DNA of 64,000 bases, taken from assembly GCF_014297595.2 (NCBI RefSeq), contig NZ_CP060414.2, forward strand, positions 930,001 through 994,000, given 5' to 3'. Within the stretch, counting starts at the first letter, position 1. Each line of letters opens with the position of its first letter. Source of the stretch: Neisseria musculi. GTDB lineage: Bacteria; Pseudomonadota; Gammaproteobacteria; Burkholderiales; Neisseriaceae. Both the position numbers and the translations under genes were made by a program. This document shows, piece by piece, positions 1-64,000 of this stretch. Below the pieces are notes generated by a model that saw only the letters and a program-made list of their open reading frames with translations, ran no database searches and was not told the DNA's origin.

Positions 1-8
1 AGCGCCGT

Positions 9-941
9 CTACTCTTTGCCGTTCTCCAACTCCGCCTGCGTTTTCGCCAGCGCCTGTTTCATCAGCGCCGCCGCTTTCGGGTTGCGGTTGAGTGTCTGAA
101 ACAGATTCCCAGCGGGTCGCTGCTCTGATTGTGTTGCGGCTGTCGGCTCTGCTCTGTCGAAGATGCCGCGCTGTTCTTGTCTGCCGTGTTGCTGCTCATA
201 GTTCTTTATGCTTTCTTGAAGTAGTTGCTGTTTGTCGGGTGTCCGCACGCCGCCGAACATGTCGGCTTCGGCAGGGTTGCCTTGTGCGGCGAGCAAATCA
301 TAATAGTTTTTCAGCAGAGTTGAAATGGCTTTTGCGCTTCTGCGGTGTTCGTCAAAGAAACGCACCAGTTCGCGGGCAACAGGCGGTAAATCGTCTTCAA
401 ACATGCCATGTTGGGCGAGATAATCGGCCACGCTGCCGCCGCTTTCGTGTATCTCGTTTATCTTTTCCACGGCTGCCGCAATGTCGGAGGAAATATCGGC
501 ATCGTGCATCGCGCCGTCTTTGATGTGGTTTTTGGCTTTCGCAATAGCGGGCGCGGCCTGCATCATGGCGTTTACCATGTTTTTCAGCCCTGCATCGGTG
601 CTTTCCACCATGCGGCTCAATGCGGGGCTGTTGCCATATGCACCATACAGCAGGGCATTGCGCAAACGCCTTACGCCGTCTTGGCTTAATTGGCCGTCCG
701 CCCCCACCATCTGCGCCTGAACCGTAGTAGGCATGCTGCCGACAAAATCGCGGATAAAGCCACGGTTGGCTGGCGTGTTGAGTTCTCCGTTTTCAGACGG
801 CACAAACGAGCCGAAATCGGGCAGGCGATCCGCATCGACACGCGCCTGCTCGAGCGCGCTCATGCCCAAGCCGCCGCCTTCGTTTGATGCCACCGCCTCC
901 CTGTTGGTGTCGATGCCCGCATCGGTAAAGCGGCTAATCAA
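9..941 (-). pseudogene. C-terminal remnant of a DdrB/ParB-like polyvalent phage or plasmid protein
   Basis: The reading frame gives 310 aa ending in a normal stop. Residues about 75-245 match my recollection of the DdrB-like ParB-superfamily domain (signature stretches RRLRNALLYGAYGN and MVESTDAGLKN), which is usually one module of a much larger polyvalent protein injected by phages or plasmids. No enzymatic motif is visible. The only start is a TTG with no convincing ribosome site, and the frame begins exactly where base composition drops from GC-rich to strongly AT-rich. I therefore infer loss of the 5' part, with this being the surviving tail. It may belong to the same phage ancestry as the Mu-like debris near 41 kb. 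Domain recognition is from memory and needs a profile search. Confidence 0.6.
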
Positions 942-1188
942 TACAGATTATACATAATTGAATATTTTTTATTTTTTAAGATGATGGATATATCATGAAA
1001 CCTATTGAGCAAACAAGAAATACAATCTAAATAATTAATATATACAGCCAATAATTTAATATATAAATTCATTTTAATAAAAACTCTTACCAAACATATT
1101 AATCCATTAAATTAATAATTTCTTGCAATTAAATATCTTGCTTAAAATTCTTAATCATTTTAACTTCATTCCATAGGAGACATTTACA

Positions 1189-1461
1189 ATGATTAAAACG
1201 TTAAATACAACTGAGATCCAAAATGTATCAGGTGGTTGGGTTGCCAATGCCATAGGTGGAATTGTCGGATCTTATAGAGCAGGATACGGCTATCTTGCAG
1301 GAGGAGGAAAGGATTCAAATAGATTTCTTGGAGCCGTGGCATTGGGAGGTGTTGGTGGATTATTCAGCCCAGTAAACAGAATACGTTCTGCAGCTTTAAC
1401 GGCAGGTGGCGCGTTTACGACCAGCGCAGTAGGCACAAGAATTGGAAGTCCATATTTTTAA
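1189..1461 (+). CDS. Class II-type bacteriocin precursor with double-glycine leader
   Basis: A 90-aa peptide begins MIKTLNTTEIQNVSGG, a textbook double-glycine leader (hydrophobic positions, Glu near -8, GG at -2/-1), so a C39-peptidase ABC exporter would cut after residue 16. The mature 74 residues are rich in glycine, with GxxxG-like patterns (GGIVG, AGYGYLAGGG, GAVALGGVGG) and small hydrophobic stretches, as in pore-forming class II bacteriocins and microcins. There are no cysteines. The start has a strong site (AGGAGA, 9 bp upstream). The gene lies in AT-rich DNA unlike its neighbours, a sign of transfer. No exporter gene is present in the window, so export must rely on a transporter elsewhere. 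The next gene begins 2 nt downstream and is a likely immunity protein. Confidence 0.82.
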   Translation: MIKTLNTTEIQNVSGGWVANAIGGIVGSYRAGYGYLAGGGKDSNRFLGAVALGGVGGLFSPVNRIRSAALTAGGAFTTSAVGTRIGSPYF

Positions 1462-1463
1462 AA

Positions 1464-1640
1464 ATGAAAATATGGGCAAGATATGTTTCGCCAATACTGT
1501 GTATAGCTATATCCACAGCCGTTATAACACTGGGAATAAAATATCTTTTTCCCAATAAATATATGTTTTATTGGCAAATTTCTATCAGTATGTTCGTAAC
1601 AGGGATACTGCTGCGCTGGTTTAATCGAACTGAACGTTGA
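1464..1640 (+). CDS. Putative bacteriocin immunity protein, 58 aa, two membrane segments
   Basis: A complete ORF (ATG to TGA) starts 2 nt after the bacteriocin stop, so the two are probably translationally coupled. The 58-aa product begins MKIWARYVSP and shows two hydrophobic segments, about residues 8-27 and 33-52, separated by a short NK/Y turn, and ends in a basic tail (RWFNRTER). Small membrane proteins with two or three helices encoded directly after a double-glycine bacteriocin are typically immunity proteins (as for colicin V). Function is inferred from position and topology only; I recognise no family. Its 3' end overlaps a degenerate reading on the other strand. Confidence 0.6.
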   Translation: MKIWARYVSPILCIAISTAVITLGIKYLFPNKYMFYWQISISMFVTGILLRWFNRTER

Positions 1641-1743
1641 ATTTGATTTTCAGATCTTTCAATGTTGTTTGGAATATTTTCAGCGTTAGGTAGAACAGGT
1701 CTTTCTGTAATTTCCACTTACTTAAGTAGGCTGTATCAAAGCC
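1621..1743 (-). pseudogene. Short coding-like relic, possibly the tail of a bacterial sugar transferase
   Basis: The minus strand reads 40 sense codons to a stop, containing YLSKWKLQKDLFYLTLKIFQ. The spacing of Y, W, D and LTLK resembles the extreme C-terminus of bacterial sugar transferases, but the match is weak and from memory. There is no start; the upstream side runs into the inverted DUS at 1744. It overlaps the last 20 nt of the putative immunity gene. It could be chance. Confidence 0.25.
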
Positions 1744-1780
1744 AGGTCGTCTGAAAAGCCGTTTTCAGACGACCTTTTTA
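1744..1780 (+). terminator. Inverted DUS terminator in the AGGTCGTCTGAA dialect
   Basis: AGGTCGTCTGAAAA, a short loop, its reverse complement and a run of T form a strong hairpin after the bacteriocin pair. Both arms carry T at position 4 (AGGTCG) instead of the AGGCCG used elsewhere in this window, matching the DUS variant described for the N. mucosa group. Confidence 0.8.
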
Positions 1781-1874
1781 AACTGTATAAGCGATTTATT
1801 CACAGACTTTTAAAAAATTTATTTTTATAAAGAAAATATATATAACAATAATGCTACAAAAACCGACTTTCTGT

Positions 1875-1902
1875 CTTGAGTTATCCACAGGAATCCCTAT
1901 AT
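1875..1902 (+). promoter_or_regulatory. Heat-shock (sigma-32/RpoH-type) promoter of clpB
   Basis: CTTGAG at 1875 and CCCTATAT at 1895, 14 bp apart, closely match the RpoH consensus (CTTGAAA / CCCCATNT). The pair lies 39 nt upstream of the clpB start, and clpB is a classic RpoH target. Confidence 0.65.
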
Positions 1903-1940
1903 AGCCGTTAACGTAATATCAAACCAAAGGAAACCGAAAG

Positions 1941-4511
<2,571 letters not shown>

Positions 4512-4527
4512 GCATTTGAAGCCGTTA

Positions 4528-4602
4528 TCGTGAACCCGCTTTATTTCCGTTACGTTGCCGGGCGTACTGCCCGGTGCCGAAAATAAAGTAGATTCTCGAC
4601 AT
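4528..4602. repeat. Short Correia-like element (internally deleted)
   Basis: The ends read TCGTGAACCCGCTTTATTTCCG and, inverted, CGAAAATAAAGTAGATTCTCGA. They match the ends of the longer elements at 6365, 38523 and 53081, but most of the middle is missing. Confidence 0.5.
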
Positions 4603-4608
4603 AATCAC

Positions 4609-4637
4609 AGGCCGTCTGAAAATGTTTCAGACGGCCT
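4609..4637. terminator. Bidirectional inverted-DUS terminator between clpB and the deoxynucleoside kinase gene
   Basis: AGGCCGTCTGAAAAT with its inverted partner forms a 13-bp stem between two convergent genes. Confidence 0.8.
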
Positions 4638-4667
4638 GTGATTCTTTCTCTATGCCCAACCCGATAA

Positions 4668-5315
4668 TTACACTTCGTTCAGATTCAGATAATGGCGGCT
4701 GCCCTGCATATCGCTCATGGCGCGCAACAGCATTTCGAAGTGGTCGTCATTGTTGATGAAATCCAGCTCATCGGCATTGGCAATCAAGAGCGGTGAGTTT
4801 TGATAGAGATGGAAAAAGCGGCGGTATTCGTCTTGAATCTGCCCCAGATAACCCGGCGGAAAAACATTCATCATGCTGCCTTGCCGTTTTTGCAGGCGTT
4901 TTTGCGCGTTTTCATCTGAAGTCTGCAAATAGATCACCAAATCGGGCACCGGGTATTCGGGCATAATCTTGCGCTTCATCTGCCAAAACAGGGTTTGTTC
5001 GTTGGCCGGGTCGCTGCCTTTGAGCACGACCGGCACGAAAATCTGGTCTTTTTCAAGCAGAAAATCGGCGATGATGCACTCGTTTTTTTCTTCTTCGGTG
5101 TTAATCAGCTCCACTGCTTCGGTGCGGCGCATCAGAAAATACAGCTCGGTGGCCAGGCCGTGGTTGGCGGCATTCAGATAAAACTGTTCCAAAAAGGGGT
5201 TGCGCTCGGGGCTTTCGGTTAAATGCAGGGCATCGAAATATTCTGCCAGGCGGCGGCTCAGCTCGGATTTGCCGCTGCCGATGGAACCTTCTACTACGAT
5301 ATAACGGTGGTGCAT
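4668..5315 (-). CDS. Deoxynucleoside kinase (deoxyadenosine/deoxyguanosine kinase family)
   Basis: The 215-aa protein has an N-terminal P-loop GSIGSGKS (10-17), followed by ESPERNPFLEQFY, the region that in this family carries the catalytic Glu and substrate-binding residues. A lid-like Arg/Lys segment (QKRLQKRQGS) lies near residue 145. The family phosphorylates deoxynucleosides with ATP for salvage. The exact substrate cannot be read from sequence; dA/dG are the usual ones. It follows folK on the same strand with a 44-nt gap, so the two are probably cotranscribed, an order seen in other betaproteobacteria. Confidence 0.85.
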   Translation of the reverse strand: MHHRYIVVEGSIGSGKSELSRRLAEYFDALHLTESPERNPFLEQFYLNAANHGLATELYFLMRRTEAVELINTEEEKNECIIADFLLEKDQIFVPVVLKGSDPANEQTLFWQMKRKIMPEYPVPDLVIYLQTSDENAQKRLQKRQGSMMNVFPPGYLGQIQDEYRRFFHLYQNSPLLIANADELDFINNDDHFEMLLRAMSDMQGSRHYLNLNEV

Positions 5316-5359
5316 GATGGATGGTCTCTCCGTGGTGTCGGGTGGTTGCCGGTTAAGTT

Positions 5360-5884
5360 TCAGACGGCCTGTTTGCGGCCGTCTGAAAACACGGGCGCGG
5401 CTTCGGTTACGGCGATGCCGCCGCTGCCCAATCGTTCTGCCAAATCTGCCGCGCGGCCGTGGTTGCCCAGCCGGAAATCGGGGGCGATTTCGGCCAGCGG
5501 GCGCATCACGAAACTGCGCTCGTGGGCGCGCGGGTGCGGCAGGGTGAGACAGGGTGTGCTGCCGGATTCACCGTTGTAGTCGATGATGTCCAAATCGAGC
5601 GTGCGCGGGGCATTGCGGAAGCTGCGCTCGCGCCCGAAGCTGCTTTCGATACTGTTTAACACAGCCAGCAGCTGCTCCGCGTCCAAACGGGTAGACACGA
5701 TGCAGACGGCGTTAATAAAATCGGGCTGGTCAGCATAGCCCACGGGCGCGGTAATATAGAGTGAAGATGTGCGCAGCAGTTCAATCTGCGGATGCCCTGC
5801 AATGATTTGCAAGGCTGTTTTTATCTGCTGTTTGGGATTGTTCAGATTGCTGCCCAACGCAATGACGGCGGTGTTGGATATCAT
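5360..5884 (-). CDS. folK: 2-amino-4-hydroxy-6-hydroxymethyldihydropteridine pyrophosphokinase (HPPK)
   Basis: At 174 aa, within the HPPK range, it begins with the family signature ALGSNLNNP and contains the catalytic-loop motif TLDLDIIDYNG preceded by GRERSFRNAPR. It transfers pyrophosphate from ATP to 6-hydroxymethyl-dihydropterin in folate synthesis. The last codons are built from a DUS (FSDGRKQAV), so the uptake sequence is used as coding sequence. It sits between the SirB2-like gene and the deoxynucleoside kinase on the same strand. Confidence 0.95.
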   Translation of the reverse strand: MISNTAVIALGSNLNNPKQQIKTALQIIAGHPQIELLRTSSLYITAPVGYADQPDFINAVCIVSTRLDAEQLLAVLNSIESSFGRERSFRNAPRTLDLDIIDYNGESGSTPCLTLPHPRAHERSFVMRPLAEIAPDFRLGNHGRAADLAERLGSGGIAVTEAAPVFSDGRKQAV

Positions 5885-5899
5885 GTTTCAGACGGCCTG

Positions 5900-6271
5900 T
5901 CAAAGTGGTTTGTAACGCGCCAGATAAATGATTGCCGCCACGCACAGCATCGATAAACCATATCCCGCCCATGCTTTGCCGGTTTTCGGCTGCGCGCGCA
6001 CGGTTATCATGCCCAAACCGATATAACCCAACAGCAGCAGCAGTTTCACGCCCAGCCAGTTTGCATTGCCAAACGGGGTGAAATGGGTGATTTTCATCAG
6101 CCACAGGCCGGTAAACAGCAGCAGCGTGTCGTTGAAATGAGGGAGGATTTTCAGGATTTTCGGCAGTGGTTTGGCGGGTTTGGCGGCGCGCAGCCAAAAG
6201 CGCAGGTTGAACAGCAGCACGGTAACGGCCGCAAACAGCATATGGCTGTGTTTCACAATGATATATTGCAT
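5900..6271 (-). CDS. SirB2 family inner-membrane protein
   Basis: A 123-aa, very hydrophobic protein with about four transmembrane helices (roughly 8-25, 45-62, 70-90, 103-120). The opening IIVKHSHMLFAAVTVLLFNLRF with its KxxH pattern is typical of SirB2/YchQ. The name comes from a Salmonella invasion regulator, but the molecular function is unknown. It starts 16 nt upstream of folK and is probably in the same operon. A DUS lies just upstream. Confidence 0.82.
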   Translation of the reverse strand: MQYIIVKHSHMLFAAVTVLLFNLRFWLRAAKPAKPLPKILKILPHFNDTLLLFTGLWLMKITHFTPFGNANWLGVKLLLLLGYIGLGMITVRAQPKTGKAWAGYGLSMLCVAAIIYLARYKPL

Positions 6272-6364
6272 GGTATTTTGGTTGGTGTTTTCAGACGGCC
6301 TGTATTGTAACCCGAAACCGCCATCGATTCTGCATTCTTCGGCAGTATTCGGGTATTCGCCGGC

Positions 6365-6519
6365 ATAGTGAACCCACTTTGTTTCCGTTGCGGCATTTCT
6401 GTGCCTCAGCCAAAGGGAACGGTTTTGCCGGCCGCCTGTGTGGCGGCAGAATCGGTTTGGTATTGTCTGTACTGTCTGCGGCTTGCTGCCTTGTGTCGGA
6501 AAAAAGTGGGATTCACTAT
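6365..6519. repeat. Correia-like element, full-length type
   Basis: The terminal inverted repeats ATAGTGAACCCACTTTGTTTCCG and CGGAAAAAAGTGGGATTCACTAT enclose about 110 bp, including the internal CAAAGGGAACGGTTTTGC / AGAATCGG segment typical of Correia repeat enclosed elements. The ends differ from the meningococcal TATAGTGGATTAACAAA type. It fills the space between der and the SirB2-like gene. Confidence 0.65.
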
Positions 6520-6556
6520 TAAAGCAGGGTTCGCTGTAACGATTATGATTAAACCG

Positions 6557-6608
6557 AGGCCGTCTGAAAAACGGGCGGCTTTTGCGGCATGCGCTTTTCA
6601 GACGGCCT
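6557..6608 (-). terminator. DUS-based terminator downstream of der
   Basis: AGGCCGTCTGAAAA and its inverted copy, separated by a 24-nt GC-rich loop, lie 34 nt after the der stop on the minus strand. Confidence 0.6.
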
Positions 6609-6641
6609 AAACGTATTTTGTAACAACACGGGTGGATCTGT

Positions 6642-8099
6642 TTATTTGTTGTGCAGCTTTTTCACACTCACTTTGGCCTTCTTTTTCAAGCGGTTTTTTG
6701 TTTCTTTGCGCCCTTCGCGTTTTTCGATGCGGTTGCTCAACGCCGCACGGCGCAGCGGTTTTTTCTTGGGTTTGTCTTGCGCTTCTTCGTAGGGATTTTC
6801 CGACACATTGTATTGGATGCGCAGCGGCGTGCCCTGCAGATTGAAGGCTTTGCGGAAGGTTTGGGTGAGATAGCGGGTGTAGCTGTCGGAAACGGCCTGC
6901 AATGAATTGCCGTGTATCACGATAACGGGCGGATTCATGCCGCCCTGATGGGCATAGCGCATTTTCGGGCGCACCAAACCGGCTCGCGGCGGGGCTTGGC
7001 GTTCGAGTGCCGCCTGCAGAACGCGGGTGATTTTCGGCGTGGGCATTTTCATCATGGCGGCGTTGTAGGCCGATTGGATGCTCTCAAACAGGCTGTCGAT
7101 GCCGCGCTCTTTCAGCGCGGAAATATAGTGGAACTTGGCGAAATCGAGAAAATAGAGTTTGCGGGCAATATCGCGCTTCACTTGTTCGCGCCGCTCCTGG
7201 CTGATGCCGTCCCATTTGTTTACCGCCACCACCAGCGCCCTGCCCGCTTCGAGGGCGAAACCGGCAATGGTGGCATCTTGGTCGGCGATGTCCTGCTGCG
7301 CATCCAACACCAGCACGGCCACGTTGGCCGCCTCAACGGCCTGCATGGCTTTAATCACCGAAAATTTCTCAACCGCTTCTTCCACTTTGCCGCGCCGGCG
7401 CACGCCTGCGGTGTCGATGATGGTAAACGGTTTGCCGGCACGCTCAAAATCGATGTGGATGCTGTCGCGGGTGGTGCCGGCCATGTCGAAGGCAATCACG
7501 CGCTCTTCGCCGAGAATGGCGTTTACCAGCGTGGATTTGCCCACGTTGGGGCGGCCGATAACGGCAAACACGGGGTGTTTGGGCGCAGCGGTTTCTTCTT
7601 CGACATCGGGAAAATGTTCCAAAACCGCTTCTATCAGGTCATACACACCATCGCCGTGTGCGCCGGAAACTACATACGGCTCCCCCAAAGCCAGCTCGTA
7701 AAATTCGGCGGCCAACACGGCCCGGTCGGCACCCTCGCCTTTGTTCACGGCCAGATACACAGGGCGCGGGCTTTGGCGCAGGCGGTCGGCGATGATTTTG
7801 TCTTGCGGGGTCAGGCCGGTGCGGCCGTCAACCAGAAATACCACTGCATCGGCTTCGTCTACCGCCTGCAGGGTCTGCTTGGCCATTTCGTGCAGAATGC
7901 CGCTGTCCACCACCGGCTCGAAGCCGCCTGTATCGATAACCAGATAAGGTTTGCTGCCCCCCCTGCCGTGGCCGTAGTGGCGGTCGCGGGTGAGGCCGGG
8001 CAGGTCGTGCACCAAAGCATCCCTACTGCGCGTGAGGCGGTTGAACAAGGTGGATTTGCCCACATTGGGGCGGCCGACTAGGGCGATGGTGGGTTTCAT
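6642..8099 (-). CDS. der: Ribosome biogenesis GTPase Der (EngA)
   Basis: The start is placed at 8099 ([17 protein letters not shown]), giving 485 aa; the open frame runs 58 codons further upstream, but that part is unconserved and crosses a DUS. Two tandem GTPase domains are visible: the first P-loop GRPNVGKS at 9-16 with DLPGLTRD switch, the second P-loop GRPNVGKST around residue 185 with DMAGTTRDS and NKWD. A KH-like domain follows, then a lysine-rich tail ([14 protein letters not shown] onwards) typical of Neisseria. Der acts in 50S subunit maturation. yfgM and hisS lie upstream on the same strand but are separated by a 400-bp gap. Confidence 0.96.
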
Positions 8100-8498
8100 A
8101 TTTTTGCTTTCTGTGTCAGGCCGTCTGAAAAGTTTCAGGCGGCAAGCAGGTGCTGTATAGACACCCCTCTTTAAAATCATTACAGCGTTGGTTTGCGTCG
8201 GCTGTATTCTGCAGCACAGGGGTTTGAGATGATACGCCGTCAAACAAAAGGGCTTGCAGAAAGCTTCCTGCAAGCCTACTGTTTTCAGACGGCCTGAAAC
8301 CTTTGCAAAAAAACCAATTTAAACTTGAAAACGTTTGTGCTCCGCCATTTTCTCGTAGGCAGGAATCCAATACAATTTTCACAAGTCGTTGAAATCAAAC
8401 AACAGTTAATTTTAAAAGGCCGGATTCCCACCTACACGGGAATGACGACAATCGGATGTTTCAGACGGCCTAAACGGATTTTGCAAAGGTCTTGGCCT
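8100..8498. other. Gene-free spacer with DUS copies and a dRS3-type repeat
   Basis: No ORF is credible here. The stretch holds DUS copies at about 8119, 8284 and 8460 and a perfect dRS3 unit (separate entry). Promoter signals for der are expected here but I see no strong ones. Confidence 0.6.
8424..8443. repeat. dRS3 repeat unit
   Basis: ATTCCC-ACCTACAC-GGGAAT matches the 20-bp neisserial dRS3 consensus ATTCCC-N8-GGGAAT exactly. dRS3 units are known insertion targets for MDA-type filamentous phages and are components of NIME arrays. Here it is solitary. Confidence 0.8.
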
Positions 8499-9128
8499 TT
8501 ATTTTAATTGGTCGGCCTTAAACTGCACCGACTCCCTATTGGCGGCATCTTTGGGCAGCTGCGCCAAAGCCTGCCCGTAAGCCTGCAAGGCTTCTTTGTT
8601 TTTGCCCTGTGCCAAATAAATATCGCCTTTGGTTTCCAAAAGCAGGGGTTCGAAAGCGGGGGCAACTTTGGTGTTTGAGGCGGCGAGAGCTTCTTCATAT
8701 TGGTTTTGCTGCAAACGTACAACTGCCAAACGCTGGGCAGCCATTGCCTGCACAACCGGGTCTTTCTGGTTGTCTAGCACCCAGTTCAAATGGTTGGCGG
8801 CGGTGTCATAGCTGCCTTTGTCGAACTCTGTGCCGGCCACCATAAACGCGGCCTGTGCGGCAGCAGTCGTGCCGCTGTAATTCTGCTGGAGATTGCGTAA
8901 ATCAGCGTTTACTGCTTTGGCATCGGCGTTGCTTTGCGCTTTTTCAACCAGCTGCGTCAGTACGGCTGCGGCCTCTTGGTCTTTTTTTACCTGATGGTTT
9001 TGATAAACCACATAACCCAAATAGCCTAAGGCGGCGGCCACCAATGCGGCAAACAGCCAACGCCCCCAGCTTTTCCAGAAATATTTGAAATTTTCGAGCT
9101 CTTCCTGCTCTTGGATATGTGCAGCCAT
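8499..9128 (-). CDS. yfgM: YfgM-like ancillary SecYEG translocon subunit
   Basis: A 209-aa protein with a short cytoplasmic N-terminus (EQEELENFKYFWKSWGRW), one membrane helix (about 24-43, LFAALVAAALGYLGYVVYQ) and a periplasmic tetratricopeptide-like region to the end. The opening and size match YfgM, a bitopic protein that links the SecYEG translocon to periplasmic chaperones such as PpiD. It abuts hisS (1-nt spacing), an order shared with enterobacteria (hisS-yfgM-bamB-der), although bamB is missing between it and der. Confidence 0.88.
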   Translation of the reverse strand: MAAHIQEQEELENFKYFWKSWGRWLFAALVAAALGYLGYVVYQNHQVKKDQEAAAVLTQLVEKAQSNADAKAVNADLRNLQQNYSGTTAAAQAAFMVAGTEFDKGSYDTAANHLNWVLDNQKDPVVQAMAAQRLAVVRLQQNQYEEALAASNTKVAPAFEPLLLETKGDIYLAQGKNKEALQAYGQALAQLPKDAANRESVQFKADQLK

Positions 9129-10424
9129 TTAAGCATTCTTCCATTGTTGTAGGGTGGAAACCAACAGGGCGGCATCAAGGGTGGTTTGGCCGTGGGTGCC
9201 CTGTAGGTCTTTAAGGGTAACCGTGCCGTCTGAAAGCTCGTTCTGAGCCACAATCAGGGCGAAGCGTGCACCGCCGGCATCGGCTTTTTTCATCTGTGCT
9301 TTCAGGCTTTGGCTGCCGGTGTGTTGCAGCACATCGAATCCGGCATCGCGCAGGGTTTGGGCATGTTTCATCACTTGCAAAGCGGTGCCTTCGCCTTGGT
9401 GCATGGCGTAAACATCTGGTGCGGCCCGATAAGCCAGTGCGCCGTATTCCCGCACCAGCAGCAGCAGGCGTTCCACCCCCATGGCAAAGCCGATAGACGG
9501 CGCAGGTTTGCCGCCCAGCTCTTCAATCAGGCCGTCATAACGGCCGCCGCCGCAAACGGTGGCCTGTGCGCCAAGCTTGTCGGTTGTCCATTCGAACACG
9601 GTTTGGTTGTAGTAGTCCAAACCGCGAACCAAACGGGGGTTTTCCATATAGGCAATATCCAAGCCCTCGAGCATGGCTTTAAATGAGGCGTAGTGCGCAC
9701 GCGATGCTCCGCCCAGATATTCGGTCAAGTGCGGTGCGTTATTGCAGATTACCTGCAAATCGGGTTTTTTGCTGTCGAGCACACGCAGGGGGTTGGTGTA
9801 CAGACGGCGTTTGCTGTCTTCATCGAGCTTGTCTTTGTGGCTGCCCAGATAAGACACCAGCGCCGCACGGTGGGCGGCGCGCTCTTCGCGGTTGCCCAGG
9901 CTGTTGATTTCCAAAACCAGATAGTCGCGTATGCCCAATTCGTTCCATAAGTCTGCCGACATAGCAATGATTTCGGCATCGATATCGGGACCTTCGAAAC
10001 CCAGGGCTTCCACACCCACCTGGTGAAACTGGCGGTAACGCCCTTTCTGCGGGCGTTCGCGGCGGAACATCGGCCCCATATACCATAATTTTTGCGGGCC
10101 GTTATACAGCAGGTTGTGTTCGACCACCGCACGCAGGCAGGATGCCGTACCTTCGGGGCGCAAACTCAGGCTGAGCTTATCGTTGGAATCGGCAAAGCTA
10201 TACATCTCTTTGCCGACCACATCGGTTTCTTCGCCGATGGAGCGCACAAACAGGCCGGTTTGCTCCACAATGGGGGTGCGGATTTGGCTGTAACCGTAGC
10301 GGCGCGCCCAGCGGGTAACGGTGTCTTCAAATGCCTGCCAAAAGGCGGCAGTGAGTTTGAAATCTTTCTGCTCCACCGGCAGAAGGTCGTTCATGCCTTT
10401 AACGGCTTGGATTTTTTGTCCCAT
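9129..10424 (-). CDS. hisS: Histidyl-tRNA synthetase
   Basis: The 431-aa class II synthetase shows motif 2 ([17 protein letters not shown]), the histidine-specific loop [15 protein letters not shown], motif 3 ([12 protein letters not shown]) and the C-terminal anticodon-binding domain from about residue 330. It charges tRNA-His with histidine in the cytosol. It starts [16 protein letters not shown], the usual HisRS opening. It is the first gene of a hisS-yfgM unit. An upstream DUS separates it from the 131-aa gene. Confidence 0.97.
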
Positions 10425-10460
10425 AGTATTTCGATATCCGCATTCTTTTCAGACGGCCTG

Positions 10461-10856
10461 TTATTCGATGCCGCTGTTGGTAAACTGGCGCAGCATACTG
10501 GTGGTCAAACCGGCAAATTGTCTGTATTTTTCGGACTGGCCGCTTTCTTTATCCAAATCGACAGAAACCAACACACCGCTTTTATTGCCGTAAAGCATGG
10601 TGTTTTCAATTTCCCAAACCTGTTTCTTGCCTGATACGGCAGGCGAAACAAAAGCCTGTATCATCTCGCCGGAAGGCAGGTTCTGCAAAATCAGGCTTTT
10701 TTTAACATTGTCGAGCAAATCTGCGCCCACAAACTGAAACGGGTTCACGGCCATGTCGCTCACACCCTGATAAGTGTAGATAAACACTTTGTGTTCTACT
10801 TTCGGATTGTTGAGCAGATAAAGCCTTAACAGTAATTCGCGTAAATCGGGTGCCAT
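10461..10856 (-). CDS. Conserved hypothetical protein, 131 aa
   Basis: The product starts MAPDLRELLLRLYLLNNPKVEHKVF. It is soluble and mixed alpha/beta by appearance, with no signal peptide, membrane helix or motif that I recognise. The ATG has a plausible site (GAGGTGAAAG). It lies between ispG and hisS on the same strand with 37-56 nt gaps, so it may be cotranscribed. I cannot assign a function. Confidence 0.7.
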   Translation of the reverse strand: MAPDLRELLLRLYLLNNPKVEHKVFIYTYQGVSDMAVNPFQFVGADLLDNVKKSLILQNLPSGEMIQAFVSPAVSGKKQVWEIENTMLYGNKSGVLVSVDLDKESGQSEKYRQFAGLTTSMLRQFTNSGIE

Positions 10857-10912
10857 CTTTCACCTCGCTTTGTTTGAATATTGGAGGCCGTCTGAAAATA
10901 TAACGACAGGTT

Positions 10913-12184
10913 TTATACCGATAGAATGGGAATCACCCGGCTCCCGTTACGTTTTTTACCGCCTTCGCCATAATTGGTTTCCACATATTCCTGCACAATA
11001 GCTAAGAATTCGGCGGCCATATTGTCGCCTTTGAGCGTAACTTTGCGTTCGCCATCCACATACACGGGGGCAACTGGCGTTTCGCCCGTACCGGGCAGAC
11101 TGATGCCGATATCGGCCAGCTTACTCTCACCGGGGCCGTTAACCACGCAGCCCATCACCGCAACATTTAACGATTCTACGCCAGGATAACGGTTGCGCCA
11201 AACCGTCATGCTTTCGCGCAAATACTGCTGGATATCGCGCGCCAGCTCTTGAAATACCGTGCTGGTGGTACGTCCGCAGCCCGGACAGGCGGTAACCATG
11301 GGCGTAAACGAACGCAGCCCCATGGTTTGCAGAATTTCCTGAGCCACCACCACTTCCTGCGTGCGCGGGCTGCCCGGCTCGGGGGTGAGCGAAATACGGA
11401 TGGTGTCGCCTATGCCTTCCTGCAACAACACCGCAAGCGCGGCAGTCGAGGCAACAATGCCTTTACTGCCCATGCCTGCTTCGGTTAGGCCTAAATGCAA
11501 AGGATAAGCGCAACGTGCGCCCAAATCGCGGTAAACCTGAATCAAATCCTGTACAGCACTGACCTTGCACGACAAAATGATTTTGTTTTCAGGTAGGCCC
11601 AAATCTACCGCCTTTTGGGCAGATTCCAATGCCGATACAATCAGTGCCTCTTTCATAACCTCTTCAGACGGCTTGGGCGAAGCAGAGGCCGAATTGGCAT
11701 CCATCATGCGCCGGGCAAGACTTTGGTCGAGCGAACCCCAGTTTACGCCGATGCGCACGGCCTTATCGTGTTCGGCGGCAGTACGTATCATATAGGCAAA
11801 TTTTTCGTCCCCTTTCGCGCCTTTGCCTACATTGCCGGGATTGATGCGGTATTTTGACAACGCGCGGGCACAATGGGGAAATTCTTGCAGCAGCCGCTCG
11901 CCGTTAAAATGAAAATCCCCCACCAATGGTGTATCGCAGCCCATATCATCCAAACGGCTTCTGATTTCCGCCACTTTGGCGGCAGCTTCAGGGCTGTTTA
12001 CGGTAATCCGCACCATTTCCGAACCGGCATCACTCAATTCTTTCACTTGCTGCGCCGTACTCTGGGCATCAGCAGTGTCGGTGTTGGTCATCGACTGCAC
12101 CACAACAGACGCATCGGAACCTACGGTTACATGATCGATACGGACCTGGTGGGTTGGACGGCGGATAAGTGTCGGGGTGCTCAT
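10913..12184 (-). CDS. ispG: 4-hydroxy-3-methylbut-2-en-1-yl diphosphate synthase (flavodoxin), IspG/GcpE
   Basis: The 423-aa protein has the bacterial two-domain layout: an N-terminal TIM barrel and a C-terminal [4Fe-4S] domain with cysteines at 300 and 303 (CPGCGR) and 346 ([11 protein letters not shown]), plus the conserved Glu after it. It converts MEcPP to HMBPP in the MEP isoprenoid pathway. Its start overlaps the end of the RodZ-like gene by 4 nt (ATGA type), tying it to the rlmN-pilW-rodZ-ispG operon, an arrangement common in gamma- and betaproteobacteria. Confidence 0.97.
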
Positions 12185-13071
12185 TGCTGTCCTGCGGTAA
12201 AAGATGACGTGGTTTTACCGGTTAAGTGCCGGCGCACGGCGATTTCCCGCCCACCGTAATTGGCAGTGGCACCGAGAGAATAACCAATCCAAACTTCATA
12301 CGGCGCACCGCCCCTGAAGCGGTGTTCGCTGCCTGCAGGCACAATGCGGTTGATAACGAATGCACCGTTTTTGTCTTTGATAACCAGGTTGGAGCGGTAT
12401 AAAACCTTAACCATCAATTCATCGGCGGCAACCGGCACTAAACCGGAAGCAGGAGCAGGCTCCGAAGCCGCGACACTGTCTTGGGCTGTTGCCGGAGCAG
12501 AAGCAGCAGAGGCCGCAGAGATCGCAGCATCACCGTCCATTGCTACCACTGAAATATTGCCGGCCTGAAGATTGCCGGCTGCCGAGCCTGCCGGCTCCGG
12601 ACGTTCCATATGATCGCTCTGTTTGGCATATTCCTGATTGGATTTGCTCTGCCATGCATAAATACCGCCGCCGACAGCCACCGCTGCCAGCACTCCTAAA
12701 ATCCAGGCGGGAAACGATTTTTTTACCTCGGTTTGCCGATAATTCATAGTATGGCTGCCGCTACGGTCAACTGCATACAGATTATTGCGGTTCTGCGGCA
12801 TGATTCGGTCTAAAAATGCAGCGACTTCGTTATCGTCTAAATCCAAAAAACGACCATAGGTCCGCAAAAAACCACGCACAAACACCAGCTCGGGCATCAT
12901 TTCGTAGTTGCCGCTTTCCAAGCCTTCGATTTGGCGGGCCGACAGCTTCAAGCGTTCGGCAACCTCTCCTATCGAATAACCTTTCTGCTCTCGCACTTGG
13001 CGTAACTTCAAACCCAGTTCGGCGGCAGCGTTGTTGGAGGGGTGTTGTTCTAATTGCTGGTTATCGGTCAT
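12181..13071 (-). CDS. rodZ: RodZ-like cytoskeletal/cell-shape protein
   Basis: The 296-aa protein has an N-terminal helix-turn-helix of the HTH_25/Xre type (about 15-80: [21 protein letters not shown]), a basic juxtamembrane segment, one transmembrane helix (about 118-138, [21 protein letters not shown]), an Ala/Pro-rich periplasmic linker and a C-terminal DUF4115 beta domain. This is the RodZ architecture; RodZ anchors MreB and tunes cell width. It starts within the stop of pilW (TAATG) and overlaps ispG by 4 nt, so translation is coupled. Confidence 0.88.
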
Positions 13072-13835
13072 TACAAACGTCCTGTTGTAATTGTTTGCAG
13101 TTCATCGGAATAGGGATAATTGGCACGCAATTGCGCTTCGTATTCGTAGGCTGCCTGCGTGTTGCCTAAAGTATTATACAGACGCCAACCCAAAAGCAGG
13201 TCGTCTGCCCCCAAAGCATCAACCTTGCTTTGATATTGGCGGAAATAATAGTCGGCACCGCTCAGATTGCCGGCCAGCATTTTGGTACGCGCCATTTCCT
13301 TCAAAACGGGATAAAACTGCGCATCGGCCGCCAAAGCCCGTTCAAAATAAGCCTCTGCCAGGGAATACTGCCCCATTTTGGTGCTGCATATGCCTTTATT
13401 GAGATTGGCGATATGCGGGTTAGGGTAAGTGGGATCGGCCAAAGCCTTATCGAAATAAGGCAGTGCATCATTCGGACGATTTTGAATACTGCAGAGAAAC
13501 CAGCCGTAATTGTTATTGATTTCCGCACTGTTCGGTTTAATCGACAATGCTTTTTGAAAGCTCTCCTGCGCTTTGTCGTTCACTTTCAAGTATTGGTAGA
13601 TTTGGGCGCGAATCAGCCAAGCATTCTCGTTTTTCGGATTGGCCTTCAATGCTTCATCAATACTGCCGACTGCCTGGCGGTAATCTTTTCCGCGCAAATA
13701 TTCCACAGCCAACTGTGTTTTAATGTTCGATATCTGCTCTGCCCGTTCACGTGCGGTCGGTTGCGATGCCCCGCCCGCGCAGGCACTCAATGCCAACATT
13801 ATTGCCATGATTCCCGCTGTTGTTTTGGTATTCAT
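13071..13835 (-). CDS. pilW: Type IV pilus biogenesis/stability lipoprotein PilW
   Basis: The 254-aa protein has a lipoprotein signal (MNTKTTAGIMAIMLALSACAGG, Cys about 19) followed by about six tetratricopeptide repeats, one carrying the NNYGWFLCS motif typical of PilW/PilF. It is an outer-membrane lipoprotein that stabilises pilus fibres and secretin assembly. Located 2 nt after rlmN and overlapping rodZ, the same order as in many Neisseria and Pseudomonas. Its presence implies the organism makes type IV pili and is probably naturally competent, in line with the DUS density. Confidence 0.93.
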   Translation of the reverse strand: MNTKTTAGIMAIMLALSACAGGASQPTARERAEQISNIKTQLAVEYLRGKDYRQAVGSIDEALKANPKNENAWLIRAQIYQYLKVNDKAQESFQKALSIKPNSAEINNNYGWFLCSIQNRPNDALPYFDKALADPTYPNPHIANLNKGICSTKMGQYSLAEAYFERALAADAQFYPVLKEMARTKMLAGNLSGADYYFRQYQSKVDALGADDLLLGWRLYNTLGNTQAAYEYEAQLRANYPYSDELQTITTGRL

Positions 13836-13837
13836 AT

Positions 13838-14944
13838 CTAGCCCCTTAAAATTCCCTTAGATTGTATGGTAATCTGCTGCCATTTTTCCCGGCGGCGCGT
13901 TTTATCCTTCACTTGGCCGGCAAGCTGCCCGCAGGCGGCATCGATATCGTCGCCGCGGGTTTTGCGCACGGTAACTACAAACCCTGCCTGTTGCAGGATA
14001 TCGCGAAATACGCGGATGTTTTCGTTGCTCGAACGCTCGTAACCCGAATTCGGAAACGGGTTGAACGGTATCAGGTTGAATTTGCACGGCACGTTGCGTA
14101 CCAGTTCGATTAACTCCCTTGCATGCTGTGCCTTGTCGTTAATACCATCGAGCATCACATATTCAAACGTAATGAAATCGCGCGGAGCCTTATCAAGATA
14201 GCGGCTGCAGGCTGCCATCAATTCTTTTAACGGGTATTTTTTATTCAGAGGCACAATTTCGTTGCGCACAGCATCGTTGGAGGCGTGCAGCGACACGGCC
14301 AGCGCCACCGGCATCACATCGCGCAATCTGTCCATCTGCGGCACCATGCCTGAAGTAGATACCGTTACCCTCCGGCGCGACAATCCGTAGCCGTGGTCGT
14401 CCAGCATAATGCCCAATGCGGTAATTACGTTGTCGAAATTGGCCAAAGGCTCGCCCATCCCCATCATCACCACATTCGAAATCACCCGCTCATTTTTCGG
14501 GGTGATGCCCATGGCTTTGTTTGCCCACCACAATTGGCCGATGATTTCGGCGGTACTCAGGTTGCGGTTGAACCCCTGCCTGCCGGTTGAACAAAACGTG
14601 CATTCCAATGCACAGCCTACTTGCGATGAAACACACAAAGTGCCGCGGTCGGCTTCGGGAATAAACACAGTTTCCACACCGTTGCCGGTTCCCACATCAA
14701 GCAGCCATTTCCGGGTGCCGTCTGAAGATTCTTGAGCGGCCATTAAAGCAGGTACGACCACTTCGGCCTGCTCTTGCAGCTTGATGCGTAAAGATTTCGC
14801 CAGGTCGGTCATGTCATCAAAACCGGCAGCGCCGGCCTGATGTATCCAGCGCATCACCTGTTTGGCACGGAAAGGCTTCTCGCCCATTTTTGCGAAATGT
14901 TCGGTCAGCCCGTTTAAATCGAAATTCAGCAGATTGGTTTTCAT
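13838..14944 (-). CDS. rlmN: Dual-specificity 23S rRNA/tRNA m2A methyltransferase RlmN
   Basis: A 368-aa radical-SAM enzyme with the CxxxCxxC cluster at Cys111, 115 and 118 ([15 protein letters not shown]) and a late conserved cysteine (ACGQLAG) that forms the methyl-carrying thiolate in this family. It methylates A2503 of 23S rRNA and A37 of some tRNAs. I choose the ATG at 14944 ([12 protein letters not shown]) over the GTG at 14953 because the family opens with MKTN. First gene of the rlmN-pilW-rodZ-ispG operon. Confidence 0.96.
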
Positions 14945-15028
14945 GTTCGCCACAGGCTTTTAAATGAAAGCTTTATCATAACTTTTCGGCAAGCTCTGCA
15001 GAAAGCTGCCATTTAAAAGCTAAACTTC

Positions 15029-15056
15029 AGGCCGTCTGAAAATATTCAGACAGCCC
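15029..15056 (-). terminator. Imperfect DUS hairpin downstream of ndk
   Basis: AGGCCGTCTGAAAAT pairs with ATTCAGACAGCCC (one mismatch) about 19 nt after the ndk stop. Confidence 0.6.
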
Positions 15057-15074
15057 GAAGAGTTGCATGTCCGC

Positions 15075-15500
15075 TTAGCGGGTGCAGATTTCGCTTTCGC
15101 TGAAGAAATAGGCAATTTCTTTAGCGGCGTTTTCCAGGCTGTCGGAACCGTGCACGGCATTGGCATCGATAGATTCGGCGAAATCGGCACGGATGGTGCC
15201 GGCTGCTGCTTCTTTCGGGTTGGTGGCGCCCATCAGTTCGCGGTTTTTAACTACGGCGTTTTCACCTTCGAGCACCTGAATCATCACGGGGCCGCCGGTC
15301 ATGAAGGCAACCAGGTCGGCAAAGAACGGGCGGTCTTTATGCACAGCGTAGAAATCTTGGGCTTCTTTGGTACTCAAGTGTTTCATTTTGGCGGCAATGA
15401 TGCGCAGGCCGTTGTTTTCAAAACGGCTGTAGATTTGGCCGATCACATCTTTGGCAACTGCATCGGGTTTGATGATGGAAATGGTACGTTCGATAGCCAT
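15075..15500 (-). CDS. ndk: Nucleoside diphosphate kinase
   Basis: The 141-aa product is the standard size and opens with [20 protein letters not shown]. The phosphohistidine motif [12 protein letters not shown] is present near residue 118. It balances NTP and dNTP pools by gamma-phosphate transfer from ATP. It has its own RBS (AAAGGATTTTTC) and a downstream DUS hairpin, so it is probably monocistronic. Confidence 0.98.
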
Positions 15501-15617
15501 GAAAAATCCTTTAATTAATGAAATTTCCCAACAGACAGAAACGCCTGCTTTTTTTATTCTTGATTGATTTAAACAAAAATCGGGGCGCGTATTTTATCAA
15601 ACTCTGCCAATATTTTG

Positions 15618-16769
15618 TTAAATACCGGCATTTTTTTTGCCGAGCGTTAAATGGGGCAGCGCCAGATATTCTTCCGACTGCATTTCCACCATACGGCTGA
15701 CAGTGCGCACGAATTCATGGGCGAAGTCGCCTTCCACATAGATCTCTTCGGCGGGAACTTCGCTGGTAGCGCAAAATTTAACGCGGAAGTCGTATAACAC
15801 GTCTATCAGCCAAGTGAGGCGGCGTGCCTCTGCTTTTTCGGCTTCGCTCAGCTTTTCGATGCCCGACACAAACACCATTTCGTAGCGTTCGGCCAAATAA
15901 AGATAATCGGCCTGCGAGCGGGGCCTGAAACACAGGGCACGGAAGTCGAACCAGATGGCTTTGCCGTCTTGCGCGTTACACATCAGTTCGCGCCCGTTTA
16001 TGGTAATCGGGCGGGGATTTTTGGTTTTTCCGTGCGCCACCTGGGCAAACAACGAGGCCAGCCTGCCTTCGTTTTCTCCGTTGTCGGGCACATAAAACAC
16101 CTCGGCGGGTTTTAAAGTGCGCAGGCGGTAGTCTTCGCCGCCGTCCACATTGAGAACCGTGAGTTTGCTTTCAATCAGCTCAATAGTGGGCAGAAAGCTG
16201 CTACGGTTTTGCCCTTGCGGATAAAGTTCGGAAGGTGCGTAGTTGGAGGTTGCCACCAACACCACGCCGCCTTCAAACAGACTTTCCAGCAAACGCCCCA
16301 AAATCATGGCATCGGCAATATCGCTGACGTGAAATTCATCGAAACACAACACACGGGTTTCTCCGGCAATTTCCGCAGCCACAGCTTTGAGCGGGTTCGT
16401 TTCGCTTTTCAAGGCTTTCATACGCCGGTGCACTTCGGCCATAAAGGCGTGGAAGTGTACGCGGCGTTTGCGGCGGTAAGGCAGGCAGCCGTAAAACACA
16501 TCCATCAGAAAGCTCTTACCGCGCCCCACTCCGCCATAAAAATACAGCCCCTTGGGCAGTTGCGGCGAGCGCAGGCTGCGGCCCAAAAAACGGTTGCGTT
16601 TGCGTTTGAACATCATTAATTCGGTCCACAACCGGTCGAGATATTCGATGGCTTTGGCTTGGGCTGCATTACGGATAAACGCGGGCTGCTCCGAGGCGGC
16701 CTGATACCAGGTGAGCGGGCTGTGGTTGCCGAAGTCGGGCGGAACAAAGCGGTTTTCGTTATTGTTCAT
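15618..16769 (-). CDS. zapE: Cell division protein ZapE (AFG1-like ATPase)
   Basis: The 383-aa P-loop ATPase has Walker A GGVGRGKSFLMD (about 78-89) and Walker B RVLCFDEFHVSD, then the AFG1 C-terminal region. The family is AAA-like and peripheral to the inner membrane; ZapE in E. coli destabilises FtsZ polymers late in division. It opens FVPPDFGNHSPLTWYQAASEQPAF, as in other betaproteobacterial ZapE proteins. It stands alone between ndk and a DUS pair. Confidence 0.93.
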   Translation of the reverse strand: MNNNENRFVPPDFGNHSPLTWYQAASEQPAFIRNAAQAKAIEYLDRLWTELMMFKRKRNRFLGRSLRSPQLPKGLYFYGGVGRGKSFLMDVFYGCLPYRRKRRVHFHAFMAEVHRRMKALKSETNPLKAVAAEIAGETRVLCFDEFHVSDIADAMILGRLLESLFEGGVVLVATSNYAPSELYPQGQNRSSFLPTIELIESKLTVLNVDGGEDYRLRTLKPAEVFYVPDNGENEGRLASLFAQVAHGKTKNPRPITINGRELMCNAQDGKAIWFDFRALCFRPRSQADYLYLAERYEMVFVSGIEKLSEAEKAEARRLTWLIDVLYDFRVKFCATSEVPAEEIYVEGDFAHEFVRTVSRMVEMQSEEYLALPHLTLGKKNAGI

Positions 16770-16813
16770 CTAGATAACATTTATATCGATCAATATTAAC
16801 TCATTATAAAGGA

Positions 16814-16860
16814 TTTCAGACGGCCTCCAAATGTTTCTTAAAACAGAGGCCGTCTGAAAA
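16814..16860 (-). terminator. Paired DUS (outward-facing) downstream of the DUF4198 gene
   Basis: TTCAGACGGCCT and AGGCCGTCTGAA flank a 20-nt loop between the convergent-side end of the DUF4198 gene and the zapE promoter region. Confidence 0.55.
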
Positions 16861-16887
16861 CGGTTGTGGCCGGCAATCATGCTGCGT

Positions 16888-17691
16888 TTAGTGTGCCTGA
16901 TGGCCGATTTGGAATGTGAGCGTAGTATAGCTTGCCTGTTTCCCGCAGATTTTCGGATCAGGAAAATCAATTTTATGCTCAACACTGGCTTTCCAGAAAC
17001 CTTGGCGCAGCGGGATGATATCTACACTGCCGTCATCGCCGGTTTTATCGTAAAACGCCTGTGCTTCCACTTTATGGTTGCTGCGGCTACCGGTGTCAAA
17101 GCCGTCAAACGTGGCGGTAACAGCAGCACCCGGCAGCGGTTCGCCGTTAAACAGCACCCGCACCTTAAAGCGCCCGCCCACATGCACATTGGCGGGGTTG
17201 TCCAGCGGCACAATCTCCAAACCCTGTCCCACCGGGCGGGTGATGATTTTAGTATCGGCGCTTTCATGGCCGACATTGACAATATTTTTGCCATACATAC
17301 GCGTTTGTTCGCAATAATCGGCATCAGACATTTCTCTGATACTGGCCTGCTTCCAACCGGCTTTATTTTTCGACCAAAAAGTAGGCCGGTATTCGGCGGT
17401 AACCAAATAGCTGCCCTCTTTCACGGGCTTTTTGCTTTGGTATTGATAGTTATACTGCCCTTTCTGCACCAAATCTTCTTTTCCTTTCTCGGTGATAAGC
17501 TGCATAGGTTTGCTGAAAATGTGCAGGCGCTCTTGAGCAATCAGCTCCATATCGGGGAACTCACCGTATCCCAATTCGGCCTTCAGGATTTCGCCGCCGT
17601 GCGTATGCGCAGTTTCCACCCACACGCGGTGGGCTTGGGCGGCAGTTGAGCAAAACAACGCCATCAAGGCAAATAAGGCTGTTTTTTTCAT
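16888..17691 (-). CDS. Periplasmic DUF4198 protein
   Basis: A 267-aa protein with a Sec signal peptide (MKKTALFALMALFCSTAAQA, cut before His21). The mature start HRVWVETAHTHGGE and the Ig-like C-terminal half (GEPLPGAAVTATFDG) match the DUF4198 family, periplasmic proteins often encoded near nickel or cobalt uptake systems. The histidine-rich mature N-terminus and C-terminal GHQAH suggest metal contact, but this is inference. No transporter gene adjoins it. Single gene with a clean upstream gap and a DUS pair downstream. Confidence 0.78.
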   Translation of the reverse strand: MKKTALFALMALFCSTAAQAHRVWVETAHTHGGEILKAELGYGEFPDMELIAQERLHIFSKPMQLITEKGKEDLVQKGQYNYQYQSKKPVKEGSYLVTAEYRPTFWSKNKAGWKQASIREMSDADYCEQTRMYGKNIVNVGHESADTKIITRPVGQGLEIVPLDNPANVHVGGRFKVRVLFNGEPLPGAAVTATFDGFDTGSRSNHKVEAQAFYDKTGDDGSVDIIPLRQGFWKASVEHKIDFPDPKICGKQASYTTLTFQIGHQAH

Positions 17692-17762
17692 AGTTTTCTC
17701 GCTTGGTTGAAAATATAGACAGGAAAGATTTTGTTATAGTATAACATATAAAAAACAAACCA

Positions 17763-17790
17763 AGGCCGTCTGAAACGTTTCAGACGGCCT
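17763..17790 (-). terminator. Inverted-DUS terminator downstream of the cytochrome c peroxidase gene
   Basis: AGGCCGTCTGAAACG pairs with CGTTTCAGACGGCCT, a near-perfect palindrome about 30 nt after the stop. Confidence 0.8.
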
Positions 17791-17819
17791 TTCGGTTTGA
17801 GTGCTTACGGCTGCTCAGA

Positions 17820-18980
17820 TTATTGGTTGTTCGGACGGCCTTCCAGCGCGCTGTGTGCAGGCAGCTCGGGCACGGTGCGGGCAGACTCGGGCACCGATCC
17901 GGACAGGGTGTTCAAAAACGCCACAATGGCATCAACATCTTCTTTTGGAAGTTGTTTACCCAGTTGTGCTTCGCCCATGATGCTGACTGCTTTATCCAAC
18001 TCCCACACGCTGCCATCGTGGAAATAAGGATAGGTGCGGGCAACATTGCGCAGGCCGGGAACGCGGAACACGAATTTGTCGTTTTCTGACTTGGTTACTT
18101 CAAAGCGGCCTTCATCTTGGTTTTTGCTGCCGGTAAACTGCCAATACGGGCTCTTAACCAGGCCGAATTTCTGGAACGAATCGCCGCCCAGCGACACACC
18201 TTTATGGCAGGCGATACAGCCGTTATTGATAAACGAACGCACACCCTTGCGCTCGGTTTCGTTAAGTGCGTTGATATTGCCTTTGAGATAATCGTCCCAT
18301 TTGGTAGGCGTAAGCAGCGTACGCTCGAAAGCGGCAATGGCTTCTGTGATGTTTTTAAACGTTACCGCGCCGTCTGTTTGCGCATAAACTTCTTTAAACA
18401 TATCGCGGTATTCGGGAATTGCGGCAATTTTTTTCTCGACCGATGCTTCATCGGTATTGGCCATTTCCACCGGATTGAGCAGCGGGCCGCCGGCCTGCTC
18501 TTCCACTGTGGCGGCACGCCCGTCCCAAAACTGGCTGCCCAGCAGCGCGGCATTCAAAGCCGTGGGAGAATTGCGCGCACCAAACGTACCTTTGTGGCCG
18601 GGGCTAGTTGGCAGATTGTCCACACCTGCCGTGGCCAGGTTATGGCAAGAGTTACAGCTTACCGTGTTGCCGCGCGACAGACGCGGTTCATACCAAAGCT
18701 GGCGGCCAAGCTTCACCTGCTCTGCGGTAAACGGGTGTGCCTTCTGCATTTCCGCCTCATCGGGCAACGGTTGGAACAGCGACTGCGCCTGCTTTAACAG
18801 CTCTTGGTCTTCAGGCGAAGCGTTGCTGTTGTCGGGCGCGGCGGCAGCGGAAACTGAGGAAGCCGCAGCCGGAGCAGATTCCGGTGCCGAAGCCTGCCCC
18901 TGCTGCCCTTCTCCCTGGCAGGCCGCAAGCGCCAGCAATACAGCCAACGCCAGCCCGCCTTTTTTGAGAACATGTTTCAT
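17820..18980 (-). CDS. ccp: Di-heme cytochrome c peroxidase, lipoprotein
   Basis: The start at 18980 (MKHVLKKGGLALAVLLALAACQGEG) gives 386 aa with a lipobox (LAAC, Cys about 21) and a good site (AGGAATCACC). A 55-residue Ala/Ser/Pro linker follows, then two heme-c motifs, CNSCH (109-113) and CIACH (255-259). It reduces periplasmic hydrogen peroxide with electrons from the respiratory chain. Lipid anchoring on a flexible linker is typical of neisserial Ccp. The open frame extends 31 codons upstream but without support. An FNR-like site and matching -10 precede it, so anaerobic induction is expected. Confidence 0.94.
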   Translation of the reverse strand: MKHVLKKGGLALAVLLALAACQGEGQQGQASAPESAPAAASSVSAAAAPDNSNASPEDQELLKQAQSLFQPLPDEAEMQKAHPFTAEQVKLGRQLWYEPRLSRGNTVSCNSCHNLATAGVDNLPTSPGHKGTFGARNSPTALNAALLGSQFWDGRAATVEEQAGGPLLNPVEMANTDEASVEKKIAAIPEYRDMFKEVYAQTDGAVTFKNITEAIAAFERTLLTPTKWDDYLKGNINALNETERKGVRSFINNGCIACHKGVSLGGDSFQKFGLVKSPYWQFTGSKNQDEGRFEVTKSENDKFVFRVPGLRNVARTYPYFHDGSVWELDKAVSIMGEAQLGKQLPKEDVDAIVAFLNTLSGSVPESARTVPELPAHSALEGRPNNQ

Positions 18981-19050
18981 GGTGATTCCTTTTTTAACAA
19001 TTATTTTGGTTATGCTTTTTTTTCGCCATAATGGGCTTATGGTTGCAGGC

Positions 19051-19092
19051 AGTATAAAAGTGTCGTTGCCCATCGGATTTGCGCAACATCAA
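19051..19092 (-). promoter_or_regulatory. FNR-type promoter of ccp
   Basis: Read on the minus strand, TTGAT-GTTG-CGCAA (19092 to 19079) matches the FNR consensus TTGAT-N4-ATCAA at 8 of 10 positions. A -10 hexamer TATACT lies at 19056-19051. A start 7 nt after it puts the FNR centre near -41.5, the class II activator position. ccp is known to be FNR-activated in gonococcus. Confidence 0.6.
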
Positions 19093-19212
19093 TAATTTAA
19101 CGCTTCATTGCTTTTAATAATGATGTCGATAAAATTTATAAAGAAATATTTGCGCAAACACATTGCTCTTATCTTAACTTAAAGGCCGTCTGAAACGCTG
19201 CTGCCACCCCCG

Positions 19213-19504
19213 TTGGAAAATCATGGCGGCACCTGCCCGCCTTACTTGCTTTGTTTATATCCGCCACTGCACGCACGGCACCGGTTTCTACAGGGCGGCT
19301 ATCCCCTCCTTTCATTGCCGGCACCGGCAGCAAGCAGAAAACAGCACCGGCGATACGGCACTGCTTCTGCGGTTCTGCAGCGGTTCTGCGGCGCTCGGAC
19401 GGCTTGCGGCATCATTCCCTTTAAACTGATGTGCGGCACTGCCGTTACAGAAATGAAAGAGAGTTTTGCCAAACCGGGCAACCGATGGCATTCTGCCGGA
19501 CACA
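19213..19504. other. Gene-free stretch, partly a diverged Correia-like element
   Basis: No supported gene. From about 19308 to 19475 the sequence resembles the element at 35528 (both contain a TTTAAACTGAT/TTGAACTAAAA-like segment followed by GCCGTTACAGAAATGAAAG), so it is probably a decayed Correia-like copy. Confidence 0.35.
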
Positions 19505-19615
19505 AAACAACCAAAGATAGTGTGTGAAAGTGTCAATGCCGTTGATGTATTCTTTCGGCAACAATCAAGCCGTGCCCTGCTTTTGCGGGGCATTTGCCTG
19601 TTTGGCATTGTTAAT

Positions 19616-20564
19616 TTATGTTGTTAATCCGCAACGGGTTTTGTCGTATTCTGTTTGGTTTTTCAAAATGTAGAAAGCGATGGTTACCAGCTTTCGCATA
19701 ATTGCAACAATAGATGAGTTTCGGCGGTTTTTTCCCGGCTTTCAGACGGCCGATAAAGGCGGGAAAGGCGTTCATGCGGTAGGCGGCCAATGCGGGCATG
19801 TATAGGGCTGCCCTTAAGTCGGACTTGCCTACCTTTGAAATCCGTTCTTTGCCGTTTACGCTTGTTCCCGGCTGATGCCGTTTTGGACCCAAACCGAAAT
19901 AGGCGGCCAGTTGGGCAGCGGTATCAAAGCGTGATGTTATGGTCGAGAGCAAAACGGCGGCGGTGTTTTCGCCTATGCCTGTGATGGTTTTCAGGCGTTG
20001 GCGGTTTTTGTCGTAATCGGGATTGGCTTTGTAAAAGCTCTGCAAGTCTTTTTTAAGCGTCTGCAAATAGCGGCTCAAGTAGTCTATCGTTGCCTTTATG
20101 TGCCGTTTCAAGTAATCGGGGGCTGTTTGATACTTGGTCAGTTCTGCCGCCCGTTGTTTTTTGATGCGAGCTATATAGCGGGTCAGTTCCTGAAGCTGTT
20201 TTTGTTCGGACGGCTGCGGCTGCCATGTTTCGGGGTTCATGGCCTTGCAGTAGCGGGCGATGAGTTTTGCGTCTTGTTTGTCGGTTTTGCTTCTTTGCAA
20301 TACGGCGTTTGCGAAGCCTTTTATTTTTCTTGGGTTGTCCACGCTCATTTTGTAATGGCTGTTGAGATATTCGGCCGGCGGTCTATAGCAGGTTCCCGTT
20401 GCTTCGCAGCAGCAGTGCAGGCTTGGGTTGGCGTTATGGCCGTTTAGCATGCTTTCAGCTCGGCTTAACCTGTGGGGCTGTTTCCGAATCGGTGTTCGTA
20501 AAAAAAGCCGTCTGAAATCAGACGGCAGTCTATGGTTACTTTGCTCACGTCTATTCCCAAGTAC
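19616..20564 (-). pseudogene. Piv/IS110-family transposase, left copy, frameshifted
   Basis: The true start is the ATG at 20564 (MYLGIDVSKVTIDCRL, with the first catalytic Asp). The frame stops at 20465-20467 after FGNSPTG. Adding one base there and one near 20450 restores a continuous protein (CCCEATGT, KTDKQDAKLIARYC, TITGIGENTAAVL and the transposase_20 domain HQPGTSVNGKERISKVGK). A third lesion, one extra base near 19711, scrambles the last 40 residues relative to the right-hand copy. With three single-base shifts it cannot encode an active enzyme. Piv-type DEDD recombinases of this group travel with neisserial filamentous prophages. Confidence 0.85.
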
Positions 20565-20966
20565 ATGGTGTTTTACCTTATCAATGCGGGCTTTGCGCCT
20601 TAGATAGTGTTCAAGCTTGATGATTGGGGTAAGCCCCCGCTTCAATCTTTGGGACATGTTTTGAACATCGGCCGTACTTGCGAAGTCGGGGCTTTGCGGT
20701 GCGGGCAGCTAATCCGGGCCGCAGGGAAATTTTAATCGGGTTTGTTTCATCTGCCAAACGTTAGCGGAACTAACCCGTTGCGCTGGTTTTTTTTATCTTA
20801 TCTTGCGCCGCATCGGCCGTGGGTTTGATGCGATTTGAAAAGGGTATAAAAAATCCTGCAAGGGGTATTCATACAGCTTCACTAGACATTTTTCCCCGCC
20901 CGAACCGAAACCACCTAGAGGCGCGGGGGCAGAGCAGAGAAACAAGCAGAGAGGAAGATATTAATA
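20565..20966. other. Prophage-edge spacer without genes
   Basis: No ORF is supported. It probably carries the outer edge of the phage genome and the 5' flank of the Piv gene; I cannot place an att core. Confidence 0.4.
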
Positions 20967-21035
20967 ATGTTTGTGATCAAGCAAACGGCCACGCGATTTA
21001 AACAACTGAAACGGAAAGGAAACGTTATGATTTGA
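20967..21035 (+). CDS. Tiny phage ORF 1, 22 aa
   Basis: ATG (site GAGGAAG, 13 nt upstream) opens a basic 22-aa peptide, MFVIKQTATRFKQLKRKGNV followed by MI. It runs opposite to the structural genes, at the end of the phage past zot. Function unknown. Two further tiny ORFs follow in the same direction. Confidence 0.35.
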   Translation: MFVIKQTATRFKQLKRKGNVMI

Positions 21036-21039
21036 TTTT

Positions 21040-21126
21040 GAATGATTGACAATTTGAACCAAGCAGGGCGGGGAATAGCAAAAATCCCCGTTGGCGCGGG
21101 GATTTTGGCATTGCCCGTCATCGTTT
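21040..21126 (+). CDS. Tiny phage ORF 2, 28 aa, hydrophobic
   Basis: The ATG opens MIDNLNQAGRGIAKIPVGAG followed by ILALPVIV, a peptide with a hydrophobic second half that could be one short membrane segment. A diverged version of this DNA, including the CCCGTTGGCGCGGGG stretch, recurs in the second prophage remnant near 57.17 kb, so the region is conserved between two phages. Function unknown. Confidence 0.4.
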
Positions 21127-21147
21127 AACAACTTTGAAAGGCTTAAA

Positions 21148-21246
21148 ATGCAGTTTAAAATACTCTTCGCTAAGGGAAAACTGCTTTTAACGGTCAATAT
21201 TGACACGCGGTTTATTTTAGCGGTGTTGATGCTGATTAGTCAATAG
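21148..21246 (+). CDS. Tiny phage ORF 3, 32 aa, membrane-like
   Basis: ATG with GAAAGGC 5 nt upstream gives MQFKILFAKGKLLLTVNIDT followed by a hydrophobic tail (RFILAVLMLISQ). The same arrangement (GTTGAAAGGCTT then CAGTTTRAA) recurs near 57.19 kb. Could be a small membrane or virion peptide, or a non-coding conserved element. Unknown. Confidence 0.4.
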   Translation: MQFKILFAKGKLLLTVNIDTRFILAVLMLISQ

Positions 21247-21263
21247 CGAGACCCGCCAAACAA

Positions 21264-21292
21264 AGGCCGTCTGAATCGTTTTCAGACGGCCT
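21264..21292 (-). terminator. Inverted-DUS terminator after zot
   Basis: AGGCCGTCTGAATCG pairs with CGTTTTCAGACGGCCT followed by T-rich DNA, just beyond the end of the zot pseudogene. Confidence 0.7.
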
Positions 21293-21302
21293 TTTTGCGG
21301 TT

Positions 21303-22443
21303 TCACGGCCTGAACTGTTCTCCTGCTTCGACATAGCCGTCATACATCAGGTTTGGCAGGCTTTTTCCGCCCATTACCGGCACTTCTCCGCCTGATGCAG
21401 GGCTACCCCCTTGCGCGGTTTCAGACGGCGTGTATGGGGCGTTTGCGGTGTCTTTGTAGGGATTGAACGGCAGGCCGTTTTTAACGTAGTCTTTGCACAT
21501 TTCGGTGCTTACTTCTTTCAGCGGCGTAGCCTGATCCGAATAACAGGTACAGCCGCTATCACCACCCGAAATACAGGCGGCCACGCGCTCAAAGGTTTTT
21601 ACCTGCCGCACACTATCATAAAGGGGCTTGCTTTCGGGCTTTTCGGCCAGCGTAGGCACATATAAATCAGGTGTGAGGCTTCGGCCTTGCGCCGATGTGG
21701 AATATTCGGCAGACGGGGGCGGTGATGCGAGGGATTCAGCAGAAACGGCGGCAGCCTGAATATCTTCGCTTTGTCCTGAATAGCGTTTGCCCATCTTGAT
21801 TACAGTATAGGCGGTGAAACCGATCAGCAGCGGCAGAAAGATTATAAGAAACACTAGGCTTTTGGGAATGCGCCGTTTAGGCTTGGTGTGTACTTCCGCC
21901 GATTTGTACCGGCCGAATGCTTTTTTTGGCAGCACAAAACTTCTTTCGATGGCGCGGGCAATATTGGTTGCATTATCGGGCTGATCAACGCATTCGTTCC
22001 ATTCATAAAGTTTTCGGCCAACGGGTTTGATGCTGATATGCATATGTCGCTGAACCAGTTTACGCACGAACGAATCAAGAAAGCTGGGATGTTACGTTAT
22101 CAGCACGATATCAAGGCCGTGATGACGGTGAAGCGCCAGCTTTTCGATGAACTCAGGAACTTTTGAAGCAGCCGAGCGGGTTCCCATTAATCTTTGCGCT
22201 TCGTCTATGATAACGAGCGGGCCGTAGGGCAGAAAGTCTTGTAATCCTTGCTCTTTGATTTGGCCGTCTGAAAGCTCCTGATGTTCTATGGCCAATTCGG
22301 GAATACCGTTGATAAAAAGCGGGCGTTTTTTTCTTTTGACCGTCTTTGTCGGTAAAGTGGGTATAGGATTCATCGGACAGCAACATATTCACGATTGATG
22401 CGGTTTTGCCCGAACCGGGAACGCCTGTTTGCAGAATAATCAT
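21303..22443 (-). pseudogene. Zot-like phage assembly ATPase (pI-type), double lesion
   Basis: Reconstructed it is about 380 aa: Walker A GVPGSGKT at residues 7-14, Walker B LVIIDEAQ, one membrane helix (KSLVFLIIFLPLLIGFTAYTVI) and a periplasmic cysteine-containing tail. Zot/pI proteins power extrusion of filamentous phage through the envelope. Two lesions break it. A 7-A run on the coding strand (22326-22332), one base too long, shifts the frame after residue 37; and codon CAA in the family motif TQHP is TAA at 22092-22094, an in-frame nonsense. The DEAQRL segment and the rest are otherwise well preserved, so decay is recent. Confidence 0.88.
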
Positions 22444-22691
22444 TTACCATTCCCGCCACTAGGCATGAAGGAAAGTTTGTTTATGCCTGCCATTGTGATA
22501 TTGAACACATAAGCCCAAAAAATGATACCGAGTGCATGACCGAAACCTGCCATGATGACAAGCCGGAATACGGCGGAGGGCATGTTTTCAAAATGGGTAA
22601 CGATGTATTCTTTCAGCCAGTTCAATCCGACCATATAGCCGCCGTAGGTTACGAAAGTTAAGCCGAGCGCGGGAATAAGGAATGCAGGCAT
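22440..22691 (-). CDS. DUF2523-type minor coat/assembly protein
   Basis: The 83-aa, mostly hydrophobic protein starts MPAFLIPALGLTFVTYGGYM and has two to three membrane segments with VFRLVIMAGFGHALGIIFWAYVFN, the layout of DUF2523 proteins, which occupy the place of minor capsid protein pVI just before zot in neisserial filamentous phages. It overlaps zot by 4 nt (ATGA). In MDA-type phages the adsorption gene lies immediately upstream; here it does not. Confidence 0.8.
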   Translation of the reverse strand: MPAFLIPALGLTFVTYGGYMVGLNWLKEYIVTHFENMPSAVFRLVIMAGFGHALGIIFWAYVFNITMAGINKLSFMPSGGNGK

Positions 22692-22694
22692 TGT

Positions 22695-22772
22695 TTAATC
22701 CTTTTTGAGACCTGAAAACATGATATAAGCCGCCGATATTGAAGCGAGACCTATTACAAGAAAACATATCAT
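22695..22772 (-). CDS. 25-aa membrane peptide, probable minor coat protein
   Basis: ATG overlaps the major coat stop (ATGA) and opens MICFLVIGLASISAAYIMFS followed by GLKKD: one membrane helix with a lysine-rich cytoplasmic end. Size, topology and position between the coat gene and the DUF2523 gene fit a pVII/pIX-like end-cap peptide of an inovirus. No family match from memory. Confidence 0.55.
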   Translation of the reverse strand: MICFLVIGLASISAAYIMFSGLKKD

Positions 22773-22987
22773 TTCGGCAAAACGGCACAGCCCGGCATCA
22801 GGGCAAAAATCACAGCGATGATGCCCAAAACGATACCGCCAACCTGCAAGGCATCTGAACGGGCAGTAGAGAGAGCCGTAGTAATGGCTTCGGGAACTTC
22901 GGCCATTGCCAAAGCGGGCAAAACACCCATTGGCACGGCAACGGCAGTTTTTGCGCCATATTTACGGGCAATATTCATTGCTTTCAT
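22769..22987 (-). CDS. Major coat protein of filamentous prophage
   Basis: The 72-aa precursor starts MKAMNIARKYGAKTAVAVPM, a signal peptide ending near ALAMA, then the mature coat EVPEAITTALSTARSDALQVGGIVLGIIAVIFAL with an amphipathic acidic N-half and a membrane helix. This is the standard inovirus pVIII layout. The expected basic C-terminus is replaced by MPGCAVLPK, with a single Lys, which is odd for a DNA-contacting tail and may reflect a recent mutation. The start at 22978 (MNIARK) is also possible. Confidence 0.75.
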   Translation of the reverse strand: MKAMNIARKYGAKTAVAVPMGVLPALAMAEVPEAITTALSTARSDALQVGGIVLGIIAVIFALMPGCAVLPK

Positions 22988-23065
22988 GATATTTCCTTTA
23001 AGTGAGTTAAAAAAGTGTGCGCGGGCTTTTAAAGGCAGTCAGACCGCCCGCCGAGCCTGAATCTT

Positions 23066-23263
23066 TTACATTTCAGTCATAAAACCAAAGACGATAAAGT
23101 TGTCGCCTATCTCTTCTAATGCGGTTTCCACGGCTTCGTTTCTGTCGAAGAAAAAGCCCGCTTGGTTGATAAACGGCGTATGACCCACATCACCCGTATC
23201 AGACGGGTATAGGAAATCCCCTGTTTCCCGAGACTGCACTACATAAACGCGGGTTATCGTCAT
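23066..23263 (-). CDS. Small phage protein of unknown function, 65 aa
   Basis: The product starts MTITRVYVVQSRETGDFLYP and is acidic and soluble, with no membrane segment. It lies 3 nt after the ssDNA-binding-like gene, in the replication-to-coat interval of the phage. I recognise no domain. Confidence 0.6.
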   Translation of the reverse strand: MTITRVYVVQSRETGDFLYPSDTGDVGHTPFINQAGFFFDRNEAVETALEEIGDNFIVFGFMTEM

Positions 23264-23266
23264 GGT

Positions 23267-23563
23267 TTAACCTTTGCTTTGTGTTCTTGGCCGAAAACCG
23301 ATGATTTTCAGTTTTTGGCTTTTGCCGTTGGTTACCAGCTCAACGTTTAAATCGGCTTCAAAGGGAAATGATGCGCCTTTGAACTGTTCAAAGTTAATAG
23401 AGCCGCCGTAGTCGTATTCCGATGCCGAGCTGCCTAAAGCGTTGCCCTGACTCGCATCAAGCGGAGTGGAGACGATAACGCGGCAGTAATCAAAGGTTTT
23501 GCCGTCTATTTGGCCGTTGAAGCGCTTTACACCCATAATTTGACCTTGAATCTGCATCTGCAT
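23267..23563 (-). CDS. Putative phage ssDNA-binding protein
   Basis: I place the start at 23563 (MQMQIQGQIMGVKRFNGQID, site AAAGGAAAAC), giving 98 aa; the open frame begins 10 codons earlier. The beta-rich sequence with spaced aromatic and basic residues, and its place between rep and the coat gene, fit an inovirus gpV-like single-strand binding protein that coats the replicating strand. The assignment rests on position and general features. Confidence 0.6.
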   Translation of the reverse strand: MQMQIQGQIMGVKRFNGQIDGKTFDYCRVIVSTPLDASQGNALGSSASEYDYGGSINFEQFKGASFPFEADLNVELVTNGKSQKLKIIGFRPRTQSKG

Positions 23564-23617
23564 GATGGTTTTCCTTTCATAAATACACTGCACTTTCAGG
23601 CGGCAGCGTTCTGCCTT

Positions 23618-24943
23618 TTAAAACTTGCCGGAATATTGGTGATACGCCCAAGCCAAATAATCTTCTTCGTGCTTGTCTGAAATCAGCTTGGTCATTTTGC
23701 GTTTCTGTTCCAATGCCATTTCAACCAGCATTTGGGCGGATTCACCCGGTTTCAGACGGCCTTCATCTTCATGAACGGCGGGTGCGTGATTGAATTTGGC
23801 CGCGTAGTTTTCCATACTCAAACGCTTGGGCAATAAATCGTGTTCGGGTTCGAACATAGCCAGTATTTCGGCAGGCTGTTTGTTCGGAAACATGGATTTG
23901 GCGGCATTGATAGCGCGCCCGACTTGGTTTCGGGCGACTTCAATACAGCGTTCGAAAGTCAGATCGAGTACCTTTTTAACGGTTTCAATCCGTTGGGCTT
24001 TCTCTTGAAACTGTGAACAAATGGGATAGGCCCCGCCGAAGTATTCGCCCGGCACGGTCAGCACTTCAAAGGGAATAACAATATCTTTGGCTTTGAATTC
24101 GATTTCAAAACGCACCCACGGGCTTTGTTTGTCGCCCAACTGTTTGCCTTTTTCATACACGCGAACGTATTTGGACGATTCGCGCGAGCCGACATAGTAG
24201 GTTTTGCCCTTGCCGTTGTTGGATTCCCAATCGGTACCGACCGATTCGCCATCGGGCATCATGCGGTGATTGGTGAACTTGCCCGCCAGCCGGTCGGCTT
24301 TGGCCTGTTCGGGCGTGTATTCGCCGTTGAAAAAGTCTTTGGCAATATCGATGCGGGTAATCTTCGGGCGAACGGCTTGGGTGATGAACCGGTAAAGGCG
24401 GGATTCCCAGCCGTCTGAAGCGGCATTGCAGCCGGTGGCGGTAAGCTCTATCAGCATGGTGTTGTTTTGGCCGCCGAAGTGGACGCGCCCGTATTGGGCG
24501 TTATCGGTTCCCATCAGCCAGCAGGAATCATAGAAACGCCCACCCGTATGTTTGGCTTTTTCGGTAATGCCGAAGCCGAAAATATCGTTTAACGCCATTG
24601 ATGCACGGACAATATATTCATCATCGGAAACGAGCGGATAACCGGCCAGCAGCGACAAAGTATCTTCGTGGATTGAAAAACTGATTTGGTCGATAAAGGC
24701 AGAATCTGCCTTACCGCGTCTTAACGGAATTTCCAGCAGACGGCCTTTGGAATCGGTCAGAAAGTGGGTGTATTTTTCAAACGCTTCCTGCTCCGCGCTT
24801 ACGGCCGCTGCCGTTTCTGCTCCCCCCCCTGTTAGATAAGGGGGGCGCCATACCGGCGCATGAAGCCGCCTTTGGCGCGTCGCAAAGCCGCCGCCACCAA
24901 ATACGGCTTCACGCGCTTTTTTTGCTTTGTCTTGGCTAATCAT
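23618..24943 (-). CDS. Filamentous phage replication initiation protein (Rep_trans/RstA type)
   Basis: At 441 aa it contains the features of the phage replication initiation factor family: ISFSIHEDTL, MLIELTATGCNA, a PKITRIDIAKDFFNGEY segment with the conserved D-x-x-K/D, and TYYVGSRESSKYVRVYEKGKQLG with the catalytic Tyr region. It nicks the plus-strand origin for rolling-circle replication. It appears intact. Its N-terminal 60 residues are low-complexity and encoded by G/C runs (8 C at about 24822 and a G run at 24840, as seen on the plus strand), so slippage could affect the start. Confidence 0.85.
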   Translation of the reverse strand: MISQDKAKKAREAVFGGGGFATRQRRLHAPVWRPPYLTGGGAETAAAVSAEQEAFEKYTHFLTDSKGRLLEIPLRRGKADSAFIDQISFSIHEDTLSLLAGYPLVSDDEYIVRASMALNDIFGFGITEKAKHTGGRFYDSCWLMGTDNAQYGRVHFGGQNNTMLIELTATGCNAASDGWESRLYRFITQAVRPKITRIDIAKDFFNGEYTPEQAKADRLAGKFTNHRMMPDGESVGTDWESNNGKGKTYYVGSRESSKYVRVYEKGKQLGDKQSPWVRFEIEFKAKDIVIPFEVLTVPGEYFGGAYPICSQFQEKAQRIETVKKVLDLTFERCIEVARNQVGRAINAAKSMFPNKQPAEILAMFEPEHDLLPKRLSMENYAAKFNHAPAVHEDEGRLKPGESAQMLVEMALEQKRKMTKLISDKHEEDYLAWAYHQYSGKF

Positions 24944-25146
24944 TCGGCAGACTCCCTATCCATGATTTGGCGCACGGCCAAACGCCCGTATTCGCAAGCC
25001 TGATTGACGGTTTTGACACGGTTCAGAGGATTGCAGATAGGAAAACAGACAGTACGGCTCGGATTGTCGTCTTTAAAAATGCGGACGATGTAGGATTTGG
25101 GGAAAAGTTCGGGTTCGGGTGTTACGGTGTAGTAGGCTGATGACAT
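24940..25146 (-). CDS. Small phage protein upstream of rep, 68 aa
   Basis: Start chosen at 25146 (MSSAYYTVTPEPELFPKSYI), since upstream codons are unconserved and cross the phage end. Contains RIFKDDNPSRTVCFPICNPL, and overlaps rep by 4 nt, implying coupled translation. Probably the first gene of the phage operon. Function unknown; no recognisable domain. Confidence 0.6.
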   Translation of the reverse strand: MSSAYYTVTPEPELFPKSYIVRIFKDDNPSRTVCFPICNPLNRVKTVNQACEYGRLAVRQIMDRESAE

Positions 25147-25232
25147 TTCAGACCCCTGAAAAATTCTGTTGTTCCGATTTGTCAAGGGGTATAATGTAAA
25201 AATACACCCCTTTTGTTGGGGTGCAATATATA

Positions 25233-25962
25233 AGGCCGTCTGAAAAAGCTGTTTCAGACGGCTTCGCAAACGCTATATTGCAAAGAAGCAAAACCGACAA
25301 ACAAGACGCAAAACTCATCGCACGATACTGCAAGGCCATGAATCCCGAAGCATGGCAGCCGCAGCCGTCCGAACAAAGACACCTGCAGGAACTGACACGC
25401 TACCTATCGAGACTGAAGCGTTTGCGCGCCGCCGAACAAAACAAACGTCAAACCGCCCCCGGTTACCTGAAAGGCCATATACAGCAAACGATTGAGAATC
25501 TGACCAGCCAAATACAACAGGTAAAGGCAGATTTGCAGGCGTTCTATTCATCAAACCCGCGATACAGCGAAAACCGCCAACGCCTGAAAACCATAACGGG
25601 CATAGGCGAAAACACCGCCGCCGTTTTGCTCTCGACCATAACATCACGCTTTGATACCGCTGCCCAACTGGCCGCCTATTTCGGTTTGGGTCCAAAACGG
25701 CATCAGCCGGGAACAAGCGTAAACGGCAAAGAACGGATTTCAAAGGTAGGCAAGTCCGACTTAAGGGCAGCCCTATACATGCCCGCATCGGCCGCCTACC
25801 GCATGAACGCCTTTCCCGCCTTTATCGGCCGTCTGAAAGCCGGGAAAAAACCGCCGAAACTCATCATTGTTGCAATTATGCGAAAGCTCTTGACTATCGC
25901 TTTCCACATTTTGAAAAACCAAACGGAATACGACAAAACCCGTTACGGATTAACAGCATAAA
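25233..25962 (+). pseudogene. Piv/IS110-family transposase, right copy, 5'-truncated
   Basis: The coding match to the left copy begins abruptly at GGCTTCGCAAACGC (about 25258) and runs intact to a stop at 25961, including KTDKQDAKLIARYC, the helical middle and the transposase_20 domain. The first 110 or so residues, with the N-terminal catalytic Asp and the Glu of CCEATGT, are absent and replaced by an inverted DUS pair (25233-25262) whose last bases merge into GGCTTCGC. The C-terminus (YGLTA) is uninterrupted, unlike the left copy. A hairpin TGCCCT-ACAAAAGC-AGGGCA follows as terminator. Confidence 0.82.
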
Positions 25963-26106
25963 TTAACAATACCAAACAGAAAAATGCCCTACAAAAGCAG
26001 GGCACGGCTTGGTTGTTGCCGAAAGAATACATCAACGGCATTGACACTAAATACACTATCTTTGGTTGTTTGATGGTGAAAAAATTTCCCATCAAACAAC
26101 GCTGCA

Positions 26107-27009
26107 TCACGCTTTATTTAATTTACGCTTCGCCCTCGGATGCGCGCCATCGTAAACTTTGGCCAAATGATCGAAATCGAGTTTGGTGTAGATTTGCGTG
26201 GTCGATAAGCGGCTGTGGCCGAGCAGTTCCTGTACTGCGCGGATATCCTGTGCCGACTGCAGCAGATGGCTGGCGAAACTGTGGCGCAACATATGCGGCG
26301 AAATATGCTGCGGGCTGCCGTGGCGCAACGCCCAATCGCGCAGGCGGTTTTGAATCTGGCGTATGCTCAGGCGGCGGCCTGTTCTGCCGGTAAACAGCGC
26401 GGTTTCGCCGCCTGCTGCCGCCCGCTGCGGCAGATATGCCCGAACGGCTTCGATACTTTTACTGCCCAAAGGCACGCGGCGCTGTTTGCCGCCCTTCCCG
26501 GTTACCCCCACCCAGCCCTCTTCCAGCAGAATATCCTGCATATCCAATCCGTGCACCTCGGCCACGCGCAGGCCGCTACCATACATCAGCTCGAACAAAG
26601 CATGATCGCGCACGCTTAACAGCCCCTCGCCGCAACCGTTGTCGAGCAGGGTGTTGAGCGTTTCCTGCTCGACCGCCTTAGGCAGACGCTCCGGCTGCCG
26701 GGGGGCTTTCAAACCTTCTGTGGGGTCTGCCGCCAGCAAACCCTGCTGCTCCAACCAGCCGCAATACTGCCGCCAAACCGACAGTTTGCGCGCTATGCTG
26801 CGCTGGTGTGCGCCCAGTTGCGACAGTTTTTTCAAAGCCGCAACAAAATAGCGGCGGTGCAGGGTTTCACCGCCTGCATCGGGCGGCAGCAGTTTTTGAA
26901 GCTGTATCAGGTCGCGGCGGTAGGCAGCCACGGTGTGCGGCGACTTCCCCTGCTGCGCCAGCGTATTTAAATAAAGATTGCAATGATTGGCAAACTGTTC
27001 GGGAAACAT
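26107..27009 (-). CDS. xerC: Site-specific tyrosine recombinase XerC
   Basis: The 300-aa protein has an N-terminal SAM-like core-binding domain (about 1-90) and the catalytic domain with Arg in GSGLRVAEV, Lys in [24 protein letters not shown] (H-x-x-R), the second His in [13 protein letters not shown] and the Tyr nucleophile in TQIYTKLD. The ending [15 protein letters not shown] is the XerC rather than XerD signature. With XerD it resolves chromosome dimers at dif. Its closeness to the prophage is probably incidental, although some filamentous phages exploit Xer recombination. Confidence 0.94.
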
Positions 27010-27543
27010 GGTATCGAAGGCCGTCTGAAAAGATAAAATATTTCAATCAAAATTTTGATTTTTATAGAAAAATAAATTTTTCCAATGAAAACCGTGGTAA
27101 CAAGTGTATGATTTAGGTAAAATCAAAATGCTTTCCTGTTTACATTTTAACAGAAAGCAGCCTTTACCAAACCGCCGGATTTCCCGATACAGCGCGGCAA
27201 ACGGGGCGGAAATACACGGCATACGGCGGTTTTGCCGCAGCTCGGAATCAATAAAGGTGCCGACAACGGCGGCTTTGGCAGTTGTGTTTTATCGGGCGGT
27301 TGCAGGTTGGTTTTCAGACGGCCTCCCAATCCCTTTCTGCCCGGTAATGAGCCGTTCACGCATTTTCCATGCAGGGCGCAAGCTGCAGCCGGCAGCAGTT
27401 GCCAAAACCGGTTTGGCTGCCGTTTTAGGAGCCTGCATAATGGTGCTCTTTTAAGCTAAGGCGCAGCAACACCGCAGCGGGGCAGGCGGATTCACCATAC
27501 CGGCCCGTGTTTCATCAATCTGATACAACGTTGGTGCGAAACC
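27010..27543. other. Regulatory/repeat region between xerC and nqrA
   Basis: No gene is credible. An extended -10 (TGTATGAT, -10 at 27107-27112) preceded by AT-rich DNA is the best plus-strand promoter candidate; TGTATRATTTAGG recurs upstream of trpS. A Correia-like element occupies the part nearest nqrA. One DUS lies at 27017 and one at 27312. Confidence 0.45.
27349..27499. repeat. Correia-like element upstream of the nqr operon
   Basis: GTTCACGCATTTTCC at the left, and GCTCTTTTAAGCTAAGGCGCAGCAA followed by CAGGCGGATTCACCATA at the right, match the ends and internal CTTTGAGCTAAGG segment of Correia-like elements in this window. It ends about 45 nt before nqrA. Confidence 0.5.
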
Positions 27544-28887
27544 ATGATTAGAATTAAAAAAGGGCTGGATCTGCCGATTGCAGGCCGGCCGGAACAAACC
27601 ATCTACCCGGGCGCCGCCGTCAGCGAAGTGGCCGTACTCGGCGAAGAATATGTGGGTATGCGCCCTTCTATGAAGGTTCAGGAAGGCGACAAAGTTAAGA
27701 AAGGCCAAGTGCTGTTTGAGGATAAGAAAAACCCGGGCGTGGTGTTTACCGCTCCGGCCCCAGGCACAGTTGCCGCCATCCACCGCGGCAAAAAACGGGT
27801 ATTGCAATCGGTGGTGATTGCCGTGGAGGGCGATGAGCAGGTTTCATTCGACCACTATTCCCCCGAAGCCCTCGAGCGTTTGAGCGGTGAAGAAATCCGC
27901 CGCAACCTGCTTGCCTCAGGCTTATGGACGGCATTGCGCACCCGCCCTTTCAGCAAAGTGCCTGCCGCCGATGCCGAGCCTGCCGCTATTTTCGTCAATG
28001 CGATGGACACCAACCCGCTCTGTGCCGACCCGCAAATCGTGATTCGGGAACGCGCCGATGATTTCACCCGCGGCTTATTGGTTCTGAGCCGCCTCACCGC
28101 CAATAAAATCCATGTCTGCAAAGCCGCCGGCGCCGATATTCCGGTTTCAGACGGCCGCAATATCGCCGTTCACGAATTCGGCGGCCCGCATCCGGCCGGC
28201 TTGCCGGGCACCCATATCCACTTTATCGAACCGGTTGGTGCCGGCAAAACAGTGTGGACGGTAAACTATCAAGACGTTATCGCCATCGGCCATCTGTTTG
28301 CCACCGGCGAATTAGACGTTTCGCGCGTGGTGTCGCTGGCCGGCCCGCAAGTCAAACAGCCGCGCCTGTTGCGCACCGTTTTGGGCGCGAAAATCTCCGA
28401 CCTGACGGCGGGCGAATTGAAAGACGGCGAAAACCGCGTGATCTCCGGCTCGGTGCTCAGCGGCGCTGCCGCCGTCGGAGCGCACGATTATCTGGGCCGC
28501 TACCACAACCAGATTTCGGTGATTGCCGAAGGCCGTGTCAAAGAGCTGTTCGGCTGGGTGGTGCCCAGTGCCGGCAAATACACGGTTACCCGCACCACTC
28601 TCGGCCATTTCTTAAAAAACAAGCTGTTTGATTTCACATCGGCCGTCAATGGCGGCAAACGTGCGATGGTGCCCATCGGCACCTACGAGCGCGTGATGCC
28701 GCTGGATATCCTGCCTACCCTGCTGCTGCGCGATTTGATTGTCGGCGATACCGACAGCGCACAGGCTTTGGGTTGTTTGGAGCTGGACGAGGAAGATTTG
28801 GCACTGTGCAGTTTCGTCTGCCCGGGCAAATACGAATACGGCACGCTGCTGCGCAATGTGCTGGATAAGATTGAGAAAGAAGGCTGA
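27544..28887 (+). CDS. nqrA: Na+-translocating NADH:quinone reductase subunit A
   Basis: The 447-aa protein opens [20 protein letters not shown], the typical NqrA start, and shows the biotin-lipoyl-like and SLBB-like segments and the C-terminal CPGKYEYG motif. NqrA is the cytoplasmic-side peripheral subunit that helps bind ubiquinone. It is first in nqrABCDEF; gaps of 2-12 nt mark one operon. The complex oxidises NADH, reduces ubiquinone and pumps Na+, serving as a main NADH entry point in pathogenic and commensal Neisseria. Confidence 0.97.
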
Positions 28888-28889
28888 AT

Positions 28890-30128
28890 ATGGGATTGAA
28901 ACATTTTTTTGAAAAAATCGAACCCGATTTCCTGCCGGGCGGCAAACTCGAAAAATGGTATCCGCTCTATGAGGCAGTGGCCACCCTGTTATACACGCCC
29001 GGCACGGTAACGCGCAAATCCTCGCATATCCGCGATGCACTCGATTCAAAGCGCATGATGATTATGGTGTGGATTGCACTGTTTCCGGCCATGTTCTACG
29101 GCATGTATAACGTTGGTGCGCAATCGGTTGCCGCCGTCAACCATATGGGGCTGCTGGAACAAAACATCGCCGCCGACTGGCATTATGCGCTGGCGCATTG
29201 GCTGGGCATCAATTTGGGTGCCGATGCCGGCATTTTCAGCAAACTCTCGCTGGGTGCGGTATTCTTTCTGCCGATTTATGCGGTGGTGTTCGCCGTGGGC
29301 GGTTTTTGGGAGGTCCTGTTTTCCGTTATCCGCAAACACGAAATCAACGAAGGCTTTTTCGTTACCTCAATCCTGTTTGCCCTAATCGTGCCGCCCACCC
29401 TGCCGCTGTGGCAGGCTGCGCTGGGCATCACGTTCGGCGTGGTTGTAGCCAAGGAAGTGTTCGGCGGTACGGGTAAAAACTTTATGAATCCCGCGCTGGC
29501 CGGCCGCGCCTTTCTGTTTTTCGCCTATCCCGCCCAGATTTCCGGCGATGCCGTTTGGACGGCAGCAGACGGCTTTTCGGGAGCGACCGCGCTTTCCCAA
29601 TGGGCAGTTGCGGGTTCAGACGGCCTGAAAAACGAAATCACCGGAGAGCCACTTGCCTGGATGGATGCCTTTATCGGCAATCTGCCCGGCTCGATGGGCG
29701 AAGTCTCCACATTGGCACTGATTATCGGCGGCCTGATGATTGTGTTTTGCCGTATTGCATCTTGGCGCATCATTGCCGGCGTGATGATCGGCATGGTGGC
29801 CACTTCGCTGCTGTTTAATGCCATCGGCTCAGACACCAACCCGATGTTTTCTATGCCGTGGTATTGGCATATGGTATTGGGCGGCTTTGCCATCGGTATG
29901 CTGTTTATGGCCACCGACCCGGTTTCCGCTTCGTTTACCAATGCCGGCAAATGGTGGTACGGCGGCCTTATCGGCATGATGTGCGTTTTGATCCGCGTGG
30001 TCAACCCCGCCTATCCCGAAGGCATGATGTTGGCTATTCTGTTTGCCAACCTGTTCGCGCCGATTTTGGATTATTTTGTTGCCCAGGCAAATATCAAACG
30101 CAGGAGGATCCGCAATGGCCAAGTTTGA
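28890..30128 (+). CDS. nqrB: Na+-NQR subunit B
   Basis: A 412-aa integral membrane subunit with about ten helices. The covalent-FMN threonine is Thr233 in DGFSGAT, matching the T236 site of Vibrio NqrB; FMN is attached by ApbE, encoded further down. NqrB is a central electron carrier (FMN and riboflavin) and part of the Na+ path. It starts 2 nt after nqrA and its last codons overlap the nqrC start by 14 nt. Confidence 0.97.
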
Positions 30129-30879
30129 TAAAGACAGCTTCGGCGGCACGCTGGCGGTGGTGGTTGCCGTCAGCCTGCTGTGTTCGGTTATCGTGGCAGG
30201 TGCCGCGGTGGGTTTGAAACCCGCCCAAAACGAGAAAAAGCTGCTCGACAAACAGAGAAATATTTTGGGCGCCGCCGGCCTGCTTTCAGACGGCCTCGAT
30301 GTGCCTAAAGTGTATGCCGAGCGTGTCGAGCCGCGCATCGTAGATTTGGCTACCGGCGAGTATGTAGAAGGCATGAAAGATTTCGATGCCCGCGCCGCCG
30401 CCAAAGATCCGCAGCACAGTATAAAAATCAAGCCCGAAGAAGATTCGGCAGGCATTCAAACCCGCGCCAAATACGCCGAAGTGTATTTGATTAAAGACGA
30501 TTCCGGCAAAACCGGCCAAATCGTCCTGCCCATGCATGGCAGCGGTTTATGGTCGGTGATGTACGGCTTTGTTGCAGTCCGCCCGGACGGCAACACCATT
30601 AACGGCCTCACCTATTACGAGCAGGGCGAAACCGCAGGCTTGGGCGGCGAAATTGCCAATCCGCTGTGGCAAAAGCATTTTGCAGGCAAAAAACTGTATA
30701 ACGATCAGGGCGGTGTCGCCATCCGCATCGGCAAAGGTGCCTCTTCCGACAAAGAACACGGTGTGGACGGTCTCTCCGGCGCCACCATGACCACCAAAGG
30801 CGTGCAGGGTTCGTTTCATTATTGGTTCGGTCAAAACGGCTTCGGCCCCTATCTGGCTAAAATCAAAGCAGGAGAATAA
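30115..30879 (+). CDS. nqrC: Na+-NQR subunit C
   Basis: Start set at 30115 ([19 protein letters not shown]) because a perfect AGGAGG lies 8 nt upstream; a longer open frame inside nqrB is unsupported. The 254-aa protein has one N-terminal membrane helix and a periplasmic FMN-binding domain, with the flavinylated Thr224 in GLSGATMT. It relays electrons between NqrD/E and NqrB. Confidence 0.97.
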
Positions 30880-30881
30880 TC

Positions 30882-31508
30882 ATGGCTGATACAAAACGTT
30901 TGAAAGAACTCATGTTTTCTCCGGTTGTGAAAAACAACCCGATTGCCTTGCAGATTCTCGGCGTATGTTCCGCGCTGGCCGTAACCACCAAGCTGGAAAC
31001 CGCCGTGGTAATGGCAATTTCAGTAGCGTTGGTAACCGGTTTTTCGAGCTTTTTCATTTCACTCATCCGCAACTACATTCCCAACAGCGTGCGCATCATC
31101 GTTCAGATGGCCATTATCGCTTCGCTGGTTACGCTGGTCGACCAAGTGTTGCAGGCTTTTGCCTATGAATTGTCCAAACAGCTGTCGGTGTTTGTCGGCC
31201 TGATTATCACCAACTGCATCGTGATGGGGCGCGCCGAAGCCTTCGCCATGAAAGAGCCGCCGCTCGAAAGCCTGATTGACGGCTTGGGCAACGGCTTCGG
31301 CTACGGCGTGATTTTGGTGATTGTGGCCGTTATCCGCGAGCTGGTAGGTTCGGGCAAGCTGTTCGGCACCACCATCATGCAAACCGTTCAAGACGGCGGC
31401 TGGTATCAGGCCAACGGCCTGTTTCTGCTTGCACCCAGCGCATTCTTTATCATCGCCTTCATTATCTGGGGTCTGCGCACTTGGAAACCCGAACAGGCGG
31501 AGGAATAA
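30882..31508 (+). CDS. nqrD: Na+-NQR subunit D
   Basis: The 208-aa, six-helix membrane protein begins [20 protein letters not shown] and includes [12 protein letters not shown] and the [12 protein letters not shown] motif. NqrD and NqrE are inverted homologues that together ligate an iron centre in the membrane core. 2 nt after nqrC; AGGAG site. Confidence 0.97.
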
Positions 31509-31511
31509 TTC

Positions 31512-32108
31512 ATGGAACACTATCTGAGCATTTTTGTGAAATCCATATTTATCGAAAATATGGCGCTCTCCTTTTTCTTGGGCATGTGTACGTTTTTAGC
31601 CGTATCCAAAAAAATCTCCACCGCTTTCGGTTTGGGCGTAGCCGTTACCGTGGTGCTGGCGATTTCGGTGCCGGCCAACCAATTGGTCTATTCGCTGGTG
31701 CTGAAAGACGGTGCCCTCATGCCGGGTGTAGACCTAACCTTTCTGCGCTTTATCACCTTTATCGGCGTGATTGCCGCCATTGTGCAGATTCTGGAAATGG
31801 TTTTGGACAAATACTTTCCCGCACTCTATAACGCGTTGGGGATTTTTCTGCCGCTGATTACGGTAAACTGCGCCATTTTCGGCGGCGTGTCATTTATGGT
31901 TCAGCGCGACTACAACTTCACCGAATCCATCGTTTACGGCACCGGCGCGGGCTTGGGCTGGATGCTGGCGATTGTGGCGCTGGCCGGCATCACCGAAAAA
32001 CTGAAATACGCCGATGTGCCCAAAGGGCTGCGCGGGCTCGGCATCACGTTTATCAGCGCCGGCCTGATGGCTTTGGGTTTTCTGTCATTTTCCGGCATAC
32101 AGTTATAA
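31512..32108 (+). CDS. nqrE: Na+-NQR subunit E
   Basis: The 198-aa, six-helix membrane protein begins [20 protein letters not shown] and has [12 protein letters not shown] and [12 protein letters not shown], the half-sites with the cysteines that hold the NqrD/E iron centre. Located 3 nt after nqrD with a GGAGGAAT site. Confidence 0.97.
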
Positions 32109-32120
32109 GGAGCGGCGCGC

Positions 32121-33344
32121 ATGGAAATCATTTTAGGCATCGTGATGTTCACCGTCATCATTTTGGCCTTGGCCGTGATGATTCTGCTGACCAAATCCAA
32201 ACTGGTGAGCTCGGGCGACATCACCATCACCATCAACGGTGAAGATGACAAAACCATCACTGTTCCAGCCGGCGGCAAACTGCTGGGCGCGCTGTCGGGC
32301 AAAGGCATTTTCGTGTCGTCCGCATGCGGCGGAGGCGGTTCCTGCGGTCAATGCAAAGTGGTGGTCAAAAGCGGAGGCGGCGACATTCTCCCCACCGAAC
32401 TTTCCCATATCAGCAAGCGCGAAGCCAAAGAAGGCTGCCGGCTGTCGTGCCAGGTCAATGTGAAGAGCGATATGGACATCGCCCTGCCCGAGGAAGTGTT
32501 CGGCGTGAAAAAATGGGAATGCACCGTTATTTCCAACGACAACACGGCCACTTTCATCAAAGAGCTGAAACTGGCGATTCCCGAAGGCGAAGAAGTGCCC
32601 TTCCGCGCCGGCGGCTATATCCAAATCGAAGCCGAACCGCACACTGTGGCCTATAAAGACTTCGACATTCCCGAGCAATATCACGAAGATTGGAACAAAT
32701 TCAACCTGTGGCGCTATGTTTCCAAAGTAAACGAGCCGATTGTCCGCGCCTATTCGATGGCTTCCTATCCCGAAGAAAAAGGCATCATCATGCTCAATGT
32801 GCGGATTGCCACCCCGCCGCCCAACAACCCCGATGTGCCGCCCGGCCAAATGTCGTCTTATATCTGGTCGCTCAAACCCGGCGACAAAGTGATTATTTCC
32901 GGCCCCTTCGGCGAATTTTTCGCCAAAGACACCGATGCCGAAATGGTGTTTATCGGCGGCGGCGCAGGCATGGCTCCGATGCGCTCGCATATTTTCGACC
33001 AGCTCAAACGTTTGAAATCCAAGCGTAAAATCAGTTTTTGGTATGGTGCCCGCTCCAAACGCGAAATGTTTTATGTGGAAGATTTCAACACGCTGCAAGC
33101 CGAAAACGACAACTTCCAATGGCACGTTGCCCTTTCCGACCCGCAACCCGGCGATGATTGGGACGGCTACACCGGCTTTATCCACAACGTGATTTATGAA
33201 AACTACCTCAAAAACCACGAAGCCCCGGAAGACTGCGAATTCTATATGTGCGGCCCGCCGATTATGAATGCCTCAGTGATTAAAATGCTGAAAGATTTAG
33301 GCGTGGAAGACGAAAACATCTTGTTAGACGACTTCGGCGGCTAA
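32121..33344 (+). CDS. nqrF: Na+-NQR subunit F, NADH dehydrogenase subunit
   Basis: The 407-aa protein has one N-terminal membrane helix, a [2Fe-2S] ferredoxin domain with Cys69, 75, 78 and 110, then a ferredoxin-reductase-like FAD domain (RAYSMASYP) and an NADH domain ([22 protein letters not shown]). It takes hydride from NADH and starts electron flow through the complex. Preceded by AAGGAGCGG. An inverted-DUS hairpin follows, so apbE and nqrM may be expressed partly from read-through. Confidence 0.97.
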
Positions 33345-33370
33345 AGTTGCCATACGGCAGCAAACCTATC

Positions 33371-33399
33371 AGGCCGTCTGAAAATATTTCAGACGGCCT
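33371..33399 (+). terminator. Inverted-DUS terminator after nqrF
   Basis: AGGCCGTCTGAAAATA pairs with TATTTCAGACGGCCT between nqrF and apbE. Confidence 0.7.
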
Positions 33400-33429
33400 G
33401 TATCATTGTTCTACCTTAAAGAAACCACC

Positions 33430-34488
33430 ATGCTTTGCCATACAAAAAAATCTATTCTCCGGCTGCTCGGGCTGCTGGTTACGCTGGGTGTCCTTTCCGC
33501 CTGTGGCGGGGCACCGGCAACGGCCACCGCGAGCGGAGAAACCATGGGCACCACCTACACGGTCAAATACCTTGCCGATTCCAAAGAGCCTTTGCCCGAC
33601 CCCCAACAAATCCAAGCCGGCTGCAACAAGATTCTGCAGGAAATCAACCGGCAGATGTCCACCTATTTGGCCGACTCCGAAATCAGCCGCTTCAACCGCC
33701 TCAAAGCCGGCGAAGGCATGTCGGTTTCCGCCGACTTTGCCGCTGTGGTTCAAGAAGCATTGCGCCTGCACGCCCTCACCGAAGGCGGCCTCGATGTCAC
33801 CATCGGCCCGCTGGTGAATCTGTGGGGATTCGGGCCGGACAAAAGCGTGATCCGTGCACCGACTGCCCAACAAATCAGCACCGCAAAACAGCAGGTGGGC
33901 ATAGACAAAATCCGGCTGGAAACCAACAGGCCGTCTGAAAACAGCGCCTATTTAAGCAAACAGGCCGATGGGGGTTATCTGGACTTGTCTGCCATTGCCA
34001 AAGGCTTCGCCGTGGACAAACTGGCGCAGTATCTCGATAACGCCGGCATCGAAAACTATCTGGTCGAAATCGGCGGAGAATTGCGCGCCAGAGGCAGAAA
34101 TCAAAACAACAAAGCTTGGAGCGTGGGCATCGAGCAGCCGCAGTTTGCTCGGCAGCAGGCCGCGCAAATTATTGTGCCGTTAAACAACCGCTCGCTTGCC
34201 ACCTCGGGCGACTACCGCAACTTCCGCACCGATGCAGCGGGCAAGCGGCTTTCGCACATCATCGACCCCGAAAGCAAACAGCCTGTCCGCCATCATCTGG
34301 CCTCGGTGAGCGTGGTGGCCGACAACGCCGTTACCGCCGACGGCCTCGCCACCGGCCTTTTTGTGTTAGGCGAAGAAAAAGCGCTGGCCATTGCCGAAAA
34401 AAACCGTTGGGCGGTGTTTCTGATCATCAAAACCGCCGATGGTTTTAAAACCGAAATGTCCCCCGCTTTCAAAGAAATAGTAAAATAG
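33430..34488 (+). CDS. apbE: FAD:protein FMN transferase ApbE, lipoprotein
   Basis: Start at 33430 (MLCHTKKSILRLLGLLVTLGVLSACGG) gives 352 aa with a lipobox (LSAC). The ApbE core is clear: GETMGTTYTVKY, the ANxSTYLADSEISRFN-like stretch, LVNLWGFG, DLSAIAKGFAVDKLA and the Mg-binding HIIDPESKQP. It transfers FMN from FAD to threonines of NqrB and NqrC in the periplasm, hence its place directly after nqrF. The open frame extends 8 codons upstream, inside the terminator spacer. Confidence 0.95.
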   Translation: MLCHTKKSILRLLGLLVTLGVLSACGGAPATATASGETMGTTYTVKYLADSKEPLPDPQQIQAGCNKILQEINRQMSTYLADSEISRFNRLKAGEGMSVSADFAAVVQEALRLHALTEGGLDVTIGPLVNLWGFGPDKSVIRAPTAQQISTAKQQVGIDKIRLETNRPSENSAYLSKQADGGYLDLSAIAKGFAVDKLAQYLDNAGIENYLVEIGGELRARGRNQNNKAWSVGIEQPQFARQQAAQIIVPLNNRSLATSGDYRNFRTDAAGKRLSHIIDPESKQPVRHHLASVSVVADNAVTADGLATGLFVLGEEKALAIAEKNRWAVFLIIKTADGFKTEMSPAFKEIVK

Positions 34489-34537
34489 CCGCTGCAAAGG
34501 CCATAACAAAGGCCCCCCCCACAAAAAGGATCACACC

Positions 34538-34738
34538 ATGACAATCTTCTTCATCACCTTCTGCTTTTTTCTGCTGGTGATTCTCAGCATGGCACTGGGC
34601 TACATATTCACACGCCGCGAAATCAAAGGCAGTTGCGGCGGCATTTCCGCACTCGGCATGGAAAAAGTCTGCGATTGCGACACACCGTGCGCGCGCCGCA
34701 AAGCCGAATCGGCCAAACAGCAAAAAGCGGCTCCGTAA
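34538..34738 (+). CDS. nqrM: NqrM, Na+-NQR maturation factor
   Basis: A 66-aa protein with one membrane helix (about 4-26) and four cysteines in GSCGGISALGMEKVCDCDTPC, the NqrM (DUF539) signature. NqrM is needed to install iron in the NqrD/E site. It ends the nqr gene block. An 8-C run (34513-34520) lies directly upstream of its ribosome site (AAAAAGGA). Confidence 0.95.
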   Translation: MTIFFITFCFFLLVILSMALGYIFTRREIKGSCGGISALGMEKVCDCDTPCARRKAESAKQQKAAP

Positions 34739-34796
34739 CATGGCGTTGCCAAACGCCGCAAACCTGCACCGAAACAGCAAACAGGCTCTTATAGTT

Positions 34797-34808
34797 CCCC
34801 CCCCCCCC
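34797..34808. repeat. Poly-C tract of 12
   Basis: Twelve consecutive C, then G and five more C, between nqrM and the DUF192 remnant. Tracts this long slip in Neisseria and often mediate phase variation. No intact gene is clearly controlled by it; it lies about 115 nt upstream of the DUF192 frame. Confidence 0.8.
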
Positions 34809-34912
34809 GCCCCCAACCGTGCGGCTGCCGGCTGTGCAGGAAGCTTTCAGCCGCTGTTCGGTACATATTGCATTCAAGATAGAGACGGGCAGCTTCCCAT
34901 GAATACAAAAAC

Positions 34913-35423
34913 ATGCAAAGCCTGTTCCTCCAAACACCGGAGGGCTATGCACGCATCGCAGGGCTTGCCGCCTGCGTGCTGGCCTCGACAGCAGTAGCCA
35001 GCCCGGGCACAAGCGGTTGCCACAGGCGTGCCGCAAAAGATTTGCCGCACACCCGCTTGCAGGCCGGCAAAGCCTACATGGAGGTGCAGCTGGCAAGCAC
35101 CTACCACCAGCGCCAAACCGGTCTGATGCACCGCACAGACATGCCTGCCGATGAAGGTATGCTGTTTGTTTTTCCGCAAACGGCCATACAATGCTTTTGG
35201 ATGAAGAACACACCCCCTGCCTTTAACGGCGGCTTTTGTGGCAGCAGACGGCACCATCGTCAATTTGGCCGATATGCAGCCGTTTAGCGGGCAAAACCAC
35301 TGCTCAACCAAGCCCGTTGCCTATGTGCTTGAAATGCACCGGGGCTGCTTCAAACGCCACGGCGTGCACCCCGGCATGCGGTTGGAAGATGTGCAGGGGC
35401 AGCTGTTTCAGCAAATGCGCTAA
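34913..35423 (+). pseudogene. DUF192 family secreted protein, frameshifted
   Basis: The first frame has a signal-like segment (RIAGLAACVLASTAVA) and the DUF192 core (YMEVQLASTYHQRQTGLMHR, LFVFPQTAIQCFWMKNT), then loses sense. The family sequence resumes one frame over (VAADGTIVNLADMQPFSGQN, VAYVLEMHRGCF) to a stop at 35423. Reducing the run of five C at about 35213 to four gives a continuous protein (NTPLPLTAAFVAADG). The N-terminus also looks disturbed: MNTKTCKACSS at 34900 is in another frame. DUF192 proteins are small periplasmic beta-fold proteins of unknown role. A sequencing error at the C run is possible. Confidence 0.75.
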
Positions 35424-35934
35424 CAACGCTGCACAGGCCGCGTCTGCCTGCACGGGGCGGGATTATTTTTCAGACGGCCTGAAACTTTTACCCACCCCGA
35501 AACAAAAAGCGGCCCAAAAACCCCGGCTATCGTGAACCCCTTCATTTCGGCACAAGGCAAAACCGCAGACAGTATGGAACCAACTCTGTTGCCGCTTCAG
35601 TGGCTTGCACAATCGCTCTTTGAACTAAAACGCAGCAATGCTGTAACGGAAATGAAAAGAGACGCTCTAAAACCTATCCCGGTTTGCATTTATTTTTCTA
35701 TAAAAAACCGCAAACTGTCGCAATGCCGTAGCGGAATAAATATAAAGCGGATAGGCATGCTGACAGCCACCGCTCACCATCATTACAACGCGGCGGGATG
35801 CAAACAACACAGCCCCTACCAAGCAGGGCAAGACTGTGTGATTTTCAAACGTTCGGCAATGTTTTCTGCAGCCCAATCTTTGCCTTTATTCAATTCAATC
35901 TATTTTACCATCTGATTTTATCGGGATAATAAAC
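35424..35934. other. Spacer with a Correia-like element, no genes
   Basis: Open frames here are short and unlike any family. A DUS lies at 35470 and a Correia-like copy at 35528-35662. The remainder shows nothing recognisable. Confidence 0.5.
35528..35662. repeat. Correia-like element
   Basis: Begins TATCGTGAACCCCTTCATTTCGG and ends GCTGTAACGGAAATGAAAAG, with internal ACCGCAGACAGTATGGAACC and CGCTCTTTGAACTAAAACGC, the reverse-orientation internal segments of the family. Confidence 0.55.
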
Positions 35935-35966
35935 AGGCCGTCTGAAAACTGTTTTTCAGACGGCCT
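35935..35966 (-). terminator. Inverted-DUS terminator downstream of fhs
   Basis: AGGCCGTCTGAAAAC pairs with GTTTTTCAGACGGCCT about 28 nt past the fhs stop. Confidence 0.75.
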
Positions 35967-35993
35967 GATTTTCAAGCAAAACAATCCGGCGGT

Positions 35994-37670
35994 TTAAAAC
36001 AGGCCGTGAATCACGCCGTTTTCGTCCACATCGATTTTTTCGGCAGCAGGCGCTTTGGGCAGGCCGGGCATTTTCATCATATTGCCGCACAGGGCAACGA
36101 TAAAGCCTGCACCGGCCGACACGGTGATGCCGCGCACATGGATGGTGAAGCCTTCGGGTCTGCCCAAAAGTTTGGCATCATCGCTGAGTGAATATTGGGT
36201 TTTGGCCATACACACAGGCAGTTTGTCCAAGCCCAGTTTTTCGAGCGAAGCGATTTCGGCAGCGGCTTCGGCACTGAATTCGACACCGGCGGCACCATAA
36301 ACCCTCTGCGCAATGGTGCGGATTTTTTCCTGAACCGGCCGCCCGGTATCGTAGGCAAACTGAAAATGGTTGGGCCGGGTTTCGACTGCTTCCACCACTT
36401 TGCGCGCCAAATCTTCGCCGCCTGCCCCGCCCCTGCCCCACACTTCGGTCAGCGACACTTCCACACCCTGCTGCGCACAGGCCGTCTGAATCATTTTCAG
36501 CTCGGCATCGGTGTCGGACACGAAACGGTTGAGTGCCACCACCACCGGCAGGCCGAACACGTTTTTCAGATTGTCGATGTGTTTGAGCAGGTTGGGCAGG
36601 CCCTTCTCCAGCGCACCCAGGTTTTCTTCGCCCAGTTTGGCGCGTTCGGCGCCGCCGTTGTATTTGAGCGCACGCACGGTGGCCACCACCACGGCGGCAT
36701 CGGGTTTCAAACCGGCAAGGCGGCATTTGATGTCGCAGAACTTTTCCGCGCCCAAATCCGCGCCGAAGCCTGCTTCGGTTACCGTGTAATCGCCGAGGTG
36801 GCGGGCAGTGCGGGTGGCAATCACCGAATTGCAGCCGTGTGCGATATTGGCAAAGGGGCCGCCATGCACCAGCGCGGGCGTGCCCTCGATGGTTTGCACC
36901 AAATTGGGTTTGACGGCATCTTTCAGCAAGGTCGCCATCGCGCCGTGGGCTTTGAGATCGCGCGCATAAACGGGGCTGCCGTCTTTGGCGTAGGCAACCA
37001 AAATATTGCCTAAACGCTGTTTAAGGTCGGCCAAATCTTTGGCCAGACAGAACACCGCCATCACTTCGGAGGCTACGATGATGTCGAAACCGTCTGGGCG
37101 CATCACCCCGTCAACCGGCTTGCCCATGCCGCCGATAATATTGCGCAACTGGCGGTCGTTCATATCAACCGCGCGCCGCCACAATACGCGCTTGGGGTCG
37201 ATATCGAGCGCATTGCCCTGATAGATATGGTTGTCGAGCATGGCCGCCAACAGATTATTGGCCGCGCCGATGGCGTGAAAATCGCCGGTGAAATGCAGGT
37301 TGATGTCTTCCATCGGCAGCACTTGCGCGTAGCCGCCGCCCGCAGCACCGCCTTTCACGCCGAACACAGGCCCCAGCGAAGGCTCCCGCAGGGCGATAAC
37401 GGTTTGTTTGCCGATGCGGTTGAGTGCATCGGCCAAGCCGATGGTAACGGTGGTTTTGCCTTCGCCGGCCGGCGTGGGGTTGATGGCGGTAACCAGCACC
37501 AGCCTGCCTTGTTTGGGCGGCAGTGCGGCGGTGTCGGCAGGGTTGATTTTGGCTTTATAATGGCCGTACGGCTCGATTTGCTCGGGCTTCAGGCCGATTT
37601 TGGCAGCGATTTCGACTATCGGCCGCATGGTGGCGGATTGGGCGATTTCAGCATCGGTTTTGTAGCTCAT
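35994..37670 (-). CDS. fhs: Formate-tetrahydrofolate ligase
   Basis: The 558-aa protein is the usual FTHFS size. The ATP-binding loop [18 protein letters not shown] (about 67-84), the [23 protein letters not shown] block and the C-terminal [19 protein letters not shown] are all characteristic. It makes 10-formyl-THF from formate, ATP and THF, feeding one-carbon metabolism. Single gene with its own site (GGAGCGCACC) and terminator. Confidence 0.97.
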
Positions 37671-38055
37671 GGTGCGCTCCTGACTTTCCTGTAAACAATG
37701 AAACAGCGTTATTATAGGTGTAACGGCGAAATAATGCCTGCCCGCAGATAAAACTTTCAGACGGCCTTGCCGCAGCGCGGCTTGCTATACTGCAATTTTT
37801 GTCGGCCGCCTGCCCTTCAGGCCGTCTGAAACGCCGCCGGCACGGTGAAACACAATAAAGCAGGCAAAGCACCCAAACCGCAGCAACAGCATAAATACCG
37901 CCCGTTCCAATCCGCTTGAAAATACACCGTGCCGCTTATATTGCCCGCTCCACGCCGCCTTGTGCTGATGGTTACAAATTCACTATGACACGGCAAAAGG
38001 GCCGCGCCGTATCGCTTTTATCGGGTTTTACCCTGTTTTCACAAAAGGTGCCGCA
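37671..38055. other. Spacer between divergent fhs and the EamA-type gene
   Basis: Holds DUS copies at about 37757 and 37828 and presumably both promoters. No ORF with support. Confidence 0.4.
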
Positions 38056-38484
38056 ATGGCTTATTCATGGTTTTACTTGGCATTGGCTTCGGCCTGTTTT
38101 GCCGCGCTCACGGCAATTTTCGCCAAAGCAGGCCTGCAAGGCATCGATTCGGACTTTGCCACCTTTATCCGCACATTGGTGATTATCGCCGCGCTGGCGG
38201 CTTTTTTGAGCTACACGGAAAAATGTCAGAATGTGGCCGGATTCACGGGTAAAAACCGGCTGTCTCTGGTATTGTCCGGCCTGGCCACAGGCGCATCGTG
38301 GCTGGCCTATTTCAAGGCTTTGCAGTTGGGCAATGCTTCGCAGGTGGCACCGGTGGACAAATTCAGCCTGGTGCTGGCGGCGCTGATGGCGGCGGTGTTT
38401 TTAGACGAACGCCCATCCGCCCAAGCATGGCTGGGTTTGGGGCTGGTAACGGCGGGCGTGCTGGTGCTGACATTGAAACACTGA
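38056..38484 (+). CDS. EamA-domain membrane transporter, single-domain
   Basis: The 142-aa, five-helix protein begins AYSWFYLALASACFAALTAIFAK and ends with the EamA signature DKFSLVLAALMAAVFLDERPSAQAWLGLGLVTAGVLVL. It holds one EamA repeat rather than two, like the 4-5 TM small DMT transporters, which presumably work as dimers. Substrate unknown. Single gene ahead of a Correia-like element. Confidence 0.85.
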   Translation: MAYSWFYLALASACFAALTAIFAKAGLQGIDSDFATFIRTLVIIAALAAFLSYTEKCQNVAGFTGKNRLSLVLSGLATGASWLAYFKALQLGNASQVAPVDKFSLVLAALMAAVFLDERPSAQAWLGLGLVTAGVLVLTLKH

Positions 38485-38522
38485 GGCGGCCGAGACAGCA
38501 CCGACCGCAGCCTTTTCCCGCA

Positions 38523-38680
38523 TATAGCGAATCTACTTACCCCGTTACAGCGTTGCTGCACATTAGCTCAAAGAGAACGATTTTGTAAACCGCTAAAGCG
38601 GCAACAGAATCGGTTCCGTACTGTTTGCAGTGTCTCCGGCTTGCTGCCTGATACCGAAAATTCATTGAATCCACTATAAT
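38523..38680. repeat. Correia-like element whose right end supplies the uvrC -10
   Basis: The left end TATAGCGAATCTACTTACC and right end ATTCATTGAATCCACTATA enclose GCTCAAAGAGAACGATTTTG and AGAATCGGTTCCGTACTGT, classical Correia internal sequence. The terminal CACTATA plus AT makes a perfect TATAAT (38675-38680), 30 nt before uvrC. Confidence 0.75.
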
Positions 38681-38709
38681 CCGGCCGTCTGAAAACCGAT
38701 TGTTCCGCC

Positions 38710-40545
38710 GTGTCTGCAACCTTTGATCTGGATATTTTTTTGAAAAACCTGCCCAACCTGCCGGGCGTATACCGTATGCTCGATAAAAACGCCCGGGTGC
38801 TTTATGTGGGCAAAGCCGTCAATCTGAAACGGCGCGTTTCGGGCTATTTTCAAAAAAGCGGCCATTCGCCGCGCATTACGCTGATGGTGAAGCAAGTTTG
38901 CACCATCGAAACCACCGTTACCCGCTCCGAAGCCGAGGCGCTGATTCTCGAAAATAATTTAATCAAAGCCCTCTCGCCCAAATACAATATTCTGTTCCGC
39001 GACGACAAATCCTACCCCTACCTCATGCTCAGCGGCCACGCCTTCCCGCAGATGGCCTATTACCGCGGCACGCTCAAAAAAACCAACCAATATTTCGGCC
39101 CCTACCCCAACGGTTACGCCGTGCGCGACAGCATACAGGTGTTGCAGAAAGTATTCCGTCTGCGCACCTGTGAAGACAGCGTGTTCGAACACCGCGACCG
39201 CGCCTGCCTGCTTTACCAAATCCGCCGCTGCTCCGGCCCCTGCGCCGGCCACATCAGCCGGGAAGACTATCAGGCCGGCGTGCGCGAAGCCGTAACCTTT
39301 CTCAACGGCAAAACCGGCGAGCTCACCCAAGTTTTGCACCATAAAATGCAGCAGGCTGCCGAACGGCTCGACTTTGAAGAAGCCGCCCGCTACCGCGATC
39401 AGATTCAAGCACTCGGCCTGGTGCAGAGCCGACAGTTTATCGACAGCAAAAACCCCGACAGCCCCAACGATATCGACCTGCTGGCACTGGCCGTGGAGGG
39501 CGGCAGCGTGTGCATCCATTGGGTGAGCATACGCGGCGGGCGGCACGTGGGCGACAAAAGCTTCTTTCCCGATGTGCGCCACGACCCCGAACCCAACGGC
39601 CAAGACTACGCCGAAGCCTTTATCGCACAACATTATTTAGGAAAAAGCAAGCCCGATGTCATCATCAGCAACTTTCCCCTGCCCCAAGTGCTTCAGACGG
39701 CCTTAAACCAAGAACACGGCAGACAAATTCAATTCATCACCAAAACCATAGGAGAGCGCAAAGTGTGGCTGAAAATGGCCGAGCAAAACGCCCGCATCGC
39801 CATCAACCAACACCACCTGCAACACAGCAGCCGGCAAAACCGCACCGAAGCACTCGCGCACATACTCGAAATCGATTCAGACGGCCTACAAAGGCTCGAA
39901 TGCTTCGACATCAGCCACACCCAGGGCGAAGCCACCGTTGCCTCCTGCGTGGTATACGATGAAAACAACATCCAACCCTCCCAATACCGCCGCTACAACA
40001 TCACCACCGCCAAAGCAGGCGACGACTACGCCGCCATGCGCGAAGTGCTCACCCGCCGCTACAGCAAAATGGCCGAAGCCCAAGCCAACGGCGAAAGCGT
40101 CAAATGGCCCGATGCTGTGTTAATCGATGGCGGCAAAGGCCAAATCAACGTAGCAGTAGCAGTGTGGGAAGAATTGGGGCTGACCATTCCGCTGGTCGGC
40201 ATCGCCAAAGGCATTGAACGCAAAGCCGGCCTGGAAGAACTGATTCTGCCCTTTTCCGGCCGCACCTTCCGCCTTCCGCCCCACAGCCCCGCCCTGCATC
40301 TTTTACAGACTGTGCGCGATGAAGCCCACCGCTTCGCCATCACCGGCCACCGCAAAAAACGCGAAAAAGCCCGCATCACCTCCTCATTGAGCGGCATTCC
40401 CGGCATCGGCAGCAAACGCCGCCAAGCCCTGCTCACCCGTTTCGGCGGCCTGCGCGGTATCACCGCCGCCAGCGTAGAAGATCTCGCGCAAGTAGAAGGC
40501 ATCAGCCGCGCACTCGCCGAAAAAATCTACGACAGCCTGCATTAA
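38710..40545 (+). CDS. uvrC: Excinuclease ABC subunit UvrC
   Basis: The 611-aa protein starts at a GTG and has, in order, the GIY-YIG nuclease domain (LPGVYRMLDKNARVLYVGKA), a cysteine-bearing stretch (CLLYQIRRCSGPCAGHI), a UVR motif near residue 210 (interaction with UvrB), the RNase H-like 5' nuclease domain (ECFDISHTQGEATVASCVV, DAVLIDGGKGQ) and C-terminal helix-hairpin-helix repeats (LSGIPGIGSKRRQALLTRF). It makes both incisions in nucleotide excision repair. Transcription may start from the Correia-derived -10 just upstream. A DUS also lies in the leader. Confidence 0.97.
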   Translation: MSATFDLDIFLKNLPNLPGVYRMLDKNARVLYVGKAVNLKRRVSGYFQKSGHSPRITLMVKQVCTIETTVTRSEAEALILENNLIKALSPKYNILFRDDKSYPYLMLSGHAFPQMAYYRGTLKKTNQYFGPYPNGYAVRDSIQVLQKVFRLRTCEDSVFEHRDRACLLYQIRRCSGPCAGHISREDYQAGVREAVTFLNGKTGELTQVLHHKMQQAAERLDFEEAARYRDQIQALGLVQSRQFIDSKNPDSPNDIDLLALAVEGGSVCIHWVSIRGGRHVGDKSFFPDVRHDPEPNGQDYAEAFIAQHYLGKSKPDVIISNFPLPQVLQTALNQEHGRQIQFITKTIGERKVWLKMAEQNARIAINQHHLQHSSRQNRTEALAHILEIDSDGLQRLECFDISHTQGEATVASCVVYDENNIQPSQYRRYNITTAKAGDDYAAMREVLTRRYSKMAEAQANGESVKWPDAVLIDGGKGQINVAVAVWEELGLTIPLVGIAKGIERKAGLEELILPFSGRTFRLPPHSPALHLLQTVRDEAHRFAITGHRKKREKARITSSLSGIPGIGSKRRQALLTRFGGLRGITAASVEDLAQVEGISRALAEKIYDSLH

Positions 40546-40916
40546 AACCGGCAGATATCCGCCCCCATCGTTTAATTACAGACGGCCTCCATACCACGCC
40601 CATGAGCCCAAGTCCGCCTGAAAAAAGCCGCCTGAAAACCACCTGCACATGAAAATTTATCAAACGATAGCCGATCCATTGAAAATAGGGGCATATTACC
40701 TGCCTGTCTCTCTTGAAGCCGCGATAAATCGGCTCGATTTTTGAGATAAAGCATTTTTGATTTTGTTTCACACCGTGCAACATTGTTTCAAATCCTGCCA
40801 CACAAAGGCAGGATTTTTTGCATCATCCGAAACTACGTGCTGGGATTGCTGGGCTCTTTTTGCATGGTACGGCATCATGTGTTCATCGAATAAACAAACA
40901 CCGAAGGAAAAACATC
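40546..40916. other. Spacer at the left edge of the Mu-like remnant
   Basis: No gene recognised. Contains a DUS at 40580 and a strong hairpin terminator at 40790-40816 (separate entry), which probably ended a lost phage transcript. Confidence 0.4.
40790..40816 (+). terminator. Rho-independent terminator
   Basis: AAATCCTGCC, a 7-nt loop and GGCAGGATTT followed by TTTT form a perfect 10-bp stem. No intact gene precedes it closely except uvrC, 245 nt upstream. Confidence 0.75.
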
Positions 40917-41262
40917 ATGATTATCCCCGCCCCTCAAAATGAAGACTACGGCTTTTTCGGCACCATCGGCCTGCATCACGCCCCGCAGGAGTTTTGGAAA
41001 CTGGCCGTGAGCGAAATTTGCAAAGCTACCCGCGAACACGCTGAAGACGTGGCTTTGTTTTTGGACAGCCGCCACGGCCGTCATTTTGCAGATGATGTTT
41101 TAAACGGCCTGCACAACGGCTTGAGCCGTCAAGAAGCGGTAACGGCAGAAACCGGCAAGTGGAGCCGCATGGACTTTCGATCGCCGCCTTGCCCGGGAAA
41201 CCGGCCTGCCGCAAACCACACCATACCTGCGCGGCCTGATTGCGGTTTTGGCCGCCCGGTAA
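40917..41262 (+). pseudogene. Mu-like prophage protein of unknown function, frameshifted
   Basis: ATG with GAAGGAAAAAC opens MIIPAPQNEDYGFFGTIGLH and continues through LDSRHGRHFADDVLNGLHNG, a sequence I associate with small proteins of Mu-like and other tailed prophages. One extra A near 41173 shifts the frame; the correct continuation WTFDRRLARETGLPQTTPYL and RGLIAVLAAR ends at 41262. Reconstructed it would be about 114 aa. It converges on the dam fragment, sharing a palindromic terminator. Function unknown. Confidence 0.65.
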
Positions 41263-41292
41263 GGTAAAATTCCCGATGTCGGGAATTTTACC
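41263..41292. terminator. Perfect 14-bp palindromic bidirectional terminator
   Basis: GGTAAAATTCCCGA, TG, TCGGGAATTTTACC. It starts at the stop of the plus-strand gene and lies 5 nt from the dam stop, so it serves two convergent genes. Confidence 0.85.
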
Positions 41293-41296
41293 CCGT

Positions 41297-41658
41297 TCAG
41301 TCATTGCAGATGACCAGCTCGCCGCTGGTCTTTTGCGTTTTGTCGCGGCCGACCGAATACGCCAGCTCCAAACGGGTGATGCTGAAATCCTTAAACAGCT
41401 CGAGAATATCCGGGTGGTCGTTGATGGAGAGCATAACTTTGCCTTTACTCTCCGCCATCACTTTGGCCCGCCGCTCATACTGCGCCCAATCAAGGCGCGG
41501 TCATAGCCTGCAAGCTGCCAATACGGCGGGTCGGCATAGAAGAAGATATGCTCGCGGTCGTAGCGTTTGAAGCATTTTTCCCAGGGCTCGTTTTCGATAT
41601 AGACACCGTTGAGCCGCTGCTGTGCGGCTTTCAGACGGCCACGCTCGGCAGCCCGCAC
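41297..41658 (-). pseudogene. DNA adenine methylase (D12 class) C-terminal fragment, frameshifted
   Basis: The upstream part contains the catalytic motif ADPPYWQLAGYD. A one-base shift right after it (near 41505) moves the frame to DWAQYERRAKVMAESKGKVM and LSINDHPDILELF, then a stop at 41297, matching phage Dam enzymes. The N-terminal half, with the AdoMet FxG motif, is missing: the frame meets the gpF fragment at about 41640, where a DUS (CTTTCAGACGGCC) sits exactly on the joint. Not functional. Confidence 0.78.
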
Positions 41659-42471
41659 CGGCTCAAAACCATCTACTTAACCAATATGCAGTCGGCCTAC
41701 ATGGCCACCGCTATGCCGAACGTTGATGCCCGCTTTGGTGCAGACTGCGGCATCGACTTCATCGACCACTGTGGGGTTTTCTTTCAGCCACACGCGCACA
41801 TTGTCTTTATCTTGGCCGATTTTGGCGCCGTTGTAGGCATGCCATGTGCCGGATTTTTCAACGATGCCGTATTTCACGCCCAAATCCACAAGTTCGCCTT
41901 CCCAACTGATGCCTTCGCCGTAGAGAATATCAAATTCGGCTTGTCGGAAAGGCGGGGCGACAATGATGAAGAGCACCGACACCCACCCTATTGGGAGTAC
42001 GCCGCCATCAAAGATGGGCGCACCCGCGAAAGCCACCGCCTGCTGCACGGCAAGGTGTACGCCGCCACTGACCCGGTTTGGGATACCCGCTATCCGCCGC
42101 TGGATTACCGTTGCCGCTGCCGCGTCAAACCGCTCTCCGAAGCGCGCGGTGCGGCCAAAGTGCTGCCCAGCCCCAAATTGGAAACGATAACGGTCGATAT
42201 CCGCACCAACGAATACACCGGCGAAGAGCGCTATGCCCAACGCACCGGCATCCGCATCAACGGCACCTTTGTGGCACCCAACGCCGGCTTCAATGCCAAT
42301 CAGGGCAAAGCCATGCTCAGCCGCATGGCGCGGGTGGCCGCCGAAAAAGCCCGGGCCGTCCACCCCGACATCGCCCGCACCGCCATGAAAGAGCTGGCGG
42401 CAGACAAACGTTTTAAAAACAGCCTACCCAAAGCCGTGCTGGCTTGGGTGTTGGATTTACTGAAAGGGTAA
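41636..42471 (+). pseudogene. Mu gpF-like minor head protein, interrupted by an antisense recA fragment
   Basis: [16 protein letters not shown] (from about 41660) is the start of the phage Mu gpF-like conserved region; the rest resumes at [20 protein letters not shown] (about 41978) and runs to the stop, including [17 protein letters not shown]. Between them lies foreign DNA (recA, separate entry). By chance the whole frame stays open, predicting a chimeric protein. The N-terminal portion of gpF is missing upstream of the DUS joint at 41640. gpF takes part in Mu head morphogenesis; this version is presumably dead. Confidence 0.78.
41740..41961 (-). pseudogene. recA: Internal/C-terminal fragment of recA
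   Basis: On the minus strand about 74 codons read [60 protein letters not shown] and [12 protein letters not shown], which is the RecA region covering the end of the ATPase core and the start of the C-terminal domain. Similarity stops sharply at both ends. It sits antisense in the gpF gene. It lacks the Walker motifs and cannot act. An intact recA is expected elsewhere. Confidence 0.9.
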
Positions 42472-42473
42472 AG

Positions 42474-42683
42474 ATGGCAGAGTTGGACTTAAGCCGGGAT
42501 ATTTATCGGGCAGCCTACACTATTGAAGACAGTGTGGATGTGGGAAGAAATTTAAAAGACGACAACACCATAGTGTTGGACTTCGGGGAAATCAACGTCA
42601 TCATTGACGATTTTCAAGCATTGGATATGATGCGGAAACTCGCCGCATTTTTTAATTATAAACTGGTGGATTTAGATGCTTGA
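42474..42683 (+). CDS. Small prophage protein, 69 aa
   Basis: Starts at 42474 (MAELDLSRDIYRAAYTIEDS), directly after gpF, and is acidic, with DFGEINVIIDDFQALDMMRKLAAFF. It overlaps gpG by 8 nt. No domain recognised; small genes in this position are common in Mu-like phages of Neisseria. It appears intact. Confidence 0.6.
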   Translation: MAELDLSRDIYRAAYTIEDSVDVGRNLKDDNTIVLDFGEINVIIDDFQALDMMRKLAAFFNYKLVDLDA

Positions 42684-43053
42684 AATCAGCTTAGATGCCA
42701 GTCAACTCGAACACGGTCTCAGCCAACTGTTGAAAAACGCCACCGACACCCGCCCCGTGATGCGTGCCATCGCTACCGAAATGGTCTCACTCACGGAAGA
42801 CAACTTCGAAAGTGAGGGCTGGGGTGGGCAAAAATGGAAGAGAAGCCGGCGCGTTGCCGACAACGGCGGCAAAACCCTGCAATTATCCGGCCGGATCGCC
42901 GCCGGCATCAGCACCCAGATCGGAAACGGCTTTGCCCGTATCGGCAGTAATAAAAAATATGCCGCCATCCACTACTTCGGCGGTAAAATCGAAGCCGAAA
43001 AGAAACTCATCGACACCGCCATCGCCATCGAATCCCTCAAAAGCGGCCTTTAA
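42676..43053 (+). pseudogene. Mu gpG-like virion morphogenesis protein, 3'-truncated
   Basis: The 125-aa frame begins LEISLDASQLEHGLSQLL and has the family features GWGGQKWKRSR, LQLSGRIAAGISTQIG and YAAIHYFGG. The usual C-terminal part (proline-rich PARPF segment and acidic tail) is replaced by IEAEKKLIDTAIAIESLKSGL, so the gene is cut or frame-changed near 42985. Tail-completion function in Mu. Marks the right edge of the remnant. Confidence 0.72.
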
Positions 43054-43924
43054 AAATAAAACGGGCAATCTGCCCGTTCACTTTATTTCACTAGTAACAT
43101 TGTTTCAAGTCCACTATTCCATAGTATCCACCACCATCTGGCTGAATCCCATTTAGCTCAGAGACTCTTGTATATTTATCTCAATGGGTTTCAATTTTCG
43201 CTTCAATATTATCTCCTATACTTTTCATATGTTTTACAAACAAATTCATTAGAATAATGATAACAATAGTAAGAAAATAATTTAGGTTTGAATATAAATC
43301 CTTTGTATTAAATTTTCTTCCATCCATTTGGGGATAAGTAAGTTTTATTATATCTTTGGTCAAATAACAAAACAACACAGCCCCACTCCTTCGCAACCTT
43401 GCTGTTGCCAACACAGAGCAGGAAAACAAACAGCCGCACCCCATGCCGTTTCAGACGGCCTCGGTTGCGGTGGCTGCAAAAAATGGTTGCCATTTATAGT
43501 TTCCTACGCCGGTATTTGCCGTATCAGGTTCACGGGCATCTCAGCCGCCCACCAGGCAGCGCCCCGACTAACTCAATAAAAATAAAAATATGATGAAATT
43601 ACCGCAAAAAGTGTAAGTCTAGGCTACCGTCCCAAACCAAAAGCAGAACATCGGCCAAGCTTTGCATAACTGAAGTCTGCATGCATCTCATTTAAATGAG
43701 AGAACGCAGATCGGCAATCGCGACAGATTGCGAAAATGAATATAACATACGATAACAAAAGAGTATCCAAGAAAATTACTTGGATATTTTGTACCGGAGG
43801 CCACCGCACATGCGGCTGCCGGCATTCTAGATAGTCGGCCCAATACGGCTATTCTTTTTTATTGACTACACAAACCGTCTCATTATCAGCCATCATGTAG
43901 CTTGGGAAACAGATCAGTTTTTTG
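43054..43924. other. AT-rich decayed stretch
   Basis: No supported gene. A minus-strand frame ending at 43181 encodes a hydrophobic piece (LNYFLTIVIIILMNLFVKHM) that could be the tail of a lost membrane protein. A hairpin TATCCAAG-AAAATTA-CTTGGATA followed by TTTTG at about 43767-43795 resembles a terminator. One DUS lies at 43450. Confidence 0.35.
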
Positions 43925-44165
43925 AGGGCTCAGCAGGGTTGGATGAGAACTGCTTCGACAGCAAGCGTAAAAAAGTGCGACAGGCAAAGTAGTGGTTTTC
44001 GGCATTCTCAAGCATTTCGGCAAGGTTGATACGGTCATGGCAAACCACACCAAAAAAAGCAAGCTTGTGCCTTACGCAAATGTAACAAAATTTACCGGAA
44101 ATTTTTTCACTTGTTTTTGAAATAAGGTAAGTTTCGTTTTAACTTTGGAACACCAAAACAGCCGC
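43925..44165 (+). pseudogene. IS1016-type (IS1595 family) transposase relic A
   Basis: Decayed coding text is readable: DENCFDSKRKK (intact copy: DESYFGGQRKGK), then VVVFGILKHFGKVDTVMANH (intact: VAVFGLLKRNGKVYTVAVPN), then after an internal deletion the C-terminal NKVSFVLTLEHQN-like segment. Several stops. No ends are recognisable. Confidence 0.65.
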
Positions 44166-44376
44166 TACCACTCCGGAGCTTTAGCATGATATTTGCGGCT
44201 GATTTAGCGCAGTCCCCAATTTTATTTGCCTGCAAAATACATACCGTGGTTGATGCGGAAATGGTTAAACTCACAAAAATCCAATACGCCATAATCTCTA
44301 TAAGGGTGATTTTCAATGCTTTTGAATAACCCCGGTAGAGTGCCTCAAAATTTTTGAAGGGTTGCGGCTTGTTGGT

Positions 44377-45198
44377 TTATGACGGTACTGCGCCTGCTGC
44401 CAGTATATTCCGCAGTTTTTTCAACTCTTCCCAAGCCTGTTTTTTCAGATGCGGCTGCCGCAACAGGCGGGCGGGGTGGGGAACGGTAAATGCGGGTGTG
44501 CTGCCGCACAGTTGCGCGATGGTTTCGGCGTAGTGCGGCTGCGAAAACACCTGTCCCAAAAACAGTATTGCCTGCGCCCGTGATGCAGCGAGTTCGGCCT
44601 GCATTTGCGGCAGTGCGGCGGCCATCTGCCCGGGCGGCGGCTCGGGGGTGAACACGGCGGCGGCTTTTATCCAGCTGGTTTTGTGGACATCGGCCGCCTT
44701 CAGGCCGATGGCGGCGAGCATATTGTCAAGCAGCACGCCTGTGTTGCCGCTGAACAGCCGGCCTATGGCGCTGTCTTCCGGGGCGGGGCAGATGCTGACC
44801 GCCATTACAGCAGCAGGCTGTATCTCGGCATCGTGCATCAACGGCATGATGTAGGCGGTGTTTTCAGACGGCATTTCCCGCGTTTCGGGCAGCACGGGTT
44901 CAGACGGCTTGCCGACTGGCGCAGCTATGTTTTTTTCAGGCGGCCTGCCGTGCGCAAAATGGCCGTCTGAAACTTTGGCAGCGGATTTGACGGCAGCCGT
45001 TGCCGCCAAGCGCGCGGTTGCGGCGGCCGGCGTGCGGGCTGCGGGTTGAGGCGCGACAGTAGTTTGCAGTGGTGTTTGGGGTGCGCCCTGCGGGATATGC
45101 GCGGCGGTTTCGGCAGGCAGCACTTTTGCACCCTTGTTCAGCCACATCGGCCCCAAGCCCAGTGCTTCGTGCAAATGCAGATAACGGCTGCTTAACAT
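44377..45198 (-). CDS. Uracil-DNA glycosylase-superfamily protein (family 4-like)
   Basis: Start at 45198 (MLSSRYLHLHEALGLGPMWL, site GGAG) gives 273 aa. Residues 25-120 are an Ala/Pro-rich, low-complexity linker; the C-terminal half has the UDG fold motifs SICPAPEDSAIGRLFSGNTG and LDNMLAAIGL, TSWIKAAAVFTPEPP, ILFLGQV and TVPHPARLLRQP. The four cysteines that hold the iron-sulfur cluster in family 4 enzymes are not evident, so this is a divergent or cluster-free member; activity is uncertain. It overlaps rimI by 7 nt, in a tsaB-rimI-udg operon also seen in other Neisseria. Confidence 0.75.
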   Translation of the reverse strand: MLSSRYLHLHEALGLGPMWLNKGAKVLPAETAAHIPQGAPQTPLQTTVAPQPAARTPAAATARLAATAAVKSAAKVSDGHFAHGRPPEKNIAAPVGKPSEPVLPETREMPSENTAYIMPLMHDAEIQPAAVMAVSICPAPEDSAIGRLFSGNTGVLLDNMLAAIGLKAADVHKTSWIKAAAVFTPEPPPGQMAAALPQMQAELAASRAQAILFLGQVFSQPHYAETIAQLCGSTPAFTVPHPARLLRQPHLKKQAWEELKKLRNILAAGAVPS

Positions 45199-45638
45199 AA
45201 TTTCTCCATTAAAACAGCATCTTCCCACGCACCTCCGGGCAGCGGGTAATAGGCTTTGCGGCGGCCGTATTCGCTGAAACCGTGTTTGCGGTAGAGCGCC
45301 TGCGCGGCAAGGTTGGCGGCGCGGACTTCCAAAAACAGCCGCTCGGCATGCTGCACCGCAGCCGTATGAAACCATGCCGCCATCAGCCGCGAAGCCAAAC
45401 CGGCGCGGCGGCGAACGGGGGCGGTGGCAATCAGATGCAGCTCCGATTCGCCGCACAAGGTCTGCCACACGGCAAAGCCGCCGATGGTGCCATCGGCTTC
45501 AGCCAACACGGTTACGCTGTCGAAACGGTTGTTTAAGGCCGTCTGAAACTGCGCAGCAGACCACGGCGACGGGTTGCATTGCGCATCGAGTGCGGCCAGC
45601 GCGGAGCAGTCTGCGGGCAAGGCGGGACGGATAATCAC
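45192..45638 (-). CDS. rimI: Ribosomal protein S18-alanine N-acetyltransferase RimI
   Basis: A 148-aa GNAT protein with motif A LIATAPVRRRAGLASRLMAA (acetyl-CoA binding R/Q-x-x-G-x-G/A) and the RimI-like LEVRAANLAAQALYRKHGFSEYGRRKAYY. It acetylates the N-terminal Ala of S18. It overlaps tsaB by 4 nt and the UDG-like gene by 7 nt. tsaB-rimI adjacency is widespread. Confidence 0.93.
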   Translation of the reverse strand: MIIRPALPADCSALAALDAQCNPSPWSAAQFQTALNNRFDSVTVLAEADGTIGGFAVWQTLCGESELHLIATAPVRRRAGLASRLMAAWFHTAAVQHAERLFLEVRAANLAAQALYRKHGFSEYGRRKAYYPLPGGAWEDAVLMEKLC

Positions 45639-46309
45639 AGCGCGCCCTTTTGTTCGGCCTGCTCTTTGGCGGTGAGCGCGATTTTATTTCGCACATACAG
45701 CAAGCCCGCACGGGCGGCATCGGTGGCGGGGTAGCGTCCGCTTGCGGCCAGGTCGAGATAGTCTGCCGCAGTGGGCATCTGCGCCGTGCCGCCAAAGGGT
45801 GGTTTCTCGTTCAGCGCAAAGGCATTGCCTATCCCCTGCGGTTCGGCGCAAGCTGCCGGCGGCGCGATGTCTGCGGCTTTGCCTATTTGGTAACCGCTCA
45901 GGCGGCGGTGGTTTTCGGTGTCGAACCAGGCATAAAACACTTCGCCCATGCGCGCATCGGTGGCCGCCAATACACACGGTGCGCTGATTTGGTATGCCAC
46001 CGCATCCAAACACGGCACGCCGACAAGCGGCAGGTTGAACGGTGCCGCCAAGCCCTGCGCCACGCCTGCGCCGATGCGCAAACCGGTAAATGCGCCGGGG
46101 CCTTGTGCGTAAACAATTCCGCCCAAACCGGCCGCCGTGATGCCTGCTTCGGCCAGCAGCGCGCCGATGTGCGGCAGAATCAGCTCAGACTGGCGGTTGC
46201 CTGCGTTTTCGTGGCGGAGCAGGGTTTGCCCGTCCGCGCGCAAGGCCAGCGACAGAAACGGAGTGCTGGTGTCGATGGCTAAAACGGGGCGGGAAAAGTC
46301 GGCTTGCAT
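45635..46309 (-). CDS. tsaB: tRNA threonylcarbamoyladenosine biosynthesis protein TsaB
   Basis: Start at 46309 (MQADFSRPVLAIDTSTPFLS) gives 224 aa; the open frame extends 121 codons upstream, but that part reads as nonsense across repeats. LAIDTS, GNRQSELILPHIGALL, GIVYAQGPGAFTGLRIG and the YPTAxD-like region are typical. TsaB is the non-catalytic partner of TsaD in t6A37 formation, essential in most bacteria. First gene of tsaB-rimI-udg. Confidence 0.95.
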   Translation of the reverse strand: MQADFSRPVLAIDTSTPFLSLALRADGQTLLRHENAGNRQSELILPHIGALLAEAGITAAGLGGIVYAQGPGAFTGLRIGAGVAQGLAAPFNLPLVGVPCLDAVAYQISAPCVLAATDARMGEVFYAWFDTENHRRLSGYQIGKAADIAPPAACAEPQGIGNAFALNEKPPFGGTAQMPTAADYLDLAASGRYPATDAARAGLLYVRNKIALTAKEQAEQKGAL

Positions 46310-46510
46310 GGCGGGCAATCGAAAGTGGTCGGACGGGGCATTATACCTGAGGCAGGGGCAATTTATCAGCGTGCCGGAAGCGGCCGGGGCTGTTTCGGCA
46401 TTCAAGCCGCAAGAAGTTTGTCTGTCGTTGTTTCCGTGCCGGGCAACTGCAACATTCGGCGTCTGTGTCGGTTTCACCGGTGCTTCAATAGGTTGGCCGG
46501 TTTGATTCAG

Positions 46511-46530
46511 GTTCCCGCCGGCACGGGAAT
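46511..46530. repeat. dRS3-like repeat unit, one mismatch
   Basis: GTTCCC-GCCGGCAC-GGGAAT differs from the dRS3 consensus only at the first base. Confidence 0.55.
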
Positions 46531-46843
46531 GGCGGCATTTCAGCCTTTCAGACGGCCTGCAAACCATACGGGTGATGGCGTACCGATGGTATTTGCGCGG
46601 CGGCATTACCGGTTTTTGCCCGAAGAGAGCGGTTGTGAAACCGCTGAAAGGGCAGCGGAACCGGTGCCGCATTATCCCGTTGCCGCAGCGTGCCGCCCGG
46701 TGTTGAAACCGTGCATTCAGGATGGGCGGGTAATTTTGATACAGAAAAATACTTTGGCTGATGGTTTTTTAAGCGGATGTGTAAGTATTGTGTATGATTG
46801 TGTTAAAATTTGCTGTGCAAACATAAAGCACAAACAATCGGGC

Positions 46844-46872
46844 AGGCCGTCTGAAGAATTTTCAGACGGCCT
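46844..46872 (+). terminator. Inverted DUS pair in the leader of the moxR-type gene
   Basis: AGGCCGTCTGAAGAA with TTTTCAGACGGCCT, between the likely -10 at 46793 and the start codon at 46907; it could attenuate transcription of moxR or stop upstream transcripts. Confidence 0.5.
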
Positions 46873-46906
46873 GAATATACCCCGCAACCCATTTGACAGC
46901 CCTCTG

Positions 46907-47818
46907 ATGAATACCGACATACAACACGCACTACAACAGCTCAACACGCTGATTCTAGGGAAAGAAAACGTTTTACAGCAACTGTTTGCCGCCGTGCTTG
47001 CCGGCGGCCATGTTTTGCTCGAAGACGTGCCCGGCGTGGGCAAAACCACGCTGGCACACGGCGTGGCGGCAGTTTTGGGCCTGGATTACCGCCGTGTGCA
47101 GTTTACCAACGATATGCTGCCCTCCGATCTGCTGGGCATCAATGTTTACCGCCCCAACGAAGGCCGGTTTGAGTTCCACCCCGGCCCTGTGTTCCATCAC
47201 TTTTTATTGGCCGATGAAATCAACCGCGCTTCGCCCAAACTGCAATCGGCGCTGCTGGAAGCGATGGAGGAGCGTCAGGTATCGGTGGACGGGCAAACCT
47301 ACGCGCTGCCCGGGCCGTTTATCGTGATCGCCACCCAAAACCCCGCCGAACAGCTCGGCACCTTTCCCCTGCCCGAATCGCAACTCGACCGCTTTATGAT
47401 GCGCCTGAGCATGGGCTACCCCGCCGCCGATGCCGAAAAACGGCTGTATGCCGAAGGCAGCGGCCGCCGCAACCTGCCTGCACTTCAGGCCGTTTGCGAT
47501 GCCGCAACGCTCGCACAATGGCAGCGGCAGGCCGCGCAGGTGAAATGTTCGCAGGCGGCCGCCGATTATGTGTACCGCCTTGTGCAGGCCACGCGCCAAC
47601 CCGGCCGTTTCGTGATCGGCTTAAGCCCGCGTGCGGGTTTGGCGGTGGTGGCCGCGGCCAAGGCGCGGGCGTTTATGCTGGGCAGGCCGCATGTGCTGCC
47701 CGAAGATATAAAAGCCGTGTGGGTGCCGGTGGCCAACCACCGTTTGCAACCCGTGCAGCAGGGTTTGACCGGCGCACAGATTCTCGCGGATCTGCTCAAT
47801 CATGTTGCCGTTGCCTAA
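46907..47818 (+). CDS. MoxR-family AAA+ ATPase
   Basis: Start at 46907 (MNTDIQHALQQLNTLILGKE) gives 303 aa; the frame is open far upstream without support. The AAA_3 core is clear: Walker A EDVPGVGKTTL (39-49), Walker B LLADEINRASPKLQSALLEA, sensor GPFIVIATQNPAEQLGTFPLPESQLDRFMM, and the C-terminal lid with SPRAGLAVVAAAKA. MoxR ATPases act as chaperones for metal-dependent or VWA proteins and are usually paired with DUF58 and transglutaminase-like genes, as here. It overlaps the DUF58 gene by 17 nt. Confidence 0.92.
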   Translation: MNTDIQHALQQLNTLILGKENVLQQLFAAVLAGGHVLLEDVPGVGKTTLAHGVAAVLGLDYRRVQFTNDMLPSDLLGINVYRPNEGRFEFHPGPVFHHFLLADEINRASPKLQSALLEAMEERQVSVDGQTYALPGPFIVIATQNPAEQLGTFPLPESQLDRFMMRLSMGYPAADAEKRLYAEGSGRRNLPALQAVCDAATLAQWQRQAAQVKCSQAAADYVYRLVQATRQPGRFVIGLSPRAGLAVVAAAKARAFMLGRPHVLPEDIKAVWVPVANHRLQPVQQGLTGAQILADLLNHVAVA

Positions 47819-48746
47819 ACGCCGTCTGAATGCCGTGCAGGAGGGGGCTGCTTCTGCCGCCGCGCTGCATTGCCGCCCTACCCGCTTGGGGGTGGGGCTG
47901 GCGGTAACGGTGCTGCTGTTGTGGCTGGTGGGGCTGAACTATCAGGTTAATCTGGCTTATGCCGCCGCTTTCTGGCTGGCGGGGTTTTTGCTGGTGTCGG
48001 TGCTGCTCAACCTGCGCCAGCTTTCGGTTTTTCAGATAACGGCGGAGATGCCGGCCGAAGTGTTTGCCGGCGGCCATGCCGTGCTGGAGCTGACCGCTGC
48101 CGGCAACACCCGCCGCCTGCTGTGGTTGTGCAGCGGAGATGATTTGGCTGATACGCACACGCCGCCTGCAAAATTGTGGCAGGCCTGGCATATCGGTTCA
48201 GACGGCCTGCCTGTTTTTCAATGGCGCATTCCCGCCCTGATGCGCGGCTATCTGCGCATACCGCCGCTGCATGCGGCCTCGGTGGCGCCGTTCGGCGTGA
48301 GCATGGTGCAGTGCGTGCGGCGCTGGTCGGACGAAGCAGTGGTGTTTCCCGCACCCGTTCCCCACGATGTGCCCGATATACCCGCCCGCAGCGGTGAAGC
48401 CGACCGGCAGCGCCCGCCCGCGCAGGGCGGCGGCGATTTGGCCTATTTGCAGATGCACCAACAGGGCGCATCGTTGCAGCACGTTGCCTGGAAAACCTAT
48501 GCCAAAACCGGCGAAATGCTCGACAAACGCTTTGAAGAGCCGCAACAGGCCGCCCGCAACACCATTATTTCCTATGCAGACTACCCCGCCGTCAGCGACA
48601 AAGAGCGCTTGGCGGGCTTGCTGTGTTTCCGTGTGCTTGAAGCCGAACGCCTCGGCCTGCCGTATTCGCTGGAGCTGCCGCAGCGGCTGATTTCCCCACA
48701 GCACGGCCAGCGGGAAAAGTGTTTGACGGCGCTGGCATTGTGGTAG
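47802..48746 (+). CDS. DUF58 family membrane protein
   Basis: The 314-aa protein has two adjacent N-terminal helices (about 27-68) followed by a beta-rich region and the DUF58 block (GEADRQRPPAQGGGDLAYLQMHQQ, LQHVAWKTYAKTGEMLDKRF). DUF58 proteins are VWA-like partners of MoxR ATPases; the role of the trio is unknown but is linked to envelope processes. Translationally coupled to the moxR-type gene. Confidence 0.9.
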   Translation: MLPLPKRRLNAVQEGAASAAALHCRPTRLGVGLAVTVLLLWLVGLNYQVNLAYAAAFWLAGFLLVSVLLNLRQLSVFQITAEMPAEVFAGGHAVLELTAAGNTRRLLWLCSGDDLADTHTPPAKLWQAWHIGSDGLPVFQWRIPALMRGYLRIPPLHAASVAPFGVSMVQCVRRWSDEAVVFPAPVPHDVPDIPARSGEADRQRPPAQGGGDLAYLQMHQQGASLQHVAWKTYAKTGEMLDKRFEEPQQAARNTIISYADYPAVSDKERLAGLLCFRVLEAERLGLPYSLELPQRLISPQHGQREKCLTALALW

Positions 48747-49127
48747 CGGCAAACGGCGCGCATCGGGCCGCCGGCGGGTGCCCCGGCTCAAAGAGAACGG
48801 TTTTGCAGGCCGCCGGCATTGCGGCGGTCTAAAACACACCGATCCTCAATAGCCGGCTCCGTATTTGACATCATAACTGTGTTGGCCGGTTGGGTATGGG
48901 TGTCGTCAGATCGGCCGGACGGTAAAACCGGCTTACCCTTGATTCATTGCGGCGCGGTTACACTCCGGTTTGCCGAGAGCGGCTTTGCAGGCCGCCCAAG
49001 CGGCAGCAAAATCAGGTTCCATACGCCCACACGACCTTGCTGAGCGATACCGGAAACATGTGAATCCGCTATATAAAGGCCGTCTGAATCGCGGCCGTCT
49101 GAAAAGCCATATTGAACCCATAACATT
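48747..49127. other. Spacer with Correia-like pieces and DUS copies ahead of tgpA
   Basis: Contains a partial Correia internal segment at 48783-48835 (GGCTCAAAGAGAACGGTTTTGC), a fuller element at 48936-49074 and two direct DUS copies at 49079 and 49095. The insertion separates tgpA from its DUF58 partner. Confidence 0.5.
48936..49074. repeat. Correia-like element
   Basis: Starts near CCTTGATTCATTGCGGCG, includes GGCTTTGCAGGCCGCCCAAGCGGCAGCAAAATC, and ends CGGAAACATGTGAATCCGCTATAT, matching the terminal and internal parts of the family. Confidence 0.5.
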
Positions 49128-51101
49128 ATGCTGATTGCCAATCCTTCTTTTCTGCAACAGCCGCCGCCTCGAGCGGCGGCATTTGTGGTGCTGGCCGCCC
49201 TGCTGTGGGCAGCGCTGCCATTGGCTGTTGCGCTGCCTAGCGCGGTTACGGCGGTATTCGGCGGCTTGTGGCTGCTGCGGCTGGCCTTACTGAAAGCCGG
49301 TATCGGCCGTGTGCCGAAAGCGGTGTTGCTGTTATTGGCATCAGCGGCCGGCCTGCTGGTGTGGCAGCAACTCGGCACCGTAGTCGGGCGCGAAGGCGGC
49401 GTGGCGTTTTTATTGTTGCTGGTGATGCTCAAAGCGTTTGAAAGCAGCAGCCGGCGCGATTGGCAGGTGCTGCTGCTGGCTATGCTGTTTTTAATCGGGT
49501 CATCGGTGTTGCTCGACCAAAGCCTGCTTATCGGCATATGGTTGCTGCCGGCGCTGCCTGCCGTCAGCCTATGTTTTGCCGTGTTGTGCGGGTTAGGCGG
49601 CAGGGAGGCGTTCAAACGCAGTGTGCAGGCACTGTTGCTCACCTTGCCACTGACGATGGTGATGTTTGTGGCGGTGCCGCGCCTGAGCGAGCCCCTGTGG
49701 CGCATTCCGCAGCAGGCGCAGCAGGCCGAAACAGGCTTGTCGGAAACGATGGAGCCGGGCAGCATCAGCAATTTGGTGCAGAGCGGCAGATGGGTGGCCA
49801 ACATCACTTTTTCAGACGGCTTCAAACCGCAGCGCAGCGATTTATATTGGCGCGCCGTTATCATGGGCGAATTTGACGGCACGCGCTGGCAGGCGCTTAA
49901 CGGCAACCACATTGACGAAGCCCGCTCCGCCCCGTCCGAACGCACCGTTGCCTACCAGATGATTATCCGCGACCAAAACGGCGTTTTACCCGCGTTGGAC
50001 TACCCCGCAGCAGAGCTGCCCGCAGGCGTGGAGAAAAGATTGGGGCAGACCATACGCGCAAGCCGCAGCCGTGAAGGCTTACGCCGTCTTAGCCTGCAGG
50101 CATCGCTGGGCGACACCCTGCCGCACGCCCTCGATGCCCTCGGGCAGAATTTCTACACCCGCCTGCCAAACGGCAACCCGCAAACCCGCCGCCTCGCCGA
50201 AACACTGGCGCAGCAGTCGGCCACACCCGGCCAATTTATCGGCAAAGTGCTCGAACACTACCGCCGCCACAGTTTCACCTACACCCTGCAACCGCCGCCC
50301 ACACGGGGGCAAAACGGCATCGATGGGTTTATGTTTCACACCCGCCGGGGCTTCTGCGAACATTACGCCCAAAGCTTTGTGGTGATGATGCGCGCCGCCG
50401 GCCTGCCTGCGCGTGTAGTAACCGGCTATCTGGGTGCCGACTATAACGAACAGGCGGGTTTTTGGCAGATTCGCGCCAAAGATGCCCACGTTTGGGCCGA
50501 AGTGTGGCTGCCGCACGAGCAGGTTTGGCTGCGCGTCGATCCCACCGCCGTCGTTTCGGCCGCCCGTGCCGAAAGCGGCATCGGCCAAGCCCTTGCCGCC
50601 AACGAACGGACAATGGTGGCCGACAACAGCGGCCTGCTTGCCCGCTGGCGCGACACCGGGCAGTTTTATTGGCAGCAATGGGTGGTGAATTACGACCAAA
50701 CCAAGCAAAACAGCCTGTTTGCCCGCATCGGCCTCGGCGGTTTCAACTGGCAAACCCTGCTGCTGGTGCTGCCCATCGCCCTCGCCGCCGCTCTGCTGCC
50801 GCTGGTGCGCTGGTGGCTAAGCGGCCGCAACCGCGAGCGTGATTTTCTCAACGAAGGCTTTACGTTGCTCAAAAGCGCAGTTTTAGGTGAAGACGATGAA
50901 ACCGCTGCCGCCGTCAGCGCAGGCGAGCTGGACAACCTGCTGCGCAGCAACGGCATGACCGACCCGGCCTTGTCGCATCTGCTACAGCAATACGAACACT
51001 GGCTTTATGCAGCCGAAAGGCCGCCCCTGTGCACACAGAAACACTGGTTTGCTGCGGCACGCAAAACAGCGCAACGCTACAGAAACAACCATCTCGGGTA
51101 G
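49128..51101 (+). CDS. tgpA: TgpA-like transmembrane transglutaminase
   Basis: A 657-aa protein with about six N-terminal helices (DUF3488, residues 15-190), a periplasmic transglutaminase core with a complete triad (Cys410 in RRGFCEHYA, His454 in DAHVWAEVW, Asp471 in RVDPTA), one further helix (about 540-565) and a cytoplasmic DUF4129 tail. Related proteins are essential envelope proteins in Pseudomonas. It completes a moxR-DUF58-tgpA cluster, here split from it by a Correia-like insertion. Confidence 0.92.
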   Translation: MLIANPSFLQQPPPRAAAFVVLAALLWAALPLAVALPSAVTAVFGGLWLLRLALLKAGIGRVPKAVLLLLASAAGLLVWQQLGTVVGREGGVAFLLLLVMLKAFESSSRRDWQVLLLAMLFLIGSSVLLDQSLLIGIWLLPALPAVSLCFAVLCGLGGREAFKRSVQALLLTLPLTMVMFVAVPRLSEPLWRIPQQAQQAETGLSETMEPGSISNLVQSGRWVANITFSDGFKPQRSDLYWRAVIMGEFDGTRWQALNGNHIDEARSAPSERTVAYQMIIRDQNGVLPALDYPAAELPAGVEKRLGQTIRASRSREGLRRLSLQASLGDTLPHALDALGQNFYTRLPNGNPQTRRLAETLAQQSATPGQFIGKVLEHYRRHSFTYTLQPPPTRGQNGIDGFMFHTRRGFCEHYAQSFVVMMRAAGLPARVVTGYLGADYNEQAGFWQIRAKDAHVWAEVWLPHEQVWLRVDPTAVVSAARAESGIGQALAANERTMVADNSGLLARWRDTGQFYWQQWVVNYDQTKQNSLFARIGLGGFNWQTLLLVLPIALAAALLPLVRWWLSGRNRERDFLNEGFTLLKSAVLGEDDETAAAVSAGELDNLLRSNGMTDPALSHLLQQYEHWLYAAERPPLCTQKHWFAAARKTAQRYRNNHLG

Positions 51102-51139
51102 CACACCTTGTCGGGCAAGCAGCAAAATATAAAATGCCC

Positions 51140-51275
51140 CTTTTTCATGTCTTACGCAAATAGGGCGGAATCGGGCGGAAATCTTTCTTGCTGTTTTTGA
51201 AAGAATGCGAATTTCGGTTTAACTTCGGTACACCGACCTGACAACTTAAAACGCTGCGGGATTACTGTAGAATTT
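51140..51275 (+). pseudogene. IS1016-type transposase relic B (C-terminal part)
   Basis: Reads SFLLFLKECEFRFNFGTPT followed after a stop by QLKTLRDYC, the C-terminal end of an IS1016-type transposase (compare LELYLKECEWRFNNSEIKFQ in the intact copy). It starts 40 nt after tgpA. Similar text occurs in relics at 44.1 and 62.3 kb. Confidence 0.6.
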
Positions 51276-51572
51276 AGGGTTAATTAATAATAGTACAGCT
51301 CCTTTAATTTTTAGGGTTATGCTAGGACAGCACTAAAAACACCACACTAAATCCATAAGATTTTCAGCTGCTCACTCGGTATACTTAAGTTAAATCTGGA
51401 TGCGTATTCTTAAAAATGGGAAAAATTAGCGGTCAATTCTATTCCTGTATATAAATACTACATTGCTCAATTTTGGAAACTTTCAATACCGCTGATGTGA
51501 TTGCGACCATCCACAAAGTGCTTACTGTAGTCAACACTCAAGTTTTGAAAATCATTAAAATATATAATGTTA

Positions 51573-52292
51573 GGGGCTGTCCTAGATAACTAGAACAAAT
51601 CCTGCTTTACTAATTGTTTTAAAATAGAAATTTGAAATTTTATCTCACTGTTGTTAAAACGCCATTCACACTCTTTCAAATACAGTTCCAAATGCTCTTT
51701 GGGAATGCCGTTAAACTTGCGTAAATGGCGTTTTGCTTGGTTCCAAAAGTTCTCAATTCCGTTAATGTGATTTTGTCGCTCAGCAAAATGTGTGCTGTGA
51801 TTGATCCGAAAATGTGAAAATTCGCTCACATCAAGAACGTCATAACTTTTGTAACAATCGGTATAAACAATGCTGTCAGGCTTCACTTGCTCGCGGATAA
51901 TTGGCAATAAAGTCGCAGTTTGTGTATTGGGTACGGCAACGGTGTAAACCTTACCATTACGCTTCAAAAGCCCGAATACAGCCACTTTGCCAGCCGCACC
52001 GCGACCACGTTTGCCTTTGCGTTGTCCGCCAAAATAGCTTTCATCAACTTCTACTTCACCATCAAGCATTTCCAGATGCGGGCTGTTGTGATAGATAAGT
52101 AAGCGCAAACGGTGGAAGTAATAGGCAGCGGTATTTTTATTGACGCTAACTAATTGCGCCGCTGTGCGAGCGGTAACACCTGCAACAAATAGTTCAATCA
52201 GTTTGTTTTGCTTGTACTGACTTAAACGACTTTTTCTCATAGGGATTATTCTAACCTGAAGTTAAATTTCCCTAGTTATCTAGTACAGCCCC
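51573..52292 (-). mobile_element. Intact IS1016-type insertion sequence (IS1595 family), 720 bp
   Basis: Terminal inverted repeats GGGGCTGTCCTAGATAACTA and GGGGCTGTACTAGATAACTA (one mismatch in 20) are flanked by the perfect 8-bp duplication TAATGTTA (51565-51572 and 52293-52300). It carries one transposase gene. The clean duplication shows a direct, relatively recent insertion. Confidence 0.93.
51590..52240 (-). CDS. IS1016-type transposase (IS1595 family)
   Basis: The full-length 216-aa protein has an N-terminal helix-turn-helix (RKSRLSQYKQNKLIELFVAG) and a DDE-type core: EVDESYFGGQRKGKRGRGA (first Asp), IVYTDCYKSYDVLDV (second Asp) and HINGIENFWNQAKRHLRKFN (Asn/His then Glu region, the variant typical of the group). 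Both terminal repeats are close to the gene. Probably functional. Confidence 0.93.
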   Translation of the reverse strand: MRKSRLSQYKQNKLIELFVAGVTARTAAQLVSVNKNTAAYYFHRLRLLIYHNSPHLEMLDGEVEVDESYFGGQRKGKRGRGAAGKVAVFGLLKRNGKVYTVAVPNTQTATLLPIIREQVKPDSIVYTDCYKSYDVLDVSEFSHFRINHSTHFAERQNHINGIENFWNQAKRHLRKFNGIPKEHLELYLKECEWRFNNSEIKFQISILKQLVKQDLF

Positions 52293-52300
52293 TAATGTTA

Positions 52301-53327
52301 AAGATGATTAAGCTGTCAGTATAAACGATATTACTAGATATGATTTTTTCAATAAGATAATAGGAGATAAGCTCTATTTTTTAGATTATCCACAAGCACA
52401 GTATCAACCTTTTGGCACGTTTGAGAACACCGAAAAAGACCATTTATTTCTTAGGATAATTCTGCCATATTTTCCTTTTCGTTTGTCAGCAAAACAACTT
52501 TCTGCTAATATAGGCACCCTACAAAACAGCTTTTGGCTTTTTTCGGCAAATAATGGTTGATAGCAGTATGGATTTTGTGGTGAAAGATTGCAGTGGAATT
52601 GGGGGCTATATTATATTTATCAGTGAATAGGCTGTTACTTAACATACAAAATATTTGATCATACACACCTGAATTCTAATATATGCCGAACTGCGAGGTC
52701 ATCTGCAATTTTAGCGCAGCATTCCCACCAGCGAAATATGTAGTGACTGCAACAATGGCCAATATCTGCAAAAGGCTAACGATGGTTATAACAACACTCA
52801 TTTTTTATGCAGCTGACTCATTAAATTAAGCAGTAAAGCCGTGTTTTTTAACTGAATAGCAGTCAACCAAACCCGTTACGAATCAACAGATTACCCTAAC
52901 TATGTCTAGGTCGTTTTCAGATGGCCTTTATCTTTAATTTATAGAAAACCCTAGTTATCTAAATTTCCATTTTTATGAAGATCCATTTGGGAATTTTTCA
53001 GGGTTGTCAAGAATGTCGGAAAATATAACAATGAAATTTAAGACGCATACGAAGCCAAGGGAAAGAGGCTTTTGGGGTATTATCGTGAATCTACTTTATT
53101 TCCGTTGAAGTGTTAAGATGCCTTAACTCAAAGAGAACGGTTTTGTAAGCCGCTGATAGGGGCAGCAGAACGGGTTCTATGTTGTTTGCGGCCTGCTGTT
53201 TCTCACATAAAATAACTTAACCATACAGACGCTGCTTTTATCAGCGTGTTGCATAAATCATTCGGCTATTTTTCACATTTTCGGTTGAAAGCTGTTAGCG
53301 GCAGATGAAAATTTTAAGGCCGCATAC
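52301..53327. other. Decayed AT-rich stretch, no intact genes
   Basis: Apart from relic C, a short piece near 52868-52895 (AACCCGTTACGAATCAACAG) matches the 3' end of the Piv/IS110 genes, so a Piv relic was once here. A Correia-like element lies at 53081. Otherwise nothing recognisable. Confidence 0.4.
53081..53219. repeat. Correia-like element
   Basis: TATCGTGAATCTACTTTATTTCCG at the left and the internal CTCAAAGAGAACGGTTTTGTAAG / GGCAGCAGAACGGGTTCTAT segment match the family. The right end is degenerate. Confidence 0.6.
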
Positions 53328-54158
53328 TTATAACGCAGTTTTCCAATTCAGTCCGCCTTGGGAAGACACTTGGGCAGTTTCGCCGGTGGCGAGGTTGATG
53401 GAGGTGAGCTGGCCGCCCCACAGGGCGCCGGTGTCGAGTGCGATTACGCGGTGGTTGTTGATGTAGCCGAGTGCCGACCAATGGCCGAACACAACAGTAT
53501 GGCTCAGATGGCGGCGGTCGGCGGCTTGAAACCAGGGAATTAGGTTTTCCGGCATTTCATCGGGACAGCTTTTGAATTCGTAGTCGAGTTTGTGTTTGTT
53601 GCGGGTAATGGCGCGCATTCTGGTGAATACGTTGGTGATCATACGCAGGCGGTCATAGCCTTCGAGTGTGTTTTTCCAGCGGTGCGGCCGGTTGCCGTAC
53701 ATATTGGCAAAGTAGTTGCGCGCCTTGCTTCTTTGCAGTTCGCTTTCCACTTCGCGGGCAAGCCCGGCAGCTTTTTCGATATCCCATTTCGGCAGTAGGC
53801 CGGCGTGCACCAAAACGTGGGTGGCGTTTTGCACCAGCAGGGGTTGGGCCTGCAGCCAGCCGAGCATTTTTTTACTGTCGGGGTGGTTGAGAATAGGGCT
53901 GATGGTGTCGCCGCGTTTGAGTTTGCCGAAACCGTATGACACGGCCAAAAGATGTAGATCGTGATTGCCGAGCACGGTCTGTATGCTGCTTTCGTGTTTG
54001 ATGGCAAATTGCAGGGCTTCGAGTGATTTGGGGCCGCGGTTGACAATGTCGCCGGTGAGCCAGAGGGTGTCGGTTCCGTGGTTGAAGCCGATGGTGGCAA
54101 GCAGGGTGGTGAATTCATCGTAACAACCCTGGATATCGCCGATTGCGTAGTGTGCCAT
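53328..54158 (-). CDS. apaH: Symmetrical diadenosine tetraphosphate hydrolase ApaH
   Basis: The 276-aa metallophosphatase has the motifs GDIQGCYDE (7-15), TGDIVNRGPKSLE and LGNHDLHLLA, then the ApaH-specific C-terminal region ending LNWKTAL. It splits Ap4A and related alarmones into two ADP and can decap Np4-RNAs. Single gene, followed only by a Correia-like element. Confidence 0.96.
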   Translation of the reverse strand: MAHYAIGDIQGCYDEFTTLLATIGFNHGTDTLWLTGDIVNRGPKSLEALQFAIKHESSIQTVLGNHDLHLLAVSYGFGKLKRGDTISPILNHPDSKKMLGWLQAQPLLVQNATHVLVHAGLLPKWDIEKAAGLAREVESELQRSKARNYFANMYGNRPHRWKNTLEGYDRLRMITNVFTRMRAITRNKHKLDYEFKSCPDEMPENLIPWFQAADRRHLSHTVVFGHWSALGYINNHRVIALDTGALWGGQLTSINLATGETAQVSSQGGLNWKTAL

Positions 54159-54187
54159 TGTGTGGATCCGTTTTGTTTTTGAACCGC

Positions 54188-54214
54188 AGGCCGTCTGAAA
54201 CGTTCAGACGGCCT
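54188..54214 (-). terminator. Inverted DUS pair upstream of apaH
   Basis: AGGCCGTCTGAAACG overlaps its inverted partner CGTTCAGACGGCCT, with a minimal loop, between ridA (upstream on the minus strand) and apaH. Confidence 0.65.
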
Positions 54215-54394
54215 TATGTTGTACAACAACCTTAATTTAACAGTTCAGGCGGGCGGCAAAAAAGAAAGGAAAACGGGTGAAGCCGCTTCAGGTAACGCGG
54301 AACCATTCTATTTTTGCGTCAAAGATTTGCAAACCGCTGTCTTTAGGCTGAAGCGGGCAGCCCGTATGGTTTTGTGTTGCACTATATCTGTTAA

Positions 54395-54784
54395 TCAATA
54401 GTCGTTTAACACCAGCACAGCTTCGGCTTCCACCTGCACGCCTTTGGGCAAAGCCGCTACGCCGATGGCAGCGCGGGCGGGATAAGGCTGGTTGAAGTAT
54501 TCGGCCATAACTTCGTTAAATACAGAAAAATGTTTTAAATCAGTGAGATAGGCATTTATTTTTACAATATCGTCAAGCGTTCCGCCGGCTGCCTGCGCCA
54601 CGGCTTGCAGGTTTTTAAACACTTGATGCGCTTCGGCACGGAAATCGCCGTTGCCGACTACTGTCATGGTGGCGGGGTCGAGCGGAATCTGGCCGCTCAT
54701 GTAAACAGTATCGCCTGCGCGCACAGCTTGGCTGTATGCGCCGATGGCAGCAGGGGCGTTGTCGGTGTGGATGATGGCTTTCAT
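54395..54784 (-). CDS. ridA: RidA family enamine/imine deaminase
   Basis: The 129-aa protein has the RidA features [31 protein letters not shown], the late Arg in [24 protein letters not shown] and the acidic residue in that last block. It hydrolyses reactive 2-aminoacrylate and other enamines made by PLP enzymes. Trimeric, cytosolic. Single gene. Confidence 0.95.
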
Positions 54785-55144
54785 AATGGTTGCCTTTGTG
54801 ATGGAAACGGATTTCGGATTATCTGATAAATCTGCCTGTTTTTCCAGCCGCCCGTCCAGACGGCCTGTAGCGTTTCGGGGAGCTGTATGCTGTTTGCAGA
54901 TATGCGGGCTGCCGCCTTGCGCTTACATTTCAGTCGGGCCATGCAGAAAATACAGTTGAAAGCCGGGGTTGCCCGGGCAAGGAGCGGAAGGATACAGTGC
55001 CGGCTGTGCTTTCCGGCGGCAAGGCCGGGCGGCTTAAGGCAGCGCGGTTTCATTCGGTATTGCCCAAACTGTTGGCTTCTTACGGTGTTTTTCAGACGGC
55101 CTCAAGCTGAACGAAACAACCGGTTTCTGTATTTCTGGCGACAT
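54785..55144. other. Spacer without recognisable genes
   Basis: Short open frames only, with DUS copies near 54860 (partial) and 55093. Codon use and sequence give no reason to call a gene. Confidence 0.4.
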
Positions 55145-55888
55145 TTAAAATGTTTCATCATGCCGCAGGTAGCGCCATTTGCCCGGCGGCAGCCGCCCCA
55201 GCTTCACTCTGCCCATGCGGATGCGCTTGAGGCCGGTTACGCGCAGGCCGACCAGCTCGCACATACGGCGGATTTGGCGTTTTTTGCCTTGTTTTAAAAT
55301 AAAGCGCAACTGATCTTCGTTTTGCCATTCCACTTTGGCGGGCTTGAGTTTTTCGCCGTCCAGGCTCAAGCCGTGGTTGAGCAGTTTTAAGCCCTCTTCG
55401 CTCAAAGTGCCGCGTATGCGCACAAGATACTCTTTTTCGCTGTTGTTGTTTTCGCCGATAAGCTGTTTGGCGATACGGCCGTCTTGCGTGAGCACCAACA
55501 GGCCGGTTGAATCGATGTCCAAACGGCCGGCGGGCGCGAGGCCGAATTTGTGTTTTTCATCAAACTGAATACGGCTGTTGTCGCCTTCCCAACGGTTTTC
55601 GGGGGTGATCAGCCCGGCGGCGGAAGGATAACCTTTTTCGGCCTGCGCACTCACCCAGCCCATAGGCTTGTTAAGCAGTATCGTTACCCGCTGCGCCTGT
55701 TTTTCGTGCGCCTGCCGGTTGAGATCGATGCGGTCGGCCGAGGTAACTTTTTGACCGATCACCGCAGTTTGACCGTTCACCTTCACCCAGCCCTGCCCGA
55801 TATAGCTGTCGGCTTCACGTCGCGAGCAAAGGCCGAGTTCGGCCATACGTTTGGAAAGGCGTAGTGTTTTTTGCAGGGAATGGGGCAT
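55145..55888 (-). CDS. rluF: RluF-like 23S rRNA pseudouridine synthase
   Basis: The 247-aa protein has an N-terminal S4 RNA-binding domain (LRLSKRMAELGLCSRREADSYI), the LNKPMGWVSAQAEKGYPSA motif and the catalytic Asp in APAGRLDIDSTGLLVLTQDG, then RQIRRMCELVGLRVTGLKRIRMG. The RluB/E/F/RsuA group shares these; the longer N-terminus and QAEKGYPSA stretch fit RluF (target U2604) best. Specificity is inference. Confidence 0.85.
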   Translation of the reverse strand: MPHSLQKTLRLSKRMAELGLCSRREADSYIGQGWVKVNGQTAVIGQKVTSADRIDLNRQAHEKQAQRVTILLNKPMGWVSAQAEKGYPSAAGLITPENRWEGDNSRIQFDEKHKFGLAPAGRLDIDSTGLLVLTQDGRIAKQLIGENNNSEKEYLVRIRGTLSEEGLKLLNHGLSLDGEKLKPAKVEWQNEDQLRFILKQGKKRQIRRMCELVGLRVTGLKRIRMGRVKLGRLPPGKWRYLRHDETF

Positions 55889-56075
55889 TTCAGACGGCCT
55901 GTTCGATAAAAAGTTATTCTATTGTTGTTTAAAATAAAAATGAAACAAAGCGGCAGCGACCGGCAAAGGCGGGCAACACTGCGTCATTTTGATGTTAAGT
56001 AACGGTATTATAGCCGAGAAGCCGCTGCCGTTTTGGTTTTCAGACGGCCTTTTCCTTTTGCATCGCGTTATCGGC

Positions 56076-56081
56076 TATAAT
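56076..56081 (+). promoter_or_regulatory. Likely -10 of psd
   Basis: A perfect TATAAT lies 41 nt before the psd start; the -35 region is poor (TTGCAT is too close). A DUS lies just upstream at 56039. Confidence 0.4.
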
Positions 56082-56121
56082 TAACAACCCTTTAAAAACA
56101 GATAATACGGAAGGAAGCGTT

Positions 56122-56958
56122 ATGTCCCGTTTTTACCCGCATCCGATTATTGCCCGCGAAGGCTGGCCGTTTATCGGCAGCGGTTTGATTGCCAGCATTT
56201 TCATCACATTGTGTGCCGGTTGGTGGTCGCTGCCCTTCTGGCTGTTTACCGTGTTTGCATTGCAGTTTTTCCGCGATCCCGCGCGCTCGGCACCGCAAGA
56301 TGCCGATGCGGTATTAAGCCCGGCAGACGGCCGCATCGTAGTGGTGGAACGCACCACCGATCCCTACCGCCGGGTACCATCGCTGAAAATCAGCGTGTTT
56401 ATGAACGTATTTAACGTACACTCGCAACGCTCACCCATCGATGGCACGGTAACAGCGGTGGAATACACCCCGGGCAAGTTTGTGAACGCAGCCTTAGACA
56501 AGGCCTCCGCCGAAAACGAGCGCAACGCCGTTTTGGCCACCACCCGCAGTGGCCGCGAAGTAACCTTCGTGCAGATAGCGGGCTTGGTAGCACGGCGGAT
56601 TCTGTGTTACACGCAAGCGGGCGCAACCCTGCGCCGCGGCGAGCGTTACGGCTTTATCCGCTTCGGCTCGCGCCTTGATGTTTATCTGCCGGCCGATGCG
56701 CAGGCACTGGTAGCGATAGGCGACAAAGTCAGCGCCACGGAAACCATCTTGGCGCGTCTGCCGCCGGCCACTCCCGAAGCAACCACCGAAGCAACACCCA
56801 TCGCCGAAGCGGTTACCGCCGACACAGCCGATATTGCTCCCGGACACGAAAAAACCGCCTCAACAGAAACCCTGCCCTGCACCGAGGTAGCGCAAACCGA
56901 CATCGAAGCCTCTGCCGAAAAAGCACGCCGGGCAGTTGAAAAAGAGTTCCACGGCTAA
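56122..56958 (+). CDS. psd: Phosphatidylserine decarboxylase proenzyme
   Basis: A 278-aa protein of the short Psd class: an N-terminal membrane region (about 13-45), [29 protein letters not shown], and the self-cleavage site RFGS with Ser183 becoming the pyruvoyl group. It makes phosphatidylethanolamine from phosphatidylserine in the inner membrane. Unusually, about 65 residues after the normal end (from [16 protein letters not shown]) form an Ala/Thr/Glu-rich, probably disordered tail with no known role. AGGAAG site. Confidence 0.94.
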
Positions 56959-57840
56959 AGCGCGAAACCGCCGGATTGAAATTGAAACGGTAAAAACAAA
57001 CAGTTATGGCGTTTCCGCCCGTGGTCGCGATGATTTTCAGACGGCTGCGGGCTTGGTTGTATGTAGGGCTTCGTCAGTAGCCGGCTTTGGGTTCCCGCGC
57101 CGGAGCGGCAAGCCGTTTGCCCAAGTGTTCAATGGTTGCTTTAAACACCCCCACCGGCGCGGGCGTTTTGGCGTTAACCGCCATCGTTTGGCAACGTTGA
57201 AAGGCTTCAAATCCAGTTTGAAACTCCCTGTCCAAAGGGCCGGCTACCGTTCGGCCGATGTTGGCACGCGGGTTATTGCAGCGTGCTGTCATGGCAGCCG
57301 ATAGCTGCAGCGGCAAGGCCGTCTGAAACGGTTTCAGACGGCCTGTATCGGGCGTTTGGGTGGGGTTGTCTTTATGGTATTGAGCGGAGGCCTTTTTCAA
57401 CGCAGTCCTGCACATTTCCGTGCCGGTTTCTTTGAGCGGCGTGGCTTGGCTGGCATGGCAGCTATAGCTGCTTTTTCCTGATAGCCTTTATACATTTTAT
57501 AACCCATAAAACCAACCAAGTAAAATATCATAGCCAAGAGAACGAGTATAGCGGTAATGACATAATACCAGCGGCTTTTAATGTGTTTATATCTAGTGTG
57601 TACTTCAAAATTTATAGTAATTGGGTACTTCCTGTCTGATTTTATGGCTGGACAATAAAGCATTTCGGCTTTGCGCCGTTGGATTAGTTGCGGCTTCGTT
57701 CCATTCCACGCGGGTTAAGCCGCCCATTTTGTTTGCGGCGATATAGATAGGTTTGTTAACGACTTCACAACCATAGTATTGCACCGCTCCCGCAAAAAAC
57801 TTGGACAAGTTAAGTATATGTTTCAAAAATACTTTTCAAG
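56959..57840 (-). pseudogene. Second filamentous prophage remnant with zot fragments
   Basis: Minus-strand pieces show a zot-like middle (NKMGGLTRVEWNEAATNP from the frame 57605-57826), the junction EVHTRYKHIKSRW, a membrane helix (YYVITAILVLLAMIFYLVGF) and, after a frame change, the tail SQATPLKETGTEMC (left phage: DQATPLKEVSTEMC). Next to it, 57100-57260 is a diverged copy of the tiny-ORF region of the first prophage. Sequence differs from the 21-kb phage, so this is a separate, older integration. No rep or coat gene survives. Confidence 0.7.
57316..57344 (-). terminator. Inverted-DUS hairpin in the second zot remnant
   Basis: AGGCCGTCTGAAACGG pairs with CGGTTTCAGACGGCCT, at the same relative place as the hairpin at 21264 after the first zot. 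Confidence 0.65.
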
Positions 57841-58230
57841 CTGAGTTCTACAACCGACAGGACTAGGCTTTTTTAAGTTTAGACTAATCCACTCATCATT
57901 ATGGTAATGTATGTAATCATCTATACAGCTGCCGACTACGCCACCGTCAACGCACCCTCCCCATAGAAGTTTTGTGTTTTCAATGTACTTAAAGAAATGA
58001 TCCGACCAGAATGCAACAGCGGGATTTTACCTTTCAGACGGACAAATGACTGGACCGGCATTTGCTCTACCCATCTTAGCGCTTTAGCTTACGGCTTAAA
58101 GAATACTCCAGCCTCAAGGTCTTTATAGCAGGCATAAACTTCGGCAACGGCAGCTTTATCCTGCGCATCAGGGTCAGGGATAATAAAAGCTGTTTTGGAC
58201 AGGATGGCGCTGTGCAATAGATAGTTTGGT
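57823..58230 (-). pseudogene. Decayed coding segments of unknown origin
   Basis: Two minus-strand stretches read like real protein: 58089-58229 (YLLHSAILSKTAFIIPDPDA then KAAVAEVYACYKDLEAG) and 57823-58022 (AVAFWSDHFFKYIENTKLLW then GGCVDGGVVGSCIDDYIHYH), each ended by a stop and lacking a start. They may be parts of one or two lost genes. I recognise no family; a phage cargo or an immunity-type protein is conceivable but unproven. Confidence 0.4.
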
Positions 58231-58649
58231 GGGCATTACCCTCTACATTTGGACGGTTTGGCGGCGTTCTTTTGCTTTTCTCTAGGAGCTTTCATGTGCT
58301 TTAGGCAGTTTGTTTTTCGCCCCTACAACACACTGTTGTTCCTCACAGGTTTTTCGTAGTCAGGGTTAGCGGCAAAATAAGGGGGCATTTGGCTTTCATA
58401 GAGAGACAGCCTGCAGATTTTTTGAAGTGGGGCTAGAGGGCCACTATCCAACGGTACGGGTGTGTGCGTGAGATGTTGAGTGCGTGAGATGTTGAAGCAC
58501 CATGCGGCACTCTGTTGGCTGCGCACCGGGTAACAGGGGTATATTGGGATATAGAAAAACTGCACCTTAATGGGTTGGAGGATATCCAACTTTTGGGGCG
58601 CAGTTCAGGGCATTCAAACGGCCTTATACAGCATGGATTAAATGCTCCT
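58231..58649. other. Gene-free decayed stretch
   Basis: Frames ending in MPPYFAANPDYEKPVRNN (minus, stop at 58323) look mildly coding but have no start and no recognised homologue. Likely continuation of the prophage debris. Confidence 0.35.
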
Positions 58650-59102
58650 TTATTCAACAGCCGCTACTACAGCAACATTGATAGTTGCAAGAACATCGGT
58701 ATGCAAAGCTACTTCAACTTCGTATTCTCCAACAGCTTTCAGTGGGCCATTGGGCAGACGTACACTGGATTTGACAGCATCAATGCCTGAAGCAATGATC
58801 GCGGCAGCGATGTCGGCATTGGTAACAGAACCGAATAAGCGGCCATCAACACCCGCTTTTTGTGCGATAGTAAGAGTTTGACCATCGAGTTTTTCCTGAC
58901 GGGCTTTGGCATCGGCTAGAATTTCAGCTTGTTTAACCTCCAGCTCAGCACGACGTGTTTCAAATTCTTTCATATTGGCTTCGGTGGCACGTTTGGCTTT
59001 ACCCGAAGGAATCAGGAAATTGCGGGCATAACCGTTTTTCACGGTTACAACATCTCCCAGATTACCCAACCCACCGATTTTTTCTAACAGAATAATTTGC
59101 AT
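58650..59102 (-). CDS. rplI: 50S ribosomal protein bL9
   Basis: The 150-aa product begins [20 protein letters not shown], with the bL9 signature and the long connecting helix before the C-terminal domain. Last gene of the rpsF-priB-rpsR-rplI operon, 18 nt after rpsR. Confidence 0.98.
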
Positions 59103-59120
59103 GGTATGAGTCTCCGTTAA

Positions 59121-59351
59121 TTATTTATGTTGGTCGGTATAAGGCAGCAGAGCCAAAAAGCGGGCACGTTTTACTGCGGTAGATAATTGCCGCTGATAAT
59201 GCGCTTTGGTTCCTGTAATGCGTGCCGGAATAATTTTGCCATTTTCAGAAATAAAGTCTTTGAGCAAATCCACTTGTTTGTAATCGACTTCTTGGATTCT
59301 TTCAGCCGTAAAGCGGCAGAATTTTCTACGTTTGAATGATTGACGAGCCAT
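59121..59351 (-). CDS. rpsR: 30S ribosomal protein bS18
   Basis: The 76-aa basic protein has [20 protein letters not shown] and [20 protein letters not shown], the bS18 signatures. It binds S6 on the 30S platform; its N-terminal Ala is the substrate of RimI, encoded at 45.2 kb. Confidence 0.98.
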
Positions 59352-59355
59352 GTGT

Positions 59356-59652
59356 TTAACCTTTATATTCTTTAATATTTTGTATCCTCAGCACCGGCTT
59401 GCTGTAACAACGGCTTTTTTGAGTCAAAAAGCCGCTTACTTCTACTGCGGTTTGTTCGCGGTGCTGCCAATTAAGTGCATCCTTGCCGATAATTCTAGCA
59501 GGCATTTCGAGCTTAACCAAACATTGCTGCCCGTTTTCCCACTGCCAAGATTCGTGTACCAACATAATGTCTAAAATAGGAATACCAGCAGGGGTATATC
59601 TCAGCTCTCTGCATTCGGCAATTTGTGCAGCAAGGGTGAAAAGATTATCCAA
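59356..59652 (-). CDS. priB: Primosomal replication protein PriB
   Basis: The 98-aa single OB-fold protein starts [20 protein letters not shown] with [15 protein letters not shown]. Sits between rpsF and rpsR, as in other beta- and gammaproteobacteria. It binds ssDNA and PriA in replication restart. 4 nt from rpsR. Confidence 0.93.
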
Positions 59653-59666
59653 TCTTTAAATTCAAA

Positions 59667-60044
59667 TTACGCTTCGGCAGTTTTTTCTTTGGCTGCATTG
59701 CCGCCATCTAGCAGATTTTTAGACTTTTCGTCTTTCAGCATCGGAGAAGCTTCGGTTACGGCGTGTTTGGTCTTGATGGTCAGGTGGCGTAGAACGGCAT
59801 CGTTGAAGCGGAAAGCAGTTTCCAGTTCATCAACCACTTCAGGTAAAGTTTCGATGTTCATCAAAACATAGTGAGCTTTGTGGATTTTATTGATCGGATA
59901 GGCCAGTTGGCGGCGCCCCCAATCCTCAAGCCTGTGGATCTTACCACCAGCTTCAGTAATCATGGTTTTATAGCGTTCAACCATTCCTGGCACCTGTTCA
60001 CTTTGATCAGGATGAACGATAAACACAACCTCATAATGACGCAT
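59667..60044 (-). CDS. rpsF: 30S ribosomal protein bS6
   Basis: The 125-aa protein begins [20 protein letters not shown] and has RRLAYPI-like [20 protein letters not shown]. The C-terminal 25 residues are a charged, Ala/Lys-rich extension as in other Neisseria S6. First gene of the operon, with AAGGAGG. Confidence 0.98.
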
Positions 60045-60105
60045 GTTGCCTCCTTACGGTTTTAACAGCCTTCAGCCATGCGAAAAGCAAAAGGCAAGGT
60101 TAGAA
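60045..60105 (-). promoter_or_regulatory. Possible S6:S18-binding leader of the rpsF operon
   Basis: Read on the minus strand, the leader can form an outer stem CCUU/AAGG (the latter adjoining the ribosome site), an inner stem GCCUU/AAGGC, and a 3' internal loop holding CCG (AAAACCGUAAGG). Conserved rpsF leaders that bind S6:S18 for autoregulation have a bulged stem with a CCG box. The match is by eye only. Confidence 0.35.
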
Positions 60106-60113
60106 ATTTTGAA

Positions 60114-60143
60114 ATTATATACCAGTCTGCAAAGATAAAGCAA
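60114..60143 (-). promoter_or_regulatory. Promoter of the rpsF operon
   Basis: On the minus strand TTGCTT and a perfect TATAAT are separated by 18 bp, about 70 nt upstream of rpsF. Confidence 0.55.
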
Positions 60144-61078
60144 GCCGCTAAAAAATTACAACAACATCTGCTACATTTTTCAAACGGCTTCCATGTTCAC
60201 TCTACCCTAAACCGCTATTTCTATTTTATTTATAGAAGACCGTAAAATCATCCACATTAACATAGAATATAGACGTTTTCCTTGCTTCGGTAGGGACTGC
60301 TCTAACCAGCCACGCCTACGCGGCAAGTCCGTGGTAGCATGGAATCGCACTCAGTAATTTTGCGGCTTTGCATGAAGCGCAGAGGCTTGACCGCTTCATT
60401 GTGAACAGGGTCATGGCAACACTGATGGGCTTTGAGGCTTACTTAACAAACCATCTGAAGCGTTACTAACATAAAGGCCTTCTACCCAATCAACTCAGGT
60501 AGTGTAGGAATCCATGCTGCCGAAGCCGACCGTTCCTCTGCTGAAACAGCGACAAGCAAAACTATTGCTGTAGGACTGGCAAAAAGACCTGACCCTTTCA
60601 CTAAAACTGCAGGTGTCCGATGTCTTTCAGACTGCCATAACGTTTACTCAGAAAACCTACCACCGTAACGTTTTAAAATGTAGGAAGCAATGATTTTAAT
60701 GCCCTTGCCAAGCTGCGCTTACTGCGGATGCCACTAGTACCGAAATAGGATTTATTCAGCTCCAAGATGCCGCCTAAAAGTGTCTGCCCCCATGCTTACG
60801 AGCTAAGTGCTGATGCAATTTTAGGTGCAGGCTGTTGATACTTTTGACACTGATTCCAGTTGGTTTGGCCACACCCGAAGCAGCTAGATTTTAGCTAGGC
60901 ATTAATCAAAAATATTTAGATTTGGATAAAATCCATCTTAATTGTCAACCACTATTTGTTTTTGGTTAAGTAAGGATTTTGCATTAATTTGTATTTTTAA
61001 AGTTCATATTTCTAATAGGTAAATATGATTTAAAAACAGATGGAAGCAGCAGGTAAACATTATTGGGTTTTAAAGATG
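60144..61078. other. Decayed stretch upstream of trpS without genes
   Basis: No ORF of note. A short piece near 60672 (AAAATGTAGGAAGCAATG) resembles the 3' coding end of the Piv/IS110 genes as seen at 19667. Otherwise AT-rich with no recognisable family. Confidence 0.4.
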
Positions 61079-61084
61079 TATAAT
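61079..61084 (+). promoter_or_regulatory. Extended -10 of trpS
   Basis: TG-TATAAT with the TTTAGG follow-on occurs 77 nt before trpS; the -35 region is weak, as is common for extended -10 promoters. Confidence 0.45.
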
Positions 61085-61160
61085 TTAGGCAAAGCCATTT
61101 TTTTTCAGACCGTCTTTATTTTAGATTGTCTGAAAAGATTTTACAGAGAATGAAGCGACT

Positions 61161-62171
61161 ATGATCAAAAAACGCGTTTTAACCGGTGTAACCACTACTG
61201 GCATACCGCATTTGGGTAATTATGTCGGCGCTATCCGCCCCGCCATCCGTGCCTCGCAAAGCGAGCAAACCGAATCTTTCTTATTTTTGGCCGATTACCA
61301 CGGCATCATCAAATGCCATGACCCGGTGGCAATTCACGAATCCACCCGGGCTATTGCCGCCACTTGGCTCGCCTGCGGCTTAAACCCGGAGCGCACCACG
61401 TTTTACCGCCAAAGTGATATTCCCGAAATTATGGAATTAAATTGGATACTCACCTGCATCACAGCCAAAGGGTTGATGAACCGCGCTCATGCTTATAAGG
61501 CTGCTTTGCAGGAAAATTTGGAGAAAGGGTTGGAAGATCAAGACCACCAAATCGAGATGGGGCTATACAGTTACCCGATTCTGATGAGCGCAGATATTCT
61601 GATGTTCCGGGCCAACGAAGTGCCGGTGGGACGAGACCAAATCCAACATGTTGAAATGGCGCGCGATATAGCGGGCCGCTTCAATCACCGTTTTCAAGAA
61701 GTGTTCACCCTGCCGGAAGCGAAAATAGATGAAAACGTGGAGCTCTTGGTGGGTTTGGACGGGCGCAAAATGAGCAAAAGTTACGGTAACACCATTGCGC
61801 TGTGGGAGAACGATAAAAAAATCCAGAAATCGGTGAATAAAATCCTTACCAACCTTAAAGAGCCGGGCGAACCGAAACAGCCGTCTGAAAGCCCGTTATT
61901 TGAGATTTACAAAGCCTTTGCCACACCTGAAGAAACTGCGGAGTTCATCCATATGTTGGCTGAAGGCTTGGCTTGGGGGGAGGCGAAAAAACTGCTGACA
62001 GAGAAAATCAATGCCGAACTGGCCGAACCGCGCGAACGCTATGCTGAGCTTACTACCGATCCCGCGCAGATTGAGGCCGTTTTGCAGGAAGGAGCGGCCA
62101 AAGCCCGCCGAGAAGCCCGAGTGCTGCTCGACAAAGTGCGCGATGCAGTGGGGATACGTGCACTAAAGTAG
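61161..62171 (+). CDS. trpS: Tryptophanyl-tRNA synthetase
   Basis: A 336-aa class I synthetase with the HIGH-like PHLGNY (16-21), the substrate-pocket region [20 protein letters not shown] and the KMSKS loop at 203-207. It charges tRNA-Trp. Slightly shorter N-terminus than some. Monocistronic; IS1016-type debris follows its stop. Confidence 0.97.
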
Positions 62172-62243
62172 GTATGTAAGGTTTAAGACTGAAAATTTGA
62201 GATTGATTCTAAATATTACCCCAAAGACTCGGGTTTTTAGTTG

Positions 62244-62690
62244 TTGTTTTGGTGTTCTAAAGTTAAAGCAAAATCCATACTCTTCAAAAATAAAGGAAAA
62301 AATTTCTGATTGACTCCATTCTATTTACATAAAACACGTTTTATCTGACTCCAAAAGTTTTCAATGCTGTCAATATGACTTTGTTGGTTGGAAAAATTGT
62401 TTGCTATGATTAATTCTATGATAATAAGCTTTGCTGATATTCGACACATCGCAGCTACTCAAATTATCTGTATACTACACTATCTGTATACTACACTATC
62501 TGTATACTACACTATCTGTATACTACACTATCTGTATACTACACTGTCAGGCATAATTTTCCCCGTAACCATAGGATTGGTGCTATTCACTATGACCGTA
62601 TAAACCTTACCTCAATATTTAGGAATACCGAAAGCCACTACTTTACCTGCCGTGCTCCTATCACCTCTTCCTTTTAAACGACAGTGTTTC
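62244..62690 (-). pseudogene. IS1016-type transposase relic D
   Basis: The minus strand reads, with several stops, VVAFGIPKY-like text near 62620-62650, VYTVIVNSTNPMVTG near 62560-62605, then ENFWSQIKRVLCK and, after a stop, FFPLFLKSMDFALTLEHQNN (intact copy: ENFWNQAKRHLRKFNG then LELYLKECEWRFN). A tandem repeat has expanded within it. Confidence 0.65.
62466..62545. repeat. Five perfect tandem copies of a 16-bp unit
   Basis: ATCTGTATACTACACT is repeated five times without a mismatch, within the IS1016-type relic. The unit plus following GTCAGG resembles the transposon text ATCGGTATAAACAATGCTGTCAGG, so the array probably grew from it. Confidence 0.93.
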
Positions 62691-62699
62691 GAAAAACAT

Positions 62700-62811
62700 C
62701 GCCGCTTTGTGAGGTAGCAGCACGATTTGGGCTTCGGACTTGCGCCAACTGGAAGCAGTTTTGACCAAAAACTTGTTTCGTGTCACACCTCATCAATTGA
62801 TAGCTACTTGA
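62700..62811 (+). pseudogene. AraC-family regulator C-terminal relic
   Basis: LCEVAARFGLRTCANWKQF followed, after a one-base shift, by TKNLFRVTPHQLIAT and a stop resembles the second helix-turn-helix of AraC-type regulators. Only about 36 codons remain. Recognition is by eye. Confidence 0.35.
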
Positions 62812-63501
62812 TTAAATCGGTATGGCGCATAAAAAACATCATGAATTTTTTTCAAAAAATTACGATAAAATTATGATATAAGTTAAAATTGACGAAACAT
62901 ATGCCGCCTTCGGGTAAAACTGTTTGATTGTTGCTGCCGCCATTGGCAAGAAGGCTCCCATCTTTTAAGGCAAACCGCATCAGCATAGATTACGGTTCTA
63001 CTACCGTTAATCAGGGGGAGAGTTCGTTACCCTAGGGCTGCGGTTAATCACCGCGTTTTGTGCTCAAGATTATGGTGGTTGGTGGTTGATGCCTACGCTA
63101 CCAAACACATACCGGGCTTGAAATTGGATTGTTTGAGGGCTTTATTCAGCACAAGTTAAAATATGGCGGCTGCTCGGTAAAGAGAACTCTAATAGACGGC
63201 AAAACAGGCTGTTTCGTTTTGAGGCATCGATAATTGCCCCAACGGCTTCGGTAATACGTTTCAAACACACATCCGCCACAGGCTGAATTGGTTGTTCAAC
63301 CAGCTGCAGTTGTTCCTGATGAATGTATACTGCCTAGTACCTGCCGGTATGGCCGCCGTTGCAGGCAAAGCAAATGGCAGCATGAACGGACTCAGGGCGA
63401 AAGATAATAAAACAGATATATTCGGCAATCTGATATTTTAACAAAGGTGCATTATGATGATTTACCGCCTATGCAGGCGGCAAGCCGGCGATAAATGATT
63501 A

Positions 63502-63541
63502 CGGCCGTCTGAAACAACGGGAATTTTTTCAGACGGCCTTT
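63502..63541. terminator. DUS-pair hairpin
   Basis: CGGCCGTCTGAAA and TTTCAGACGGCC flank a 14-nt loop, followed by TTTT on the plus strand. No adjacent intact gene. Confidence 0.55.
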
Positions 63542-63786
63542 TGCATTGAAAGCAATAGCCAAGAACGCTGCTTACCGGGGGGCCTGAAAAGCAGCCGTCA
63601 AAGCGGCTGCCGGTGTTTACCGTTTACCGTTTCCCGCAACAGATCAATAGAATGGAACAAGGTGTTGATACGCTGCCAATTCCGCGCTGCCCAAACAGCT
63701 TATTTCAGCTTAGGCAAACACTCAGATTCCCTACATCACCACTCTTTGCAAGCTGTTAAAACCATATGGTGTTGAAAGCTTTTCAA

Positions 63787-63827
63787 GCCGTCTGAACATG
63801 CCCTGCTTCGGGTTTTCAGACGGCCTG
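63787..63827 (-). terminator. DUS-pair terminator downstream of ubiE
   Basis: AAGCCGTCTGAAC and GTTTTCAGACGGCCT bracket a short loop about 45 nt past the ubiE stop. Confidence 0.55.
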
Positions 63828-63870
63828 CATTTTAAATCAATAGGTTGGTTTTGATTTTTATTATAATAAA

Positions 63871-64000
63871 TCAGTATTTTACCCCTTTATGCAGAGCAAC
63901 GACACCTGCGGTCATGTTGTGGTAATCCACCGTATCGAAACCCGCGTCAAGCATCATTTGTTTGAGCGTTTCCTGATCGGGGTGCATCCTGATGGACTCT
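63871..64000 (-). CDS. ubiE: Ubiquinone/menaquinone methyltransferase UbiE, 3' end only
   Basis: The last 42 codons lie in the window, reading [39 protein letters not shown] and a stop at 63871. This is the standard UbiE C-terminus. The enzyme is a SAM-dependent C-methyltransferase of ubiquinone (and menaquinone) synthesis. The gene continues beyond position 64000. Confidence 0.9.

Follow-up and report, generated by a model that had tools for sequence, protein, structure and literature searches.

A candidate double-glycine bacteriocin cassette with a putative immunity gene upstream of clpB in Neisseria musculi

Two small adjacent genes in the window, i.e., the whole stretch of 64,000 nucleotides that was analysed, probably represent a Neisseria cassette of the class II (double-glycine) bacteriocin type, which would be horizontally mobile and consist of a toxin exported in trans and an immunity gene. 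A bacteriocin with an immunity gene had already been proposed in a reading of the sequence alone. That proposal is supported by the pairing of both genes in 7/7 cases, by a partner that is kept without its toxin in the genome G025, by purifying selection, and by the presence of a C39 exporter, from which we infer the bacteriocin function. The relevant features are as follows:

1175 to 1180, + strand: Shine-Dalgarno sequence AGGAGA, 8 nt 5' of the toxin ATG (sequence)
1189 to 1236, + strand: 16-aa double-glycine leader MIKTLNTTEIQNVSGG (ORF list, near-match to TIGR03949, leader pattern versus shuffles)
1237 to 1458, + strand: Gly-rich cationic core of 74 aa, putative mature bacteriocin (ORF list, composition, dN/dS)
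1464 to 1640, + strand: 58-aa two-helix membrane protein, putative immunity protein, here called immA (ORF list, homologues, AlphaFold, hydropathy)
1548 to 1574, + strand: loop motif FPxKDMFYW between the two helices (alignment A3)
1744 to 1775, + strand: 14-bp hairpin followed by UUUU, in which two copies of the 12-mer AGGTCGTCTGAA are inverted to each other; putatively a terminator as well as a DNA-uptake sequence (sequence, folding)
1941 to 4511, + strand: clpB, located downstream of the pair and used to define the insertion site (ORF list; site compared in 31 genomes)

The toxin gene encodes 90 aa (1189 to 1461, + strand, with the stop codon at 1459 to 1461, in the ORF list of the window), and the earlier description of a double-glycine peptide of this length with a Gly-rich core of 74 aa was right to the base. 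Double-glycine leaders share a well-known consensus, and the toxin leader agrees with it at positions -12 (L), -8 (E), -7 (I) and -4 (V) in addition to the GG, as is characteristic of class II double-glycine bacteriocins. The window contains 2217 start-to-stop frames with lengths of 30-130 aa, and the strict leader pattern is found in only two of them, the toxin and a 52-aa frame on the minus strand at 40542, which is judged to match by chance; block-shuffled windows contained a mean of 0.07 matches (30 shuffles). The core has a Gly content of 23% and a computed pI of 10.5, and its dN/dS is 0.06-0.19 in comparisons of the window with three relatives, which are rough values because dS is above 1. 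A chance pair of ORFs was ruled out by the leader statistics, the conservation, and a neutral simulation.

Neither the toxin nor the 58-aa protein exceeds the cut-off of any curated family in Pfam and NCBIfam. TIGR03949 (lactobin A/cerein 7B) aligns with residues 2-33 of the toxin (E 3e-4) and, with 20.5 bits at a cut-off of 21.5, falls just short; the Pfam model PF10439 (Bacteriocin_IIc) gives 10.5 bits at a cut-off of 27.1. A PDB sequence search with the toxin profile yielded three matches with a best E of 0.27, the AlphaFold model of the toxin has a pLDDT of 48 and is too poor for use, and a promoter scan found no sigma-70-like promoter upstream of the gene.

The partner gene starts 2 nt after the toxin ORF on the same strand. 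As the sequence-only reading had it, the 58-aa product has two membrane segments: hydrophobic peaks lie at residues 9-25 and 34-50, and AlphaFold places helices at 2-28 and 34-57 (mean pLDDT 71, pTM 0.36), so that the protein is predicted to form a two-helix membrane hairpin. A fold search of this model against the PDB gave four matches with a best E of 6.8. Two assignments were rejected, namely, SecY, whose 18.3 bits at a cut-off of 253.6 represent generic helix similarity, and a role in anti-phage defence, for which PADLOC had no match. Between the window and G025 the partner has a dN of 0.15 and a dS of 0.53 (dN/dS about 0.28), and only 0.06% of 20,000 runs of a neutral simulation over 48 codons were as identical without a stop (P = 0.0006). 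At the level of the two sequences, this shows purifying selection on the partner frame.

The pairing of both genes was analyzed in the family set of 83 genomes, which were searched with profiles of toxin and partner. Seven intact toxins were counted, i.e., those of the window, G014 (two), G024 (two), G032 and G048, and by synteny and co-occurrence a small membrane gene directly follows all seven, with gaps of 1-19 nt and, in G048, 112 nt. The earlier reading had asked whether the 58-aa protein always follows the toxin. This is the case for six of the seven, which have the 58-aa protein or homologues, while the seventh toxin belongs to a diverged subtype and has an unrelated partner. This toxin, subtype B in G024, shares 46% identity with that of the window, and its partner is a 69-aa two-helix protein without detectable relation to the 58-aa family (HHalign probability 0.3%, one sequence versus A3). 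Toxin subtype and partner thus change together. The partner profile matches in 6/83 genomes, and the same six carry a toxin homologue or remnant; any match to the toxin profile is found in 8/83, and the two genomes without a partner (G002, G021) match weakly. Further, more remote peptide hits of this search have E values from 1e-4 to 5e-7.

Toxins without a following small membrane gene and broken 58-aa frames in relatives had been named as observations that would speak against the proposal. None of the seven intact toxins lacks such a gene, and the 58-aa frame is open beside the toxin gene in G025, G014 (two copies), G024, G032 and G048. The exceptions to an open partner frame are a lone 5'-truncated relic in G024, which has no toxin beside it, and a disturbed subtype-B partner in G032, where the subtype-B toxin contains two stops. 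Two degraded toxin copies have no recognised partner, namely, an additional fragment of 27 codons in G032 and a second, truncated homologue in the genome of the window at 1635.7 kb (L017:7710-8752), and the only match of the 58-aa protein in this genome is the window copy. The truncated copy at 1635.7 kb is followed by a gene for a 216-aa IS1595-type transposase. In G025 the toxin is internally deleted and only 48 aa remain, but the partner of 55 aa is intact, as expected of an immunity gene.

When subtype B is excluded, identities among the double-glycine types are 67-79% for toxins and 37-48% for partners; higher values were obtained for G014a versus G032 (98% for both proteins) and for the partners of the window and G025 (78%). 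In comparison with G048, the toxins are 42-47% and the partners 21-29% identical. At E 1e-6 the toxin profile matched in 3/399 sampled genomes of the order, two of which belong to the genus, and a scan of a collection of genome contigs yielded two loci in N. weixii and one in Lautropia. The database proteins P0003 and P0005 are identical to the toxins of G024 and G014.

The pair had been described as lying in an AT-rich island, and the GC content is indeed 44% in the toxin gene, 35% in the 58-aa gene and 19% in the 247 nt upstream, compared to 52% for the window. In G025, G032 and G014 the cassette lies between the divergent genes trpS and clpB, and in the window it lies just before clpB. A match to clpB was found in 44 genomes of the genus, and the upstream 1500 nt could be read for 31 of them. 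The cassette is present at 4/31 of these sites. At a further 15/31, trpS faces clpB at a distance of about 260-406 nt, and queries with the toxin, the partner and small membrane genes had no match in these gaps; neither the cassette nor trpS was found within 1500 nt of clpB at the remaining 12/31. Five other cassettes with intact toxins sit elsewhere, one each in G014 and G032, two in G024, and that of G048, which was assigned by its neighbours alone.

In the window, trpS is found at 61161-62171, 59 kb from the cassette and in the same orientation as clpB. This distance and orientation indicate that the neighbourhood has been rearranged, and one end of the rearrangement apparently lies at the cassette. 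On the other side, a 310-aa fragment on the minus strand (9-941) abuts the AT-rich border of the cassette; it matches part of phrog_5143, a family of 2204 positions and unknown function. The protein of 828 aa encoded next to this fragment (L015:12392-14878) has a phage MuF-C domain. By these sequence matches, a prophage remnant adjoins the cassette. A plasmid or phage origin of the pair itself was dropped, because the toxin had no match in plasmids, the partner had none in phages, and the toxin profile had none in viral contigs.

The hairpin between both genes and clpB has a folding energy of -21.9 kcal/mol (z -6) and is absent from the listing of a consensus terminator scan. Variants of the DNA-uptake sequence are known as named dialects. 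The variant in the hairpin, AGGTCGTCTGAA, has only 11 copies in the genome, compared to 53 copies of AGGCCGTCTGAA in the window alone, and this rarity suggests that the cassette may have entered by transformation from a species with the AGGTCGTCTGAA dialect; the alternative is paired mutation.

The pair had also been noted to have no exporter nearby and to depend on one elsewhere, and such a candidate was found. The pair is located at 0.931 Mb, and the genome (2.93 Mb) has only two C39 matches, at 1.775 and 2.401 Mb. The first is a C39-ABC protein of 720 aa, 0.84 Mb from the pair, which adjoins a 447-aa HlyD protein and lies 3.7 kb from an outer-membrane efflux protein (TolC-type). The exporter and adaptor that characterize class II double-glycine bacteriocins are thus present in the genome, whereas the exporter is not in the operon of the pair, unlike in the Mcb type. 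The second match is a lone C39 peptidase of 222 aa at 2.40 Mb, the only one of its kind, which lies beside a Sec-type peptide and not beside the pair; in the nap type, the lone peptidase would adjoin the peptides. Six peptides with strict double-glycine leaders precede the C39-ABC locus (L016, G000:C1:1768000-1784000, minus strand), and some of them are followed by small membrane ORFs, as seen by eye. It is possible that this locus is a bank of further bacteriocin and immunity genes.

Full-length C39-ABC exporters were found in 12/46 genomes of the genus, including G019 with one stop and leaving out the partial copies of G018 and G007. They are present in 4/5 genomes with a double-glycine pair, G025 with its deleted toxin included, versus 8/41 others (one-sided P 0.013). 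When the window exporter was used as query, stop codons were included in the matches of G025 and G032; the open frames comprise 715, 736 and 703 aa, and therefore the stops are taken to lie at the ends of the matches. G014 contains two pairs but only a lone C39 peptidase and no detectable C39-ABC exporter (the genome is 85% complete).

The core is also found behind a second kind of leader. In G048, which belongs to another genus of the Neisseriaceae, a core that is 46% identical over 65 aa is part of a 151-aa Sec-type precursor. Downstream of this precursor come a homologue of the 58-aa partner, a protein that matches FapF weakly (20 bits, cut-off 700), and a lone C39 peptidase with FapD as best NCBIfam match (102 bits versus 330). 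The metagenomic protein P0006 has a core that is 74% identical to that of the window, while its front half shares 44% identity with the front half of the Sec-type peptide that the genome of the window encodes at 2.40 Mb. In a Lautropia MAG, a core that is 53% identical over 62 aa stands behind a 77-aa front, and a second gene 1.0 kb downstream has a front that is 93.5% identical but another core; a gene for a lone C39 peptidase follows. An ORF of 97 aa comes after the first of these cores. Leader and core shuffling is thus visible at this locus (L039, 5833-7638), where two neighbouring peptide genes have near-identical fronts and unrelated cores. All three Sec-type forms combine a Sec-type signal peptide, judged by eye, with a degenerate [ED]T[QE]G pro-leader. 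The Nap/Fap-like locus at 2.40 Mb (L018, G000:C1:2394000-2407000) encodes a Sec-type peptide with a degenerate EG leader, the lone C39 peptidase (best match FapD) and small membrane ORFs, with an IS1595-type transposase gene downstream.

The combinations in G048, P0006 and Lautropia indicate that cores and front ends recombine. We slightly favour the view that the core switches its export route, C39-ABC leader versus Sec-type, by a swap of the front end, and that immunity follows the core rather than the route; the Sec-type precursor of G048 keeps the same immunity family.

A mode of action can be proposed from the parts that are present. The 2-nt gap suggests that the toxin precursor and the 58-aa protein are probably translated from one message. 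The C39 domain of the exporter encoded 0.84 Mb away would cut the leader after the GG, and the core of 74 aa would leave the cell through HlyD and the TolC-type channel. In analogy to colicin V, the Gly-rich, cationic core would kill close relatives, probably at the inner membrane. The 58-aa hairpin would reside in the inner membrane of the producer, where, by the positive-inside rule, the conserved loop FPxKDMFYW is probably periplasmic, and it would block the toxin or the toxin's target. Cleavage, secretion, target, membrane orientation and protection are steps that we infer.

An alternative to which we assign a small but not negligible probability is that the peptide acts in autolysis or signalling, like the gonococcal Naps, and that the membrane gene tempers self-lysis. 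The double-glycine peptides NapA-C of N. gonorrhoeae have been reported to mediate autolysis, without detectable antibacterial activity in that account, and deletion of napI succeeded only in the absence of the peptides (PMC11798529). The authors of NeMeSys also weigh pheromones for N. meningitidis (PMC2784325). Because of the Naps, the term bacteriocin is used here as an interpretation. However, the cassette is sporadic (partner in 6/83 family genomes) and degraded in several cases, has alternative partner families and can keep its partner without the toxin, which is the pattern of a competition toxin rather than of a conserved life-cycle function. In addition, mature Naps have 16-36 aa (PMC11798529), compared to 74 aa for the core.

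It is unlikely that the window copy is a decaying, inactive relic of a correctly assigned family, although both of its genes are substituted at otherwise conserved positions. The toxin has R30 where 9/11 other toxin rows of the alignment have G, and S43 where 11/11 have P, and the loop of the partner reads FPNKYMFYW, with Y33 where 7/7 other rows in alignment A3 have D. Furthermore, the DNA at the 5' end of the partner, read by eye, contains a 1-nt indel relative to G025, and clear degradation is seen in further copies of the genus, namely, one in G025, two in G032, and the second copy in the genome of the window. On the other hand, both frames are open, the partner has a dN/dS of about 0.28 versus G025, a full-length exporter is present, and P0001, a database protein from other Neisseria, is 92% identical to the window toxin; it also has R64, but agrees with the other toxins in G30 and P43. 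Because of the substitutions at conserved positions, the window copy may be drifting.

That the second gene encodes another active peptide or an accessory protein, either for export or of a holin-like kind, in the manner of two-peptide bacteriocins or of the small membrane protein NapH of the nap island, which was proposed to be holin-like (PMC11798529), is highly improbable, as the 58-aa protein has two hydrophobic segments and no leader, persists in G025 despite the toxin deletion, and goes with the toxin core and not with the export leader, G048 having another leader and the same partner family.

Bacteriocin cassettes of the colicin V/Mcb kind are already known. New in this analysis are the cassettes at the upstream sites of clpB (4/31) and the presence of the core behind Sec-type precursors, in one genome together with the partner. 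The 58-aa gene had been suspected to be short enough to be missed by annotation, a view that we share, as the partner family has no model above cut-off in Pfam, NCBIfam, PHROGs or PADLOC. The cassette represents a compact, testable toxin-immunity family of lesser-known Neisseria species with a putative immunity protein that those models do not recognise. The reuse of the clpB site, immunity genes that outlive their toxins, and two kinds of leader make it possible to study, as a natural experiment, the movement of bacteriocins between secretion systems and the maintenance of resistance without production.

Colicin V and the class II microcins resemble the cassette in the double-glycine leader and the Gly-rich hydrophobic core of similar size, and likewise in export by C39-ABC, HlyD and TolC and in a small membrane immunity protein. 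In contrast, the pair described here has no match above a curated family cut-off and no dedicated operon. For the Mcb system of Moraxella catarrhalis (mcbABCI), protection by the immunity gene that follows the bacteriocin gene has been shown by experiment (PMC2761928). In both cases a double-glycine bacteriocin gene directly precedes a short immunity gene, known or putative, and a CvaB-like ABC exporter with an HlyD-type adaptor is present, but all four mcb genes form one operon (PMC2761928), whereas the pair in the window is isolated, with its candidate exporter at a distance of 0.84 Mb. McbI has 74 aa and four predicted helices (PMC2761928), compared to 58 aa and two helices here.

In N. meningitidis 8013, type I secretion units contain a C39-ABC protein with an adaptor, several small, glycine-rich double-glycine peptides and a TolC-like protein (PMC2784325), and this machinery is like that of the exporter locus. 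The meningococcal peptides are described as part of the secretion units, while the pair is remote from its candidate exporter, and the term immunity is absent from the main text of that paper (PMC2784325). The nap island, found in N. gonorrhoeae as well as in N. meningitidis, is likewise a small, AT-rich, horizontally acquired double-glycine island with a putative immunity gene, but its C39 peptidase, NapP, is a lone one, and its outer-membrane protein NapF is a homologue of FapF (PMC11798529), whereas no C39 gene adjoins the pair in the window. Since the Naps have been reported to function in autolysis rather than as weapons (PMC11798529), the cassette offers a comparison for these gonococcal peptides.
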